A stretch of 64,000 nucleotides of DNA, taken from NCBI RefSeq assembly GCF_015910535.1, contig NZ_JACBJG010000007.1, positions 124,001 to 188,000 on the forward strand. The letters run 5' to 3'. Numbering within the stretch: position 1 is the stretch's first letter; every line of letters begins with the position of its first letter. Both the position numbers and the translations under genes were made by a program. A model generated the notes under the pieces. It was given only the letters and a program-made list of their open reading frames with translations, had not been told where the DNA came from and did no database searches. Shown here piece after piece: positions 1-64,000 of the stretch. The DNA comes from Saccharomonospora sp. NB11 (GTDB lineage Bacteria; Actinomycetota; Actinomycetes; Mycobacteriales; Pseudonocardiaceae).

Positions 1-75
1 GTGGAGCACCGAGGCGTGCTGGGCAAGTACGCGCGGCTCGTGGGGTCGGCGTCGCGGGGAGCGGTGTGCTCGTGA
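1..75 (+). CDS. C-terminal end of an unidentified gene (partial)
   Basis: Frame 1 is open from the window edge to a TGA at 73-75 and reads ...GKYARLVGSASRGAVCS. Nearly every third codon position is G or C, as in the real genes nearby, and the stop lies 6 bp before the convergent acetyltransferase gene ends. Only 24 residues are visible, so no function can be given. The frame choice rests on codon use alone. Confidence 0.5.
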   Translation: MEHRGVLGKYARLVGSASRGAVCS

Positions 76-81
76 GGGCCG

Positions 82-930
82 TCAGCGGCCCAGCTTGTCC
101 TCGATCCAGCTCACCCCGAACTCGACCACGTCGGCCGCCTCGAACAGGTGGCTCGGCGCGGCGCCGACCCGGCGGCTGTGTCCGACGCCCGCCGCCAGCA
201 GGTCACGGCCGATGACGCCGAACGGGTCGTCGTCCGGTCCGACGACGGGCGAGTAGTCGAACGCCCCGTTCTCGGAGTCGATGTCGGTGAACGTGCGCCA
301 CACGCGTTCGCCGTCCACCCGGATCGGCATCTCGTACGAGATGTGGATCTTGCCGGGTGCGTCGGCGATGGCCTCCGCGTGGTGCAGCAACGTGAGGGTG
401 TCCAGCGGCGCGCCGAGCAACAGCACCCGACCACCGACCTCGGTCAGTCGAGCGAGCGGGCTGCCCGGCCCGTGCGGGTCGTCCCAGGGGTGGTCGGCCA
501 TCAGCTCCTCGGCGCGACGGCCGAGCGCGGCGAAGCTGACGTCGGGGTGCCTGCTGCGGACGGCACCGGGCCAGCGACGCAACGCCTCGGGCAGCCGACC
601 GTTGTCGTGGTCGGCCTCGCTGAGCTGCGGGTCGAAGGCGGGATGCTCCGCCCGCACCCGCTCCTGCCATTCCGGCGGCCACGTGACGAAGTCGTACGGT
701 GGAGCGTCGTTCCAGCCACACGTGACCATGAGCGTCCCACGTGGACCGACCACGTCCTGCAGCGCCTGGATGAGCGTGGTGGGGCCGCCCGCGACGTAGC
801 CGATCGCGGACATCCGGGTGTGGAACATGACCGTGTCGCCCTCCCGCAGCCCGAGCGCGGTGAGGTCGGCGCGAAGCCTGCTGCGGGTGACGGGACCGTC
901 GCTGCGTCGCAGCAGCGCGAAGGTGTCCAT
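82..930 (-). CDS. AAC(3)-family aminoglycoside N-acetyltransferase
   Basis: Predicted cytosolic acetyl-CoA-dependent N-acetyltransferase of the aminoglycoside 3-N-acetyltransferase (antibiotic_NAT) family, 282 residues from the ATG at 930. Family features seen are the N-terminal GPVTRSRLRADLTALG block, MFHTRMSAIGYVAGG, the HPDVSFAALG block that supplies the active-site histidine region, HPWDDPHGPGSPLARL, and GAPLDTLTLLHHAEA. A GTG at 990 would add 20 residues; ATG 930 is preferred because family members begin close to the GPVTR block. Chromosomal copies are common in actinomycetes and need not confer clinical resistance; the true substrate may be a different aminosugar. It stands alone, convergent with the partial gene on its left. 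Confidence 0.85.
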   Translation of the reverse strand: MDTFALLRRSDGPVTRSRLRADLTALGLREGDTVMFHTRMSAIGYVAGGPTTLIQALQDVVGPRGTLMVTCGWNDAPPYDFVTWPPEWQERVRAEHPAFDPQLSEADHDNGRLPEALRRWPGAVRSRHPDVSFAALGRRAEELMADHPWDDPHGPGSPLARLTEVGGRVLLLGAPLDTLTLLHHAEAIADAPGKIHISYEMPIRVDGERVWRTFTDIDSENGAFDYSPVVGPDDDPFGVIGRDLLAAGVGHSRRVGAAPSHLFEAADVVEFGVSWIEDKLGR

Positions 931-1068
931 GGCTCGAAGTCTAGGTCCGCTGCCCCGACCGGATGAATCCGAAATCGGAGTTTCGGACACGCCCTCACGG
1001 AGCCCGATTCTGTCGGCGCCCGCTGATAGTCAAAAGAGATATCGAGCATGACCCCGGGGAGGCGGCAC

Positions 1069-1455
1069 ATGGTGAAGGCACTGGTGGCCACATCGGCGAC
1101 GCAGGGCTATCGCGACAACGATTACCACTGGTGTGTCGAGGGCGAGTTGGTGTGGATCGCGCCGACGTGTGCGCAGGACCGCTACGACCCGGACGGCGGA
1201 TGCGGTTGCGGGCGGGGCTTCGCCGGGTTGTCGTCGCACCGTGCCACCACCACCGCCATGGTGCGCACCCTGCACGGCATCACCCGCGCGGACTACATCA
1301 TGGTGCTGCGGTCCAGTGTGGAGGAACAGGGCTACGAGATCGACGACGTGGAGGCACTGGCCGACTCGTTGCTCGACCTCGTGGCCGACCTGCCCGACGG
1401 TGCGGTGCTGGAACACCGCCTCGACTACGTGCAGGTGCGGCAGCGCGTGCCGTGA
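1069..1455 (+). CDS. DUF7715-like conserved actinobacterial protein
   Basis: A 128-residue soluble protein of unknown function. It has a conserved N-terminal block (VKALVATSATQGYRDNDYHW), a cysteine-rich centre (CAQDRYDPDGGCGCGRGFAG) and an acidic C-terminal half. The four clustered cysteines could bind a metal, but nothing here proves it. I chose ATG 1069 over ATG 1048 because GGGGAGG sits six bases upstream of it. It is transcribed alone and converges on the arabinosyltransferase gene. The family label is from memory of similar actinobacterial proteins; no function should be assumed. Confidence 0.75.
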   Translation: MVKALVATSATQGYRDNDYHWCVEGELVWIAPTCAQDRYDPDGGCGCGRGFAGLSSHRATTTAMVRTLHGITRADYIMVLRSSVEEQGYEIDDVEALADSLLDLVADLPDGAVLEHRLDYVQVRQRVP

Positions 1456-1476
1456 CGGCAGGTCGAGGGTGGCCGG

Positions 1477-1494
1477 GAGCGAGGGCTCTCGCTC
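1477..1494. terminator. Bidirectional hairpin between convergent genes
   Basis: GAGCGAG, loop GGCT, then CTCGCTC form a perfect 7-bp stem between the DUF7715 gene and the arabinosyltransferase gene, whose stop codon it touches. It lacks a T-run, as is usual for actinobacterial hairpins. Confidence 0.5.
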
Positions 1495-4400
1495 AGGGTT
1501 GCGGGCCGGGGCCGGGGGACCACCAGCCGGGTCGGACGTCGCGTTCCCGCTGGATCGTGGGCGGGTCTCCCGCCTCGTACGGTTCGACGGCGTACAGCGC
1601 GCCCCACGGCTGGTCCACCTCACCCGCGAGGTAGCTCGGGATCTCGGGCTTCGCGGCGACCTCGTCGAGGTTGCCCAGCATGCCTCCCGCGGTGGCGCTC
1701 GCCCAGCCCGCTTCGTCGGCGAGTGATCCCGCCGTGAGGTGGTAGCCGGGCAGGCGCAGAACGCCGTCGGCGATGGTCGTGGGGGTGAGACACGGGTAGA
1801 CGAACGACGCGGGCCAGTCGACGTAGACGGGAGTGTCGCCGACCGCTTCCGTGAGGGTTGTGAACGTCGGTGCGCGGGGCGCGGTCGCGGCCACCCAGCC
1901 GTCGGTGGTGAGGTCGTCGTCGACGAGAACGAGCCGGACCGCGTCGGCGTCGGCCGGGACGTCGGCCGCCCACAGGCGCGCGTCCTCCCACTCTCCGGTG
2001 CCCGCGCCCGGAGCCAACGCCGTGCGGGTGCCGAGCGCCTGCACGCCGTCCGGGGTCCGGCGTCCGAACTCGACGTCCACATGGGTGGCGGTGCCCGACG
2101 GCGATGCGACCGAGACGACGACGCGTGGGGCGTCCTGTGCGCCGTCGTCGCCCGCGTCGGCGGGCAGCACGTGCCACGGGGTGTCGACCCGACCGGTGGT
2201 CGGAGTCCTCGCGTCGTGGCTGCTCCACATCGGGACGGTGTCGGCGTCGAAGCCGTGCGGTGGGCCGTCGAGCGGGTCGGTGACCGAGGTCGGGGCGGTG
2301 TGGAAGCCGGTACCGCTGCCCGGGTCGGTCGACAGCGGTGACAGGACGTGGTTCGCCGGGTCGCGCTCGACCATGACGTGGTCGCCGAGGCCACAGTGAC
2401 TGCCGGTGAGGTGGGCGAGGTTCGCGGTCCCGAGACTGTAGGTGCCGCGCTGCTCCACCATGGCCTTGACCATGCTGCCGACGGTGAACAGCACCACGAA
2501 CCCGCACACCGCGACGATCGCCACCGACCCGCGCCACAGCGCGAGGCGGTGGACCTGCGGGGTGGGCGGCCCGGTTCCTCGTGCGCGCACGTTCTCCGAG
2601 AACGCCACGACTCCCGCGACGGCGGCGGCCAGGGTCAGCACCGTGGACAGCGCGACGCCCCCGACCTCGGGCGGCAGGTCGAACCAGGGGACACCCACCT
2701 GCGAGACGAACCAGTAGTCGTTGGGTGCGGTCACCGAGACGGCCGCGACCAGCAGCAGGCCCGCCACGAACGCGGCGTGGTTGCGTCGGGAGCGCAGCAC
2801 CGACCCGCTGGTGGCGAGTGCCGTGAGCGCCGCCATGGCCGCGCCCACGGCCGCGAACGCCCCGAAGTGGTGGGTCCACTTCGTCGGCGTCAGCGCCAGC
2901 AGGACGAAGAACAGGGCCACGGTGCCGATGAGCCGACGGCTCGGGCCGAGCGCGGCACCGGGGATGCGCCCGCGACGCAGCAGCACGGCGAGACACGCGG
3001 CCGTGCACAGCACGAGCAACAGCACCGGGAATCGCCGGGTCAGCGACCCGTCGGGTGCCTGGCTGAACAGCAGTTCGTAGCGCGCCAGCTCCTCGTACCA
3101 TGACATGCTCGGGCCCACGACGTCGCGCACGCGGATCGCCTCGGCCACGCTCGCGGCCGTCTGATCGGCGAACACCGCGAAGAGCACCAGACACCCGGAG
3201 GCGAACACCGGGGCGAGGGTCGCCGTCCCGGAGTCGCGGGAGTGCTCGCGCAGCAGCCGGAACAGCGGGCGGGCCGCCACCAGGAACGGGGCGATGGCGA
3301 TCAACCCGGTGGGCGTGGCGGCGACGGTGAAGGCAGCGGCGCCGACGCCGAGACACACGGGCAGCAACCGGCGTGTGGCGAGGGCGCGCTCCACCGCCCA
3401 CAGCGACAGCAGCGACCCCAACACGGCCACCGGCTCGGGGCGGACACCGTTGTCGTAGGGAAGCCACCACACGCAGAACACCGTCGCGGCCGCCCACCCG
3501 GCCGCTCGGCTGAGTCGGACCGCCGCGCCGAGCCTCGGCAGCACGTGACGGCTCAGAATCAGCCAGCTCGTCACCCCGAGCACGAACGAGGGCAGCCGGA
3601 TCCACGGCACGCTCGCGCTGACCTGCGCCATCACCGTGTACACGTGGTAGAACCAGCCGAACGGAGCCTCCGCCACCCCGAACCAGCGGTGGTAGTTGGT
3701 CAGGTAGCCGGCCTCGTCGGCGACCCTGGCCATGGTGAGGATGTAGCCGTCGTCCGAGGTGACCGGTCCGATGAGGACCCACGCGGCCAGCACGCCGACC
3801 ACGGCGGCGTCCCGGCCGGTGAGGCGGGGCCGACGGCGCACGGGTGGGGCTCGGCGGCCGAGGACGCGGTCGCGCCGGGCAACGGCGGTCAGACACCCGA
3901 GCGCGGCGACGACGCCCAGGGCGGCCACGGCGAGTTTGCCCGCCGTGGGTGACGATTCGTACCGCGTGTCGGGGGTGATCGACACGGTGAGGCCGTCGAC
4001 GGGATCCCGCGTGCCGTCGAGATCCGAGTAGATCCCCACGATGCGGGGTCGGACGTCGCCGTCGACCTCGTACACGGTGGCAGTGCCGACCGTCAGCGTG
4101 GTGCGGTGCGGCGTGGAGTGAACGGCGACCGAACAGTCCGAACCGGACAGCGGCGTACGCGCGACCTGCTCGCCTCGATGCACCGCCACGAGTTCGCCGT
4201 CCTGCACGGTCAGGCGCAGTCCGATGCCGCTGTCGTCCCGCGCCGGTGGGACCGTGGCCAGCAGCAACGCCGAGCCGGACGTGCGCGCGTCGAGGGAGCG
4301 CACCGTCGCGCAGGGCACGGTCGCCGCGGTGTCCAGAGCCCAGTAGGACACCAGGGGAGCGTTGACCGCCGTGGTGTCACCGGCCACCGGCCAGACGATG

Positions 4401-4573
4401 CGGGCGGAGGACTGGATCACCGGCAGGAACGGGAACACGAGCGCGCAGAACACCGTCACCAGTCCCAGCGCCGCCGCCACGCGTCGCCCCGGCACGGGGG
4501 TGGCCGACCGGCGTGGCGAGTGCCGTGGAAGGTCCTCCGGCAGGCCCGGACGCGGCGAGGTGATGGAGTCCAT
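1493..4573 (-). CDS. EmbA/B/C-type arabinosyltransferase (GT53)
   Basis: Membrane arabinosyltransferase that would transfer arabinofuranose from decaprenyl-phospho-arabinose to cell-wall arabinogalactan (or a lipoarabinomannan-like glycan). The 1026 residues follow the Emb plan. There is a first membrane helix at about 33-53, an extracytoplasmic domain to about 210, then a GT-C core with many helices. The core carries VTSDDGYILTMARVADEAG, with the acidic DD pair at residues 274-275, and later NYHRWFGVAEAPFGWFYH. A large extracytoplasmic carbohydrate-binding C-terminal half starts near residue 720. The ATG at 4573 has a -10-like TAGCGT 8 nt upstream, so the mRNA may be leaderless. It stands alone rather than in an embCAB cluster; which Emb paralogue it matches cannot be decided by eye. 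Confidence 0.93.
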   Translation of the reverse strand: MDSITSPRPGLPEDLPRHSPRRSATPVPGRRVAAALGLVTVFCALVFPFLPVIQSSARIVWPVAGDTTAVNAPLVSYWALDTAATVPCATVRSLDARTSGSALLLATVPPARDDSGIGLRLTVQDGELVAVHRGEQVARTPLSGSDCSVAVHSTPHRTTLTVGTATVYEVDGDVRPRIVGIYSDLDGTRDPVDGLTVSITPDTRYESSPTAGKLAVAALGVVAALGCLTAVARRDRVLGRRAPPVRRRPRLTGRDAAVVGVLAAWVLIGPVTSDDGYILTMARVADEAGYLTNYHRWFGVAEAPFGWFYHVYTVMAQVSASVPWIRLPSFVLGVTSWLILSRHVLPRLGAAVRLSRAAGWAAATVFCVWWLPYDNGVRPEPVAVLGSLLSLWAVERALATRRLLPVCLGVGAAAFTVAATPTGLIAIAPFLVAARPLFRLLREHSRDSGTATLAPVFASGCLVLFAVFADQTAASVAEAIRVRDVVGPSMSWYEELARYELLFSQAPDGSLTRRFPVLLLVLCTAACLAVLLRRGRIPGAALGPSRRLIGTVALFFVLLALTPTKWTHHFGAFAAVGAAMAALTALATSGSVLRSRRNHAAFVAGLLLVAAVSVTAPNDYWFVSQVGVPWFDLPPEVGGVALSTVLTLAAAVAGVVAFSENVRARGTGPPTPQVHRLALWRGSVAIVAVCGFVVLFTVGSMVKAMVEQRGTYSLGTANLAHLTGSHCGLGDHVMVERDPANHVLSPLSTDPGSGTGFHTAPTSVTDPLDGPPHGFDADTVPMWSSHDARTPTTGRVDTPWHVLPADAGDDGAQDAPRVVVSVASPSGTATHVDVEFGRRTPDGVQALGTRTALAPGAGTGEWEDARLWAADVPADADAVRLVLVDDDLTTDGWVAATAPRAPTFTTLTEAVGDTPVYVDWPASFVYPCLTPTTIADGVLRLPGYHLTAGSLADEAGWASATAGGMLGNLDEVAAKPEIPSYLAGEVDQPWGALYAVEPYEAGDPPTIQRERDVRPGWWSPGPGPQP

Positions 4574-4634
4574 CAGTCCTCACGCTAACGGCGCGCGGCG
4601 GACTCGCCCGGCCGTCGTGTCACTCACGCGGGGC

Positions 4635-5408
4635 TCAGACCGCGGACAGCACCACCAGCGTCACCGTGGTGGCGACCTCGGTGCCCGCGCCCAGGACGTC
4701 ACCGGTGATTCCGCCGAAGCGGCGCACGGCACGCGCGAGCAGCGTTGCCGCGCCCGCCCAGCCGAGGGCCACCGCGAGGACGCCGTGCCACCACGGGAAG
4801 CCGGGCACCACGCCGCTGACCGCCAGCACGATCGCGGCGAGTGCGGCGGCCACACCGGGCGGCACCGTGCCCGCGACGGCCGCGCCCAGTCCGTCCGGGC
4901 GCGCCGACGGCACCGCCCGCACGCAGAACAACGGCAGCACCACGCGTCCGGTGAGCACGGCGGTCGCCACCGCCGCCGCACCCACGCCCGCCGACACCGC
5001 GCCCGCGAGGGCTGCCACCTGCGCGAGCAGGAGCAGGACCACGGTCGCGACCCCACTCGGCCCGACGTCGCCCCGGCGCATCACCGCCAACGCGCGCTCC
5101 CGGTCGTAGGAGGCGGCGAGTCCGTCCGCGACGTCGGCGAGACCGTCGAGATGCAGGCCGCGGTTGCCGAGCGCCACGGCGGCGAGCGCCGCGACGGCGG
5201 TGACGAGATCCGGCAGGCCGAGCCACGTTCCGCCGACGACGACCAGGGCGGCCACCACGGCCAACGGCAGCGCCGCCAGCGGCGCGGCGACCATGGCGAC
5301 GGCGGCGACGTGGCGGTTGACCGCAGCCGGGGGTGTCACGGGCAGCACGGTGAGCGTGCCGACGGCCAGGCGCAGGCCGTCGCGCAGCACCGTCGCGGTG
5401 CGGTTCAC
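4635..5408 (-). CDS. cobS: Adenosylcobinamide-GDP ribazoletransferase (cobalamin-5'-phosphate synthase)
   Basis: Integral membrane enzyme of the nucleotide-loop stage of cobalamin synthesis; it joins adenosylcobinamide-GDP with alpha-ribazole (phosphate). The 257 residues are mostly hydrophobic helices and carry the family signature LHLDGLADVADGLAASYDRE, followed by MRRGDVGPSGV. Length is normal. Its ATG overlaps the stop of cobT by 4 bp (ATGA), so it should be translationally coupled as the last gene of cobU-cobT-cobS. Confidence 0.95.
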   Translation of the reverse strand: MNRTATVLRDGLRLAVGTLTVLPVTPPAAVNRHVAAVAMVAAPLAALPLAVVAALVVVGGTWLGLPDLVTAVAALAAVALGNRGLHLDGLADVADGLAASYDRERALAVMRRGDVGPSGVATVVLLLLAQVAALAGAVSAGVGAAAVATAVLTGRVVLPLFCVRAVPSARPDGLGAAVAGTVPPGVAAALAAIVLAVSGVVPGFPWWHGVLAVALGWAGAATLLARAVRRFGGITGDVLGAGTEVATTVTLVVLSAV

Positions 5409-6460
5409 GTCAGGTCGGCCAGGCGGCCCATGTCGGTGAGCACCGCCCGCGCCGCGCGCAACACCGGCACCGCCTGCACCGCACCGCTGCCCTCACCGAG
5501 CCGTAGCCCCAGGTCGAGAATCGGGTCCAGCCCGAGCGCGGCCAACGCGGCGTGCTGGGCGGGTTCGGTCGAGCGGTGACCGGCGAGCCACCACCGCGCC
5601 GCGTCGGGAGCCACGTCCCGTGCCACGAGCGCGGCTGCCAGCGAGAACACGCCGTCGAGCACGACCGGGGTCGACCGCACCGCCGCCTGCACCAGGAACC
5701 CGGCCGTGGCTGCGGCGCACGCGCTGCCGAGGGCGGTGAGCCGCTCGAACGGGTCCGCCACCCGCGCCGCTGCCCGGTGCAGGGCCCGGTCGACCACCAC
5801 GACCTTGCGTGCGTGCCCGCTCTCGTCCACGCCGGTGCCGGTTCCGACCACCCGGTGAGCGGGCAGGCCCAGCGACGCGCCGACCAACGCGGCAGCGACG
5901 GTGCTGTTGCCGATGCCCATGTCTCCGGGGACGAGCAGGTCGGCGCCCGCGTCCACCTCCTCGTCGGCCACGGCCCGCCCCGCCGCGAAGGCCCGTTCCG
6001 CCTCGCCCGGGGCGAGGGCGTCCTCCACGTCGATGGCCCCGGACCCCCGGCGTACCTTGCGAGCCACGACGTCGCGCGGCAGGTCGTCGAGATCGGCGTC
6101 CACGGCGATGTCGAGCACCCGCACCCGCGCGCCGACCTGCCGGGCCAACACCGTGACCCCGCTCGTTCCCGCCACGAACACCCGCACCATCGCGGCGGTG
6201 ATCTCACGCGGGTACGCCGACACGCCGGGCGTGCCCGAGGACGCGGCGGACACACCGTGGTCGCCCGCGAAGACCACCACCCGCACATCGTCCAACGGGC
6301 GCGGTGGCACCGTGCCGTGCACGCCGCACAGCCACGCGGCGAGCTCCTCAAGCCTGCCGAGTGAACCGACAGGTTTGACCAGCTCGTCGAGTCGCCGTCT
6401 GGCCTGGCACGTCGCCGTCGCGTGGGGCAGCGGGACGACGAGGGACTGCGTCGTCGTCAC
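5405..6460 (-). CDS. cobT: Nicotinate-nucleotide--dimethylbenzimidazole phosphoribosyltransferase
   Basis: Makes alpha-ribazole-5'-phosphate from nicotinate mononucleotide and dimethylbenzimidazole for the lower ligand of cobalamin. 351 residues; typical blocks are KPVGSLGRLEELA, FAGDHGVSA, DMGIGNSTVAAAL and the C-terminal LRLGEGSGAV, whose glutamate matches the catalytic one of the family. The open frame extends far upstream, but GTG 6460 is chosen because it overlaps the cobU stop as GTGA and gives the usual family N-terminus. Four-base overlaps at both ends (with cobU and cobS) indicate a tightly coupled operon. Confidence 0.95.
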   Translation of the reverse strand: MTTTQSLVVPLPHATATCQARRRLDELVKPVGSLGRLEELAAWLCGVHGTVPPRPLDDVRVVVFAGDHGVSAASSGTPGVSAYPREITAAMVRVFVAGTSGVTVLARQVGARVRVLDIAVDADLDDLPRDVVARKVRRGSGAIDVEDALAPGEAERAFAAGRAVADEEVDAGADLLVPGDMGIGNSTVAAALVGASLGLPAHRVVGTGTGVDESGHARKVVVVDRALHRAAARVADPFERLTALGSACAAATAGFLVQAAVRSTPVVLDGVFSLAAALVARDVAPDAARWWLAGHRSTEPAQHAALAALGLDPILDLGLRLGEGSGAVQAVPVLRAARAVLTDMGRLADLT

Positions 6461-7083
6461 AGATGCATCACCCGGCCCGCCACGACCAGTCGCACCGAGT
6501 GCGAGCCCGCCGCGACCGCCGTGTTGAACGCCCCCAGCACGTCGCGGAACACGCGCCCCGCGTGCGTGCCGGGCACGACACCCGAACCGACCTCGTTGCT
6601 CACCGCCACCGCGGGGACCTTCAGCTCGTGCCAGGCGTCCACGAAGTCCTGCAGGCGTTCGTCCACGGCCCGCTGCCACCCGGGACGGCGCTCCCACGCG
6701 CCCGCCTCGTCGAGCACCCGGGTCAGCCAGGTGCCGAGACAGTCCACGAGCAGGGGAGCCGTGGTGGTCCGCAGGACCTCCGGAATGTCCATGGTCTCGA
6801 CCGTGCGCCAATGCGCGGGCCTGCGGTCGCGGTGCGCGGCCACCCGGGCCGCCCATTCGGGGTCGTCGTCGCTCGGCGGCGCGCTGCCCGCCACGTAGAC
6901 GACGTACCGGTAGGGCGTCATGAGCTGCTCGGCGTGCCGCGACTTGCCCGACCGGACACCGCCCAGAACGAGGGTGCGCTGCCCGCCTCGGGCACGACGG
7001 CCGTAGTTGCGCAGGAGGGTCGCCCCCGCCTCCAGCCGCTCGGCCACGAACTCGGTGACCCGCCGTTTCGGATCAGTCATCAT
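6457..7083 (-). CDS. cobU: Adenosylcobinamide kinase / guanylyltransferase
   Basis: Phosphorylates adenosylcobinamide and attaches GMP, preparing it for CobS. The P-loop GGVRSGKS lies at about residues 41-48, and VAGSAPPSDDDPEW, LVDCLGTWLT and VSNEVGSGVVP are the other family blocks. About 35 residues precede the usual family start (RTLVLGGVRSGKS), so the N-terminus is either extended or starts later; ATG 7083 (or the adjacent ATG 7080) is the only ATG upstream of the P-loop. First gene of cobU-cobT-cobS. The 98-bp gap upstream is mostly taken by the gltD terminator, so no cobalamin riboswitch fits there. Confidence 0.92.
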   Translation of the reverse strand: MMTDPKRRVTEFVAERLEAGATLLRNYGRRARGGQRTLVLGGVRSGKSRHAEQLMTPYRYVVYVAGSAPPSDDDPEWAARVAAHRDRRPAHWRTVETMDIPEVLRTTTAPLLVDCLGTWLTRVLDEAGAWERRPGWQRAVDERLQDFVDAWHELKVPAVAVSNEVGSGVVPGTHAGRVFRDVLGAFNTAVAAGSHSVRLVVAGRVMHL

Positions 7084-7120
7084 GGTCGGTCATTCTTGCC
7101 CACAACGGGCCTTTCGCGCT

Positions 7121-7176
7121 GCGGTCGCGGGGGATACGGGACGAACGTGTCGTCCGCCCGCGTCCCCCGCGACCGC
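7121..7176 (-). terminator. Long hairpin terminator after gltD
   Basis: GCGGTCGCGGGGGA at 7121-7134 pairs perfectly with TCCCCCGCGACCGC at 7163-7176 (14 bp); a smaller GGACGA/TCGTCC stem forms inside. It starts 5 bp after the gltD stop and separates gltBD from the cob operon. Confidence 0.75.
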
Positions 7177-7181
7177 GACTC

Positions 7182-8633
7182 TCACGCGATGGGACGGTCG
7201 GTGGGCGCGATCGGCGCCGGCAACACGTCGCGTCCGGTGAGGTAGGCGTCGACCCCGGCCGCCGCCGACCGGCCCTCCGCGATCGCCCACACGATCAGCG
7301 ACTGACCGCGGCCCATGTCACCGGCGACGAACACCTTGTCCACGCTCGTGGCGAACGAGGCGTCGCGCGCCACGTTGCCGCGGGCGTCGAGCTCGACCCC
7401 GAGCTGCTCCAACAGGCCCTCCCGCTGCGGGCCGACGAAGCCCATCGCGAGCAGCACCAGTTGGGCGGGCAGATCGCGCTCGGTGCCCTCGACCGGAACG
7501 AACCGGCCGTCCTCACGCCGCACCTCGACGAGCTTCAGCGCCCGCAGGTTGCCCTCGTCGTCGGCGAGGAACTCCTGCGTGTTCACCGAGTAGAGGCGTT
7601 CGCCGCCCTCCTCGTGCGCCGACGACACCCGGTAGATCATCGGGTACGTCGGCCACGGGTGCGCCTCCGAACGCGACAGCGGCGGCTTCGGCATGATTTC
7701 GAGCTGCGTCACCGAGCGCGCGCCCTGCCGGTGCGCGGTGCCGACGCAGTCGGCGCCCGTGTCGCCGCCACCGATGACGACGACGTCCTTGCCCGCCGCG
7801 TCGATCGGCGAGGTCGCCAGCGCCCCGCTCGCGACCCGGTTGGCGAACGGCAGGTACTCCATCGCCTGGTGCACGCCCGGCAGCTCACGACCCGGCACCG
7901 GCAGATCCCGCGCCGCTGTCGCACCACCGGCGAGCACCACGGCGTCGTGGCCGTCGACCAGCTCGGCCGCCGTCACGTCCACCCCGACGTTCACCCCGGT
8001 GCGGAACTCGGTGCCCTCGGCCCGCATCTGCTCCAGCCGACGGTCCAGCCGGAACTTCTCCATCTTGAACTCGGGAATGCCGTACCGCAGCAGGCCGCCG
8101 ATCGCGTCCGCCCGCTCGTACACCACGACGTCGTGGCCTGCGCGCGTCAACTGCTGCGCCGCCGCCAGACCCGACGGACCGGACCCCACGACGGCGACCC
8201 GCTTGCCGGTCTTCGTGGCCGGAGGCTGCGGCGTCACCCAACCCTCGTCCCACGCCCGGTCGATGATCGAGACCTCGACCCGCTTGATGGTCACGGGATC
8301 GTTGTTGATGCCCAGCACACAGGCCGCCTCGCACGGAGCCGGACACAACGTCCCCGTGAACTCGGGGAAGTTGTTCGTCGCGTGCAACCGCTCGATCGCG
8401 TCGCGCCAGTCGTCACGCCACGTCAGCGTGTTCCACTCCGGGATCAGGTTGCCCAGCGGACAGCCCTGGTGACAGAACGGGATACCGCAGTCCATGCAGC
8501 GCCCGGCCTGCTTGGTGAGCTTCGAGGTCTCGAACTCCTCGTAGACCTCGCGCCAGTCACGCAGCCGCAGGTCGACGGGCCGGGACTTCGGAACCTCACG
8601 CTTGGTGGTGAGAAAACCCTTGGGGTCAGCCAT
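7182..8633 (-). CDS. gltD: Glutamate synthase (NADPH) small subunit
   Basis: Delivers electrons from NADPH through FAD and Fe-S clusters to GltB. 483 residues beginning MADPKGFL. N-terminal Fe-S ligands are in CMDCGIPFCHQGCPLGN and CPAPCEAACVLG, the FAD site is VVGSGPSGLAAAQQL, the NADPH site is VIGGGDTGADCVG, and a C-terminal FVAGDMGRGQSL block closes the FAD domain. ATG 8633 is preceded by GGAGGTGG. Exactly the same 19-bp segment, including this ribosome-binding site and start, also occurs at the gltB stop 73 bp upstream, creating a short ORF between the genes (described separately). Confidence 0.97.
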   Translation of the reverse strand: MADPKGFLTTKREVPKSRPVDLRLRDWREVYEEFETSKLTKQAGRCMDCGIPFCHQGCPLGNLIPEWNTLTWRDDWRDAIERLHATNNFPEFTGTLCPAPCEAACVLGINNDPVTIKRVEVSIIDRAWDEGWVTPQPPATKTGKRVAVVGSGPSGLAAAQQLTRAGHDVVVYERADAIGGLLRYGIPEFKMEKFRLDRRLEQMRAEGTEFRTGVNVGVDVTAAELVDGHDAVVLAGGATAARDLPVPGRELPGVHQAMEYLPFANRVASGALATSPIDAAGKDVVVIGGGDTGADCVGTAHRQGARSVTQLEIMPKPPLSRSEAHPWPTYPMIYRVSSAHEEGGERLYSVNTQEFLADDEGNLRALKLVEVRREDGRFVPVEGTERDLPAQLVLLAMGFVGPQREGLLEQLGVELDARGNVARDASFATSVDKVFVAGDMGRGQSLIVWAIAEGRSAAAGVDAYLTGRDVLPAPIAPTDRPIA

Positions 8634-8706
8634 TGGCCACCTCCGGTACTTTGCGGGACACCCGCACCCGGTCGGTGGCAATAGCTGCACGAGGAGTCTC
8701 AGCCAT
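8626..8706 (-). CDS. 26-codon ORF bridging gltB and gltD
   Basis: The 19-bp sequence TCAGCCATTGGCCACCTCC occurs at 8626-8644 and again at 8699-8717. On the coding strand each copy contains GGAGGTGGCCAATGGCTGA, i.e. a strong ribosome-binding site, an ATG, and the codons VANG-stop in the other frame. The upstream copy ends gltB and opens an ORF beginning [12 protein letters not shown]; that ORF runs to ...KVPEVANG and stops inside the downstream copy, which starts gltD. GltB also ends ...MEVANG. A ribosome leaving gltB could therefore initiate here, terminate at 8626 and reinitiate at gltD. It could equally be a relic of a small duplication. No promoter is visible. Confidence 0.45.
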
Positions 8707-11700
8707 TGGCCACCTCCATGATCGCGGCGTTGACGTCCCGTCCCTCGCGCTCCGCCTCCGCGCGCGCACGCAGGACTCGCTTGTAGTCCTTCGGCATGAC
8801 CTTCGTGAATCGGCCCAGCGCGGACTCCCAGTCGGTGAGCACCGCGTGCGCCACCGTCGATTCGGTCTCCACGTAGTGCCGCTCGATCGCGTCGCGGAGG
8901 AACTCCTCGTCCTCGTCGTCCAGCGGATCGAGGTCCACCATGTCGGCGTTGACGCGGGCGGGGTTCAGGTCGAGTACGTAGGCGATCCCGCCCGACATGC
9001 CGGCCGCGAAGTTGCGGCCCGTCCGCCCGAGCACCACGACGTGTCCGCCGGTCATGTACTCGCAGCCGTGGTCGCCGATGCCCTCGACGACGGCCAGCGC
9101 GCCCGAGTTGCGCACGCAGAACCGTTCGCCGACCCGGCCCCGCAGGAAGATCTCCCCGCTGGTGGCGCCGTAGCCGATGACGTTGCCGGCGATCACGTGG
9201 TCCTCGGCGGTCAAGCGGGACTCGCGCGGTGGCCGCACGACGATGCGTCCACCGGAGAGTCCCTTGCCGACGTAGTCGTTGCCGTCACCGAACAGCCGCA
9301 ACGTGATGCCCTTCGGCACGAACGCCCCGAAGGACTGACCGGCGGTGCCCGTGAACGTCACGTCGATCGTGTCGTCCGGCAGGCCCTTGCCGCCCCAGCG
9401 CCGCGTGACCTCGGAACCGAGCATCGTGCCGACGGTGCGGTTGACGTTGCGCACCGGCAATTCCAGCTTCACCGGCTCGCCCGAGGCCAGCGCCCCTTCG
9501 GCGAGCTGGATCAACGTGTTGTCCAGCGCGGCGTCGAGGCCGTGGTCCTGGGCCACCACCCGGTGTCGTGCCGCGCCCGGCTCCAGCTCGGGCACATGGA
9601 AGATCGGCGAGAGGTCCAGCCCGGCGGCCTTCCAGTGGTCCACGGCCTTGCGCGTGTCGAGCAGCTCGGCGTGTCCCACGGCCTCGGCGATCGAACGGAA
9701 ACCGAGCTTCGCGAGGTACTCCCGCACCTCCTGGGCGATGAACTCGAAGAAGTTCACCACGTACTCGGCCTTGCCGCTGAACTTCGCGCGCAGCTCCGGG
9801 TTCTGTGTCGCCACGCCCACCGGACAGGTGTCGAGGTGACAGACGCGCATCATGATGCAGCCCGACACGACGAGGGGAGCGGTGGCGAACCCGAACTCCT
9901 CCGCGCCCAGCAGCGCGGCGACGACGACGTCGCGGCCCGTCTTGAGCTGTCCGTCGGTCTGCACCACGATCCGGTCGCGCAGCTTGTTCGCGAGCAGCGT
10001 CTGCTGGGTCTCGGCCAGCCCGAGCTCCCACGGCCCACCCGCGTGCTTGATCGACGACAGCGGCGACGCCCCCGTGCCACCGTCGTGGCCGGAGATCAGC
10101 ACCACGTCGGCGTGTGCCTTCGACACCCCGGCGGCGACCGTGCCCACGCCCACCTCGGACACGAGCTTCACGTGGATGCGCGCGGCCGGATTGGCGTTCT
10201 TCAGGTCGTGGATGAGCTGGGCGAGGTCCTCGATCGAGTAGATGTCGTGGTGCGGAGGCGGCGAGATGAGCCCCACGCCCGGCGTCGAGTGCCGGGTCTT
10301 CGCGATCCACGGGTACACCTTCCCGCCGGGAAGCTGCCCGCCCTCGCCGGGCTTGGCGCCCTGCGCCATCTTGATCTGGATGTCGTCGGCGTTCACGAGG
10401 TACTCGCTCGTGACCCCGAACCGACCGCTCGCGACCTGCTTGACGGCGCTGCGCCGCTCGGGGTCGTAGAGCCGCTCCGGGTCCTCGCCGCCCTCACCGG
10501 TGTTCGACTTGCCGCCGAGCCGGTTCATGGCGATGGCCAGCGTCTCGTGCATCTCCTGCGAGATCGAGCCGTAGGAGATGGCGCCGGTCGCGAACCGCTT
10601 GACGATCTCGGAGACCGGTTCGACCTCCTCGATCGGCACCGGTGGGCGCACGCCCTCCTTCAGCTCGAACAGCCCGCGCAACGTCATGAGCTGCTTCGAC
10701 TGGTCGTCGACCGCGCGCGTGTACTCCTTGAAGATCTCGTACTTGCCGCTGCGCGTGGAGTGCTGGAGCTTGAACACCGTGTGCGGGTTGAACAGGTGCG
10801 GCTCGCCTTCGCGCCGCCACTGGTAGTCGCCACCGGTCTCCAGCTCGCGGTGCGACGCGCGCACGCCGTCGGCGGGGAAGGCACGACGGTGCCGCTCGAT
10901 CACCTCGCGGGCCAGCAGGTCGAAGCCCACGCCGCCGAGCCGGGACGTCGTCCCGGTGAAGCACGTGTCGATGACCTCCGAGCCGAGGCCGATGGCCTCG
11001 AAGATCTGCGCACCCGTGTAGGAGGCGACCGTCGAGACACCCATCTTCGACATCGTCTTGCGCACGCCCTTGCCGAGCGCGGCGATGAGGTTGCGGGTCG
11101 CCCGCTTGGGCGTGACGTCGCCCAGCCTGCCCTGCTCGGCCAGCTCCTCGACCGTGGCCATCGCCAGGTACGGGTTGACGGCCGCCGCGCCGTAGCCGAT
11201 GAGCAGCGCGATGTGGTGCACTTCGCGTGCGTCGCCCGACTCGACGACGAGCCCCACCTGCGTGCGGGTCTTCTCGCGTACCAGGTGGTGGTGCACGGCG
11301 CCCGTGAGCAGCAGCGAGGGGATCGGTGCGTGCTCGGCGTCCACACCACGGTCGGACAGCACGATCAGCCGCGCCCCGCCCGCGATGGCCTCGCTGACCT
11401 CGGCGCGGATCTCGTCCAGTCGGCGCACCAGCGCCTCGCCGCCGCCCGCGACCTCGAACGTGCCGCGCACGGTGTACGAGGTGAACTCGGGCAGCTCGCC
11501 GTCGTCGTTGGCGTGGACCAGCTTCGCCAGGTCGTCGTTGTCGAGCACCGGGAACGGCAGCACGATCTTGCGACAGTGCTCGGGGCCGCCGTCCAACAGG
11601 TTCGGCTCCGACCCGAGCTGGGTGCCCAGCGCGGTCACCAGCTCCTCGCGGATCGCGTCCAACGGCGGGTTGGTGACCTGGGCGAACAACTGGGTGAAGT

Positions 11701-13231
11701 AGTCGAACAACTGCCGGGGCCTGCTGGTCAACGGCGCGAGCGGCGAGTCGTTGCCCATCGAGCCGATCGGCTCCGCGCCCTGGCGGGCCATCGGTTCGAG
11801 CAGCACACCGAGTTCCTCGGAGGTGTAGCCGAACGCCTGCTGGCTGCGGACCAGCGACGCGTGCGACGGCACCTCGCGCTCACGCTCGGGCAGCTCTCCC
11901 AGCCGCAGCAGACCGTTGTCGAGCCACTCCGCGTACGGGTGTTCGGCTGCGAGCTCGTCCTTGATCTCGTCGTCGTCGATGATGCGGCCCTGGGCGGTGT
12001 CGACCAGGAACATCCGGCCCGGTTCGAGCCGACCCTTGCGGACGATGGAGGACTGGTCCAGCTCCAGGACGCCGACCTCGCTGGCGAGCACGACGAGCCC
12101 GTCCTCGGTCACCCAGTAGCGGGCGGGCCGCAGACCGTTGCGGTCGAGCACCGCACCGATCTGCGTGCCGTCGGTGAACGACACCAGCGCGGGGCCGTCC
12201 CACGGCTCCATCAGCGTCGAGTGGTACTCGTAGAACGCCCGGCGCGCGGGGTCCATCTCCTGGTGGTTCTCCCACGCCTCCGGGATCATCATCAGCACCG
12301 CGTGCGGCAGCGACCGGCCACCGAGGTGCAGCAGCTCCAGCACCTCGTCGAACGACGCCGAGTCGCTCGCACCGCGTGTGATCACCGGGAACAGCCGGGA
12401 CAGGTCGCCGGAGAACAACCCGGACGCCAGCTGCGACTCCCGCGCGTCCATCCAGTTGCGGTTGCCCCGGAGCGTGTTGATCTCGCCGTTGTGGGCGATG
12501 TAGCGGTAGGGGTGCGCGAGCGGCCACGACGGGAACGTGTTCGTGGAGAACCGCGAGTGCACCAGGCCGATGGCGCTGACGACGCGCTCGTCGGCGAGGT
12601 CGAGGAAGAACTTCTCGACCTGCGGCTCGGTGAGCATGCCCTTGTAGACGATGGTGCGCGACGACAGGCTCGGGAAGTAGACGTCCTGCTCGGCCAGTTC
12701 GCGTTCGACCCGCTTGCGCACACAGAACGCCGCGCGTTCGAGGTCGAGGCCGGTCACGTCGTCGCGGCTCGGCGCGACGAAGAGCTGCGAGAAGTGGGGC
12801 ATGGTGGTGGCGGCGATGGCGCCCACGTGGTCGGTGTCCACGGGCAGCTCACGCCAGCCCAGTACCCGCATGCCCTCCTCGGCGGCGATGCGCTCGATCG
12901 TGGAGGTGGCGCGTCCGCGCACGACCGGGTCGTGCGGCAGGAACGCGATGCCCGCGGCGTAGTGGCCGGGATCGGGCAGGTCGAAGTCGGTGACCTCGCG
13001 GAAGAACGCGTGGGGGAGCTGGATGAGGATGCCCGCGCCGTCGCCCGTGTCGGGTTCGGCGCCACGAGCGCCGCGGTGCTCCAGGTTGCGCAGCGCCACC
13101 AGGGCCTTTGCGACGATGTCGTGGTTGGCGCGGCCAGCGAGGTCGGCGACGAACGCCACGCCACAGGCGTCGTGCTCGTACTGGCTGTCGTACAAGCCCG
13201 CTGAGGGTTCACGTGGTGCGGGGCGGCTCAC
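8699..13231 (-). CDS. gltB: Glutamate synthase large subunit
   Basis: Converts glutamine and 2-oxoglutarate to two glutamates. 1510 residues from GTG 13231, chosen because GAGGAGGG lies about 9 bp upstream; a GTG at 13270 would add 13 residues. The N-terminal class II amidotransferase domain has its nucleophile cysteine in EHDACGVAF after a short propeptide. The central and FMN-binding synthase domains follow, with the 3Fe-4S ligands in [19 protein letters not shown] and the barrel segment [15 protein letters not shown]. The C-terminal GXGXG beta-helix domain includes [21 protein letters not shown]. All domains are intact. A palindrome at 13280-13298 lies just upstream. Confidence 0.97.
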
Positions 13232-13279
13232 GGCTGGTGGCCCTCCTCTTGTCCGGCACCACCGGGCCACGAGCGACCG

Positions 13280-13298
13280 GTGTCACGTGACGTGACAC
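13280..13298. promoter_or_regulatory. 8-bp inverted repeat upstream of gltB
   Basis: GTGTCACG, spacer TGA, CGTGACAC, centred about 58 bp upstream of the gltB start. Symmetry and position suit a dimeric regulator's operator. It does not match the GlnR half-site pattern well, so the regulator is unknown. Confidence 0.45.
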
Positions 13299-13645
13299 AC
13301 GGCCTGCTAACGATTTGGCCCGACGTTGCGATGATCAGGTCAGGAAAGGTCGATGTCGCCACTCACGCTTCGTCGCGGAGGACAGGAACTACATCGGGTG
13401 ACCACACGGCACTGTGCGGCGGGCAGAGCATTACGCATTCTGGATCTGCCAACGACGCCGTCGGCGGATCCGGCGCACGAATGGTTCTCCGGGATCGCCG
13501 GTCTTAGAACAGTAATGTGAACGGCCGGTACACCAAATACTTCCGTTGTGTTACATGGACAACAGCACAAAGCCATTGACGATCGTGGCACTCGTGTGCT
13601 TTCGCGCGCCCGCGGCGCTCTGACCTGCGGGAACGGGTGAGGCGG
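13299..13645. other. Intergenic region between divergent gltB and gcdH-like gene
   Basis: About 350 bp with lower GC than its surroundings and no ORF supported by codon use. It should hold the gltB promoter and further control sites. I see several AT-rich patches, for example near 13500-13560, but no confident -35/-10 pair. Confidence 0.5.
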
Positions 13646-13657
13646 TAGGGTCGCGAC

Positions 13658-14836
13658 ATGACCCGTTCGGATCCTCATGACTTCCTCGGCATCGACGCCG
13701 AACTGACGGCGGACGAGCGCGACATCCGCGACACGGTGCGACAGTTCGCGAAGACGGAACTCGCCCCGCACGTGGCGGATTGGTATGACAATGCCACGCT
13801 TCCGGCGCGAGATCTGGCGAAAGCTTTCGGTCGACTCGGCGTACTGGGAATGCATCTTTCCGGTTACGGCTGCGCCGGATCGTCCGCCGTCGCCTACGGG
13901 ATCGCCTGCCGGGAACTGGAGGCGATCGACTCGGGACTGCGGAGCTTCGTCTCCGTTCAGGGGTCGCTCGCCATGTTCGCCCTCCACCGGTACGGCAGCG
14001 AGGAACAGAAGCAGCGGTGGCTGCCGTCGCTCGCCTCCGGCGACGCCGTCGGCTGCTTCGGGCTCACCGAACCCGACGCGGGAAGCGACCCGGCCTCCAT
14101 GCGCACGCGTGCGCGTCGCGACGGGGACGACTGGGTGCTCGACGGCACCAAGATGTGGATCACCAACGGAACGGTGGCCGACGTCGCCGTGGTGTGGGCG
14201 CAGACCGACGAGGGCATCCGCGGGTTCGTCGTCCCCACGGACACGCCGGGCTTCTCGGCGAACGAGATCACGCGCAAACTGTCACTGCGGGCGTCGTTGA
14301 CGGCGGAACTCGTGTTCGACGGTGTGCGCCTGCCCGCCGATGCCGTGCTGCCCGGCGTGACCGGCTTGCGCGGGCCGCTGTCGTGCCTCAACGAGGCCCG
14401 GTTCGGCATCGTCTTCGGCGCGGTGGGTGCCGCGCGCACGTGTTACGAGACCGCGCTGGAGTACACCACCACGCGCACCCAGTTCGGTGCGCCGCTGGCG
14501 GCTTACCAACTCACGCAGCGCAAACTGGCCGACCTGGTGGTGGAGGTCAACCGCGCCGGGCTGGTGGCGCTGCGACTCGGCCGCCTGAAGGACGCCGGGG
14601 AGCTGCACCACAGCCAGGTGAGCTTCGGGAAACTCGCGAACGTGAGGGCCGCGCTCGACGTCGCCCGCACCGCGCGGTCGATGCTCGGCGCCAACGGCAT
14701 CTCGCTGGAGTACCCGGTGATGCGGCACGCCGCGAACCTGGAGACCGTGCTCACCTACGAAGGCACGGAGGAGATGCACGCCCTGTCCGTGGGCCAAGCG
14801 GTGACGGGAATCCCGGCATTCAGGGTGAACACCTGA
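13658..14836 (+). CDS. gcdH: Acyl-CoA dehydrogenase, glutaryl-CoA dehydrogenase type
   Basis: FAD flavoenzyme of 392 residues, likely oxidising and decarboxylating glutaryl-CoA to crotonyl-CoA in lysine or tryptophan degradation. The match is to the glutaryl-CoA group rather than to general acyl-CoA dehydrogenases. LRSFVSVQGSLAM carries the arginine-serine pair that binds the gamma-carboxylate, GCFGLTEPDAGSDPASM is the FAD/substrate loop, and GANGISLEYPVMRHAANLE plus TYEGTEEMHAL contains the catalytic-base glutamate. ATG 13658 has a -10-like TAGGGT six bases upstream and no ribosome-binding site, so the transcript is probably leaderless. A 21-bp repeat block follows its stop. Substrate is inferred from motifs only. 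Confidence 0.82.
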   Translation: MTRSDPHDFLGIDAELTADERDIRDTVRQFAKTELAPHVADWYDNATLPARDLAKAFGRLGVLGMHLSGYGCAGSSAVAYGIACRELEAIDSGLRSFVSVQGSLAMFALHRYGSEEQKQRWLPSLASGDAVGCFGLTEPDAGSDPASMRTRARRDGDDWVLDGTKMWITNGTVADVAVVWAQTDEGIRGFVVPTDTPGFSANEITRKLSLRASLTAELVFDGVRLPADAVLPGVTGLRGPLSCLNEARFGIVFGAVGAARTCYETALEYTTTRTQFGAPLAAYQLTQRKLADLVVEVNRAGLVALRLGRLKDAGELHHSQVSFGKLANVRAALDVARTARSMLGANGISLEYPVMRHAANLETVLTYEGTEEMHALSVGQAVTGIPAFRVNT

Positions 14837-14848
14837 CCGATGAACACC

Positions 14849-14932
14849 GTGTCCGCAGCCTGCGCACACGTGTCCGCACCTCGCGCACGCGTGTCCGCGG
14901 GCTGCGCGCCGGTGCCCGCACTTCCCGTACGG
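14849..14932 (+). repeat. Four 21-bp 3'-UTR repeat units
   Basis: Four contiguous 21-bp units at 14849, 14870, 14891 and 14912. Three begin GTGTCCGC and one GTGCCCGC. The block starts 12 bp after the gcdH stop, reads in the gcdH sense, and ends 2 bp before the stop of the convergent lipoprotein gene. Same family as the blocks at 35573, 36581 and 63159. Confidence 0.8.
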
Positions 14933-14934
14933 CG

Positions 14935-15507
14935 TCAAGCCTCCGGAAGGCGAGGCTCGACGAGGTAAGCCACCTCCCGAGCCACGTCGCAGGCGGCATT
15001 GACGTCGTCCATACCCGAGACGACGACGTCGATACGCGAACCGGCGTCGAGCTCCATGGCGAGCGTGCAGTCGTGGAACTGCGGGTTGGGAGCCTCGGCG
15101 GCGGCGCGGCCGTTGACCTCTCCCTTGTTGACTCCACCGCCGACGTCGTTCACCGTCTCGACACTCTGTGCGCCACGGACCACCAGGCCGACGACGAGGC
15201 TCTCGTCGAGAGCGTCGTCCCGCTGCTTCTGCCAGGAGCAGATCTTCTCGCTGGCGCCCTCGTCGTTCGAGTCCGGCTTGCTCGTGAAGCGTCCGTACTC
15301 GCTCAGGTCTTCCGCGGGGTCGAGCAGGGAACACGGCTCGAGGGACGAGCCGGTCCCGTTGGTGTCTGTGCTGCTGGGCGGCGATGTAGAGAGAGACGTC
15401 GAGTACTCGGGCTGAGGATCGGCGATACCTGGTTCTTCGTTGGTGCACCCGCTCGCGGCAAATGCGACAGCCGCCAGAACGGGCAACAGGAGTACGGACC
15501 GAGTCAT
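14935..15507 (-). CDS. DUF3558-family lipoprotein
   Basis: Secreted, lipid-anchored protein of 190 residues. A signal peptide (MTRSVLLLPVLAAVAFA) runs into the lipobox AASGC, with the lipidated cysteine at about residue 21; a serine/threonine/proline-rich linker follows. The folded part has four cysteines (PCSLLDP, ICSWQ, HDCTL, AACDVA), likely two disulfides, as in DUF3558 proteins of Pseudonocardiaceae. Function unknown. GAAGGAAACG provides the ribosome-binding site. It follows the disrupted ESX-like gene by 18 bp, so the two were probably cotranscribed; these families are often neighbours. Confidence 0.85.
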   Translation of the reverse strand: MTRSVLLLPVLAAVAFAASGCTNEEPGIADPQPEYSTSLSTSPPSSTDTNGTGSSLEPCSLLDPAEDLSEYGRFTSKPDSNDEGASEKICSWQKQRDDALDESLVVGLVVRGAQSVETVNDVGGGVNKGEVNGRAAAEAPNPQFHDCTLAMELDAGSRIDVVVSGMDDVNAACDVAREVAYLVEPRLPEA

Positions 15508-15525
15508 CGTTTCCTTCGAATCTGG

Positions 15526-16098
15526 CTAGATGGTCTTGCTAGTTCGGTTGAGTGTGTCGACAACAGTCGCCTCGGTTTCCTCGTACTGCCCTGAAGCTCG
15601 TTGAAGCGCTTCGATGCTCAGTCTCAGCACCTCCTTCAGTTGCCTTACCACCATGCGTGCCGAATTTGGGCCGTTAGCAGACTCGTGCATGTGTTGGGCA
15701 ACCAACTGACCGTACTCGTGGCCCCCGAGTTGAGGTCGCTGGTCGAATGCAGCCAGTGTGAAATCCATCGCGTCGATCTCGTCGACGAACTTCGACAACG
15801 TGTTGATCAGTTCGTCGGCGCTCTCCTTGGTGACCGTGAAGCCGCCGTTCTTCGCCGAGTCGACCAGGTTGCTGGCGGCTGATTTGGCGGCGGCCATGTT
15901 GGCCATGTTGGTCGCGGCACCGAACACCGCGGCGGCGACGCTCCCGAAGCCCTTACTGGCACCCGGGTCGTACGCCGCTCCTTGTTCACTGAATTCCTGT
16001 GCCTAGGCCGAGCCCCCCAGTCGGTTGTCGTCGCGGAACCGTTCGGCCTCGGAGTGTAACGAGAACGGTCGGGTCGTGAGGGGAGTCGGCGATGTCAT
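15526..16098 (-). pseudogene. ESX/WXG-like small secreted protein gene interrupted by in-frame TAG
   Basis: The frame reads from ATG 16098 (MTSPTPLTTRPFSLHSEAER...) through RFRDDNRLGGSA, meets TAG at 16003-16005, and continues in the same frame as AQEFSEQGAAYDPGASKGFG and on to the stop at 15526. Codon use is equally G/C-rich at third positions on both sides, and no start codon with a ribosome-binding site lies between the TAG and residue FGAATNM (GTG 15927). The downstream part is alanine-rich and helical (NMANMAAAKSAASNLVDSA), like small type VII substrates found beside DUF3558 genes. One C-to-T change (CAG to TAG) would explain it. It could be a true pseudogene, a readthrough case or a sequencing error. 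A conventional annotation may instead show only 15526..15927. Confidence 0.6.
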
Positions 16099-16109
16099 GA
16101 CCAGACAAG

Positions 16110-16141
16110 ACGGACGCCCGCCCCGAGGGGCGGGCGTCCGT
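16110..16141 (-). terminator. Strong hairpin terminator
   Basis: ACGGACGCCCGCCCC pairs with GGGGCGGGCGTCCGT (about 15 bp, very tight loop), 4 bp after the stop of the small gene at 16146, with CTTGTCT after it on the minus strand. It insulates the disrupted ESX-like gene from upstream transcription. Confidence 0.8.
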
Positions 16142-16145
16142 TGTG

Positions 16146-16421
16146 TCAGCGACCGGCCAGGGCGGGAGTGTGGGAGAGTGCGCGTTCGCCGGCCTCGGTG
16201 AGGACTGCCGGGACGCGCTGGCCGGGTTCGCTGGGGCGGGCGGGGGAGATGAAGCCGGCTCGGACGAGCCGGTGCGCCGTGGCTTGGTCGGAGCAGGCGA
16301 GTCCGTCGATGAAGAGGCTCGTCCCGCATCCGATGGCGATCTCGGCGTCACCCTGCGCCACGGCTTGCAGGGTCGCTCGCTCGCGGTGGTTCAAATCTCT
16401 GTCATAGCCGTCCTGAGGCAC
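16146..16421 (-). CDS. Small protein of unknown function, possible winged-helix
   Basis: 91 residues, soluble, starting at GTG 16421, which is chosen because AAGGAGG lies five bases upstream. LNHRERATLQAVAQGDAEIAIG and SDQATAHRLVRAGFISPA resemble the helix-turn-helix and following strand of small DNA-binding proteins, and LTEAGERAL is typical of the wing region in MarR- or PadR-like proteins. That resemblance is weak; no partner gene helps. Followed at once by the terminator at 16110. Confidence 0.65.
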   Translation of the reverse strand: MPQDGYDRDLNHRERATLQAVAQGDAEIAIGCGTSLFIDGLACSDQATAHRLVRAGFISPARPSEPGQRVPAVLTEAGERALSHTPALAGR

Positions 16422-16549
16422 CTCTGCCTCCTTGCTTCCAACGACCGGGGTCCTTTACCGGTCCCTTGTGACTGATTCAACCCCGAACCACCCACTTGTC
16501 GCAAAGCTGTGAGGCTCATCTCATGCTTTTGGGGGCGTCGCGTGAGGAT

Positions 16550-16569
16550 TTGTCCCAAGGTTCGGACAA
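16550..16569. promoter_or_regulatory. Inverted repeat in the 16422-16595 intergenic region
   Basis: TTGTCC, 8-nt spacer, GGACAA. It lies between the dehydrogenase stop and the start of the small gene. It could be a weak terminator for the former or an operator for the latter; nothing decides. Confidence 0.3.
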
Positions 16570-16595
16570 GTCGGACATGCTCGCGGCACGGGTCG

Positions 16596-19430
16596 TCACT
16601 CAGGGTGCGGGCGGGCTCGGTCTAGGATTTGTGCGAGGTGCAGGGAACGACGTCCGGTGAGTTCGGTGATCTGGGTGCGGCAGCTGAAGCCGTCGGCCAG
16701 CACCAACTCGTCGGGATCGGCGGCCTCGACGGCGGGCACGAGCACCCGGTTGGCAGCGGCCACCGACACGTCGTAGTGACCACGCTCCACACCGAAGTTG
16801 CCTGCCAGTCCACAGCAGCCGGAGTCGAGCGTGCGGTTGTCGACGCCGGCTCGACGCAGGAGTCGTTCGTCGGCGTCGTGGCCGAGGACCGCGTGCTGGT
16901 GGCAGTGCTGTTGGGTGAGGGCGCGTGCGCCGAGCGGAGCGAACTCCACGTCGGGCGCGTGTCGGTCGAGGAACTCGGCGAGCGTCAGTGCGGGCACGGG
17001 CGGGGTGTCCAGCAGCTCGTGCACGTCGTGGCGCAGCACGGCGAGGCAGCTCGGTTCGAGTCCGACGATGGGCGTGCCCGCCTCGATGTCGTCGCGCAAC
17101 ACGTCCAGGCTGTGTCGGAGCACGCGCCGGGCGATGCCGAGCTGTCCCGTCGAGATCCACGTCAGTCCACAGCAGACCGAACTGCGGGGGAGGACGACGT
17201 CGAACCCCGCGTGTTCCAGCACTCGGGTGGCTGCCGCGCCGATCTCCGGTGCGAAGTGGTCGGTGAACGTGTCCGGCCAGAGCACCACCCGGGGGCGGTC
17301 TCCACCACCGGTGCGGGGCTTGCGTCGCCAGGCGCGGCGCAGTGTCGTGGGTGCGAACGTCGGGAGTTGCCGTTCCTCCGCGATGCCCCCGAGGCGTTTC
17401 GCGAGCGCGGCCAGCGGGCGGGAGCGCAACGCGGCGTTCACGACACCGGGCGCCCGGGAGGCCAGGCGTGCCCACAGCGGCAGGAACCCGAGCGAGTAGT
17501 GGCTCGCGGGTCGCACCTTGCCCGCGTAGTGGTGATGCAGAAACTCGGCCTTGTAGGAGGCCATGTCGACGTCGACGGGGCAGTCGGACAGACACCCCTT
17601 GCACGCCAGGCACAGGTCGAGGGCGTCGCGCACCTCCGTGGAGTCCCAGCCGTCGGTGATCGTCTCGCCGCGCAGCATCTCGAACAGCAGGCGCGCGCGA
17701 CCACGGGTGGAGTGCTCCTCCTGCCGGGTCACCATGTAGCTGGGGCACATCACGCCGGTGCTGGTGTCGACGCACTTGCCGACGCCGACGCAGCGACGCG
17801 CGGCCGTGGCGAGGCTGCCGCCGTCGTGCGGGTAGCGGAGGGTCAGGGGGAGCTGCTTCGTCGGGCCGGAGAAGCGCAGGTCGGCGTCCAGCGGGCGCGG
17901 GCGCACGAGGTTGCCCGGGTTGAGGACGTCGTCGGGGTCCCAGATCGCCTTGAACGCCTCGAACAGCCGCAGCAGCTCCGGCGAGTACATGCGGGGCAGG
18001 AGTTCCGCGCGGGCCTGCCCGTCGCCGTGTTCGCCGGACAGCGATCCGCCGTGGGCGACCACGAGGTCGGCGGCGTCGGTGAGGAACCTCCGGAACGTCC
18101 CCACCCCGTCGTCGGTGAGCAGGTCGAAGTCGATGCGCACGTGCACGCAGCCCTCGCCGAAGTGCCCGTACGGGATGCCGCGCAGCCCGTACGAGGCGAG
18201 CAGTTCGCGGAACGAGCGCAGGTAGGAGCCGAGGTGTTCGGGCGGGACGGCGGCGTCCTCCCAGCCCGGCCACGCCTCCGATCCGTCGGCCATGCGGGTG
18301 GCGGTGCCCGCGGCGGACTCGCGGATGCCCCAGAGCTGCCGTTGGCGTGCCGGGTCGGTGGTGACGGACGTCGTGGCTCCGGTCTCGCGCGCCAACGCCG
18401 CCGCCAGCGCTTCGGCGTTGTGGCGGGCCTCGTCGGGGTCGTCGCCGCCGACCTCGACGAACAGCCAGCCGCGGCCGTCGGGCAGCGAGTCGAGCGCCGC
18501 GGGACGTCGGCCGCGTGCGAGGAGGATGTCGACGAGGTCGGCGCCCATGCCCTCCACGGTGAGGGGACGGTGGGAGAGGACCTGCGGGGCGGCGTCGGCG
18601 GCGGCGATGTCGTCGGCGAACCCGGCCACGACGAGGGCCCGCGCGCGGGGCGAGGGCACGAGGCGCACCGTGGCCTCGGTGATCAGCACGCACGTGCCTT
18701 CCGTGCCCACGAGTGCCCTGGCGAGGTCGGTGCCGTTCTCGGGGAGCAGCGCGTCGAGGGCGTAGCCGGACACCCGGCGCGGCAGCGTGGGGAAGCCGGT
18801 GCGCAAAACGGCGAGGTTGCCGTGGGCGAGGTCGTGCAGCGCCTCGCGGATCGCGTTCGCGCGTTCGGTGGGCTCGCCCACGACGCGGTCGCCGGGGCCG
18901 ACGGTGAGCCGGGCGCCGTCGCCGGTGACGACGTCGAGCGACACGACGTTGTCGGCGGTGCGGCCCCAGGCCACGGAGTGCGAGCCGCACGCGTCGTTGC
19001 CGAGCATGCCGCCGAGCGTGCAGCGGCTGTGGGTCGAGGGGTCGGGCCCGAAGGTCAGTCCGTGTTCCGCGGCGGCGGCGCGCAACGTGTCGAGGACGAC
19101 CCCGGGCTGCACGCGCGCCACACGCCGATCGGGGTCGATCTCCAGGATGCGGTTCAGGTGGCGGCTGTAGTCGAGGACGACGCCCTCGCCGAGCGCCTGC
19201 CCGCCGATGCCGGTGCCCGCGCCCCGCGCCGTGACGCCGACCCCGTGCGCGCGGGCGACCCGCAGCACCGCCGCCACGTCGTCGGCGTCGCGCGGGAACA
19301 CGACGGCGCGCGGGACGTGCCGGTAGTTCGACGCGTCCATGCTGAACATCGCTCGGGCGGTGGGGCCGGCGTCCACCTCGCCCGTGACGACGCGGGTCAG
19401 GTCCTCGACGAGGGTCGGCACGGTGGTCAC
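16596..19430 (-). CDS. FAD- and Fe-S-binding D-2-hydroxyacid dehydrogenase (D-lactate / D-2-hydroxyglutarate type)
   Basis: 944-residue fusion flavoenzyme. The N-terminal half is an FAD-linked oxidase of the GlcD/VAO type, with the FAD loop TARGAGTGIGGQALGEGV, then PSTHSRCTLGGMLGNDACGSH and PYGHFGEGCVHVRIDFDL. The C-terminal half carries two Fe-S motifs (CVGVGKCVDTSTGVMCP and CLACKGCLSDCP) and two cysteine-rich CCG domains (SSVCCGLTW, DSGCCGLAGNFGVERGHY). This architecture is that of E. coli YdiJ, a D-2-hydroxyglutarate dehydrogenase, and of respiratory D-lactate dehydrogenases. The GTG start overlaps the upstream transhydrogenase stop by 4 bp. That coupling to a hydroxyacid-oxoacid transhydrogenase favours D-2-hydroxyglutarate as substrate (inference). 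Confidence 0.85.
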   Translation of the reverse strand: MTTVPTLVEDLTRVVTGEVDAGPTARAMFSMDASNYRHVPRAVVFPRDADDVAAVLRVARAHGVGVTARGAGTGIGGQALGEGVVLDYSRHLNRILEIDPDRRVARVQPGVVLDTLRAAAAEHGLTFGPDPSTHSRCTLGGMLGNDACGSHSVAWGRTADNVVSLDVVTGDGARLTVGPGDRVVGEPTERANAIREALHDLAHGNLAVLRTGFPTLPRRVSGYALDALLPENGTDLARALVGTEGTCVLITEATVRLVPSPRARALVVAGFADDIAAADAAPQVLSHRPLTVEGMGADLVDILLARGRRPAALDSLPDGRGWLFVEVGGDDPDEARHNAEALAAALARETGATTSVTTDPARQRQLWGIRESAAGTATRMADGSEAWPGWEDAAVPPEHLGSYLRSFRELLASYGLRGIPYGHFGEGCVHVRIDFDLLTDDGVGTFRRFLTDAADLVVAHGGSLSGEHGDGQARAELLPRMYSPELLRLFEAFKAIWDPDDVLNPGNLVRPRPLDADLRFSGPTKQLPLTLRYPHDGGSLATAARRCVGVGKCVDTSTGVMCPSYMVTRQEEHSTRGRARLLFEMLRGETITDGWDSTEVRDALDLCLACKGCLSDCPVDVDMASYKAEFLHHHYAGKVRPASHYSLGFLPLWARLASRAPGVVNAALRSRPLAALAKRLGGIAEERQLPTFAPTTLRRAWRRKPRTGGGDRPRVVLWPDTFTDHFAPEIGAAATRVLEHAGFDVVLPRSSVCCGLTWISTGQLGIARRVLRHSLDVLRDDIEAGTPIVGLEPSCLAVLRHDVHELLDTPPVPALTLAEFLDRHAPDVEFAPLGARALTQQHCHQHAVLGHDADERLLRRAGVDNRTLDSGCCGLAGNFGVERGHYDVSVAAANRVLVPAVEAADPDELVLADGFSCRTQITELTGRRSLHLAQILDRARPHPE

Positions 19431-20704
19431 CAGTTCCGGAGGGACTCGGTGAGCACGGTGGTGAGGTCGGCCTCGCCGACGTCGCGGGGCGCGACGGCGA
19501 GCAGGCGTTGCTGTTGCAGCGCACCCTCGACGAGCGCGGGGACGTCCGACTCGGCGTAGCCGACCGCCGAGAGCCCGTTGGGGATGCCGATGTCGCGCAT
19601 CAACGCGGTCAACGCGGCCGGGAGCGCCTCCCGGGGATCACGTTGGGCGGGCGCGTTCGGGGCGAGGATGCGGGCGGCGTGCAGGTGGCGCTCCGGGTCG
19701 GTGGGGAAGGTGAACCGGAACGCGGCGGGAGCGGTGAGCGAGACGGACTCGCCGTGGGGAACGAGCGGCTCGTCCTGCGGGTAGTCGGCCGGGCGGTAGC
19801 CGCGCACGCGGCCGGCGATCGGGTACGCGCAGGCGTGGGGGACGTGCACGCCCGCGTTGCCGAAGCCCATCCCCGCGTACGTGGCGGCGAGCATCATGTC
19901 CGTGCGCGCGTCGAGGTCGCCGCCGTTGAGCACCGCCCTGCGGAACGACCGCGCGAGCAGGTGCAGGGCCTTCTCCGTCCAGGCGTCGGAGATGGGGTTC
20001 GCGCCGTTGTAGGCGACGCGGGTCTGCGGCGTGTGCCGGGGGAAGGAGTGGAACGGCCGCGCGGTGTAGGACTCCAGGGCATGGCAGAGCACGTCCATGC
20101 CGCTGGCGGCGGTCACGCGCGGGGGCATGGACAGCGTGACCAGCGGGTCGACGATCGCCGTGGTCGGCCGCAGGTAGGGGTGGCTGATGCCGGACTTCAC
20201 CTTCAGGTCGACGAAGTCCATGATGCAGACGGGCGTGGTCTCCGACCCCGTTCCGGCCGTCGTCGGCACGGCGACCAGCGGCTTGAGAGGTCCCGGCGGG
20301 GCCTTGGCGGCGCCGATCGGCTTGTTGACGTAGTCGAACAGGTCGGCGGGGTGCGTGGTGAGCAGGTTGACGGCCTTCGCGGTGTCGATGGCCGACCCGC
20401 CGCCGACGGCCACGAAGCCGTCCCACGTCGACTGCCGGGCGAACTCGACGGCTTCCAGCACGCTGACGTCGGTGGGCTCGACGCGGACGCCGTCGTAGAC
20501 CTCGGCGGTCAGCCCGGCGGCGCGGGCCGCCTCGGCGACGCGGTCGGCGATGCCCGTGGCCGCGACGCCGGGGTCGGTGACGATCAGTACCCGCTGCGCA
20601 CCCTGTTGAGCGAGGTCGTGACCGATTTCGTCGATCGCGCCGGCGCCGAACTTCAACGGCGTCGCGCCCCACGTGAACACGGTTTCGTGTCGGTAGTCGA
20701 CCAT
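19427..20704 (-). CDS. Hydroxyacid-oxoacid transhydrogenase (iron-containing alcohol dehydrogenase family)
   Basis: 425 residues resembling human ADHFE1, which oxidises 4-hydroxybutyrate while reducing 2-oxoglutarate to D-2-hydroxyglutarate. Seen: ETVFTWGATPLKFGAGA at the N-terminus, the nucleotide loop AVGGGSAIDTAKAVNLL, VPTTAGTGSETT, metal-site region MDVLCHALESY and NAGVHVPHACAYPIAG, and the ADHFE1-like insert HGESVSLTAPAAFRFTFPTDPERH. ATG 20704 is chosen because GGGGAGGGG precedes it; the open frame continues to 20758 but would run through the palindromic operator. First gene of a two-gene operon with the FAD/Fe-S dehydrogenase (4-bp overlap). Confidence 0.82.
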   Translation of the reverse strand: MVDYRHETVFTWGATPLKFGAGAIDEIGHDLAQQGAQRVLIVTDPGVAATGIADRVAEAARAAGLTAEVYDGVRVEPTDVSVLEAVEFARQSTWDGFVAVGGGSAIDTAKAVNLLTTHPADLFDYVNKPIGAAKAPPGPLKPLVAVPTTAGTGSETTPVCIMDFVDLKVKSGISHPYLRPTTAIVDPLVTLSMPPRVTAASGMDVLCHALESYTARPFHSFPRHTPQTRVAYNGANPISDAWTEKALHLLARSFRRAVLNGGDLDARTDMMLAATYAGMGFGNAGVHVPHACAYPIAGRVRGYRPADYPQDEPLVPHGESVSLTAPAAFRFTFPTDPERHLHAARILAPNAPAQRDPREALPAALTALMRDIGIPNGLSAVGYAESDVPALVEGALQQQRLLAVAPRDVGEADLTTVLTESLRNW

Positions 20705-20737
20705 GGCCCCTCCCCGGTGAGCGACTGGGAGACCCGA

Positions 20738-20760
20738 GAGTGGCATGTGGCATGCCACTC
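20738..20760. promoter_or_regulatory. Perfect palindrome, likely GntR operator
   Basis: GAGTGGCATG, spacer TGG, then CATGCCACTC: a 10-bp perfect inverted repeat, with a nested 12-bp palindrome GTGGCATGCCAC at 20747-20758. It lies 34 bp upstream of the transhydrogenase start, between it and the GntR gene, so the local regulator is the natural binder. Confidence 0.65.
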
Positions 20761-20822
20761 GTCAAGACTCCTGGTCAGGTGCCTCGTACCGTCGGGGAGT
20801 ACCCCGTTCGGTCGGTCGGTGC

Positions 20823-21527
20823 TCAGTCGGTCAGTCGCGTCCAGTCGTAGGAGACGTGCACGGACTCGCCGGACTCGGCCGACTCCTGCGCGATGATGAG
20901 CCGCGCCGTGGTGAGCAGGTGCTCCCGCATGGCCTCCGCGGCCTCGCCGGGCTTGCCCGCCGCCACGAGATCGGCGATGGCCTCGTGCTCGGCGAGGATG
21001 TCGGCCAGGCTCCGACTCCGGTCCACAGTGGAAGAGCCGCGCAGGAACACCATGTCGCGCAACGAGTCGACGTAGCGGGCGAGGCGCAGGTTGCCGGAGG
21101 CGACGTTGATGGCCTCGTGGAACTTCCGGTCGGCCGCCATGAACGCCGACTCGTCGCGTTCCCGCTCGGCGCGGCGCATGGCGTCGAGGTGGGTGGCCAA
21201 CTGCTCGGCGAGACCGGGCGTGCGCTGGCTCGTGGCGCGGAACGTCGCGGGCACCTCCAGCAGCAGCCGCATCGCGAAGACCTCCTCCAGGTCGTGCAGC
21301 GAGGTCTGCAACACGCGGATGCCCCGATTGCGTTCGAAGCGCACCATTCCGCGTTCGGCGAGCTGGATCAACGCCTCGCGCACGGGAGTGCGGGACACCC
21401 CGAGCCGGGCGGCCAGATCGTGCACCGAGTACAGCGTCCCGGGCACGAGTTCACCGCTGACGATGGCCCCGCGCAGCTCGTCGAGGATCGTCCTGGCGAG
21501 GTTCCGGTCGGTGTCGATCTGCCGCAT
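20823..21527 (-). CDS. GntR-family regulator with FCD domain
   Basis: 234 residues from ATG 21527 (MRQIDTDRNLARTIL). The N-terminal winged HTH is VHDLAARLGVSRTPVREALIQLAERGMV; the FCD ligand-binding domain carries the family's metal-binding residues in ADRKFHEAI, AEHEAIADLV and AMREHLL. A longer frame opens at 21638, but the extra residues are not family-like and overlap the divergent MFS region. It sits upstream of the transhydrogenase and dehydrogenase genes on the same strand and should control them through the palindrome at 20738. A GntR regulator (DhdR of Achromobacter) is known to sense D-2-hydroxyglutarate; this one may do likewise. Confidence 0.88.
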   Translation of the reverse strand: MRQIDTDRNLARTILDELRGAIVSGELVPGTLYSVHDLAARLGVSRTPVREALIQLAERGMVRFERNRGIRVLQTSLHDLEEVFAMRLLLEVPATFRATSQRTPGLAEQLATHLDAMRRAERERDESAFMAADRKFHEAINVASGNLRLARYVDSLRDMVFLRGSSTVDRSRSLADILAEHEAIADLVAAGKPGEAAEAMREHLLTTARLIIAQESAESGESVHVSYDWTRLTD

Positions 21528-21665
21528 TCGCCCATCGTCCCATGTGCTCGACGCCGGTGAGGACGACTTCGTGGCGCTGGTGCCGACGTGCTCGGACAGG
21601 CCCCCGAACGGCTTCGTCACATTCCGCTGGAGGTCCACCTAGCTGGAGATTGCAGGCTGTGGGCC

Positions 21666-23042
21666 ATGACACGGACCGAACCACGGCGGGGTGTGCTCTG
21701 GACTCCCGAACACCGGCTGACGACCGCCGGGTTGCTGCTGGTGATCACCCTGCTCGCGTTCGAGAGCATGGGCGTGGCCACGGCGATGCCCACCATGGTC
21801 GCCGACCTCGACGGCGGCGAGCTGTATTCGTGGCCGTTCACCGCCTTCCTCGTCGCGAGCGTCGCGGCCACGGTGCTGTCCGGTCGGGTGTGCGACCGGC
21901 GCGGCCCGACGCTGTCGCTGCTCGCCGGTCCGTGGCTCTTCCTGGTCGGTCTCGTGACGGCGGGGGCCGCGCCGAGCATGGAAGTGCTACTGGCGGGGCG
22001 CGCCCTCCAGGGATTCGGAGCCGGGGTGCTCATGGTGGCGACGTCACTGCTCGTCGCGCTCACCTACGACGACCGGGAACGTCCGGTGATGTACGCGGCG
22101 AACGCGGCGGCGTGGGTGTTGCCTGCCGTCGTCGGCCCGTCGATCGCCGGGGTCGTGACGGAGACCGTGGGGTGGCGCTGGGTCTACCTCGGGCTGGTGC
22201 CGCTGATGCTGGTGGGCATCGCGCTGCTCGTGCCGGTGGTGCGCCGCCTGCCCGCACACGTGCCCGACCCGGCGGCGCGGCGGGCGGGAATCGTCGCGGC
22301 GGTGGTCGTGGCGCTCGCGGTGGCCGTCCTGATGTGGGCGGCACAGCATCCCTCGCCGGTCGCGTTCGGCTACGGCGGTGTCGCGCTCGTCGTCGCCGTG
22401 ATGTGCCTGCGCACGTTGTTGCCCACCGGCACACTGCGGGCCCGTGCGGGACTGCCGACCGTGGTCGCGAGCCGGGCGCTGCTCGGCGGTGCGTTCGCGG
22501 GGATGGAGGCCTACCTGCCGTTGACCATGTCGCAGGTGCACGGCTACAACGCCGCACTCGCCGGACTCCCGTTGACGGTGAGCGCGGTGAGCTGGTCGGC
22601 GGCGTCGGCGGTCCAGGGCAGGCACCCCGACTGGAGCCGAGCCGCCCTGCTCCGGGCGGGGTTCGCGTTCGTGGGGGCGGGCCTCGTGCTGTTCGCGCTG
22701 GTGGCCTGGGGCGGTGCGCCGGCGTGGGTGGCGTTCGCCGCGGCGGCCTGCGGAGGTGCGGGCATGGGCATCGGCCTGCCGTCGATCTCGGTGCTGCTGT
22801 TGCGGCTGTCGCCGGTGGCGGAACGTGGCTTCAACACCTCGGCCGTGCAGCTCGGTGACTGGATCTCGTCCGCGCTGACGATCGGCGCGGGCGGCGTGCT
22901 GCTCGGTGTGTTCGGCAGCACGCACGACCCGTCGCTGCCTGTCGCCGTGCTGGCGCTGGTGCTGGCGTCGGTGGCGGTGCTGGGAGCCGGGCTCGCCGCG
23001 CGAGGACTCGGGGTGGAGGGGGCGGAACCGGAGCGGGTCTGA
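21666..23042 (+). CDS. MFS transporter
   Basis: 458-residue inner-membrane proton-coupled transporter with about 12-14 hydrophobic helices. The loop VLSGRVCDRRGPTLSLLAGP after helix 2 is the major-facilitator motif A, and ALQGFGAGVLMVATSLL fits motif B/C regions of drug-efflux members. ATG 21666 gives a short cytoplasmic N-terminus (MTRTEPRRGVLWTPEHRL) as expected; the frame opens earlier but overlaps the divergent GntR gene. No ribosome-binding site is obvious. Substrate unknown. It ends 57 bp before the cysteine desulfurase gene. Confidence 0.85.
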   Translation: MTRTEPRRGVLWTPEHRLTTAGLLLVITLLAFESMGVATAMPTMVADLDGGELYSWPFTAFLVASVAATVLSGRVCDRRGPTLSLLAGPWLFLVGLVTAGAAPSMEVLLAGRALQGFGAGVLMVATSLLVALTYDDRERPVMYAANAAAWVLPAVVGPSIAGVVTETVGWRWVYLGLVPLMLVGIALLVPVVRRLPAHVPDPAARRAGIVAAVVVALAVAVLMWAAQHPSPVAFGYGGVALVVAVMCLRTLLPTGTLRARAGLPTVVASRALLGGAFAGMEAYLPLTMSQVHGYNAALAGLPLTVSAVSWSAASAVQGRHPDWSRAALLRAGFAFVGAGLVLFALVAWGGAPAWVAFAAAACGGAGMGIGLPSISVLLLRLSPVAERGFNTSAVQLGDWISSALTIGAGGVLLGVFGSTHDPSLPVAVLALVLASVAVLGAGLAARGLGVEGAEPERV

Positions 23043-23099
23043 TGTGATGCGCGGCCATGCCGTCAGCGTGATCCGGACGCGCGACTACCCTGGACGGTG

Positions 23100-24305
23100 A
23101 TGACGTACCTCGACCACGCGGCCACCACGCCCATGGTGCCGGAGGCCCTCGCGGCCATGACCGACGCGCTGTCCACGTTGGGCAACGCCTCGTCACTGCA
23201 CTCCTCGGGCCGTCGGGCTCGCCGAGTGGTCGAGGAGGCCAGGGAAGCGATCGCCGAGGCCGTCGGCGCGCGCCCCTCGGAGGTGCTGTTCACCGCCGGA
23301 GGCACCGAGAGCGACAACCTCGCCGTCAAGGGCATCTTCTGGGCCCGGCGCCGCAGCGACCCGCGCCGCCGCCGGGTGTTGGCGAGCGCCGTCGAACACC
23401 ACGCCGTGCTCGACGCCGTGCAGTGGCTCGCCGACCACGAGGGCGCCGAGGTGACGTGGTTGGAGGTCGACCAGCACGCGCGGGTGCGGCCCGACTCGCT
23501 GCGGGCCGCACTCGACGAGAACCCCGACGACGTGGCGCTGGCCACCGTGATGTGGGCGAACAACGAGGTCGGCACCATCAACCCGGTGCCGGAGCTGGCG
23601 GCCGTGTGCGCGGAGTACGGCGTGCCCCTGCACACCGACGCCGTGCAGGCGATGAGTGCCGTGGAGGTGGACTTCGCCGCGAGCGGTGCCGCCGCCCTCA
23701 CGCTCACCGGGCACAAGCTCGGCGGCCCGTACGGGGTCGGCGTGCTGCTGCTGCGGCGGGACACCCCGGCCACGCCACTGCTGCACGGTGGTGGTCAGGA
23801 GCGTGAGGTGCGGTCGGGAACGCTGGACGTCCCCGGCATCCACGCGCTCGCCACGGCCGTGACCGTTGCGGTGGAACGCAGGGCCGAGCACGCCGCCCGC
23901 CTCGTGAAGCTGCGGGACGATCTCGTGGCCGGGGTGCGGGCCGAGGTGCCCGACGTGGTGCTCAACGGTCCGCCGCAGGACGCGCCCGACCGGCTGCCGG
24001 GCATCGTGCACCTGACCTTCCCCGGCTGCGCCGGCGACAGCCTGCTGATGCTGCTCGACGCGAAGGGCATCGAGTGCTCGACGGGCTCGGCGTGCACGGC
24101 GGGGGTGGCCGAGCCGAGTCACGTGCTGCTGGCGATGGGCGCGGACGCCGCGTCGGCACGCAGTTCGTTGCGGTTCTCGCTGGGGCACACGTCGACCGAG
24201 GCCGACGTCGACGCGCTCGCAGCCGAGATCGGCGGTGTGGTGGTCAGGGCCCGCCAGGCCGGGTTGTCCGGCATGCGCAGGACGCGAAGCGATCAGGAGG
24301 TGTAG
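23100..24305 (+). CDS. Cysteine desulfurase (IscS/NifS class)
   Basis: PLP enzyme of 401 residues that frees sulfur from cysteine. Motifs: [10 protein letters not shown] at the start, [10 protein letters not shown], the histidine of [29 protein letters not shown], the PLP lysine in [12 protein letters not shown], and the persulfide cysteine in [11 protein letters not shown]. The next gene, mnmA, starts 2 bp later, so this enzyme most likely feeds tRNA 2-thiouridylation; the same pair is adjacent in mycobacteria (Rv3025c-Rv3024c). ATG 23100 has TACCCT eight bases upstream, so it may be leaderless. Confidence 0.94.
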
Positions 24306-24307
24306 CG

Positions 24308-25399
24308 GTGCGGGTACTGGCCGCGATGAGCGGGGGAGTGGACTCGGCGGTCGCCGCGGCGCGGGCCGTCGAGGCGGGACACGACGTGGTCGGTGTCCAC
24401 CTGGCGCTGTCGGCGAAGCCCGGCACGCTGCGGACGGGGTCGCGCGGGTGCTGCACGATCGAGGATGCGCACGACGCCCGGCGGGCCGCCGACATCCTCG
24501 ACATCCCGTTCTACGTCTGGGACTTCGCCGAGCGGTTCACCGAGGAGGTCGTGGAGACCTTCGTCGGCGAGTACGCCGCGGGTCGCACGCCGAACCCGTG
24601 CGTGACGTGCAACGAGAAGATCAAGTTCGAGGCCCTGCTGGAGAAGGCGATGGCGCTGGGCTTCGATGCCGTGTGCACCGGGCACTACGCGCGGCTGTCC
24701 GTCGTGGACGGTGTGCCGGAGTTGCGGCGCAGCGCCGACGAGGGCAAGGACCAGTCGTACGTGCTCGCGTCGCTCACCCCCGAACAGCTCCGCCACGCCA
24801 TGTTCCCGCTCGGCGACTCGGTGAAGGCGGACGTGCGGGTCGAGGCCGAGCGGCGGGGACTGCCGGTGGCGCGTAAGCCCGACAGCCACGACATCTGCTT
24901 CATTCCCGACGGCGACACGAGGTCGTTCCTGGAGAAGCGACTCGGGCAGCGTCCCGGGGATCTCGTCGACGCCGAGACCGGCGCAGTCCTGGGACGACAC
25001 ACCGGGGTGCACGGCTTCACCGTCGGGCAGCGCAAGGGGCTCGGCATCGACGCGCCCGCGCCCGACGGCAGGCCTCGGTACGTGCTGGCGCTGGAACCGG
25101 TGTCGGGCACGGTGAAGGTCGGGTCGGCCAAGGACCTCGCCGTGAGCCGTATCGAGGCCGACCGCCCGATCTGGCCGAGCGAGACCCCGCTCGACGGCCC
25201 CACCGAGTGCGTCGCCCAGGTCCGGGCCCACGGCGGCACCGCGTCGGCCGTGGCCGAGGTGGTCGACGGCCGCGTGGTCGTGGAGCTGCGGGAGCCGCTG
25301 CGCGGTGTCGCACCCGGTCAGGTCGTGGTGCTCTACCGGCCGGACGCCGACGCGGGCGACGTGGTGCTGGGCAGCGCGAAGATCGCCGCCACGGCCTGA
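24308..25399 (+). CDS. mnmA: tRNA-specific 2-thiouridylase
   Basis: 363 residues. Adds sulfur at C2 of the wobble uridine in Glu/Gln/Lys tRNAs using ATP and persulfide sulfur. P-loop [11 protein letters not shown] near the N-terminus, [11 protein letters not shown] with the first catalytic cysteine, [19 protein letters not shown], and [11 protein letters not shown] with the second catalytic cysteine. GTG 24308 is preceded by GGAGGTG overlapping the stop of the desulfurase gene, so the two are translationally linked. Confidence 0.97.
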
Positions 25400-25411
25400 A
25401 CCCGGCGCGAC

Positions 25412-25621
25412 TCAGCGCGGCGGGACGACCGTCGACTCGATCTCGTCGGCGCGGCTGATGAGGTCGTCGGCGAGGGCGCGCAGCGCGAGCCCGATCTCGC
25501 GAAGTGGCTGCGGCGGTAGTTCGCCGTCGCGTTGCTGCGCCATCGCCTCGGCCGCCACGAGCCCGAGACAGCGGTTCACCCTCGACATGCGCACCAACAG
25601 TTCACGGTCGCGTTCGATCAC
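25412..25621 (-). CDS. Small helical protein of unknown function
   Basis: 69 residues from GTG 25621, preceded by GGAGG; a start at 25684 would add 21 arginine-rich residues. Sequence is amphipathic helix throughout (RELLVRMSRVNRCLGLVAAEAM, LREIGLALRALADDLISRADEI) and no membrane segment is seen. It converges on mnmA 12 bp away. I recognise no family; the call rests on codon use, ribosome-binding site and spacing. Confidence 0.5.
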   Translation of the reverse strand: MIERDRELLVRMSRVNRCLGLVAAEAMAQQRDGELPPQPLREIGLALRALADDLISRADEIESTVVPPR

Positions 25622-25769
25622 CGCTCGCCGTCCTCCGTGGAGTCGTCGTACCCGGCCGATCGTCGAACCGCAGTCCGCTCCCACGGCCCGCCGTCGTCCA
25701 GCTCATGAGGACACCATCGGAACGGCGGCGTTCGCACGAGAGGGTATGCGCCATGCGCATGGGCTCGCA

Positions 25770-26822
25770 TCAGGCGAGTGCGTCGAGTCGCGCTTCCAAC
25801 CGAGCGCTCTCCGTCCGTGGCACCTCGGCGAGCAGCCGCCGCGCCTCGGTCACGTCACCGGCGGCGACCAGCGCTTGCGCGAGGTAGGTCGTGTAGAGGC
25901 CGCGTTCCCGCGCTCGCGTGGGGTCGTACCGGCTGAGCGGTTCACTGAGCAGCTCGATCGCCACGGACGGCCGATGCAACTCGACCATGCATCGACCGCG
26001 CATGACGGTGATCTCGTCCCGGTCGAGCCAGTACGCCCAGGAGGGTGCGGGGTCACGGACCTCGTCGAACACCTCGTCCACCTCGTCGAGGACCCGCAAC
26101 GCGGCAGTGGTGTCGCCGATGCGTGCGTGCGCCCACGCCAGTCGTTCGAGCAGCAGTGCCCGTCCCGCGCCGTCCGCCCGGTCGGCGACGGCGGAGGCGA
26201 GCAGCACCGCTTCCGCCCGGTCGGTGAGGGCCGACGAGTTGGCGAGTTGGTAGGCGAGGCTCGACAACGCCGAGGCGACCAGGTCGAGCCGTCCTGCCGT
26301 CTCGCCCGCCTCCGCCGCGGTGAGGTAGAGCCGCGTGGCGTCCGCCGTGCGGCCCGCGTCCGAGGCGACCCATCCCGCGACCTGGCCGAGCTCGGACAGC
26401 CCTGGCAGCGCCGTGGTGTCGTTCCGGCAGGCGTGGGAGGCGGCGTCGAAGCAGCGACGTACCGACGGATACAGCGCGCGTCCACCCACGACGTCGTCGA
26501 GCCGACGGAACCGGGCCGTGTGATCCGCGACGAGCCCCGCCAGATCGGACGTGTGCTCGAAGGCGGCCAGGACGGCCGCGTCCAGCACGCCCGTGTCCAC
26601 CGCATCGCCCGCCGCGTCGGGTCGGGGCAGCCGGGCACGCAGAGTGCCGCCCGCGTGGAGCAGGTCGTCGAGCCGGGCGGCGAGGTCGGGTGTCACGGTC
26701 TGCCGGTCGGACTCGTAGCGCGACAGACTCGACTGCGAGATCGGCACCAGGCGGGCGAGTTGGGACTGCGAGAGGCCCGCCCGCTCGCGCAACCGACGCA
26801 GCCGCCTGCCGAACGTGTCCAT
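25770..26822 (-). CDS. XRE-type HTH regulator with TPR-like C-terminus
   Basis: 350 residues from ATG 26822. Residues 1-60 are a Cro/CI-type HTH (RRLRRLRERAGLSQSQLARLV followed by SQSSLSRYESDRQTV). The remainder is helical repeats resembling tetratricopeptides, with TRLYLTAAEAGETAGRLDLVASALSSLAYQLAN and LLERLAWAHARIGDTTAALRVLDEVDEV. This is a common actinobacterial regulator layout that senses small molecules or peptides through the TPR part. Divergent from the acyl-CoA ligase gene across about 200 bp, which it may regulate. Target and ligand unknown. Confidence 0.85.
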   Translation of the reverse strand: MDTFGRRLRRLRERAGLSQSQLARLVPISQSSLSRYESDRQTVTPDLAARLDDLLHAGGTLRARLPRPDAAGDAVDTGVLDAAVLAAFEHTSDLAGLVADHTARFRRLDDVVGGRALYPSVRRCFDAASHACRNDTTALPGLSELGQVAGWVASDAGRTADATRLYLTAAEAGETAGRLDLVASALSSLAYQLANSSALTDRAEAVLLASAVADRADGAGRALLLERLAWAHARIGDTTAALRVLDEVDEVFDEVRDPAPSWAYWLDRDEITVMRGRCMVELHRPSVAIELLSEPLSRYDPTRARERGLYTTYLAQALVAAGDVTEARRLLAEVPRTESARLEARLDALA

Positions 26823-27030
26823 CTGACCACCGTCCTCGCCCCGACCCGGCAACGACACTCGTGCGGACACGCGCAGCGTAGCGCTCACAACACGGTCGGG
26901 AGTCGCCATCTCGGATTCGTCGCCGCCGGCGTGAGACGTCGGGTCGGTCGGTGCCGCGATCGCCTCTCGACATCCTCGGCCGCGTCACGTGTAATGACGG
27001 GCACATCGCCCGCTTCCCGGGAGGACGCCG

Positions 27031-28545
27031 ATGACGCCCGTCCGTTCCAGCACCGTCGCCGACCTCGTCCGTCGTAGTGCCGCGCGGCATCCGGATCGAC
27101 TCGCCCTCCGGTTCGCCGATCGACGGTGGACGTACGCGGAGTTGGACGCGGCCGTGAGCCGAGCCGCCGCTCACCTGCTGTCCCTCGGCCTGGAACGTGG
27201 CGACCGGGTGGCCGCGTACGGCAAGAACTCCGACGCGTTCGTCATCGGCTTCCTCGCGTGTGCGCGGGCGGGTCTCGTGCACGTGCCCGTGAACTACAAC
27301 CTCACCGGCGCCGAACTCGCCTACCTGGTGGAGCAGTCGGGCAGCAGGGCCGTGCTCACCGATCCCGCGCTCGCCGACACGCTGTCGGCCGCCACGACCG
27401 CGCCGGAGACGGTGCTGGCGTTGCGCGACGCCGACGGCAGCCTGCTCGACGTCGCCCGCGAGGGCGATCCGGTGGAGGTGGACGTGGAGGTGGCCGACAC
27501 CGATCTCGTCCAGTTGCTCTACACCTCGGGCACCACGTCACGGCCCAAGGGCGCGATGATGACCCACCGCGCACTGGTGCACGAGTACCTGTCCTGCATC
27601 ACCGCGCTCGACCTGACCGCCGACGACGAGCCCCTGCACGTCATGCCGCTCTACCACAGCGCGCAGTTGCACGTGTTCCTCATGCCGTGGCTGGCCGTGG
27701 GCGCGACCAACACCGTGTTGGAGACCCCCGACCCCACCGAGATCCTGCGTCGGCTCGACGCCGATCGGCACGGTGCCTTCTTCGCCGCGCCCACGTTGTG
27801 GGTGGCGCTGGCCAACCACGCCGACTTCGCCCGGCGCGACCTGTCCGCGCTGCGCAAGGCCTACTACGGCGCCTCGATCATGCCGGTGCCCGTGCTCGAA
27901 CGGCTTCGCGCGGCGATGCCGGGGCTCGGCTTCTACAACTGCTTCGGACAGTCGGAGATCGGCCCGTTGGCCACGGTGCTGCGGCCCGAGGAACACGACG
28001 CCCGACCGGACTCCGCGGGCAGGCCGGTGTTGTTCGTGGAGGCGCGGGTCGTGACCCCGGACGGCGACGACGTCGCTCCCGGGGAACTCGGCGAGGTCGT
28101 GTACCGGTCGCCGCAGCTCGCCACGGGGTACTGGGACAAGCCCGAGGAGACGAAGGACGCCTTCCGCGACGGGTGGTTCCACTCGGGCGACCTGGTGCGC
28201 GTCGACGAGGAGGGCTACCTCTACGTCGTCGACCGCATCAAGGACGTCATCAACACCGGCGGCGTGCTCGTCGCCTCGCGCGAGGTGGAGGACGCCCTCT
28301 ACACGCACCCCGGGGTGGCCGAGGTCGCGGTCGTGGGACTGCCGGACGACCGCTGGATCGAGGCGATCACCGCCGTCGTCGTCCCGAAGGGCGACGTCAG
28401 CGCCGACGAGCTGTTGGCCCACGCGAAGGCGGCGCTGTCGAACTTCAAGGTGCCGAAAGCCGTGCACTTCGTGACCGACCTGCCGCGCAACGCCTCCGGC
28501 AAGATCCTGAAGCGGGAACTGCGTCAGCAGCTCGCCCCGCGGTGA
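27031..28545 (+). CDS. Fatty-acyl-CoA ligase (AMP-binding, FadD-like)
   Basis: 504 residues of the ANL superfamily, activating a carboxylic acid as acyl-AMP and then acyl-CoA. Motifs: the phosphate loop LLYTSGTTSRPKGAMMTH, FYNCFGQSEIGP, GWFHSGDLVRVDEEGYLYVVDRIKDVIN with the hinge aspartate, and the C-terminal PRNASGKILKREL with the catalytic lysine. GGGAGG lies seven bases before ATG 27031. Chain-length preference cannot be read. Converges on the MBL hydrolase gene across a shared hairpin. Confidence 0.9.
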   Translation: MTPVRSSTVADLVRRSAARHPDRLALRFADRRWTYAELDAAVSRAAAHLLSLGLERGDRVAAYGKNSDAFVIGFLACARAGLVHVPVNYNLTGAELAYLVEQSGSRAVLTDPALADTLSAATTAPETVLALRDADGSLLDVAREGDPVEVDVEVADTDLVQLLYTSGTTSRPKGAMMTHRALVHEYLSCITALDLTADDEPLHVMPLYHSAQLHVFLMPWLAVGATNTVLETPDPTEILRRLDADRHGAFFAAPTLWVALANHADFARRDLSALRKAYYGASIMPVPVLERLRAAMPGLGFYNCFGQSEIGPLATVLRPEEHDARPDSAGRPVLFVEARVVTPDGDDVAPGELGEVVYRSPQLATGYWDKPEETKDAFRDGWFHSGDLVRVDEEGYLYVVDRIKDVINTGGVLVASREVEDALYTHPGVAEVAVVGLPDDRWIEAITAVVVPKGDVSADELLAHAKAALSNFKVPKAVHFVTDLPRNASGKILKRELRQQLAPR

Positions 28546-28558
28546 GCGTCGCTCACCG
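28540..28558. terminator. Shared bidirectional hairpin containing both stop codons
   Basis: CGGTGAGC, loop GTC, GCTCACCG. The stop of the acyl-CoA ligase (28543-28545) and of the MBL gene (28553-28555) both lie inside this 8-bp stem. Confidence 0.6.
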
Positions 28559-29584
28559 GAACCGGCGCACCCCGTCGTCGTCCGTGGTGACGGTCAACGC
28601 CTTCCGGGCCACCAGCACGTCCAGGTGGGCGGCCACCTCGAGCACCGCGAGCATCCGGTTGAACGGGTCGAGTTCGTCGAGGGTGCGGCCGCGCCGGGTC
28701 CACGTCATCCGGCTCGCCACCTCGTAGGCGGTGTGCGCGCCGTCGGCCACCGTGGCGGCGATGCGGTCGAAGCGGCGTTCGTGGTGCTGCAGCAACTCGT
28801 CCACGCGCGCGTGCACGCTGTCCGAGACCGGCCCGTGGGCGGGCAGCATCCGCCGGTCCGGTCGGGAGCGCACGGTGCTCAGCGACGCGAGGAAGTCCCG
28901 CAATGGCAACGGCGGCGGTGCGGCGTGCAGGCCGATCGACGGGGTGATGTGCGGCAGCACGTGGTCGCCGGTGAACAGCAGGCCCGCGTCGGCGTCGTCG
29001 AAGACGACGTGCCCGGCCGTGTGTCCCGGGGTGGGCACGACGTCGAGCGTGCGGCTCCCGACCGACGGAACCGGGCCTGGGGTGAGCCAGTGGTCAGGCT
29101 GCTCCCAGAGGTCGTCCTGCGTGGGTGCGGTGCCGAACAACGCCGCGAGCGCGGCCACCACGGGCGCGCCGCCCGCCTGTTGCAGCAACGCGACCTGGTC
29201 GGCCATGGGCATCCGCCCCGGCTGGGACACCGCGTCGAGCGTCGTGCGTTCGCCCGCCCCGAGGGCGATCGGCGTGCCGTACGTGCGGCGCAACGCGACG
29301 GCGAGCGAGTAGTGGTCGCGGTGGATGTGGGTGATCAGGAACCGGTCGATGTCCGCGAAACCCGCGCCCAGGCCCGACAGGGCGGACTCCAGCCGGTCGC
29401 GGGCCTCGTCGAGGGCCCAGCCGGAGTCCACCAGGGTCAGCGTGTCGCCGTCGGTGATCGCGTAGACGTTGACGGCGCGGAGCCCGTCGTTCGGCATCGG
29501 GAGCGGAATCCGGTACACGCCGTCGGCCACGGAGTAGAGGCCCGGTTCGGTCCACGGCCGCGTGCCGTCGTCGAGCGGTTGCAT
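28553..29584 (-). CDS. MBL-fold metallo-hydrolase (LACTB2-like)
   Basis: 343-residue soluble hydrolase. Zinc ligands are in the THIHRDH motif, PTPGHTAGHVVF and LFTGDHVLPH, with a final histidine in LPAHGPV. A C-terminal winged-helix segment (AHTAYEVASRMTW... RMLAVLEVAAHLDVLVARKAL) matches the LACTB2/glyoxalase-II-like group. Substrate unknown; the neighbouring acyl-CoA ligase makes a thioester substrate possible, but this is conjecture. An 18-bp palindrome lies 55 bp upstream and may be its operator. Confidence 0.85.
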   Translation of the reverse strand: MQPLDDGTRPWTEPGLYSVADGVYRIPLPMPNDGLRAVNVYAITDGDTLTLVDSGWALDEARDRLESALSGLGAGFADIDRFLITHIHRDHYSLAVALRRTYGTPIALGAGERTTLDAVSQPGRMPMADQVALLQQAGGAPVVAALAALFGTAPTQDDLWEQPDHWLTPGPVPSVGSRTLDVVPTPGHTAGHVVFDDADAGLLFTGDHVLPHITPSIGLHAAPPPLPLRDFLASLSTVRSRPDRRMLPAHGPVSDSVHARVDELLQHHERRFDRIAATVADGAHTAYEVASRMTWTRRGRTLDELDPFNRMLAVLEVAAHLDVLVARKALTVTTDDDGVRRFR

Positions 29585-29638
29585 CCCGTCATGAGATCAG
29601 CGCGCGCCGTGGACCGGGAGGTCCGTGAGACCCACCTC

Positions 29639-29656
29639 ACTGAGCGATCGCTCAGT
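29639..29656. promoter_or_regulatory. Perfect 18-bp palindrome, TetR-type operator candidate
   Basis: ACTGAGCGATCGCTCAGT, fully self-complementary. It overlaps the stop codon of the hydrolase gene at 29652 and lies 55 bp upstream of the MBL gene. The form resembles operators of actinobacterial TetR repressors; no TetR gene is in the window. Confidence 0.55.
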
Positions 29657-30485
29657 CGTCGCCGCTCTCCAGCATGAGCCGTTCCAGCTCTCGCCGTAGC
29701 AGGCCCATGCGCGCGTCCGCGAGCAGCGGGATCTCCCGCCTGCGTCGGCGAACGGCGGTGAGGTCGATGTCGATGACGGTCAACGACTCCTCCCACGTCG
29801 GGGCCGTCGCCACGGCCGAACCCCACGGGTCGACGACCCGCGAGCCGCCCCAGAACCGCACGCCCGCCTCGTCGCCGACCCGGTTCACGAACACCACCCA
29901 GCACTGCTGCATGCGTGCCGTGAACGTCAGCAGGTCGTGCCAGTACTCGGCGGGGTCGAACGAGCCCGCCGTCAGCTTCGCCGCGCTGTTGGCGGGCACG
30001 ATGAGCAGCTCGGCGCCGTCCTGGGCCGCCAGCCACGGCAGCATCGGCTGCCACGCGTCGTTGCAGATCAACGTCGCGAACCGGCCGAGCGACGTGTCGA
30101 ACGCACGCAGATGCTGGCCGGGGTTGGCGTGCTTGCGCTCCTCCCAGATCAGGTAGTTCGGCAGGTACAGCTTGCGATGGTTGTGCACCAGGCGGCCGTC
30201 GGAGAGGTAGAGCGCCGAGTTGTGTCTGCGGATCCGCCCGTCCTCCAACAGTCCGATCACGACGTCCGGACCGTGCTTCGACAGCGTGGCGAGACGCGGA
30301 TCGTCGGGCCACAACGAGATGTCGTCCGCCAACTGTCCCAACGCGTACCCGGTGAGTGACAGCTCCGGGAACACGACCAGATCGACGTGCTGGGCCGCCG
30401 CGTCCTTGATGATCCGCTCGGCATCCGCGAGGTTTCCCTCCACGTCGCCGAGCCGGCAGTCGGTCTGAGCCAGTGCCACTCTCAT
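29652..30485 (-). CDS. Carbon-nitrogen hydrolase (nitrilase superfamily)
   Basis: 277 residues, amidase/nitrilase fold. The catalytic triad is visible: glutamate in VVFPELSLTGY, lysine in HNHRKLYLPNY and cysteine in ATLICNDAWQP. ATG 30485 follows GGGGAGGTG with good spacing; an upstream GTG at 30494 overlaps that site and is rejected. Likely hydrolyses an amide or N-carbamoyl compound; substrate unknown. Three 13-bp iterons lie 55 bp upstream. Related to, but shorter than, the glutamine-dependent NAD synthetase amidase domain. Confidence 0.87.
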   Translation of the reverse strand: MRVALAQTDCRLGDVEGNLADAERIIKDAAAQHVDLVVFPELSLTGYALGQLADDISLWPDDPRLATLSKHGPDVVIGLLEDGRIRRHNSALYLSDGRLVHNHRKLYLPNYLIWEERKHANPGQHLRAFDTSLGRFATLICNDAWQPMLPWLAAQDGAELLIVPANSAAKLTAGSFDPAEYWHDLLTFTARMQQCWVVFVNRVGDEAGVRFWGGSRVVDPWGSAVATAPTWEESLTVIDIDLTAVRRRRREIPLLADARMGLLRRELERLMLESGDD

Positions 30486-30539
30486 GCGTCTCACCTCCCC
30501 TTTCCGTCACCGTGTCCGCCCGTGCCCGGGTTGTGTCCT

Positions 30540-30578
30540 CGTCGACGTTTCTCGACGACGTTTCTCGTCGACGTTTCT
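30540..30578. repeat. Three tandem 13-bp iterons
   Basis: CGTCGACGTTTCT, CGACGACGTTTCT, CGTCGACGTTTCT in direct tandem (one substitution in the middle copy), 55 bp upstream of the hydrolase start. Tandem spacing of 13 bp upstream of a start suggests cooperative protein binding. Confidence 0.6.
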
Positions 30579-30710
30579 CGACGGCCGGGACAGGGACGGA
30601 CACCGCCGACGGTACGGCATCGGACACGCGGTTCGGTGCCGGTGATTCGGGTGGTGAGCGGGGCCGACCCGACGATGGCGGCGCGTGGGTGCGGCGGCAC
30701 AATCGGTGGC

Positions 30711-31760
30711 GTGAGCAGCGGTGAGACGAGTGCGCCCCGACCGTGGCCCGCGGGCACGGCGACCGGAGTGGGATCGATGCCCGGAGCCGACGTCAGCGAG
30801 TCGGCCGCCGTGGTGTTCGGTGAGCTACCGACACTGCCGCACCTGCCCGAGCTGCCCGCGCGTGGGCTCGGCGCGGACCTCCTCGGCCGGGCGGCAGCCC
30901 TGCTGGTCGACCTCGCCGTCGAGGTGGTCCCCTCCGGCTACCGGGTCACCGCCCGGCCGGGCCGCGACCACCGGCGCGCGGTCGACCTGCTGCGGTGGGA
31001 CGTCGACGCGGTCACCGACGCCGCGGAGTCGACCCGGCCCGCCGTGGTGAAGACGCAGGTCGCCGGACCGTGGACCCTCGCAGCCGGGGTGGAGTTGCCG
31101 CGCGGACACCGAGTGCTCACCGATCCCGGCGCGGTGCGTGACTTCACCGACTCGCTCGTGGAGGGTCTCACCGCACACGTGGCGACCCTGGCCGACCGCA
31201 CCGGCGCGCGGGTGGTGGTGCAGCTCGACGAACCGACGCTTCCCGCCGTGCTCGCCGGTGAGCTGTCCACGCCCTCCGGCTACGGCACCGTGCCCGCCGT
31301 GCCGGAACCGCAGGCCCGTGAGCTCCTCGCCACGGTGATCGAGCGAGTCAAGGCCGCCACGGCGGGACCGGTGCTCGTGCACTGCTGCGACCGGCGTCCG
31401 CCCGTGGGCCTGCTGCACTCGGCGGGGGCCGACGCGATCTCGCTCGACGCGACCCTGCTGAGCGATGCTCCCGGCGCGCTGCTGGACGAGATCGGGCAGG
31501 CGTGGGACGACGAGGTGACCTTCCTGCTGGGACTGGTGCCGAGCGTGGCGCCGACGACCCGCCCCGCGCTGCGGGAGCTGGCGCGCCCGGCGTTCGACCT
31601 GGTGGACCGACTGGGCTTCGCGCGCCCGACGTTGGCCGACCGGGCGGTGCCCACCCCCACCTGCGGTCTCGCGGGTGCGACGCCGGAGTGGGCGCGGCGG
31701 GCGCTGACGTTGGCGACGGATCTGGGCAAAGCCTTCGTCGAGCCGGTCGAGGGCTGGTAG
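30711..31760 (+). CDS. MetE C-terminal-like protein (cobalamin-independent methionine synthase family)
   Basis: 349 residues related to the C-terminal catalytic barrel of MetE, similar to M. tuberculosis Rv3015c. GVGSMPG at the N-terminus, VQLDEPTLPAVLAG, VLVHCCDRRPPVGLLHSAGAD and PTCGLAGATPEW correspond to conserved barrel strands. The zinc-ligand region HCC and PTCGL are retained, but the N-terminal half of true MetE is absent, so methionine synthesis is doubtful. GTG 30711 has CACAAT seven bases upstream and no ribosome-binding site: probably leaderless. Conserved order with ligA downstream. Confidence 0.78.
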   Translation: MSSGETSAPRPWPAGTATGVGSMPGADVSESAAVVFGELPTLPHLPELPARGLGADLLGRAAALLVDLAVEVVPSGYRVTARPGRDHRRAVDLLRWDVDAVTDAAESTRPAVVKTQVAGPWTLAAGVELPRGHRVLTDPGAVRDFTDSLVEGLTAHVATLADRTGARVVVQLDEPTLPAVLAGELSTPSGYGTVPAVPEPQARELLATVIERVKAATAGPVLVHCCDRRPPVGLLHSAGADAISLDATLLSDAPGALLDEIGQAWDDEVTFLLGLVPSVAPTTRPALRELARPAFDLVDRLGFARPTLADRAVPTPTCGLAGATPEWARRALTLATDLGKAFVEPVEGW

Positions 31761-31771
31761 TAGTGGCGGGC

Positions 31772-32482
31772 ATGCGACTGTTCCGCCGTCGACCGCGAAC
31801 CCACCACGGTGACAGTGCCGACGAGGGGCCCGACCCTCGCACCCCGTGGCCGGAGCCGCCCCCACCGGCCGAGCCGACGGAGGCAGCGGCGGAGTTCTGG
31901 CGCCACTGGCACTCCGTGCTGCCCGACCTCAGCGCCGCCCTCGGCGAGGGACATCTCCCGGCGGCCGAGACGCTGCTGTGCGACGCCGTCGCGCGCATGC
32001 ACCCGGACCTCCAGCTCTCGCTCGAACGGGGGCAGCGGGCGTTGTACGCCCTCGTGGTCAGCGGCCGGGAGGACCCCGCCCTGCGTCCCTTCACCGACGC
32101 GTGGAAGGCGGCCGCGCCGCCCGACGACGCGATCTGGGAGTTCCACGACTCGGTGCCGCCCGTGCCCGATCCGGCGGGCGTGACCGTCAATCTCGCCGGG
32201 CACCGGATCGCTCTGGCCGACGTGCGCGTGGTCGCCCAGGTCGACGAGCCCGAGGGCGTCGTCGACGTCGCCGTGCACCACCCCGCGTTCGCCGACCTCG
32301 GCGAGGCCGAACGCGCCGCGATGACGTTCCTGCCGTTGGAGGCCACGCTCGGCGAACGGGTGGCCGCGCAGCGCCTGCGTCGCGTCGAGACCGCCGTCGC
32401 GCCACCGGAGGGCACCATCAGCCTCGGTGAACTCCGCGACCTCGTGCTCGGGCTGCCCGGCATTGTCGGTGGTGCTGACTAG
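31772..32482 (+). CDS. Conserved hypothetical protein next to ligA
   Basis: 236 residues; basic N-terminus (MRLFRRRPRTHH), proline-rich linker, then a soluble domain (AAAEFWRHWHSVLPDLSAALGEGHL ... HPDLQLSLERGQRALYALVVSG). No membrane segment and no motif I recognise. Start could also be GTG 31763. It lies 11 bp after the MetE-like gene and 9 bp before ligA, so it is probably cotranscribed at least in part. Confidence 0.75.
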   Translation: MRLFRRRPRTHHGDSADEGPDPRTPWPEPPPPAEPTEAAAEFWRHWHSVLPDLSAALGEGHLPAAETLLCDAVARMHPDLQLSLERGQRALYALVVSGREDPALRPFTDAWKAAAPPDDAIWEFHDSVPPVPDPAGVTVNLAGHRIALADVRVVAQVDEPEGVVDVAVHHPAFADLGEAERAAMTFLPLEATLGERVAAQRLRRVETAVAPPEGTISLGELRDLVLGLPGIVGGAD

Positions 32483-34666
<2,184 letters not shown>

Positions 34667-34737
34667 GCGGTCCTCCCGGTGGGCGGTGCCGTCATTTCAG
34701 GCGCCGTCGGGTCGGTGTCGCGTGAACGGCGGGTTTC

Positions 34738-34850
34738 CGTCAGCGGATGGATGCTGCGTGAGTGGGTTCCCTCGTCAGCGGACGGATGCTGTGAGCGGAA
34801 ACCTCGTCAGCGGGTCGGTACCGGGTGCGCGCGGGCGTCGTCAGCGGGTC
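34738..34850. repeat. Irregular repeats with core CGTCAGCGG in the 34667-35051 gap
   Basis: The core CGTCAGCGG recurs at 34738, 34773, 34805 and 34839 (spacings 35, 32 and 34 bp), each followed by a related 10-base segment such as ATGGATGCTG or ACGGATGCTG. This is the only structure I see in the 385 bp between ligA and the GNAT gene; no ORF there has convincing support. Confidence 0.5.
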
Positions 34851-35051
34851 GATGCCGAGCGCACTGCCCGGTACCGCCTCCACCGAGCCCGAAGGGGACC
34901 GGGCCGGCCACCGGACTACCCTCCGTCGTCCACCTCGCCGACCTCATCGGCGCGGGACTCGACGGACGCTTGTCCCGACTCCGGCCTCCGCTTTCCGGTC
35001 TGGTCGCTGCCGCTCGTCCCGCATCGTCGTCCGAGGAAGGAAGTCTGATTC

Positions 35052-35552
35052 GTGAGTGACTTCGAGGTTCGTGTGGCCCGCCCCGAGGAGTGGGCTGCCG
35101 CCGGGGACGTGACCGTCGAGGCCTACCGCGTGAACGGCTACCTCGACCATCCCGACGGCAGGGCCTACGCGGCGTCGTTGCGCAACGCGGCGCGACGCGC
35201 GGAGCACGGAGTGCTGTGGGTGGCGGTCGACGTCGACGGACGGGTCGTGGGCACGGCCACGGTCGCGTTGCCGGGGTCGACGCTGACCCAGATGTGCCGG
35301 GAGGGCGAGGCCGAACTGCGTATGGTCGCCGTGGCTCCCCACGCGCGGGGACGCGGTGTGGGGGAGGCGTTGACGCGCGCGAGCCTCGACCTGGCGGTCG
35401 AGCGTGGCGCGAAGCGCATGGTGCTCGCGAGCCTCGAAGCCATGACCGCGGCCCACCGCCTGTACGAGCGGCTCGGTTTCTCCCGCGCTCCCGAGCGCGA
35501 TTGGCACACCGACGGCGGCCTCCTCCTCATGGCCTTCACGAGGGACCTCTGA
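35052..35552 (+). CDS. GNAT-family N-acetyltransferase
   Basis: 166 residues, complete GNAT fold: N-terminal RVARPEEWAAAGDVTVEAY, acetyl-CoA loop MVAVAPHARGRGVGEALTRA, and AAHRLYERLGFSRAPERDW. GTG 35052 follows AGGAAGG about 8 bp upstream. Substrate unknown. A block of six 21-bp repeats begins 20 bp after its stop. Confidence 0.9.
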   Translation: MSDFEVRVARPEEWAAAGDVTVEAYRVNGYLDHPDGRAYAASLRNAARRAEHGVLWVAVDVDGRVVGTATVALPGSTLTQMCREGEAELRMVAVAPHARGRGVGEALTRASLDLAVERGAKRMVLASLEAMTAAHRLYERLGFSRAPERDWHTDGGLLLMAFTRDL

Positions 35553-35572
35553 CCCCAAGCCCCCGCCCCGGC

Positions 35573-35787
35573 GTGTCCCGACCCCACGCCCGCGTGTCCG
35601 CACTTCCCGTACGTGTGTCCGCACTTCCCGTACGTATGGCTGCAGCCGGTGTACGGCTGCCCGCGTCCTGCGCACTCGTGTCGCCGTCCTGTGCACGCAT
35701 GACGGTGACGCAGGGTGCGAACATGCGGGCATACGGCGCGAACGTGCGTGCGTGGGATGCGGACACGCGCGAGTGCGGTGCGGAGAC
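35573..35787. repeat. Convergent 21-bp repeat array (6 forward plus 4 inverted units)
   Basis: Six units in exact 21-bp register from 35573 to 35698 in plus orientation (two carry GTGTCCGCACTTCCCGTACG; units 4 and 5 are degenerate), a 5-bp centre, then four inverted units 35704-35787 ending GCGGACAC or similar. Forward units read in the sense of the GNAT gene; inverted units read in the sense of the convergent membrane-protein gene, whose stop is at 35794. The two halves can pair. Confidence 0.8.
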
Positions 35788-35793
35788 ACCGAA

Positions 35794-36411
35794 TCACGGC
35801 CAGCCGCGGGTGTCGCGGCGCAGCAGCACGGTGACGCACAGGCCGACGGTCACGAGGCCCAGCACCAGCAACGCCGTTCCCCCGACACCCATGTGGTCGA
35901 TCACCCGATCGAGTAGTTGTCGGCTACGTGACTCCGGGTTTGACAACACCACGGCGGAGAAGACGAGAGAGAGTGCGACGGCTGCCGCGAGAACCCACCG
36001 GCCACGCTGTCCGTCCAAACCGGTCCGATGGACGACGATCCGACCGGCGCGCAGGATACGTCGCACCCGCAGGATGCGGAACGTGCCGAGCGCCAGCATG
36101 AGCCGTAGCACTTGGAACGGCCCGACGACGAACACCACCGCCGGCACGGCGATGCCCACCACGATCAGCTGCGAACGGTACCGGCGGAGGTAGGTCCGCA
36201 GATTGCCGCTCGTCCACAGCAGCGCCACCGACTCGCCGAGGAGGACGGCGAGGGACAACCAGTTCAGCACGGTACCGACGACGCCGAGCGGTCCCGGCGT
36301 GGTCGCGAGGAACACCGCCGGGACAGACACGACACTCGCGGTGAGGACGGGAACGGCGAGGCGCTGTTGCACGCGGTACGCACGGTCGTCGTCGCGGGCC
36401 GGTCCGAGCAT
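35794..36411 (-). CDS. Membrane protein with voltage-sensor-like S4 segment
   Basis: 205 residues from ATG 36411; the frame opens further upstream but that part is not codon-biased like the rest. About six hydrophobic segments: VLTASVVSVPAVFLA, VLNWLSLAVLLGESVALLW, SQLIVVGIAVPAVVFVVGP, then FQVLRLMLALGTFRILRVRR followed by ILRAGRI with arginines at regular intervals, and two more helices. The first four segments look like a voltage-sensor domain of the ion-transport family. No potassium-channel selectivity filter is visible between the last two helices, so it may not conduct. Function is inferred from pattern only. Confidence 0.7.
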   Translation of the reverse strand: MLGPARDDDRAYRVQQRLAVPVLTASVVSVPAVFLATTPGPLGVVGTVLNWLSLAVLLGESVALLWTSGNLRTYLRRYRSQLIVVGIAVPAVVFVVGPFQVLRLMLALGTFRILRVRRILRAGRIVVHRTGLDGQRGRWVLAAAVALSLVFSAVVLSNPESRSRQLLDRVIDHMGVGGTALLVLGLVTVGLCVTVLLRRDTRGWP

Positions 36412-36580
36412 GTCAGGAGCCCCGGAGGGTGGTTCGACGACCGTGCCGACCGGTGTACCGGGATGCGAGCGGTACCGAGCTTGACGTGCCGAGCCCAGGC
36501 CGCACCCCACGATGAGCGGCGATCGTGTGGGCCGATGCTGCCGACCTGCGTTCGTGGAGCGACGGGCGTACCCGGCGTGC

Positions 36581-36706
36581 CGCCGAGCGTGCCGTCGACA
36601 CACGCGCACGAGACGGGGACATGCGTGTAAGGAGCGCGGACACGCGTGCACATGGTGCGAACACACGGCCGTAGCGCGAGGACACGCGTGCAGGAGGTGC
36701 GGACAC
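36581..36706 (-). repeat. Six 21-bp 3'-UTR repeat units
   Basis: Six units in exact register (36581, 36602, 36623, 36644, 36665, 36686), read on the minus strand as GTGTCCGCACCTCCTGCACG-type sequences. The block begins 4 bp after the stop of the ACT-protein gene and reads in its sense. The rest of the 36412-36710 gap shows no ORF I trust. Confidence 0.8.
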
Positions 36707-36710
36707 GCCG

Positions 36711-37364
36711 TCAGGAGTCCAGGACCACTGCCACGATGCCGGACAAGTGGGCGAGGCGGGCGACTTCGGCCGCGCGGAACATCGGGCCGCCGGGGCGACC
36801 GACCAGCAGCGCCCGGTCGGGCTTGCCCACGGGCGTGGCCGCCAACTCGGTGCCGAGTTCGCGCCACATCTCGGGCACCCACGAGGCTTCGGCGTCGAGC
36901 ACCGTGGCGCGCTCCAACGGCAGCCACGGCAGTTCACCCAACGGTGCCTCCGGTGCCGCCGTGGACGAGGCGAGGCGGGTGATCTCGCCGTCGTCGTAGC
37001 GGACCACGATCGACCACCCGGCGCGCACGATCCGTGGCACACCGTCGGCGAACAGGCGGAGTCCCTCACGTGGGTCGGCGGCGATCTCCTCGACGAGTTC
37101 GAGTTCCCGATGGGTGTCGAGCACGCCCGCGTAGGGGCGGACCGCGTCGACCTCGACACCTTCCACGCTCTCGGCCGCGGTGATGAGCGTGTCCGGGAGC
37201 CGCCCGGACGGCAGTTCGACGACCAGGTCGTCGATCGCCACGCCGTTGCCCCGTTCGACGACGTCGACGCTCAGGATGTCGGCGCCCGCCAGACCCAGAG
37301 CGCTCGCCACGGCGCCGAGGGTGCCGGGGCTGTCCGGGAGTTGGACCCGGATCAGGAAAGACAA
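36711..37364 (-). CDS. ACT-domain amino-acid-binding protein (Rv3013-like)
   Basis: 217 residues starting at a TTG (37364) with GAGGAAAGGGG upstream; no ATG or GTG start gives a plausible protein, since the longer frame is unlike coding sequence. The N-terminal ACT domain ([34 protein letters not shown]) usually binds amino acids; the C-terminal part ([22 protein letters not shown] ... [23 protein letters not shown]) is conserved in actinobacteria without known role. Divergent from gatCAB, as in mycobacteria. Confidence 0.82.
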
Positions 37365-37567
37365 CGTGGACCCCTTTCCTCGGCCGACCTGTCCGCTACT
37401 CGCATTCGCCGACCGATGATTGTGACAGTTCCGTCCCCGCATGGGTAGTCGCCATGGCCCGGACCCGAGGCGAGCGATCGGGGCCGCACGCCATAGACTG
37501 CCCTGGGAAACACCCGAAATCGACAATCACTCGTGTCGAGAACGAGAACCCCCCGGGAGTCGCCCGC

Positions 37568-37867
37568 GTGTCGAACATTTCCCGCGACGAGGTCGCGCAT
37601 TTGGCCAGATTGGCGAGGATGGCCGTCACCGAGGAGGAACTGGACGTCTTCGCGGGCCAGCTCGATCAGATCCTGGACTCGGTGGCGAAGGTGTCGGAGG
37701 TCGCGTCCGACGACGTCCCGCCCATGTCGCACGCCGTGCCGTTGACGAACACCTTCCGCGACGACGAGGTGCGTCCTGGCCTGAGCCAGGAGCAGGCGCT
37801 GGCCGGTGCGCCGGCGGCGGAGGACGGACGGTTCCGGGTGCCGCGCATTCTTGGGGAAGAGCAGTGA
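37568..37867 (+). CDS. gatC: Asp-tRNA(Asn)/Glu-tRNA(Gln) amidotransferase subunit C
   Basis: 99 residues, normal for GatC, which stabilises GatA on Gat[22 protein letters not shown] and [18 protein letters not shown] are typical, as is the tail [16 protein letters not shown] 37568 is chosen with GGGAG upstream; the frame opens earlier at 37454 without family resemblance. Stop overlaps the gatA start (GTGA). Confidence 0.95.
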
Positions 37868-39372
37868 CCGATCTGACGAGGCTGTCCGCCGCCGAACTGG
37901 CGGAGAAGATTCATTCCCGTGAGGTGTCGTCCGAAGAGGTGACCCGGGCCCATCTGGACCGGATCTCCGAGGTGGACTCCGACATCCACGCGTTTCTCCA
38001 CGTCGACGCCGAGGGTGCGGTCGCGTCCGCTCGCGCGGTGGACGAGTCGTTGGCGAAGGGCGAGCAGCCCGCGTCGGCCGTCGCGGGTGTGCCGCTGGCG
38101 CTGAAGGACGTCTTCACGACGCGCGACATGCCCACCACGTGTGGCTCGCGCACGCTGGAGAACTGGGTTCCGCCGTACGACGCCACGGTGACGCGCAAGC
38201 TGCGCGAGGCGGGTGTGCCGATCCTCGGCAAGACCAACATGGACGAATTCGCGATGGGGTCGTCGACCGAGAACTCGGCGTTCGGTCCCACCCGCAACCC
38301 GTGGGACCGGGAGCGGGTGCCCGGCGGCTCCGGTGGTGGTTCGTCGGCCTCCATCGCCGCGTTCGAGGCTCCGCTGGCCATCGGTACCGACACGGGTGGC
38401 TCGATCCGGCAGCCCGCGTCCGTGACCGGAACCGTGGGCGTCAAGCCGACCTACGGCGGTGTCTCGCGGTACGGCCTCGTGGCGTTCTCGTCGTCGCTCG
38501 ACCAGGGCGGTCCGTGTGCGCGGTCGGTGCTCGACGCCGCGTTGCTGCACGAGGTGATCGCGGGCCACGACCCGCTCGACTCCACCTCGATCGACGCGCC
38601 GGTGCCGCCCGTCGTGCAGGCCGCGCGCGAGGGTGCCGCAGGCGACCTCGCCGGGGTGAAGGTCGGCGTGGTGCGCGAGCTGTCCGGCGAGGGCTACCAG
38701 CCGGGTGTGCTGGCCTCGTTCGAGGCCGCGGTCGCGCAGCTTCGCGAGCTGGGTGCGGAGATCGTCGAGGTCTCGTGCCCGCACTTCTCCTACGCGCTGC
38801 CCGCGTACTACCTGATCGCGCCGAGCGAGTGCTCGTCCAACCTGGCTCGCTTCGACGCGATGCGGTACGGCCTGCGGGTCTCCGACGACGGCGAGCACAG
38901 CGCCGAGGAGGTCATGTCGGCCTCGCGGGAGGCGGGCTTCGGCCCCGAGGTGAAGCGCCGCATCATGCTCGGCACCTACGCGCTGTCGTCGGGGTACTAC
39001 GACGCCTACTACGGCTCGGCGCAGAAGGTGCGCACGTTGATCGCGCGTGACTTCACGGCCGCGTTCGAGAAGGTGGACGTGCTCGTGTCGCCGACGACGC
39101 CCACCACGGCGTTCAAGCTCGGCGAGCGCGTGGACGACCCGATGGCGATGTACCTCGCGGACCTCGCCACGATCCCGGCGAACCTCGCGGGCAACGCGGC
39201 GATGAGCGTCCCGAGCGGGCTTTCCGCCGACGACGGTCTGCCGGTCGGCCTCCAGATCATGGCTCCGGCCCTCGCCGACGATCGGCTCTACCGGGTCGGT
39301 GCGGCGTACGAGACCGCCCGTGGCCCGGTGCTGGACAAGATGCCTGAGCTGAAGGGAGCGCCGACGCCGTGA
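37864..39372 (+). CDS. gatA: Asp-tRNA(Asn)/Glu-tRNA(Gln) amidotransferase subunit A
   Basis: 502 residues, amidase-signature enzyme that releases ammonia from glutamine. Catalytic Lys-Ser-Ser triad visible in [24 protein letters not shown] and [16 protein letters not shown] start overlaps the gatC stop by 4 bp, and its own stop overlaps gatB in the same way, keeping subunit stoichiometry. Confidence 0.98.
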
Positions 39373-40874
39373 CTGCGGTTGCCGACCTGATGGACTACGC
39401 CGAGGTCGTCGAGTCGTACGACCCGGTGCTCGGGCTCGAGGTGCACGTCGAGCTCAACACGAAGACCAAGATGTTCTGCGGCTGCCCGAACCAGTTCGGG
39501 GGCGAGCCGAACACCCACGTGTGCCCCACGTGCCTGGGGCTGCCCGGTGCGCTGCCGGTGGTCAACGGCAAGGCGGTGGAGTCGGCGATCCGGATCGGCC
39601 TCGCGCTGAACTGCCAGATCGCCGAGTGGTGCCGGTTCGCCCGGAAGAACTACTTCTATCCGGACATGCCGAAGAACTTCCAGACCTCGCAGTACGACGA
39701 GCCGATCGCGTTCGACGGCTACCTCGACGTGGTGCTCGACGACGGCGAGGTGGTGCGCGTGGACATCGAGCGCGCGCACATGGAGGAGGACACCGGCAAG
39801 TCGCTGCACGTCGGTGGCGCGACGGGCCGCATCCACGGTGCCGAGCACTCGCTGTTGGACTACAACCGCGCGGGTGTCCCGCTCATCGAGATCGTCACCA
39901 AGCCGATCGTGGGCATGGGCGAGCGCGCACCGGAGGTGGCGCGGGCGTACGTGACGGCACTGCGTGACCTGCTGCGGGCCATGGACGTCTCGGACGTCCG
40001 CATGGACCAGGGTTCACTGCGGTGCGACGCGAACGTCTCGCTGATGCCGAAGGGGACGACGGAGTTCGGCACGCGGACCGAGACGAAGAACGTCAACTCG
40101 CTGCGCAGTGTCGAGCGCGCGGTGCGTTACGAGATGACGCGGCAGGCGGCCGTGCTCGCCTCGGGTGGCAGCGTTCGGCAGGAGACCCGGCACTTCCAGG
40201 AGGCCGACGGCACCACCGCGCCCGGCCGCGCCAAGGAGACCGCCGAGGACTACCGGTACTTCCCGGAGCCCGATCTGGTGCCCATCGCGCCGTCGCGCGA
40301 GTGGGTCGAGGAGCTGCGGACGACGCTGCCGGAGCTGCCGTGGGAGCGCCGCAAGCGCATCAAGGAGGAGTGGAACCTCACCGACGAGGAACTGCGTGAC
40401 CTCATCAACACGGGCGCGGCCGACCTGGTGGCGGCCACGGTCGAGGCCGGTGCCAAGCCGAACGAGGCGCGGAGCTGGTGGGTCCAGTACCTGACCCAGC
40501 AGGCCAACGCCCGCGAGGTGGAGCTGGCCGACCTGCCGATCACGCCGAAGCAGGTGGCCAGGGTCATCGAGCTGGTGAACTCCGGCGAGCTGACCAACAA
40601 GCTCGCCCGTGAGGTCGTGCAGGGCGTGCTGGCCGGTGAGGGCGAGCCCGACGACGTCGTGGAGAAGCGCGGCCTGAAGGTCGTGTCGGACGACTCCGCC
40701 CTGATCGCGGCCGTCGACGAGGCGCTGGCCGCGCAGCCGGACGTGGCGGACAAGATCCGCGGCGGCAAGGTGCAGGCTGCGGGTGCCATCGTCGGTGCGG
40801 TGATGAAGGCGACGAAGGGACAGGCCGACGCCAAGCGCGTCCGTGAGCTGGTCCTGGAGAGGGTCGGCGCCTGA
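39369..40874 (+). CDS. gatB: Asp-tRNA(Asn)/Glu-tRNA(Gln) amidotransferase subunit B
   Basis: 501 residues, the tRNA-binding kinase/transamidase subunit. [32 protein letters not shown] holds the zinc cysteines, [17 protein letters not shown] and [10 protein letters not shown] follow in order, and the YqeY-like tail ([21 protein letters not shown]) closes the protein. Overlaps gatA by GTGA. Implies that Asn- and/or Gln-tRNA is made indirectly here. Confidence 0.98.
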
Positions 40875-40876
40875 CC

Positions 40877-41419
40877 GTGTCGACGCGCGACCGTCGGGAA
40901 CCGGGATGGTCGCTCGCTCGGGTGTCGTGGCGGGAGTGGCTCGGCCTCGTGGCCGGGCTGCTCGCCGTCGGTTCGTTGTTCCTGCCGTGGACGAACCTGG
41001 GCGCCGAGCATCCCGAGGTGAGTGCCGCGCTGGCGGAGTTGCCGTCCGAGGACGTGCACCGCTCGGTGTGGCGGGCGACGTTCTTCGGCTGGCTTGCGCC
41101 GCTGCTCGTGGTGGTCGCCGGGGCGTGTGTGGTGCCGTTCGGGCAGCGTCGCTCCCTGCGCACGGCAGGGTTGCCGCAGTTGTGGCTGGTGACGGCGTCG
41201 GTCGCGGCGTGTGCCACGGTGCTGGCCTGGGTGTTCGTCGGCTGGCAGTTCGGCTCGGAGCAACGGGACTTCCTCACCGAGAGCGGCGTGACGTTCGACG
41301 CGGGGCCGGGTCGGTACCTCGGTGCCGCGGCGGTGCTCGTCTCGCTCGTGGCGGCCGTGTTGGACGTGCGGGCGGGGGTCAGTCGCGGCCCGAGCCGGAG
41401 GACGGCTCGCGCACGATGA
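40877..41419 (+). CDS. Hypothetical four-helix membrane protein
   Basis: 180 residues, GTG 40877, 2 bp after gatB and so probably in that operon. Four hydrophobic segments: WLGLVAGLLAVGSLFLPW, FFGWLAPLLVVVAGACVVPF, LWLVTASVAACATVLAWVFVGW and YLGAAAVLVSLVAAVLDVRA. No family recognised. Its last 41 bp overlap the convergent LppZ-like gene. Confidence 0.75.
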   Translation: MSTRDRREPGWSLARVSWREWLGLVAGLLAVGSLFLPWTNLGAEHPEVSAALAELPSEDVHRSVWRATFFGWLAPLLVVVAGACVVPFGQRRSLRTAGLPQLWLVTASVAACATVLAWVFVGWQFGSEQRDFLTESGVTFDAGPGRYLGAAAVLVSLVAAVLDVRAGVSRGPSRRTARAR

Positions 41420-42566
41420 TGACGACGCGGTCGTCGCTGGACACCGGCTTGCCGCCGTCCTTGTTGACCGTGCCCGCGACGGCGACGTCGCCGGTCACCT
41501 GCGTGAGGCTGCCGATGCGGCCGTAGGACGTGCCGTTCTCGCCGTCGAGGGTCAGTTGGGGGTCGCCGCCGATCGATCCGTCCTCCGTCAACGGCAGGTT
41601 CTGCAGGTTGCCCGCCTCGTCGGTGGCGACGGCGAGTGTGTCGGTCCAGTCGGCGCACCCGGTGACACCGGGGCGGTCCTTCCAGGTCCACGCGGGCACC
41701 GAGAGCGGTTCCCCCGCTTCCACCCGGTAGACGGCGTCGTGCTGCTCCGCTCGGTCGGTCACCCACAGCCGCGCGCCGTCGGAGGTGCCGCACAGGCCGC
41801 CGGGAGCACGCAGGCCCCGCGCGTACACGGGGGAGTCGGCGGTGGGATTCCCCTTCGCCGGTCTGCCCGAGGTGTCGATCCGGAGCACCTTGCCCGCGAG
41901 CGAGGCGGGATCGCTGCTCGCGGTCGATTTCCCCGCGTCGCCGGTGGCGACCAGCAACGTGCCGTCGGCGCCGGGAAGCAGGGCGCCACGGTTGCGGGTC
42001 GACCCCTTCGGGATGCCGGTGAGCACCGGCTTGGGCGCCTGCCCCTGGGAGAACCGCACCACCCGGTTGTCGTCGGACGTGGTGATGTAGGCGTAGACGA
42101 GGCCGTCCTCCGCGTACGTCGGGGACAACGCGAGCCCGGTGAGTCCGCCGTCGCCCGTGGCGTCGACGTCCAGCTTCGCGATCTCCTGCGGTTCGCCGCC
42201 GGTGCCGACGAGAAACACCCGCCCGCTGCGGCGCTCGCCCGCCAGCGCGCTGATCGACGAGCCGTCCGACGGCAGCGGAGCCACGGCGGACACGGTGTCG
42301 AGGCACGTGGCGATGACGGCCTGGTCGTAGTCGGTGCACCCCTCGGGCGGCGGGACGGACGTCTCGGAGCTGGGTGGCCTTCCGGGGCCGGAGCTCTCGC
42401 CCATTTCGGGGAGTTGAGGTTGAGGCGCCGCTTCCGCGGTGAGTTCCGGGGCGTCGCGCCAGTCGGTGGCGGCGGTCGAGTCGTCGAACTCGGCACATCC
42501 CGCGGGCACGACGGCGACGGCCGCCAGGACCACGGCCGACCATGAGCGTCTCGGACCCCTGCGCAC
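41379..42566 (-). CDS. LppZ-like lipoprotein, sorbosone/glucose dehydrogenase fold
   Basis: 395 residues with signal peptide and lipobox VVPAGC (lipidated cysteine about residue 24). After a proline-rich linker the domain is a six-bladed propeller of the PQQ-type sugar dehydrogenase group: GGLTGLALSPTYAEDGLVYAYITT, NRGALLPGADGTLLVATGDAG, YARGLRAPGGLC, TGCADWTDTLAVATDEAG. Mycobacterial LppZ (Rv3006) sits in the same neighbourhood. Enzyme activity unproven. GTG 42566 has TAGGCT seven bases upstream, so probably leaderless; its promoter region faces that of the dehydrogenase at 42638. Confidence 0.88.
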   Translation of the reverse strand: MRRGPRRSWSAVVLAAVAVVPAGCAEFDDSTAATDWRDAPELTAEAAPQPQLPEMGESSGPGRPPSSETSVPPPEGCTDYDQAVIATCLDTVSAVAPLPSDGSSISALAGERRSGRVFLVGTGGEPQEIAKLDVDATGDGGLTGLALSPTYAEDGLVYAYITTSDDNRVVRFSQGQAPKPVLTGIPKGSTRNRGALLPGADGTLLVATGDAGKSTASSDPASLAGKVLRIDTSGRPAKGNPTADSPVYARGLRAPGGLCGTSDGARLWVTDRAEQHDAVYRVEAGEPLSVPAWTWKDRPGVTGCADWTDTLAVATDEAGNLQNLPLTEDGSIGGDPQLTLDGENGTSYGRIGSLTQVTGDVAVAGTVNKDGGKPVSSDDRVVIIVREPSSGSGRD

Positions 42567-42637
42567 GACAGCCAGCCTAAGGCGGGGGAGGTGAACCTCG
42601 GGTAAGTGGGTGCGGACACATCGGTCACGATGGTGGG

Positions 42638-43558
42638 GTGACCATCACCGTGCTGATTCCCCACGACGACGGCATGACCGCTCTGTCGGAGGTGCCGGAC
42701 GTGCGAGCCGTGCGCTACGACGTCGACTCCCTCGGCGACGGGTTGCCCGCCGAGGCCGCCGAGGCGGAGGTGCTCGTGCCGGGTGCCTCACCGGCCACGT
42801 TGCAGCCTCTGCTCGACGGCATGCCGAAGCTCCGGTTGATCCAACTGCTCTCCGCGGGCGCCGAGGAGTGGACCACGTGCGTGCCGGACGGGGTCCTGCT
42901 CTCCACCTGCCGAGGGGCACACGGTGGCAGTACCGCCGAGTGGGTCATGGCGGTCCTGCTGTCCCACTATCGGGGGTTGTCCGGTTTCGTCGACGCCCAA
43001 CGTCGTCGCGAGTGGAGCCCGCGGACCATGCCGACGTTGCAGGGCAGCCGGGTGCTCGTGGTCGGTGCGGGCGACCTCGGGCAGCAGTTGCGGCGCAGGC
43101 TCCTGCCGTTCGACGCCTGGGTCACGATGGTCGGCTCGACCCCGCGTGAGGGCGTGCACGGGGTCGACGAGCTGCCGGAGTTGTTGCCCGACGCCGACGT
43201 CGTGGTGCTGATGACCCCGCTGACGTCCCGGACTCGCGGGTTGGTGGACGCGCAGTTCCTCGCCGCGATGCCCGACGGCGCTCTGCTCGTCAACGCCGCG
43301 CGCGGGCCGGTGGTGGACACCGACGCGTTGCTGGCCGAGCTCACGGCGGGTCGGTTGAGCGCCGCGCTCGACGTCACCGACCCGGAGCCGCTACCCGAGG
43401 ACCATCCCTTGTGGACAGCCCCGAACGTGATGATCACCCCGCACGTCGGCGGCGCGGTCCGTGGCTTCCGCCGCCGCTCGTACCAGGTGGCGGCTGCCGA
43501 GATCGCGCGGTACGTCCGTGGGGAACTGCCGAACAACCTCGTGCAGGGCGAGTACTGA
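42638..43558 (+). CDS. D-isomer-specific 2-hydroxyacid dehydrogenase
   Basis: 306 residues. NAD-binding loop VVGAGDLGQQLRRRL, catalytic arginine in NAARGPVVD, glutamate in DPEPLPEDHPLW, histidine in ITPHVGGAVRG. Glycerate/hydroxypyruvate-reductase-like rather than the long SerA type (no ACT domain). Probable leaderless GTG start with CACGAT six bases upstream. Substrate unknown. Confidence 0.9.
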   Translation: MTITVLIPHDDGMTALSEVPDVRAVRYDVDSLGDGLPAEAAEAEVLVPGASPATLQPLLDGMPKLRLIQLLSAGAEEWTTCVPDGVLLSTCRGAHGGSTAEWVMAVLLSHYRGLSGFVDAQRRREWSPRTMPTLQGSRVLVVGAGDLGQQLRRRLLPFDAWVTMVGSTPREGVHGVDELPELLPDADVVVLMTPLTSRTRGLVDAQFLAAMPDGALLVNAARGPVVDTDALLAELTAGRLSAALDVTDPEPLPEDHPLWTAPNVMITPHVGGAVRGFRRRSYQVAAAEIARYVRGELPNNLVQGEY

Positions 43559-43561
43559 CCT

Positions 43562-43594
43562 CGGTGCGGTGCCGACCTCGCGCGGCCCGCACCG
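43562..43594. terminator. Hairpin between convergent genes
   Basis: CGGTGCGG at 43562-43569 pairs with CCGCACCG at 43587-43594, filling the gap between the dehydrogenase and the gene ending at 43595. Confidence 0.6.
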
Positions 43595-44077
43595 CTATCG
43601 CATCACGGAGCCGCCGAAGTAGTCGTCGTCGTCCGGGTCGCCGTCCTCGTTCGCGGGTCGGGACGTCGAACCGGAGCCCGGCGTGGTCGCCGACGGCGGG
43701 CCGCCGGGCTCGATGATGTCGTCGAGCTCGTGACCCTCCTGGATCATCACGTAGGCCTGCCGCATGCCCTCGACGCCGCCCGCCAGTGCGCTGCGGACCT
43801 GCGGATCGTCGAGGAAGCGTCCCGCGGCGATGTCGTTCCACGACAGGTCGCCCTTGTCGATACGGGCCTGCAGCTCACGCAGTTCCTTGGGGGCGTCCTT
43901 GCTGCGGGCGTGCTCGGCGATCTGCTCGATGTCCTCCGGTGAGAGGCTGGACTTGGCCATCGTCGCGTCGAGCTGTTTCGCGCTGCTGATGGTGCGGTCG
44001 AGGCCGAGCTCCGCTTGTTCGAGCTGTGCCATCGCCGCGGCGATACGAGGGTCGCGGGTGAGGTCGGGGCCGGTCAT
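43595..44077 (-). CDS. Conserved acidic protein of the type VII toxin locus
   Basis: 160 residues from ATG 44077 (GGAG seven bases upstream; GTG 44083 is the alternative). Helical N-terminus (RIAAAMAQLEQAELGLDRTISSAKQLDATM), a middle part LDDPQVRSALAGGVEGMRQAYVMIQEGHELDDI, and a disordered acidic tail ending DDDDYFGGSVMR. Soluble, no signal peptide. It follows the probable immunity gene in the same direction and may be a chaperone or secretion accessory; that role is inferred from position only. Confidence 0.72.
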   Translation of the reverse strand: MTGPDLTRDPRIAAAMAQLEQAELGLDRTISSAKQLDATMAKSSLSPEDIEQIAEHARSKDAPKELRELQARIDKGDLSWNDIAAGRFLDDPQVRSALAGGVEGMRQAYVMIQEGHELDDIIEPGGPPSATTPGSGSTSRPANEDGDPDDDDYFGGSVMR

Positions 44078-44150
44078 CAACACGCTCCGGGGTCGGTGGG
44101 CGGACCTGGAATGCTGGGTGTCGTCGGTGTCGTACGGCGTCGTCGTGACG

Positions 44151-44624
44151 TCAGCGGTCGTCCACCGACGTCACGACGATCCAGTGTTCGTCTTCCTCTT
44201 CGGACACCGCGACGATCGGGCTGCCCGTCGGTGACGCGGCGACGAACTCGAATGTCGTCGTGCGCTCCTGGAAGACGGGGAGGAAACCTCCTCGCTCGGG
44301 CGGGCGGGCGAGCAGCCACGGCAGGGTCGAGGCGCCGGGGCCGGTGAGGCAGATCAGGCACGCGCCGTCATCGTCGAACAGGCCGACGTCGCGGCCCGTG
44401 TCCCGCCACGCCTGCTCGGTCCGGTCCAAGACGTCGTCGTCCGCGTCGTCGTCCGAGTCGTCGGCCGAGGCGATCCGGACCCGAGGAACCACGCCACCCG
44501 AGGCCGCGGCCTTGATCGCCGCCAGCGGCGTGACGCCGGAGGCTTCCTCGACCTCTCCGAGCACCGTGAACCCCGCGGCCTCCAGGATCGCGATCCGGTC
44601 GGCCTGGGTCATCCTGCCCGCCAT
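44151..44624 (-). CDS. Probable immunity protein for the adjacent RHS toxin
   Basis: 157 residues from ATG 44624 with AGGGGG eight bases upstream. Acidic, soluble: N-terminal ADRIAILEAAGFTVLGEVEEA and ASGVTPLAAIKAAASGGVV, a run of aspartates, then a beta-rich domain (HWIVVTSVDD at the end). I do not recognise the family. It starts 20 bp after the toxin gene stop on the same strand, which is where immunity genes of polymorphic toxins lie. Function inferred from that position. Confidence 0.65.
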   Translation of the reverse strand: MAGRMTQADRIAILEAAGFTVLGEVEEASGVTPLAAIKAAASGGVVPRVRIASADDSDDDADDDVLDRTEQAWRDTGRDVGLFDDDGACLICLTGPGASTLPWLLARPPERGGFLPVFQERTTTFEFVAASPTGSPIVAVSEEEDEHWIVVTSVDDR

Positions 44625-44644
44625 GCTGTCGTCCCCCTGCTCGA

Positions 44645-47600
44645 TCAGGACGGCGGTGTGACGCCGTAGAAGATGTGGTGGCTTCCGCCGATCTGACTGT
44701 AACGCTCGATGTCGCTGTTCGGCGCGGTGCTCCAGCCGAAGTCGACGCCTTCCCGGGACGGGTCGACCTTCGGTTGACCCGCGTGGAAGTGCGGCCCCGG
44801 TGCGTTGGGATCGCTGGTGTGTTCGGCGATCACCCGGGAGCCGTTCTCGGTCTCGAACTGCATGTAACGGCCGTGGGTGCCGAGATCGTCGGAGTGCCGG
44901 TAGTTCGGTTCGCCGTAGCGGTTGTAGTCGTTGCCGACCTCCCACACCGCGTCGGGTTCCGTGCCCCGCGGGATACCGGCCCGGTCGTAGGCGGCGTTCA
45001 ACGCCTCCTCACGGGTCTGGTAGTAGGTGTTGCACGCCGCGAGCCCCCACGGGTCGAGCCACAGCGTGGGGTTCGGAACGTACGCGCTCGGGTTGGCCGC
45101 CGGGGCGAGCCCCAACGGGTCGTTGCTGACGTAGCGCCCCGTTTCCGGGTCGTAGTGCCGCTGGTGGTTGTAGTGCAGCCCGCTCTCGGGGTCGTGGTAC
45201 TGGCCCGGGAAGCGCAGCGGCATGGAGACCGCCGGGCCCGGAGCAGAGGGGTCCGCCACCGTGTCGCCCCAGACCGAGCGCGTCGCGTGCCAGGCGAGCC
45301 TGCCGTGGGCGTCGACGAGCTCGGTCGGTGTTCCCACCAGGTCGGTGACGATCGAGTAGAACTGCTGGTCGATCCACTCCCGGGAAGCGGTGTTCGCCCG
45401 CACCCGCGTCACCTGGGTGAGCGGCCGGAACGAGCCGGGAGCCCAGTTCCACGTCGTCGCGTGGCCGGTCGAGTGCGCCTGTTCGGCGAGCAGGGTGCCG
45501 TCCCAGGTGAACGCGATCTCCTCGGCGACACTGCCGTCCGGTGCAAGACGCTGTTTGGCGATCCGTCGGCCGAGCGCGTCGTAGCGGTACCGCCAGCGCA
45601 CGCCGTCCGGCGTGGTGACTCCCACGAGCCGGTCCTCGGCGTTCCAGGTGTAGTGCCAGATCTCCGGTTTGCGGGACAGCCGCGTCTTCTCCCGCCGCAC
45701 CAGTCGGCCCTGTGCGTCGTAGTGGTAGCGGACGGAACCGGCCGTCTGCATGCGGTTGCCCGCGTACTGCCGGGGCCCTGCGGCGTCGGTGCCCGGCCAC
45801 GAGGCGGCCGTGATGTTGCCGAGCGCGTCGTAGGAGTAGTGCTCACGCCAGTTCTGCCCGGTGACGCCGGTGATGCGCCCGACCGGGTCGAGGGTGAACC
45901 GCCGGGAACCCGCGAGCCGGTCGTCGACCGCCGTGAGGTGCCCGTCCGGCTGGTAGTGGAAGGTGCGCTCCTGCAAGACCCTGGCCATCGGGGCGGCCGG
46001 TCCGGGACGGCCTGGCGTGGGCAGCGCGGAGATCGTCTGGGACAGCAGCCGGTGGCCGGGTGTCCACGACTGGGCCAGCACTGTCCCGGTGTCGACGACG
46101 CGCTCGATCTCACGACCGGCGGCGTCGTAGCCGAACGTCACGGACCGGCCTGCGGTGTGCAGTGTCGTCGGCCGGTGGTTGACGTCGTAGGCCCAGCTCG
46201 TCTCATTGCCGGTCGGTGTCAGCCGGTAGGTCCGGCGACCGGCCGCGTCGTAGGCGTACCGGCTGATGCGGCCGTTGACCGTCTCGCTGAGCACCCGGCC
46301 GAGCACGTCGCGCCGCAGCGTGACGTCGGCGTCGTCGTTGACGGCCCGCAGCAGCCGACCCATCGGGTCGAACTCGAAGCGCGACACCGTCCCCGCCGCG
46401 TCGCGCTCACGGACGCGGTCGCGCTCGTCGTAGGAGAACGTCGTGACTTCGCCCGCACCGTTTGTCCGGGAGGTCAGCCTGCCCGCGGCGTCGTAGGTGT
46501 AGCGCAGGACGCGGCCGTCGAAGTCCCGCTCCTCGACGACCCGCCCCGCCGCGTCGTAGGTGTAGGTCCACACCAGACCGGTCGACGTGCGCACCCGGAT
46601 CGGGCGCAGCGCGGTGTCGTAGTCGTACTCCAGCCAGGAGCCGTCGGGCAGCACCTGGCGTCGCGGCAGGTCGAAGTGGGTCGTCTCGTAGCGTGTCGTG
46701 CGGCCCATCGCGTCGACGTAGGACACGTTGTTGCCCTCGCCGTCGTAGTGCCACTGCTCGGTGGCGCCGTGCGGGTCGGTGCGCGCCACCACCTTGCCCT
46801 CGACGTTGTAGCGGAAGCGGGTGCGCCCGCCGAGCGGGTCGATGGTCTCCACGATGCGGCCGAACAGGTCACGCACGTGTTGCAGGCTCGCGCCGGTCGG
46901 GTCCGTGATCACGAGTGGGAGACCGGCGTCGTTGGTGCGTACTGTGCGCGTGCCACCGACCTCGTCGACGGTCTCGACGAGGTGCCCCCGCTCGTTGTAG
47001 GTGTGCCGCTTGACCGCGCCTGCCGGATTCGTGACGGCGACGAGATTGCCCCGCTCGTCGTAGGAGTGGCGCCAGACGGCTCCGTCGGGTTCGGTGACCA
47101 CCACGGGACGCCCGAACTCGTTGTACTCCGCCGTGGCCTGGCTGCCGTCGGGATGCGTGACGGAGATCAGGTTGCCGTCGGCGTCGTAGGAGTAGCGCGT
47201 GGTGCGGCCCAGCGGATCGGTGCGGGAGAGCAGCCGGTTGTGCTCGTCCCACTCCGACACCGTCGTCGCCCCGAGCGGATCGGTGCGCACGGCCACGTTG
47301 TTGCGTTCGTCGAGCTGATACGTGGTGATGTTGCCGAGAGAGTCGGTGAAGCGGGTCGTCCGCTGCTCGGTGTCGTAGGAGAACGTGCCGTTGAGGAAGC
47401 CGTCCGCGCCCTGGTTGGCGATGCAGCGTCCTTGGGCGTCGTAGAGGTACCGGTACCACTCGCCGTTGCGGTCGGTCCACTGGACGATCCGGCCCTCGTC
47501 GTCGTACTGGAAGCGCATGGCGCGGTTCGACGAGTTCACCACGTCGGACAACCGGCCCTCGGCGTCGTAGCCGTAGCGCATGACCGTCACGGGACCGCCC

Positions 47601-49171
47601 TGGCCCTCGTGGGCGCCGCGCAGGCGCAGTGCCGCCACCCGGCCGTCGGCCGTCTCGACGTCGACGTGATAGCCCCCGTTGTGCCGCACCGCGGTGAGGA
47701 GCCCGGCGGCGTCCCGGTCGAGTTCGATGCGGTTGTCGTTGTGGTCGCCGATCGCGGTGAGCGGCACGACCGGGCCGGACGTCGTCGAGGCGTCGAAGTG
47801 GAGCACGCGCGCCGGGTCTCGGCGGGTGATGGTGTAACCCGTGTCGGTGCGCTCCAGCGGCCAGCGCGGCCCCGTCTGTGGCATCACTCGCGCGCCCGGG
47901 TCGGGCAGCGGGTAGACGAGGATCACGCCGTCGTCGGCGACGTACACCACACCCTCGGCGTCGATCTCCAGCCGCTGGTCCAGTGTGGACGCCCAGTTGC
48001 GGCCGAACAGTCGCCCGGCGCGGTAACCCGAGATGTGGGTCCTGCGCAGCACCAGCGGGAGCACACCGGGCAGTTGCAGGTCCGTCTGGCCGAGCACGAC
48101 CTCGCCGCTGGCGATGTCCACCGGGTCGTTCTCGCACACGCGGAAGTCCTCCGGAGTGCGGGTCGTCTCCGGGTTCTGGGGCCGCGCCGAGGTGTCGTTG
48201 CCGTTGCCGGACTGGTTGCCGTTGTTGCCGCCACCGTTGCCGGTGGTGCCGGAGGTGGAGGCGTCACCAGTGTTGCTGTTGCTGTTGCTGTTGCTGCTGG
48301 AGTTCGTGTTCTGGTCGCGATGCGCGGCGCGTTCGTCGGCGAGCCCCCGTGCGTTCTCCGACGCGCTGGAAGCCGAGGTGCGGAGGTCGCCGGCTGCGTT
48401 CGACGCCTGGGTGGCGCCGTCCTTGACCTGACTCGCGCCGTCCTTGACCTGGTTGACCCCGTCGCGGACACCGCTGGCGACGGTGAGGACGTCGCTGATG
48501 CTGTTGGCGTCGCCGAGGTCCGACAGCGCCGTGCCGACCGCCATGATGCCCTGGACGACCTGAGTGGCACCCTCGATGATCGCCTTGATGCCCTCGATGA
48601 GGTCCATGATGGCGTTGTAGATCTGGATGCCGTCGTAGACGAGCTTGACGGCGCGGCCCCAGCCGACCACCGGGATCGGCAGCATCGCCGCCGCCTCGAT
48701 CAGCTTGTTGACCAGCTTCTCGATCAACGCCAGCGCCTGGTCGCACGCCCGCTTGGACCCGTCGGCGACCTTGTTGAGCGCCATCCCGATCAGCTTCGCG
48801 GCCTGGGCGTCGGCCTCCAACCCCACGGTCCACGTGACGTTGATCAGGGTGGAGAAGCTTTCCGCCGCCGGACCGGACCAGGAGGGCCTCAGCTCCTCCG
48901 CCCCGGCGTTGATGTTCTGCCGGACCGCCTGCAACGCCTTGCAGACGTTGTCCCACTCGGCCGCGGCGTTGCCGATCTTCTCGAAATCACCGGTGATCGG
49001 CGTGATGATCGAGGACACGAGGTCCTGGCCCACGACCTTCTGCCAGACCCAGTTGACGGCCTGCACCTGGATGCCGGCGTCCGCGATCGCCTGCTCGATG
49101 GCGGAACCGTCCAACGAGGTGTCGCCGCCGAGGAACTCCCGAGGAGACGCGACCTCTCCGTACGCCGCCAT
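44645..49171 (-). CDS. Polymorphic toxin: WXG100-like N-terminus, RHS repeats, C-terminal effector domain
   Basis: About 1508 residues. Residues 1-130 form a helical WXG-type secretion domain (LRPSWSGPAAESFS carries the W-x-G). A further helical region and a Ser/Asn linker (about 290-345) precede the DUF6531 segment (DPVDIASGEVVLGQTDLQLPG) and roughly twenty YD/RHS repeats, e.g. RYSYDADGNLISVTHPDGS, ending in the core-terminal sequence RYVSNDPLGLAPAANPSAYV. The last 125 residues differ and carry EHTSDPNAPGPHFHAGQPK, GVDFGW and QIGGSHHIFYG, rich in histidines as in HNH/EndoVII-like nucleases. ATG 49171 overlaps the stop of the EspC-like gene (TGATG); GTG 49174 is an alternative. Likely exported by a type VII system as an antibacterial effector (inference). 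Confidence 0.88.
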   Translation of the reverse strand: MAAYGEVASPREFLGGDTSLDGSAIEQAIADAGIQVQAVNWVWQKVVGQDLVSSIITPITGDFEKIGNAAAEWDNVCKALQAVRQNINAGAEELRPSWSGPAAESFSTLINVTWTVGLEADAQAAKLIGMALNKVADGSKRACDQALALIEKLVNKLIEAAAMLPIPVVGWGRAVKLVYDGIQIYNAIMDLIEGIKAIIEGATQVVQGIMAVGTALSDLGDANSISDVLTVASGVRDGVNQVKDGASQVKDGATQASNAAGDLRTSASSASENARGLADERAAHRDQNTNSSSNSNSNSNTGDASTSGTTGNGGGNNGNQSGNGNDTSARPQNPETTRTPEDFRVCENDPVDIASGEVVLGQTDLQLPGVLPLVLRRTHISGYRAGRLFGRNWASTLDQRLEIDAEGVVYVADDGVILVYPLPDPGARVMPQTGPRWPLERTDTGYTITRRDPARVLHFDASTTSGPVVPLTAIGDHNDNRIELDRDAAGLLTAVRHNGGYHVDVETADGRVAALRLRGAHEGQGGPVTVMRYGYDAEGRLSDVVNSSNRAMRFQYDDEGRIVQWTDRNGEWYRYLYDAQGRCIANQGADGFLNGTFSYDTEQRTTRFTDSLGNITTYQLDERNNVAVRTDPLGATTVSEWDEHNRLLSRTDPLGRTTRYSYDADGNLISVTHPDGSQATAEYNEFGRPVVVTEPDGAVWRHSYDERGNLVAVTNPAGAVKRHTYNERGHLVETVDEVGGTRTVRTNDAGLPLVITDPTGASLQHVRDLFGRIVETIDPLGGRTRFRYNVEGKVVARTDPHGATEQWHYDGEGNNVSYVDAMGRTTRYETTHFDLPRRQVLPDGSWLEYDYDTALRPIRVRTSTGLVWTYTYDAAGRVVEERDFDGRVLRYTYDAAGRLTSRTNGAGEVTTFSYDERDRVRERDAAGTVSRFEFDPMGRLLRAVNDDADVTLRRDVLGRVLSETVNGRISRYAYDAAGRRTYRLTPTGNETSWAYDVNHRPTTLHTAGRSVTFGYDAAGREIERVVDTGTVLAQSWTPGHRLLSQTISALPTPGRPGPAAPMARVLQERTFHYQPDGHLTAVDDRLAGSRRFTLDPVGRITGVTGQNWREHYSYDALGNITAASWPGTDAAGPRQYAGNRMQTAGSVRYHYDAQGRLVRREKTRLSRKPEIWHYTWNAEDRLVGVTTPDGVRWRYRYDALGRRIAKQRLAPDGSVAEEIAFTWDGTLLAEQAHSTGHATTWNWAPGSFRPLTQVTRVRANTASREWIDQQFYSIVTDLVGTPTELVDAHGRLAWHATRSVWGDTVADPSAPGPAVSMPLRFPGQYHDPESGLHYNHQRHYDPETGRYVSNDPLGLAPAANPSAYVPNPTLWLDPWGLAACNTYYQTREEALNAAYDRAGIPRGTEPDAVWEVGNDYNRYGEPNYRHSDDLGTHGRYMQFETENGSRVIAEHTSDPNAPGPHFHAGQPKVDPSREGVDFGWSTAPNSDIERYSQIGGSHHIFYGVTPPS
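48272..48295. repeat. GTTGCT hexanucleotide repeat (four copies) in the RHS gene
   Basis: Four perfect GTTGCT copies on the plus strand, encoding Ser-Asn pairs in the linker of the toxin. Changes in copy number would stay in frame and alter linker length only. Confidence 0.8.
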
Positions 49172-49524
49172 CACGCGCTCCCCACCGAGAAGTCACCGGA
49201 ACCGTCGACCAGGCTGTTCAGCCGGTCCATCTCCGCGCGCGAGGCCTCGTCACGGGCCTCGTACTGGTCGGCCGCGGTGAGGAGGTTGTCGCGAACCTCG
49301 CCCATCTTGCCGCTCGCGAAGTCCAACGTGTCGGCGTACAGCCCGACCACCCCGGTCACCACGGGCGCGAGCAGCGCCAACAGGCCGGTGTAGCCGCTCG
49401 TGTCGCCGCCCTTCTCGGTGGCGTGACGGCTGATGGCCGACAGGTGGTCGGCCTGCTGGCTCAGCAGCTCAGCGCAACCGCGTAGCTCCGAGGGTTCGAC
49501 GTGATGACCCCCACCGTTCGGCAT
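49171..49524 (-). CDS. EspC-like type VII secretion target (DUF2580 type)
   Basis: 117 residues. VEPSELRGCAELLSQQADHLSAISRHA followed by DTLDFASGKMGEVRDNLLTAADQYEARDEASRAEM gives the two-helix plan of EspC-family secreted proteins, with a YxxxD-like YEARDE element near the C-terminus. GGGGGAAG lies before ATG 49524. It overlaps the toxin start by one base (TGATG), so it is translated together with it and may serve as its export partner. Confidence 0.8.
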   Translation of the reverse strand: MPNGGGHHVEPSELRGCAELLSQQADHLSAISRHATEKGGDTSGYTGLLALLAPVVTGVVGLYADTLDFASGKMGEVRDNLLTAADQYEARDEASRAEMDRLNSLVDGSGDFSVGSA

Positions 49525-49635
49525 GGTGCTTCCCCCAGTGACGTCGCCGAATCTTCGATGTGACGTGCTCTCGGGGCCGAGGCTTCGCGCGAATGAGCCA
49601 CAACGAGAGCGCGCGTTACTCTACGCTGCCCGCCC

Positions 49636-50259
49636 ATGACGGTTCACAACAACGACGGATTCGACGCTCCGACCACGGCATTTTCCACCGACGCCTTCGA
49701 TGACAGTGGATTCACCACACCGGACGACCTCGCCGGAGGTGAGCAGGAGACCGAGCGCCCCGCCGAGTCGCTGCACGGGGGGATCGACTTCGGGCTCTTC
49801 GTCGTCCGGCTCATGCTCGGTGGGTTGATGATCGCCCACGGCCTGCAGAAGTTCGGGCTGTTCGACGGTCCCGGAATCGACGGCTTCGCGCAGATGCTCA
49901 CGCAGCTCGGGTTCAAGGACCAGACGACGGTGCTGGCGTGGGTCACCGCGGTGTCCGAAGTGGGCGGTGGTGCACTGCTCGTGCTGGGACTGTTCACGCC
50001 GTTCGGCGCGGCGGCGGTGCTGGGTGTGCTCGCCAACGCCGTCTACGTCAAGTTCGAGAACGGATTCTTCGCTGCGGCGGGCGGGTTCGAGTTCGACCTG
50101 CTGATCGCCGTCGTCGCGTTCGCATTGCTCTTCACCGGCGCGGGACGCGTGTCGATCGACAAGAACACGCCGTGGCGGCGCAAGCCGTGGCCGCTCGGGC
50201 TGGTCTCGCTGGTGATCGCCGCCGGGTTGACAGCGGCCCTCATCGTGATGTTCCGGTGA
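49636..50259 (+). CDS. DoxX-family membrane protein
   Basis: 207 residues: acidic N-terminal tail, then four helices typical of DoxX (GLFVVRLMLGGLMIAHGLQKFG, VTAVSEVGGGALLVLGLF, AAVLGVLANAVYVKF, FDLLIAVVAFALLFTGAG) and an extra C-terminal helix. Mycobacterial DoxX (Rv3005c) forms a membrane redox complex with SodA and SseA; neither is in this window. ATG 49636 has TACGCT eight bases upstream, consistent with a leaderless mRNA. Confidence 0.9.
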   Translation: MTVHNNDGFDAPTTAFSTDAFDDSGFTTPDDLAGGEQETERPAESLHGGIDFGLFVVRLMLGGLMIAHGLQKFGLFDGPGIDGFAQMLTQLGFKDQTTVLAWVTAVSEVGGGALLVLGLFTPFGAAAVLGVLANAVYVKFENGFFAAAGGFEFDLLIAVVAFALLFTGAGRVSIDKNTPWRRKPWPLGLVSLVIAAGLTAALIVMFR

Positions 50260-50262
50260 CGA

Positions 50263-50297
50263 CGTGGGGGCGAGCGGCGAACCGGATCGCCCCCACG
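50263..50297. terminator. Bidirectional hairpin between doxX-like gene and ilvD
   Basis: CGTGGGGGCGA at 50263-50273 pairs with TCGCCCCCACG at 50287-50297 (11 bp perfect stem) in the 45-bp convergent gap. Confidence 0.8.
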
Positions 50298-50304
50298 CCG
50301 CCGA

Positions 50305-52149
50305 TCACTTGTCCGGGTTGCGGACGGCGCCGGTGTCGGCCGACGTCGCCATCCGGGCGTAGGCGCGCAGCGCGGCGGTGACCGGACGCTCCCGGTTGAC
50401 CGGCTGCCACGGCTTCTCGGACGCCTCCATCTTGGCGCGGCGCTCGGCGAGCACGTCGGCGTCGACGAGCAGTTCGAGCTTCCGCTCGTGCACGTCGATG
50501 AGGATCTCGTCGCCGTTCTCCACGAGGCCGATGGTGCCGCCCGCGGCGGCCTCGGGGGAGATGTGGCCGACGGAGATGCCCGACGAGCCGCCGGAGAACC
50601 GGCCGTCGGTGATGAGCGCGCACACCTTGCCGAGGCCCGCGCCCTTGAGGAACGCCGTCGGGTGCAGCATCTCCTGCATGCCCGGTCCGCCCGCGGGGCC
50701 CTCGTAGCGCACGACGACGACCTCGCCCGGCTGCACCTCCTTGTTGAGGATGGCCGACACGGCCTCCTCCTGGCTCTCCACGACCCGAGCCGGGCCGCGG
50801 AAGTGCCACAGTTCCTCGTCGATGCCCGCGGACTTGATCACGGCGCCGTTCTCGGCGAGGTTGCCCCGCAGGACCGTGAGGCCGCCACTGGCGGTGTAGG
50901 CGTGGGCGACGTCGCGGATGCAGCCGTTCTCGGCGTCGGTGTCGAGCGACGACCACCGGTTGGTCGTCGAGAACGCCTCCGTGGTGCGCACCCCGCCCGG
51001 TGCGGCGTGGAAGAGGTCGAGCGCGCGTTCCGACGGCGACTCGCTCCGAATGTCCCACGTGGACAGCCATTCGTCGAGCGAGGACGCGTGGACGGCGTGG
51101 ACGTCGGTGTTGAGGAAACCGCCCCGGTACAGCTCGCCGAGGATGGCCGGGATTCCGCCTGCCCGGTGCACGTCCTCCATGTGGTAGTCGGAGTTCGGCG
51201 ACACCTTGGACAGACAGGGCACCTCACGGCCGATCCGGTCGATGTCGTCGAGCGTGAAGTCGATCTCGCCCTCCTGCGCGGCGGCGAGGATGTGCAGCAC
51301 CGTGTTGGTGGACCCGCCCATGGCCATGTCGAGCGCCATGGCGTTCTCGAACGCCGCCTTGGTGGCGATCGAACGGGGGAGCGCGGACTCGTCGTCCTCG
51401 CCGTACCACCGCTTCGCCAGCTCGACGACCGTCCGGCCCGCCTCGACGAAGAGGTCCCGCCGCGCGGCGTGGGTGGCGAGCGTCGAACCGTTGCCGGGCA
51501 GGGAGAGGCCGAGCGCCTCGGTGAGGCAGTTCATCGAGTTGGCGGTGAACATGCCGGAGCAGGACCCGCACGTCGGACACGCCGACTGCTCCACGACGGA
51601 CAACCCGGCGTCGTCGACGGACGAGTTGGCCGACGCCGAGATCGCGGTGATGAGGTCGGTGGGCGCGTGCGCGACACCGTCGACGACCACGGCCTTGCCC
51701 GCCTCCATCGGCCCGCCGGAGACGAAGACCGTGGGGATGTTGAGCCGCATGGCGGCGTTCAGCATGCCCGGGGTGATCTTGTCGCAGTTCGAGATGCACA
51801 CCAGCGCGTCGGCCTGGTGGGCGTTGGCCATGTACTCCACCGAGTCGGCGATGATCTCGCGCGAGGGCAGCGAGTAGAGCATGCCGCTGTGTCCCATCGC
51901 GATGCCGTCGTCGACGGCGATCGTGTGGAACTCCCGGGGAACGCCACCGGCCTCGCGGACGGCCTCGGCGACGACTTCGCCGAGGTCCTTGAGATGTACG
52001 TGTCCCGGCACGAACTGGGTGTAGGAGTTGGCGATCGCCACGATGGGCTTGCCGAAGTCGTTGTCGGTCATGCCGGTGGCGCGCCACAGGGAGCGAGCTC
52101 CCGCGGCGTTGCGGCCGTGGGTCGTGGTTCGGGAACGCAGAGCAGGCAT
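50305..52149 (-). CDS. ilvD: Dihydroxy-acid dehydratase
   Basis: 614 residues; dehydrates dihydroxy-isovalerate and dihydroxy-methylvalerate in valine, leucine and isoleucine synthesis. Fe-S cysteines in [12 protein letters not shown] and [28 protein letters not shown] and the C-terminal [19 protein letters not shown] are also typical. ATG 52149 has TAGAGT six bases upstream and no ribosome-binding site, so probably leaderless. It lies close to ilvB-ilvN-ilvC but on the other strand and without an attenuator. Confidence 0.97.
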
Positions 52150-52198
52150 GGCCGCACTCTACGCCCGTCCACTGAATGGGAAGGCGCCGGTGGGAGCT

Positions 52199-52762
52199 CT
52201 AGCGACCGTCTCGGTCCTCGGACGCGGGGTCGTCGGCGCGATCGGCCCCCGTCGCATCGGTGTCGGTGCTCTTCTCCCGGGCCGCCGCGTCCGCGGGGGC
52301 GTCACCGGAGGTCTCGCCGTCGTCGGAGAGCAGGCCCGACGGGTCGGGCACGCGACCCTCGCTGACGAGGGAGAGCACCGGGAGGTGCCGGGTGCGCACG
52401 GACGGCAGGGCCACCTTCGTGTCGTCGGTCAGCACCGCGACGACCGACGCCTTCGGCGTGATCGCGAAGCCCTTGAGCGCGTCCCACGGCAACGTCCGGG
52501 TGCCGAGCATCGTCCGCACCTCGAGGCCGTCGCGCGTGGCGACCGTGCGGGTGCGCACGATCCACACCGCCACGAGGATGGGCACGACGAGCAGCACCAG
52601 CAGGTAGGGCAGGGTCGCGGCGAAGGGGAACATGCACATGAAGAGCATCAGCACGCCGATCAGCGCGGTTCCCGGGATGCGGAAGACGGCGCGGTGGCCC
52701 TTCTCCGGAGTGCCCTCGTTTGTCGCGCCGCCGTCGGTCGTGCCGCGCTCGTCCGTCGTCAT
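52199..52762 (-). CDS. PH-domain membrane protein
   Basis: 187 residues from ATG 52762; the frame opens at a GTG 14 codons upstream. Two adjacent hydrophobic segments (ALIGVLMLFMCMFPFAATLPYLLVLLVVPILVAVWIV) are followed by a bacterial PH-like domain (ATRDGLEVRTMLGTRTLPWDALKGFAI) and a disordered acidic tail. Common in actinobacteria beside ilvB; role unknown. Confidence 0.82.
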   Translation of the reverse strand: MTTDERGTTDGGATNEGTPEKGHRAVFRIPGTALIGVLMLFMCMFPFAATLPYLLVLLVVPILVAVWIVRTRTVATRDGLEVRTMLGTRTLPWDALKGFAITPKASVVAVLTDDTKVALPSVRTRHLPVLSLVSEGRVPDPSGLLSDDGETSGDAPADAAAREKSTDTDATGADRADDPASEDRDGR

Positions 52763-52881
52763 GGTCGTGTCCTGCTCTCGTTCCGCCACACTGTGATGGT
52801 GCACCGCAGCTCAGCGGCGTTGCCATTCGGGGCAGTCCGATAGTCGGGAGGTCCAGTATCCGGGATCACTGTCTCGCAGAG

Positions 52882-52911
52882 TTGACACTTTCCGAGCGGT
52901 CCCGATAACGT
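52882..52911 (+). promoter_or_regulatory. ilvB promoter
   Basis: TTGACA at 52882-52887, 18-bp spacer, TAACGT at 52906-52911: the best consensus promoter in the window. Transcription should start about 7 bp later, on or beside the GTG of the leader peptide at 52919. Confidence 0.8.
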
Positions 52912-52918
52912 CGCACCC

Positions 52919-52966
52919 GTGACATCGCAGCTTGTTCTCGTACTTCCCCCGCGCGTCGGCGCGTAG
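52919..52966 (+). CDS. ilvB leader peptide
   Basis: 15 codons, reading MTSQLVLVLPPRVGA: five consecutive leucine and valine codons, the end products of the pathway. The GTG lies 7 bp after the -10 box, so translation is probably leaderless. It precedes the terminator at 52994-53031. A stalled ribosome on LVLVL would cover the segment before GCGCGTCG (52951-52958), which can pair with CGACGCGC (52985-52992). Confidence 0.75.
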   Translation: MTSQLVLVLPPRVGA

Positions 52967-52993
52967 GGGACGGTACCTCTGCGTCGACGCGCG

Positions 52994-53031
52994 ACCCTCG
53001 TGCGACCACACCTGGTCGGCGAGGGTTTTTT
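52994..53031 (+). terminator. ilvB attenuator terminator
   Basis: ACCCTCG at 52994-53000 pairs with CGAGGGT at 53020-53026, with an inner GACCA/TGGTC stem, followed by six Ts. It lies 104 bp before ilvB and 27 bp after the leader-peptide stop, as expected of an amino-acid attenuator. Confidence 0.82.
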
Positions 53032-53134
53032 GTTGCTCGGACGGCGTCGAGGGACCTGCGTCTTCGCACGAGAACGGCAGCCCCGACCGAAGAACACACG
53101 ACCCATACCGGACACACCCACGAGGCGAGAACCG

Positions 53135-54988
53135 ATGACAAGCGCCACCTCGCGATCGGACACGAGCGCCGGGACGAAGCCCACCGCGTCGCCCGGTCAC
53201 CCCCGCCCCAAGCCGACCCCGCCCGCAGGAACACCCATTCGGGTGACGGGCGCGCAGTCGCTCGTACGGTCCCTCGAGGCCGTCGGTGTCGAGGTCGTCT
53301 TCGGGATTCCCGGTGGCACGATTCTTCCCGCCTACGACCCGCTGCTCGACTCCACCAAGGTGCGGCACGTCCTCGTGCGGCACGAGCAGGGCGCGGGGCA
53401 TGCCGCGACCGGCTACGCGCAGGCCACCGGCAAGGTCGGCGTGTGCATGGCCACCTCCGGGCCCGGTGCGACGAACCTGGTGACGCCGCTGGCGGACGCG
53501 TACATGGACTCCGTTCCCGTGGTCGCCGTCACGGGTCAGCAGACGCGCGGCCTCATCGGCACGGACGCCTTCCAGGAAGCCGACATCTGCGGCATCACCA
53601 TGCCGATCACGAAGCACAACTTCCTGGTCACCGAGCCCGCCGACATCCCGAGGGTGATCGCCGAGGCCTTCCACCTCGCGAGCACCGGACGTCCCGGCCC
53701 CGTCCTCGTGGACATCCCCAAGGACGTGCTGCAGGAGACGACGTCGTTCGCGTGGCCGCCGGAGATGAACCTGCCCGGGTACCGGCCCACGCTGCGTCCT
53801 CACGGCAAGCAGGTCCGGGAGGCCGCTCGGCTGATCACCCGCGCGAAGCGCCCCGTGTTCTACGTCGGGGGCGGCGTGCTCAAGGCCGGCGCGTCGGCGC
53901 AGCTTCGCGAGCTGGCCGAGCTGACCGGCATCCCGGTGGTCACGACGCTGATGGCGCGGGGCGCGTTCCCCGACTCCCACCGGCAGCACCTCGGGATGCC
54001 CGGCATGCACGGGTCGGTGGCAGCCGTCGCAGCCATGCAGCGGGCGGACCTGCTCGTGGCGCTGGGCGCCCGCTTCGACGACCGGGTGACGGGCAAGCTG
54101 GAGTCCTTCGCGCCCGATGCCCAGGTGGTGCACGCCGACATCGACCCGGCGGAGATCTCCAAGAACCGCAAGGCCGACGTGCCGATCGTGGGCGACTGCG
54201 CCGAGATCATCACCGAGCTGGTCGACGCGGTGAAGGCCGAGACCGCGAACAGCGGCACGGCCGACCTGTCCGCGTGGTGGTTGCAGCTCGACTCGTGGCG
54301 CGACACGTTCCCCGCCGGATACGAGTGGCCCGCGGACGGCACGCTGGCGCCGCAGTACGTCATCGAGCGCATCGGCGCGCTCGTGGGTCCCGACGCCATC
54401 TACACGGCCGGGGTCGGGCAGCACCAGATGTGGGCGGCGCAGTTCGTCAAGTACGAGCAGCCCCGGACGTGGATCAACTCCGGCGGCCTTGGCACCATGG
54501 GCTTCGCCGTTCCCGCCGCCATGGGCGCCCAGTTCGGCAGGCCCGACAAGCAGGTGTGGGCCATCGACGGCGACGGCTGCTTCCAGATGACGAACCAGGA
54601 ACTCGCCACGTGTGCCATCGAGGGCGCGCCCATCAAGGTGGCCGTCATCAACAACGGCAACCTCGGCATGGTGCGGCAGTGGCAGAACCTCTTCTACTCG
54701 GAGCGGTACTCCAACACCGACCTGGGCACGCACAAGCACCGCATCCCGGACTTCGCGTTGCTCGCCGAGGCGCTGGGATGCGCTGGACTGCGGTGCGACA
54801 CGAAGGACAAGGTCGACGACACGATCCGCCGGGCCATGGAGATCAACGACCGGCCGGTCGTCATCGACTTCGTGGTCGGCAAGGACGCCCAGGTCTGGCC
54901 GATGGTGGCCGCGGGCACCAGCAACGACGAGATCATGGCGGCGCGGGGCATCCGACCGCTGTTCGACGAGGACGAGGTGTCGCAGTGA
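53135..54988 (+). CDS. ilvB: Acetolactate synthase large subunit
   Basis: 617 residues; thiamine-diphosphate enzyme making acetolactate and acetohydroxybutyrate. Catalytic glutamate in [16 protein letters not shown], central FAD-binding domain ([17 protein letters not shown]) and the ThDP/Mg motif [16 protein letters not shown] ending [14 protein letters not shown] 35-residue Pro/Thr-rich N-terminal tail precedes the conserved core. ATG 53135 is chosen over the earlier frame opening, which would run through the attenuator. Operon with ilvN and ilvC. Confidence 0.97.
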
Positions 54989-55028
54989 CGACCCCTCACC
55001 CCGGAGCGCGAAAGGAACACAGGCGCGC

Positions 55029-55535
55029 ATGAGTCAGCACACGTTGAGCGTCCTGGTCGAGAACGTGCCGGGCGTGCTCGCCCGGGTCTCGGGACTGTTC
55101 TCCCGCCGTGGCTTCAACATCGAATCACTTGCCGTGGGACCCACGGAGAATCCCGAGGTGTCCCGGATGACGATCGTGGTCGCCGTCGAGGAACAACCAC
55201 TCGAACAGGTGACCAAGCAGCTCAACAAGCTCGTCAACGTCATCAAGATCGTGGAGCTGAACCCGGCCGCGTCGGTGCAGCGCGAACTGCTGCTCGTCAA
55301 GGTGCGGGCCGACGCCACGGTGCGGAGTCAGGTCCTCGAAACCGTCCAGTTGTTCCGCGCGAAGGTCGTCGACGTGTCGCCGGAGGCACTGACGATCGAG
55401 GCCACCGGAACCGCGGACAAGATCAACGCATTGCTCCGCATGCTGGAGCCGTACGGCGTGCGTGAGCTCGTGAAGTCGGGCATGGTCGCGGTGGGCCGGG
55501 GCGCCCGCTCGATCACGGCGACGGCGACCCGCTGA
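55029..55535 (+). CDS. ilvN: Acetolactate synthase small (regulatory) subunit
   Basis: 168 residues. N-terminal ACT domain (HTLSVLVENVPGVLARVSGLF ... GFNIESLAVGPTE) binds valine for feedback inhibition, and the C-terminal half (QRELLLVKVRADATVRSQVLE) activates IlvB. Starts 40 bp after ilvB, with AAAGGA upstream. Confidence 0.97.
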   Translation: MSQHTLSVLVENVPGVLARVSGLFSRRGFNIESLAVGPTENPEVSRMTIVVAVEEQPLEQVTKQLNKLVNVIKIVELNPAASVQRELLLVKVRADATVRSQVLETVQLFRAKVVDVSPEALTIEATGTADKINALLRMLEPYGVRELVKSGMVAVGRGARSITATATR

Positions 55536-55559
55536 CGCCCCACCGCCCAACCGAAGTGA

Positions 55560-56591
<1,032 letters not shown>

Positions 56592-56602
56592 GTCGACGTC
56601 GC

Positions 56603-56640
56603 CGTCGGGGCCCGGCACCTCGGGTGCGCGGGCCTCGACG
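56603..56640 (+). terminator. Terminator of ilvB-ilvN-ilvC
   Basis: Stacked stems CGTCG/CGACG, GGCCCG/CGGGCC and CACC/GGTG separated by one- or two-base bulges, 11 bp after the ilvC stop. Confidence 0.65.
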
Positions 56641-56705
56641 GGCGTCGCCCGCGCGGAGCGTCTCCGAGTGTCCGTGCTGGAAGGTATGTCCTACCGTGGC
56701 GCTCC

Positions 56706-56984
56706 ATGACGAACGATTCCGTTGTGGTCGACGACAAGGTCGACGTGCGCGAGGAACTCGATCTCTCGACCGCGCAGTGGAGGCGTCTTCCCGGTCCGGA
56801 CCCCGACTCCGCCGACGGGCCCGACATCGTGGAGTACGCCTTCGTCACTCACAGCGACGCGGTGACCTACGTGGCGCTGCGTCAGGGGAGCGGCACGGAC
56901 GGCACTGTGCTGGTCTTCACGCCGTCCGAATGGGACGCCTTCCTCCTGGGTACCAGGGCGGGGGAGTTCGATCGGCCGGCCTGA
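56706..56984 (+). CDS. DUF397-like protein
   Basis: 92 residues; DLSTAQWRRLPGPDPDSAD, VEYAFV and DGTVLVFTPSEWDAFLLGTRAGEFD match the DUF397 plan seen in actinomycetes, where such proteins commonly pair with an XRE regulator. No XRE gene adjoins it. The first 20 residues are acidic. TACCGT lies eight bases before ATG 56706. A perfect hairpin follows. Confidence 0.8.
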   Translation: MTNDSVVVDDKVDVREELDLSTAQWRRLPGPDPDSADGPDIVEYAFVTHSDAVTYVALRQGSGTDGTVLVFTPSEWDAFLLGTRAGEFDRPA

Positions 56985-57000
56985 GAGACGGATGTGACGC

Positions 57001-57024
57001 TGTGTCCGCGGCTGCGCGGACACA
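57001..57024 (+). terminator. Perfect hairpin with GTGTCCGC/GCGGACAC arms
   Basis: TGTGTCCGCG, loop GCTG, CGCGGACACA: a 10-bp perfect stem 16 bp after the DUF397 stop. Its arms equal one forward and one inverted core of the 21-bp repeat family. Confidence 0.75.
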
Positions 57025-57127
57025 CGTCGTCGGGCGCGTGCGCGCCTCGCCTGGCCCAGGCCGTCGAGCGGGCCCGGCGCACATCGTGGGAAACGGTGTC
57101 CCGATGTGCCTTTTCGGTTCCGACGTA

Positions 57128-57158
57128 TTGCGGCGGTCCGGTCGTCCAGGACTAGACT
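57128..57158 (+). promoter_or_regulatory. Possible serA promoter
   Basis: TTGCGG at 57128 and TAGACT at 57153-57158, spaced by 19 bp, which is slightly long. Confidence 0.35.
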
Positions 57159-57238
57159 CCGGGCTTCGAGGACACAGTGTCGTGGCCTGCCATTGAGCGT
57201 CTGTGAATAACCCCGATTCTTGAGACGAAAGGCGCATC

Positions 57239-58834
57239 GTGAGCAATTCCAGCCAGCCCGTCGTTCTCCTCGCCGAGAAACTCGCACCGTCCGTGGTCGA
57301 GGTGTTCGGTGACGAGGTCGAGGTCCGGCATGTGGACGGTACCGACCGTCCCGCGCTGTTGCAGGCGGTGAAGGAGGCCGACGCGCTGCTGGTGCGATCC
57401 GCCACCAAGGTCGACAAAGAGGTGCTCTCCGAGGCGAGCAAGCTGAAGGTCGTCGCGCGCGCCGGTGTGGGGCTCGACAACGTCGACGTTCCCGCCGCCA
57501 CCGAGCGCGGTGTGCTCGTGGTCAACGCGCCGACCTCCAACATCGTCTCCGCCGCGGAGCACGCCGTCGCGCTGCTGCTGGCCGTCGCTCGCCGCGTACC
57601 CGCCGCCGACCAGAGCCTGCGTAGTGGGGAGTGGAAGCGCAGCGCCTACACCGGCGTCGAGCTGTCCGGCAAGACCGTGGGTGTCGTCGGCTTCGGCAAG
57701 ATCGGGCAGCTCGTGGCCGCCCGGCTCGCCGCGTTCGACACCAAACTGATCGCCTACGACCCCTACGTCTCGCCCGCGCGTGCGGCGCAGCTCGGGGTCG
57801 AGATCGTCTCGCTCGACGAACTGCTGGAGCGCTCCGACGCCATCTCCATCCACCTGCCGAAGACGCCCGAGACCAAGGGACTCATCGACGCCGCCGCGCT
57901 CGCCAAGGTCAAGCCCGGCGTGCTCGTGGTCAACGCCGCCCGTGGTGGGCTGATCGACGAGAACGCGCTCGCGGACGCGCTGCGTGAGGGCCGGGTCGGT
58001 GGCGCGGGCATCGACGTGTTCGCCGAGGAGCCCACGACGTCGAGCCCGCTGTTCGAACTGCCCAACGTCGTGGTGACGCCGCACCTCGGCGCGTCCACGC
58101 GGGAGGCGCAGGACCGCGCGGGCACCGACGTCGCGAAGTCGACACTGCTCGCGCTGCGCGGCGACTTCGTGCCCGACGCCGTCAACGTGGCGAGCGGCAC
58201 CGTCGACGAGGAGGTGCGCCCGTACCTGTCGCTGACGCAGAAGCTCGGCACCGTGTTGGCCGCTTTCACCACCAAGGCACCCACCTCGGTGTCGGTGACG
58301 GCCGCGGGTGAACTCGCCAGCCACGACGTCAGCGTGCTGCAGCTCGCGGCCCTGCGCGGGGTCTTCTCCGGTGTGGTGGACAGCCAGGTGACGTTCGTCA
58401 ACGCGCCTCGCCTCGCCGAGGAACTCGGCGTGGAGGTGGGCGTGTCCACCGAACCCGAGAGCCAGAACTACCGCAGCCAGGTCACCGTCCGCGTCGTGCA
58501 CCCCGACGGCAGCTCGCACTCGGTGTCCGGCGCGGTGACGGGCAAGGACGAGGTGCCCAAGCTGATCGCCGTGAACGGCAGGCACTTCGACATCCGCGCC
58601 GAGGGCAACATGCTGCTGCTGGAATACCCCGACCGGCCGGGCGTCATGGGCCGCGTCGGAACGCTGCTCGGCGAGGCCGGCATCAACATCGAGGCCGCGC
58701 AGATCAGCCAGACCACCGACCGGTCCGACGCCGTGATGTTGCTGCGGGTCGACCGCGCCGTCGGCGGCCACATGCTCGACCCGATCGGCGCGACGGTCGA
58801 CGCGCGCATGATCCGGGCGCTGAACTTCGACTGA
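57239..58834 (+). CDS. serA: D-3-phosphoglycerate dehydrogenase
   Basis: 531 residues, the long actinobacterial type; first step of serine synthesis. NAD loop VGVVGFGKIGQLVAARL, catalytic arginine in NAARGGLIDE, glutamate in FAEEPTTSSPLF, histidine in TPHLGASTREAQ. C-terminal half holds the ASB domain and an ACT domain (LLLEYPDRPGVMGRVGTLLG) for serine feedback. GTG 57239 with GAAAGG upstream. Some SerA enzymes also reduce 2-oxoglutarate to D-2-hydroxyglutarate. Confidence 0.97.
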   Translation: MSNSSQPVVLLAEKLAPSVVEVFGDEVEVRHVDGTDRPALLQAVKEADALLVRSATKVDKEVLSEASKLKVVARAGVGLDNVDVPAATERGVLVVNAPTSNIVSAAEHAVALLLAVARRVPAADQSLRSGEWKRSAYTGVELSGKTVGVVGFGKIGQLVAARLAAFDTKLIAYDPYVSPARAAQLGVEIVSLDELLERSDAISIHLPKTPETKGLIDAAALAKVKPGVLVVNAARGGLIDENALADALREGRVGGAGIDVFAEEPTTSSPLFELPNVVVTPHLGASTREAQDRAGTDVAKSTLLALRGDFVPDAVNVASGTVDEEVRPYLSLTQKLGTVLAAFTTKAPTSVSVTAAGELASHDVSVLQLAALRGVFSGVVDSQVTFVNAPRLAEELGVEVGVSTEPESQNYRSQVTVRVVHPDGSSHSVSGAVTGKDEVPKLIAVNGRHFDIRAEGNMLLLEYPDRPGVMGRVGTLLGEAGINIEAAQISQTTDRSDAVMLLRVDRAVGGHMLDPIGATVDARMIRALNFD

Positions 58835-58851
58835 TCACCGTCGAGATCGAT

Positions 58852-58891
58852 CTCGGGAACCCCGTCGGGGCCACGGCTCCGGCGGGGTTCC
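58852..58891 (+). terminator. serA terminator
   Basis: CGGGAACCCCG at 58852-58862 pairs with CGGGGTTCCCG at 58881-58891 (11 bp), 17 bp after the serA stop. The rest of the 58835-59203 gap contains leuB upstream sequence without a convincing ORF. Confidence 0.8.
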
Positions 58892-59105
58892 CGCGTCGAG
58901 GGGGACCGGTGGGTCGGCGAGCGTTCCCGGCACCGATGATTCTCAGCATCCGAGAATGATCGGACGTCCGTGCAATTTCCACTATGGATCGACGGAGCGC
59001 GCGAGCGTGTCGCACCGCACCGCTTTCGAGTGCCTTTCGACGCGTTCTTTATGACACGATTGAGTGACGGATGTTTGTGTGGCTGCGGCGTTTGGGTGGT
59101 CGTGC

Positions 59106-59134
59106 TTCGTCCGAATGGAGACGAACGGTAACCT
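59106..59134 (+). promoter_or_regulatory. Possible leuB promoter
   Basis: TTCGTC at 59106-59111, 17-bp spacer, TAACCT at 59129-59134, 69 bp before the leuB start. No leader peptide rich in leucine was found here. Confidence 0.35.
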
Positions 59135-59203
59135 GCCGTCGCTGGAGTTCGATCGCGGATGGGCTTCCGGAGCGCCGGGTGCCTGACTGACGGAGGTGTG
59201 TGG

Positions 59204-60247
59204 ATGCGGCTTGCTGTGATCCCCGGCGACGGGATCGGGCCCGAGGTCGTGGCGGAGGCGTTGAAGGTACTCGCCGAGGTGGCCCCGGGAGCCGAGATCA
59301 CCAAGTACGACCTCGGTGCATCCCGCTGGCACTCCACGGGCGAGCTGCTGCCCGAGTCGGTCCTGACCGAGCTGCGTCAGCACGACGCCATCCTGCTCGG
59401 TGCCGTCGGCGACCCGAGCGTGCCGAGCGGCATCCTCGAACGCGGCCTGCTGCTGCGTCTGCGCTTCGAACTCGACCACCACGTGAACCTCCGCCCCGGT
59501 CGGCTCTACCCCGGTGTGCGCGGTCCGTTGACGGACCCCGGCGAGGTCGACATGGTCGTGGTGCGTGAGGGCACCGAGGGCCCGTACGCGGGCAACGGTG
59601 GTCTGCTGCGCAAGGACACCGAGCAGGAGGTCGCCACCGAGGTCAGCGTCAACACCGCCTTCGGCATCCGCCGGGTCGTGGCCGACGCCTTCGCCCGCGC
59701 CGAGCAGCGTCCGCGCAAGCACCTCACGCTCGTCCACAAGACCAACGTCCTCGAACACGCCGGGTCGCTGTGGTCGCGGATCGTGGAGGAGGAGTCGCTC
59801 GCGCACCCCGACGTCACCGTGGCGTACTCCCACGTCGACGCCGCGACGATCCACCTCGTCACCGACCCGAGCCGGTTCGACGTCATCGTGACCGACAACC
59901 TCTTCGGCGACATCATCACCGACCTCGTCGCCGCGGTCACGGGCGGAATCGGGCTCGCGGCGAGCGGGAACCTCGACATCACGCGTCGCAACCCCAGCAT
60001 GTTCGAGCCGGTTCACGGCAGTGCCCCCGACATCGCAGGCCAGAGTCTCGCCGACCCGACGGCGGCCGTGCTGTCGGTGGCGTTGCTGCTCGACCACCTC
60101 GGCGAGCGCGAGTCCGCACGTCGTATCGAGGCGTCCGTGGCGTTCGACCTCGCGACCCGCGACCAGAACAACCCGGGCAGCACGCAGGCCATCGGCGACC
60201 GACTCGCCGCGCTCGTGTCGTCGAACTCTCGGAGCCAGGCGAGCTGA
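59204..60247 (+). CDS. leuB: 3-isopropylmalate dehydrogenase
   Basis: 347 residues; oxidative decarboxylation step of leucine synthesis and, with citramalate, of isoleucine synthesis. [61 protein letters not shown] and [18 protein letters not shown] are all present. ATG 59204 has GGAGG seven bases upstream. Confidence 0.97.
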
Positions 60248-60290
60248 CGACTCGCCGTTTCCGCGCCCGGCCGCGGGGTACTCGGCGCCC

Positions 60291-60539
60291 ATGCTCACGT
60301 GGTTGAAGAACCTGTTGGGGCGCCGGGAACCCGCGTCGTCCACCGCACCGGAGTCGGACGTCGCCGACGACCCCGCGGTGTCGCGGGCCCGCCCGAGCGG
60401 AGGGCGGCCCGGCGACGAGCGGGGCGACAACGCGTCGTCCACCGGGCCCGGGCACAACGACCCGGTAGTGGGGCGTATCAGCGGCGACGACCTCGGTTAC
60501 GCGGGCGAGACCGGAGCCGAGCGGCGCAGCGAAGACTGA
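60291..60539 (+). CDS. Small conserved hypothetical protein
   Basis: 82 residues: a short amphipathic start (MLTWLKNLLGRREP) and a disordered, charged remainder ending DPVVGRISGDDLGYAGETGAE. Start at ATG 60291; no clear ribosome-binding site. It lies 43 bp after leuB and converges on the GNAT gene. Function unknown. Confidence 0.6.
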   Translation: MLTWLKNLLGRREPASSTAPESDVADDPAVSRARPSGGRPGDERGDNASSTGPGHNDPVVGRISGDDLGYAGETGAERRSED

Positions 60540-60551
60540 TCGCGCGTCCGG

Positions 60552-61325
60552 TCACGGCGCCGTGCGGTAGTGGTAGTCGCACAGCGTCGTGAACCCGGCC
60601 CGGTCGTAGAGTCGGCGCGCCGGGACGTTGTCGTGCTCCACCTGCAGGTAAAGGTGTTCGGCGCGCCTGCTGCGTGCCCAACGCGCCAGCGCCGACACCA
60701 CGGCGGTCGCGGCGCCGCGCCCCCGAGCGGCCGGGAGCGTCGCGATCCCGAACAGCCCGGCCCAGCCGCCGTCGACCACGACCCGTCCCACGGCGACGAC
60801 CTGTCCGTCGACGCTCAGCTCGGCGAATCCCGACGGCAGGGTGACGCGACGCAGCAACGCCCACTCGGCGGGCGTGTCGCCGGAGTGTCCCGACGCCGTG
60901 AACCAAGCGTCGAACCAAGTCCGAGTTGGACGGTCGGCCACGGTGACCGACATGGCGGGCGGCACCAGATCGAGGACGCGGTCGACCGCCGCGGTTTGCA
61001 GCGACAGCGGGCTCTCCGCGCGGTAGCCACGTCCGGCCAACACCGCGTCGAGGGTGGCCGGACAAGCGCCCGGTGTGACCTGGAATCGCGTGGGGGAGTG
61101 TCGTCGCGCGTAGAACTCCTCCACGGCCGTCACACGCCGCCCCAGGTCGTCGTCCGAGACAGTGTCGTCCGGGGAGTGCGGAAGCACCGACTGCACCCAC
61201 CACGCGACACCCGGTGAGTGGCGCAGCCACCAGCCGTCCGAGCGCCGGATCGTCTCGGCGGGCAGCGCGCGCGAGGTGCGCTCCTGCAACAGGCGGGGCA
61301 GCTCCGACACGGCGACCTCTTCCAC
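60552..61325 (-). CDS. GNAT-family N-acetyltransferase
   Basis: About 257 residues. The C-terminal GNAT fold has the acetyl-CoA loop ATLPAARGRGAATAVVSALARWA and LYLQVEHDNVPARRLYDRAGF. The N-terminal half (RTSRALPAETIRRSDGWWLRHSPGVAWWVQSVLPH) forms a second, degenerate GNAT-like domain. Start uncertain: GTG 61325 is my choice; a GTG at 61370 would add 15 residues. Substrate unknown. Confidence 0.83.
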   Translation of the reverse strand: MEEVAVSELPRLLQERTSRALPAETIRRSDGWWLRHSPGVAWWVQSVLPHSPDDTVSDDDLGRRVTAVEEFYARRHSPTRFQVTPGACPATLDAVLAGRGYRAESPLSLQTAAVDRVLDLVPPAMSVTVADRPTRTWFDAWFTASGHSGDTPAEWALLRRVTLPSGFAELSVDGQVVAVGRVVVDGGWAGLFGIATLPAARGRGAATAVVSALARWARSRRAEHLYLQVEHDNVPARRLYDRAGFTTLCDYHYRTAP

Positions 61326-61408
61326 GACCTTGATCCACTCTTTCCCGTGTGACGTGCCGAGCGACGTCACAGGCGATACGCGCCGCCCACTGTGGCAGGA
61401 TGGGCGAC

Positions 61409-61453
61409 GTGACCACCGCTCACGTGATCATTATCGGCAGGCGCGCCGGGTAG
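61409..61453 (+). CDS. cimA leader peptide
   Basis: 14 codons reading MTTAHVIIIGRRAG, with three consecutive isoleucine codons (61427-61435) after a valine. The GTG sits 7 bp after the -10-like CAGGAT at 61396-61401, the same spacing as the ilvB leader, so it is probably leaderless. Immediately followed by strong secondary structure and a terminator before cimA. Isoleucine is the expected product of a CimA pathway. Confidence 0.72.
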   Translation: MTTAHVIIIGRRAG

Positions 61454-61513
61454 TGCTGCGACGAACCAGCACCCGGCGCGCGGACCTCTCGCATTCAGCG
61501 AGGGGTCTTTTTT
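61441..61513 (+). terminator. cimA attenuator: leader hairpin and intrinsic terminator
   Basis: GCGCGCCGGGT (61441-61451) pairs perfectly with ACCCGGCGCGC (61471-61481), overlapping the end of the leader ORF. Then GACCTCTCGC (61483-61492), loop ATTCA, GCGAGGGGTC (61498-61507) and six Ts form an intrinsic terminator 31 bp before the cimA start. Confidence 0.82.
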
Positions 61514-61544
61514 GTTGGTCCACTCATCGTCACAAGGAGATCCC

Positions 61545-63149
61545 GTGAACCGCACGGAGCCCGCGAACACCCCGCTCGGAGACCAGTTCCACCTCTACGA
61601 CACGACGTTGCGCGACGGAGCCCAGCGGGAGGGCATCTCCTACTCGATCACCGACAAGCTGGCCGTGGCGCGACTGCTCGACGACCTGGGCGTCGGGTTC
61701 ATCGAGGGCGGGTGGCCCGGCGCGCTGCCGAAGGACACCGAGTTCTTCGCGCGGGCCGCGGCGGGCGAGTTGACCTTGCGGCACGCGGTGCTCGTCGCGT
61801 TCGGCTCGACGCGGCGGGCGGGAACAGCCGTCACCGCCGACCCGCAGGTGCGCGCGCTGCTGGACTCCCAAGCGCCCGTCGTGACGCTCGTGGCGAAGGC
61901 GGATGCCCGCCACATCGAGCGGGCGCTGCGGGTGGACGTCGACGAGGCGTGCGCGATGGTGCGCGACACCGTGTCGTTCCTCGTGAGCGAGGGCAGGCGT
62001 GTGTTCGTCGACGCCGAGCACTTCTTCGACGGCTACGCCCACGATCCCGACACCGCGCTGCGGGTACTCGACGCCGCAGGGCAGTCCGGGGCCGACGTGG
62101 TCGTGCTGTGCGACACCAACGGCGGGCAGCTCCCGTTGGGTATCGCCGACACCGTGCGGGAGGTCGCCGACCGCACCGGACTGCGACTGGGCATCCACTG
62201 CCAGGACGACACCGCGTGCGCCGTGGCCAACAGCGTCGCCGCGGTGCAGGCAGGCGCGACCCACGTCCAGTGCACCGCCAACGGCTACGGCGAACGCGCA
62301 GGCAACGCCGACCTGTTCGCGGTGGTGGGCAACCTCGTGACGAAGCTCGGGATGCCGGTGCTGCCCGAAGGGCGCGTCGCGGACCTGACGCGTACGGCAC
62401 ATGCCCTCGCCGAACTCGCCAACCTCGCTCCCGAGGAACACCAGGCGTACGTCGGTGCGTCGGCGTTCGCGCACAAGGCCGGTCTGCACGCGAGTGCGAT
62501 CAAGGTGGACCCATTGCTCTACAACCACATCGACCCGGCGACGGTCGGCAACGACATGCGGGTGCTCGTGACCGAGATGGCGGGGCGCGCGAGCCTGGAG
62601 CTGAAGGGCAGGCAGCTCGGCGTGGATCTCGCGGACAAGCCGGAGGCGCTGTCGAGTGCGTTGAAGAAGGTGAAGACGCTGGAGGCGGAGGGGTGGTCGT
62701 TCGAGGCCGCCGACGCGTCGTTGGAGCTGCTGCTGCGGGCCGAGGCCGACGAGACGGCCACCGAGGCGCCGTTCCGGTTGGAGTCCTACCGCGTCGTGCT
62801 CGAACACCGCGCCGACGGCGACGTGGTGGCCGAGGCCACGGTGAGGGTGCACGTGGGCGGAGAGCGGGTCATCGCGACCGCCGAGGGCAACGGCCCCGTG
62901 CACGCCCTCGACGCGGCACTGCGCCAGGCGCTGCGGGGTCACCTGTCCTGGTTGGACACCGTGGAGCTGGCCGATTACAAGGTGCGCATCCTCGTGGGCA
63001 AGCCGGGGACCGACGCCGTCACGCGCGTGCTCGTCGAATCGACCGACGGCGACCGGACGTGGACGACCGTGGGCGTGCACCCGAACATCGTGGAGGCGAG
63101 TTGGCTGGCCCTGTGCGACGCCTTGGTGCACAAGTCCCTGAGGCCCTGA
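61545..63149 (+). CDS. cimA: Citramalate synthase
   Basis: 534 residues, isopropylmalate-synthase family. It would condense pyruvate with acetyl-CoA to (R)-citramalate, a threonine-independent entry to isoleucine. The TIM barrel starts YDTTLRDGAQREGISYS and has GIHCQDDTACAVANSVAA, TVNGYGER-like CTANGYGERAGNADLF and GASAFAHKAGLHASA; the C-terminal LeuA-type regulatory domain runs from about residue 400 (FRLESYRVVLEHRADGDVVAEA). LeuA itself would begin differently and be longer. GTG 61545 with AAGGAG upstream. The isoleucine-rich leader supports the role. Confidence 0.92.
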   Translation: MNRTEPANTPLGDQFHLYDTTLRDGAQREGISYSITDKLAVARLLDDLGVGFIEGGWPGALPKDTEFFARAAAGELTLRHAVLVAFGSTRRAGTAVTADPQVRALLDSQAPVVTLVAKADARHIERALRVDVDEACAMVRDTVSFLVSEGRRVFVDAEHFFDGYAHDPDTALRVLDAAGQSGADVVVLCDTNGGQLPLGIADTVREVADRTGLRLGIHCQDDTACAVANSVAAVQAGATHVQCTANGYGERAGNADLFAVVGNLVTKLGMPVLPEGRVADLTRTAHALAELANLAPEEHQAYVGASAFAHKAGLHASAIKVDPLLYNHIDPATVGNDMRVLVTEMAGRASLELKGRQLGVDLADKPEALSSALKKVKTLEAEGWSFEAADASLELLLRAEADETATEAPFRLESYRVVLEHRADGDVVAEATVRVHVGGERVIATAEGNGPVHALDAALRQALRGHLSWLDTVELADYKVRILVGKPGTDAVTRVLVESTDGDRTWTTVGVHPNIVEASWLALCDALVHKSLRP

Positions 63150-63158
63150 CCCCAAGGC

Positions 63159-63415
63159 GTGTCCGCACCCCATGACGTCGTGTCGCGACTCTGTGACGCC
63201 GTGTCCGCGCCCTGTGACGTCGTGTCCGCGAGTTGCGCACGGGTGTCGGCGGTTTGCGCACGGGTGTCGGCGTCGCATGACCGCAACACGCATGCGAAAG
63301 ATCGCAACACGAGTGCGGGAGGTGCGGACACGCGTGCGGGAGGTGCGGACACGCGTGCGGGAGGTGCGGACACGCGTGCGGGAGGTGCGGACACGCGTGC
63401 GGGAGTCGAGGACAC
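63159..63415. repeat. Mirrored 21-bp repeat array, 6 + 6 units
   Basis: Six forward units in exact register (63159-63284), 5-bp centre, six inverted units (63290-63415). Forward units begin GTGTCC or GTGTCG; inverted units end GGACAC or CAACAC, three of them identical. The array begins 9 bp after the cimA stop and fills most of the 307-bp gap before the FAH gene. The two halves can fold on each other. Confidence 0.85.
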
Positions 63416-63456
63416 GCCCGGGTTGGGGCGGCGGGGGGCGGAGTTAGGATGACGTC

Positions 63457-64000
63457 GTGCGTTTGGCTCGGATCGCTCACCCGGAAGGCGTCGCGTTCGG
63501 CTCCATCGAGGCCGACGGCGACAACGACAACGACGACGCGGCGCAGGTGCTGGAGATCGCGGATCACCCGTTCGGCAAGCCGAACTACACCGGGCGGCGG
63601 TGGCCGCTCGCGGACGTCCGGCTGCTGGCTCCCATCCTCCCGTCGAAGGTCATCGCGGTGGGGCGCAACTACGCCAAGCATGCCGCGGAGCTGGGCAACG
63701 AGGTGCCCGGCGAGCCGATGATCTTCCTCAAGCCCTCCACGAGCGTCATCGGCCCTCACGCGCCCATCAAGCTGCCGCCGGCGTCGTCGCAGGTCGACTT
63801 CGAGGGCGAGCTGGCCGTGGTCATCGGCCAGCCGGTGAAGAACGTCCGCGCGGAGCAGGCTCGGGCCGCGATCCTCGGCTACACGGTCGCCAACGACGTC
63901 AGCGCCCGCGACCTGCAGGCTTCCGACGGACAGTGGGGTCGAGCCAAGGGCTTCGACACGTTCTGCCCGATCGGTCCCTGGATCGAGACGTCGGTGGACC
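63457..64000 (+). CDS. Fumarylacetoacetate hydrolase-family protein (partial)
   Basis: The first 181 codons are present; the gene runs off the window. [63 protein letters not shown] (metal-binding glutamates) and NDVSARDLQ identify the FAH fold of 2-hydroxyhepta-2,4-diene-dioate isomerase or acylpyruvase type. GTG 63457 has TAGGAT six bases upstream: probably leaderless. In M. tuberculosis the related gene Rv2993c precedes gltX. Confidence 0.9.

Follow-up and report, generated by a model that had tools for sequence, protein, structure and literature searches.

A mirrored 21-bp array behind cimA

The window, the whole 64,000-nucleotide stretch of DNA that we analysed, comes from the 4.30-Mb genome of Saccharomonospora sp. 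NB11 (G000; the other G numbers denote relatives). It carries the citramalate synthase gene cimA and, between its stop codon and the -10-like TTAGGAT of the next gene, a mirrored array of 21-bp units, with the following features.

61545..63149, plus strand: cimA, citramalate synthase (our own gene call; TIGR00977, 586.6 bits against a cut-off of 450)
63147-63149, plus strand: TGA stop codon of cimA
63158..63262, plus strand: five forward 21-bp units (starts at 63158, 63179, 63200, 63221 and 63242; the 63179 unit is degenerate)
63263..63290, no strand: 28-bp imperfect palindromic centre, with counterparts in G001, G003 and G007
63291..63416, minus strand: six inverted 21-bp units (the 63291 unit is degenerate)
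63444..63450, plus strand: TTAGGAT, a -10-like box directly before the GTG of the next gene
63457..64000, plus strand, running off the window: fumarylacetoacetate hydrolase family gene (Pfam PF01557 and PF10370)

Eight bases separate the cimA stop from the first unit, and in-phase 21-mers run forward from 63158 and, inverted, back from 63416. Across 63158-63417, identity at a lag of 21 bp reached 0.757, compared with a mean of 0.292 and a maximum of 0.389 in 2000 letter shuffles, a level that no 260-bp segment among the 3187 taken from the 64-kb window attained. Moreover, at a length of 257 bp, the strongest palindrome in the window is that at positions 63159-63415, with agreement at 54.5% of positions (window mean 29.1%, s.d. 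4.8%). These statistics confirmed the mirrored 21-bp array described in the initial annotation, which had arranged it as six plus six units around a 5-bp centre. The palindrome stood, and its register was refined: a dyad at 63276.5, in the middle of the 28-bp palindrome, gave 58.6% agreement over 128-bp arms compared to 53.9% at the originally proposed 63287, and the array is therefore described here as a 28-bp centre with five forward units before it and six inverted units after it. The units abut at 21 bp without unique spacers, in agreement with the earlier view that this is not a CRISPR. The inverted units at 63333, 63354 and 63375 are identical over 21 bases and the unit at 63312 differs at its last base only, which bears out, locally, the suggested expansion of one half of the array.

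The TTAGGAT box is present in 9 of the 12 genus genomes, G000 included, and is a candidate promoter element by its sequence; a sigma-70 promoter scan found none. No match above the gathering score of any Rfam 15 family was obtained in the window.

The unit family and its placement relative to genes

The units behind cimA belong to a genome-wide family with the 21-bp consensus CGTGTCCGCRNYYYSCGCACG. The pattern GTGTCCGCNNNNNNCGCAC, allowing at most one mismatch, was matched 264 times in the 4.3-Mb genome, compared with 22 times for its reversed control. Units were detected with an iteratively built 21-bp motif model, at a working threshold, in a sample of 864 kb of G000 (the window plus loci L031-L070), in which genes were called by our own codon model and not taken from annotation. 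Genes cover 88% of this sample (761,634 of 864,000 bases), and 247 of the 288 units were intergenic; the 41 units in coding sequence were near the level of the scrambled models, since the control models (three permuted and one reversed) yielded 27-66 sites in all from the same sample. Of 178 same-strand neighbour pairs less than 130 bp apart, 156 had a spacing of 21 bp and a further 13 one of 42 bp. Neighbouring units were 71% identical, compared with 65% for random pairs, and identical neighbours occurred in 8 of 156 instances; given that neighbours are barely more alike than random units, fresh copies do not account for most arrays. Positions 10 and 14 of the unit covaried, in the combinations A..C and G..T, and among 218 distinct units the strongest associations lay between adjacent positions.

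Several identities for the unit were considered and rejected. The spacing is a multiple of three, as a coding repeat would have it, but the variable positions show no codon rhythm, and stop-to-first-unit distances below 40 bp are spread evenly over the three frames (12, 10 and 11). Spread on plasmids or phages was likewise set aside, as no match to the array was obtained by blastn in either the plasmid or the phage collection; 12 viral stretches contained one exact tandem match each, and 0-5 units each in the unit scan, matches that we take as chance. The sequence GTGTCCGCA agrees at 7 of 9 bases with TTGTCCACA, which we take to be the actinobacterial DnaA box. The reading of the unit as a DnaA box was set aside because a repeat closer to that box, the 11-bp tandem GTTATCCACAG, is present near the beginning of the G010 sequence, where locus L168 has five tandem copies (G010:C1:2116-2169) that are probably DnaA boxes. 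A second intergenic repeat family, with GAACGGCTCCG motifs, was seen at G000:C27:93860-94460, adjoining a 21-bp array.

Placement relative to genes was distinctly uneven. Among gaps of at least 21 bp in the G000 sample, units were present in 16 of 86 between convergent genes, 28 of 310 between tandem genes and 4 of 138 between divergent genes (convergent versus divergent, P = 1.3e-4). A count of arrays of at least two units, covering the 864 kb of G000 and 100 kb each of G001, G002, G003 and G010, gave 77 arrays, with 26 in convergent gaps, 47 in tandem gaps, three in divergent gaps and one in coding sequence. The convergent arrays were closer to the gene to which they are sense in 20 of 26 cases. 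Counted by array, the orientation bias in tandem gaps was modest (31 sense versus 16 antisense, P = 0.04) since several arrays counted as antisense, the one behind cimA included, belong to mirrored arrays as their far half; when each tandem gap was given one vote, cast by its stop-proximal array, 27 of 32 were sense and 5 antisense (P = 1.1e-4). Furthermore, the first unit of the sense arrays in G000 lay no more than 12 bp from the stop in 21 of 43 cases, and exactly 3 bp from it in seven. The initial annotation had anticipated copies concentrated in 3′ regions, as opposed to copies distributed at random relative to genes; the arrays indeed sit behind stops, with few in divergent gaps or coding sequence, and a random distribution was not what we observed.

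Mirrored arrays also keep a common register. In 7 of 12 unselected cases from G000, the two halves were in one phase (length 7 modulo 21; P = 3.6e-7). By inspection, several mirrored arrays have in common a 28-bp palindromic centre of the form CGTGTYCGCRTCGYRCGAYGCGRACACG, and others have an unrelated centre with the same phase. The order was forward-then-inverted in 12 cases of the G000 sample versus the reverse in 2.

Conserved array sites with changing unit number and sequence

Orthologous gaps were compared over 224 kb of contig C27 of G000. Where a G001 orthologue was available, 7 of 9 array-bearing gaps of G000 also held an array in G001, compared with 1 of 128 arrayless gaps (P = 1.8e-9), and the corresponding figures for G003 were 4 of 7 and 1 of 114 (P = 2.0e-5). 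By inspection, the single or mirrored layout was the same at 6 of the 7 sites shared between G000 and G001. Across 36 orthologous unit pairs, which overlap between species, differences were seen in 24 of 324 cells at positions 1-9 and in 171 of 432 at positions 10-21 (P = 6e-26), a contrast that is inflated because motif-based detection favours a conserved core; positions 3, 4, 5 and 17 never differed. The unit tails are lineage-specific: GCACG or GTACG leads in four genus genomes (G000, G001, G002, G003), as it does among the small number of units from G031, G068 and G020; GTAGC and GTAGT lead in G007, and G010 has a mix of GTCGC, GTAGC and GTAGT. In the listed part of G003, no fewer than five arrays are runs of identical units, for example at G003:C1:697746-698006 and G003:C1:1192238-1192372.

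Three further arrays in the window illustrate both persistence and turnover.

14848..14931, plus strand: four-unit array between convergent genes
35572..35767, no strand: mirrored array between convergent genes
36603..36707, minus strand: array of five units following the stop codon of a gene on that strand

The convergent gap at 14837-14934 measures 98 bp and holds four forward units in G000, G001 and G003 alike, with each unit's own middle largely retained across the three species. The array of the gap at 35553-35793 is present in G000 only among four species, the orthologous gaps of G001, G003 and G010 being 31, 18 and 7 bp long and free of units. At the site orthologous to 36603-36707, G001 has five units and G003 and G010 have none. 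Conversely, the gap at 34667 carries arrays in G001 and G010 and lacks them in G000 and G003; in that same gap, 34738-34813 of the window is an unrelated 35-bp tandem repeat.

Directly after cimA, units were found in 8 of the 12 genus genomes (G000, G001, G002, G003, G007, G009, G010 and G011), and in G004, G005, G006 and G008 (82-91% complete) only 10-23 bp without units separate cimA from the next gene. The cimA reading frame passes through the units in G009 and G010 and ends within the first unit in G002. At loci L181 and L182, the frame runs on through inverted units into a short C-terminal tail of seven-residue repeats and, as translated by eye, finds its stop in the TAG of TTAGGAT. Of the 80 named cimA loci, only L071 and L072, the two nearest, show runs of units immediately behind cimA; at L088 (Amycolatopsis arida), four consecutive units lie elsewhere. 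A different repeat, with GGACACG or GGAGACG inside, follows cimA at L081 of Prauserella endophytica (two copies) and at L113 of Saccharomonospora sp. CUA-673 (one copy).

Beyond the genus the repeat is patchy. Counting two cores 21 bp apart in 297 family genomes, we found at least 109 such pairs in each of the eight genus carriers, 154 in G020, 128 in G031, 41 in G068 and 32 in G038, then seven within 3 kb of G151 and no more than three in every other family genome; the repeat is thus present in number in only 12 of the 297. Among 197 genomes of the class, none except G000 itself had more than two core pairs at this distance. By identical CimA, G020 corresponds to A. arida, G031 to Prauserella shujinwangii and G068 to Qaidamihabitans albus, and the same-genus G007 carries the CimA of S. 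piscinae. A tree of CimA groups the genus carriers in one clade (99/96), and the clade of S. iraqiensis and S. halophila lacks arrays; over the whole tree the array label needs five changes, a count in which the named rows L079 (identical to G068) and L082 (identical to G031) bore no array label. The small array cluster of G151, a genome in which units are otherwise scarce (L243, G151:C1:6285001-6300000), lies beside genes for a desaturase-reductase fusion, a GMC oxidoreductase and a NUDIX protein, and was perhaps acquired with them. The genome table of S. viridis, in the accessible part of that report, gives nine CRISPR repeats (PMC3035233). At a guess, some of these could be 21-bp arrays that a repeat finder misread.

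Possible roles and known systems compared

To our knowledge, how transcription ends in high-GC actinobacteria without T-rich terminators is not well settled. Our leading interpretation, drawn from sequence comparison and put forward tentatively, is that a stop-anchored array of a two-turn protein site marks the ends of transcription units, the protein itself being predicted. Such a protein would read each unit as double-stranded DNA, contacting CGTGTCCGC and the G at position 17, about one helical turn further on; because 21 bp makes two turns of B-DNA, proteins on successive units would line up along the same side of the helix. Placed in a row just behind the stop, these proteins would obstruct RNA polymerase or release it and keep adjacent transcription units apart; mirrored arrays would act in both directions, and the number of units would change by slippage. 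The conserved nine-base core, the constant base one turn on, the two-turn spacing, the sense orientation and the stop-adjacent seat fit a protein-bound array. Against it stand the 5 of 32 tandem gaps in which the array is antisense (an error in gene calling was considered as their cause), the gains and losses of arrays between species, the units within the cimA frame of G009 and G010, the presence of the family in number in just 12 of 297 family genomes, and the runs of identical copies in G003, as slippage alone would give. A more far-reaching and rather doubtful version would have an actinobacterial lineage marking its unit ends with phased arrays bound by a putative polar, RNA-polymerase-stopping protein, with mirrored arrays as two-way insulation and with site and protein coevolved into lineage dialects.

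Nearly as likely as a protein site is a tolerated repeat without a job, which slippage multiplies and gene conversion between sites homogenises, and which survives mainly behind genes because it does least harm there. This explains turnover and local expansion better, namely the identical-unit runs of G003, the gains and losses between species, the units inside the cimA frame of G009 and G010 and the patchy occurrence across the family. It does not, however, predict the sense orientation in 27 of 32 tandem gaps, the short distances to the stop, the same single or mirrored layout at 6 of 7 sites of G000 and G001, or a core about five times less variable than the remainder of the unit, a figure that includes the detection bias. 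Two readings at the level of RNA are less likely than either a protein site or a tolerated repeat. The initial annotation had offered a long transcript hairpin that ends transcription or protects the 3′ end, and part of its folding prediction held: compared with shuffles, the sense transcripts of the mirrored arrays after cimA gave z values of -7.4 in the window, -7.7 in G003, -4.9 in G011, -4.4 in G007, -4.1 in G001 and -2.1 in G002, as is to be expected because an inverted array must fold well, and two short one-orientation arrays folded strongly alone (z of -8.1 and -7.9). Yet the cimA orthologues of G009 and G010 gave no fold signal (z of -0.26 and -0.15), and 28 of the 48 unit-bearing gaps of the G000 sample contain units of one orientation only. 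In 44 one-orientation stretches of at least three units, mirrored halves included, the mean z was -1.07 for the C-rich strand and -0.62 for the other, no better than the -1.31 of 80 arrayless 3′ ends of 80 nt. Moreover, agreement between mirror partners did not exceed that of pairs shuffled within genomes, at 0.435 versus 0.472 for positions 10-16 (P = 0.95) and 0.574 versus 0.631 for positions 17-21 (P = 0.99), in 46 pairs from in-register arrays, most of them from G003, G007 and G001 loci chosen for their mirrored look. Nor is the A..C and G..T variation at positions 10 and 14 of base-pair type, as a hairpin inside the unit would require. No terminator-like site was found in 62900-63700, and T-runs followed 4 of 43 sense arrays, which is the background rate (564 of 5904 windows). 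These results speak against the long hairpin as the working part, and we judge a role for it unlikely.

Still less probable, in our estimation, is that the C-rich sense transcript serves as a Rho loading site, so that tandem units form a Rho-dependent terminator. The sense orientation behind stops fits this, as does the mean (C-G)/(C+G) of the unit strand, which was 0.128 in 44 arrays compared with -0.005 in 245 arrayless 3′ ends; the skew is modest, however, and missing from several arrays, and neither the 21-bp phase nor the near-invariant G at position 17 is expected of a loading site.

Among known systems, REP and BIME elements, which are associated with RAYT transposases, are short units scattered through intergenic DNA near the ends of genes, where they often form inverted pairs. 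The present units resemble them in being short, dispersed, intergenic, close to gene ends and found as inverted pairs, and many units of G007 and some of G010 have GTAG in their tails. That the units are moved by a RAYT transposase is nonetheless scarcely credible, given that the Y1 transposase family PF01797 had no match in 5 of the 8 array-bearing genus genomes (G002, G003, G009, which is 91% complete, G010 and G011); matches were obtained in 4 of the 12 genus genomes, the carriers G000, G001 and G007 among them. The units differ from REP and BIME further in their fixed 21-bp tandem spacing and lack of pairing covariation. A REP-type hairpin within the unit was rejected, as 218 units showed no base-pair covariation and, by inspection, the GTAG tail of G007 and G010 breaks the possible outer pairs. 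Streptococcal BOX, mycobacterial MIRU and enterobacterial ERIC elements are likewise dispersed intergenic repeats, variable in copy number in some cases; their unit length and sequence differ from ours, and we know of no 21-bp stop-anchored mirrored layout among them.

We know of no natural competence in Saccharomonospora and of no DNA uptake sequence with tandem 21-bp arrays as a trait. An uptake or recognition sequence like that of the Neisseriaceae, with species dialects and inverted pairs at gene ends, is very unlikely here, although the short conserved core, the tails that differ between lineages and the inverted pairs at gene ends would suit it. According to the accessible part of one report, the Neisseriaceae sequences share these features, having a short core, dialects and inverted pairs linked to terminators and gene ends, and intragenic copies are common (PMC3630211). 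By comparison, the units described here stand in 21-bp tandem arrays, and although 88% of the sample is coding, only 41 of the 288 fall within genes, close to what the scrambled models give. The TAACTGA direct repeats of Beggiatoaceae, as far as the accessible part of the source describes them, are alike in forming many intergenic sets of short direct repeats in a bacterial genome and differ in sequence and unit length (PMC4679880).

In a literature search, no description of a 21-bp repeat of this kind appeared in the titles and abstract openings among the matches listed, and the earlier statement that it belongs to no named family held, none having been found. Dispersed intergenic repeats are a known kind; the stop-anchored, phased and mirrored 21-bp arrangement with lineage tails matches no family known to us. 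A repeat that is anchored to stops, kept at many gene ends across species and phased at two turns is a testable candidate for a protein-based gene-end mark, and the same sites with different unit tails in each carrier lineage make a compact case for the joint change of dispersed short repeats. Sal-box terminators, which stand in tandem behind mammalian rRNA genes and are bound by TTF-I, are alike in placing a tandem array directly behind a gene, the protein site being putative in our case; they serve one eukaryotic gene family, whereas the arrays described here stand behind many different genes.
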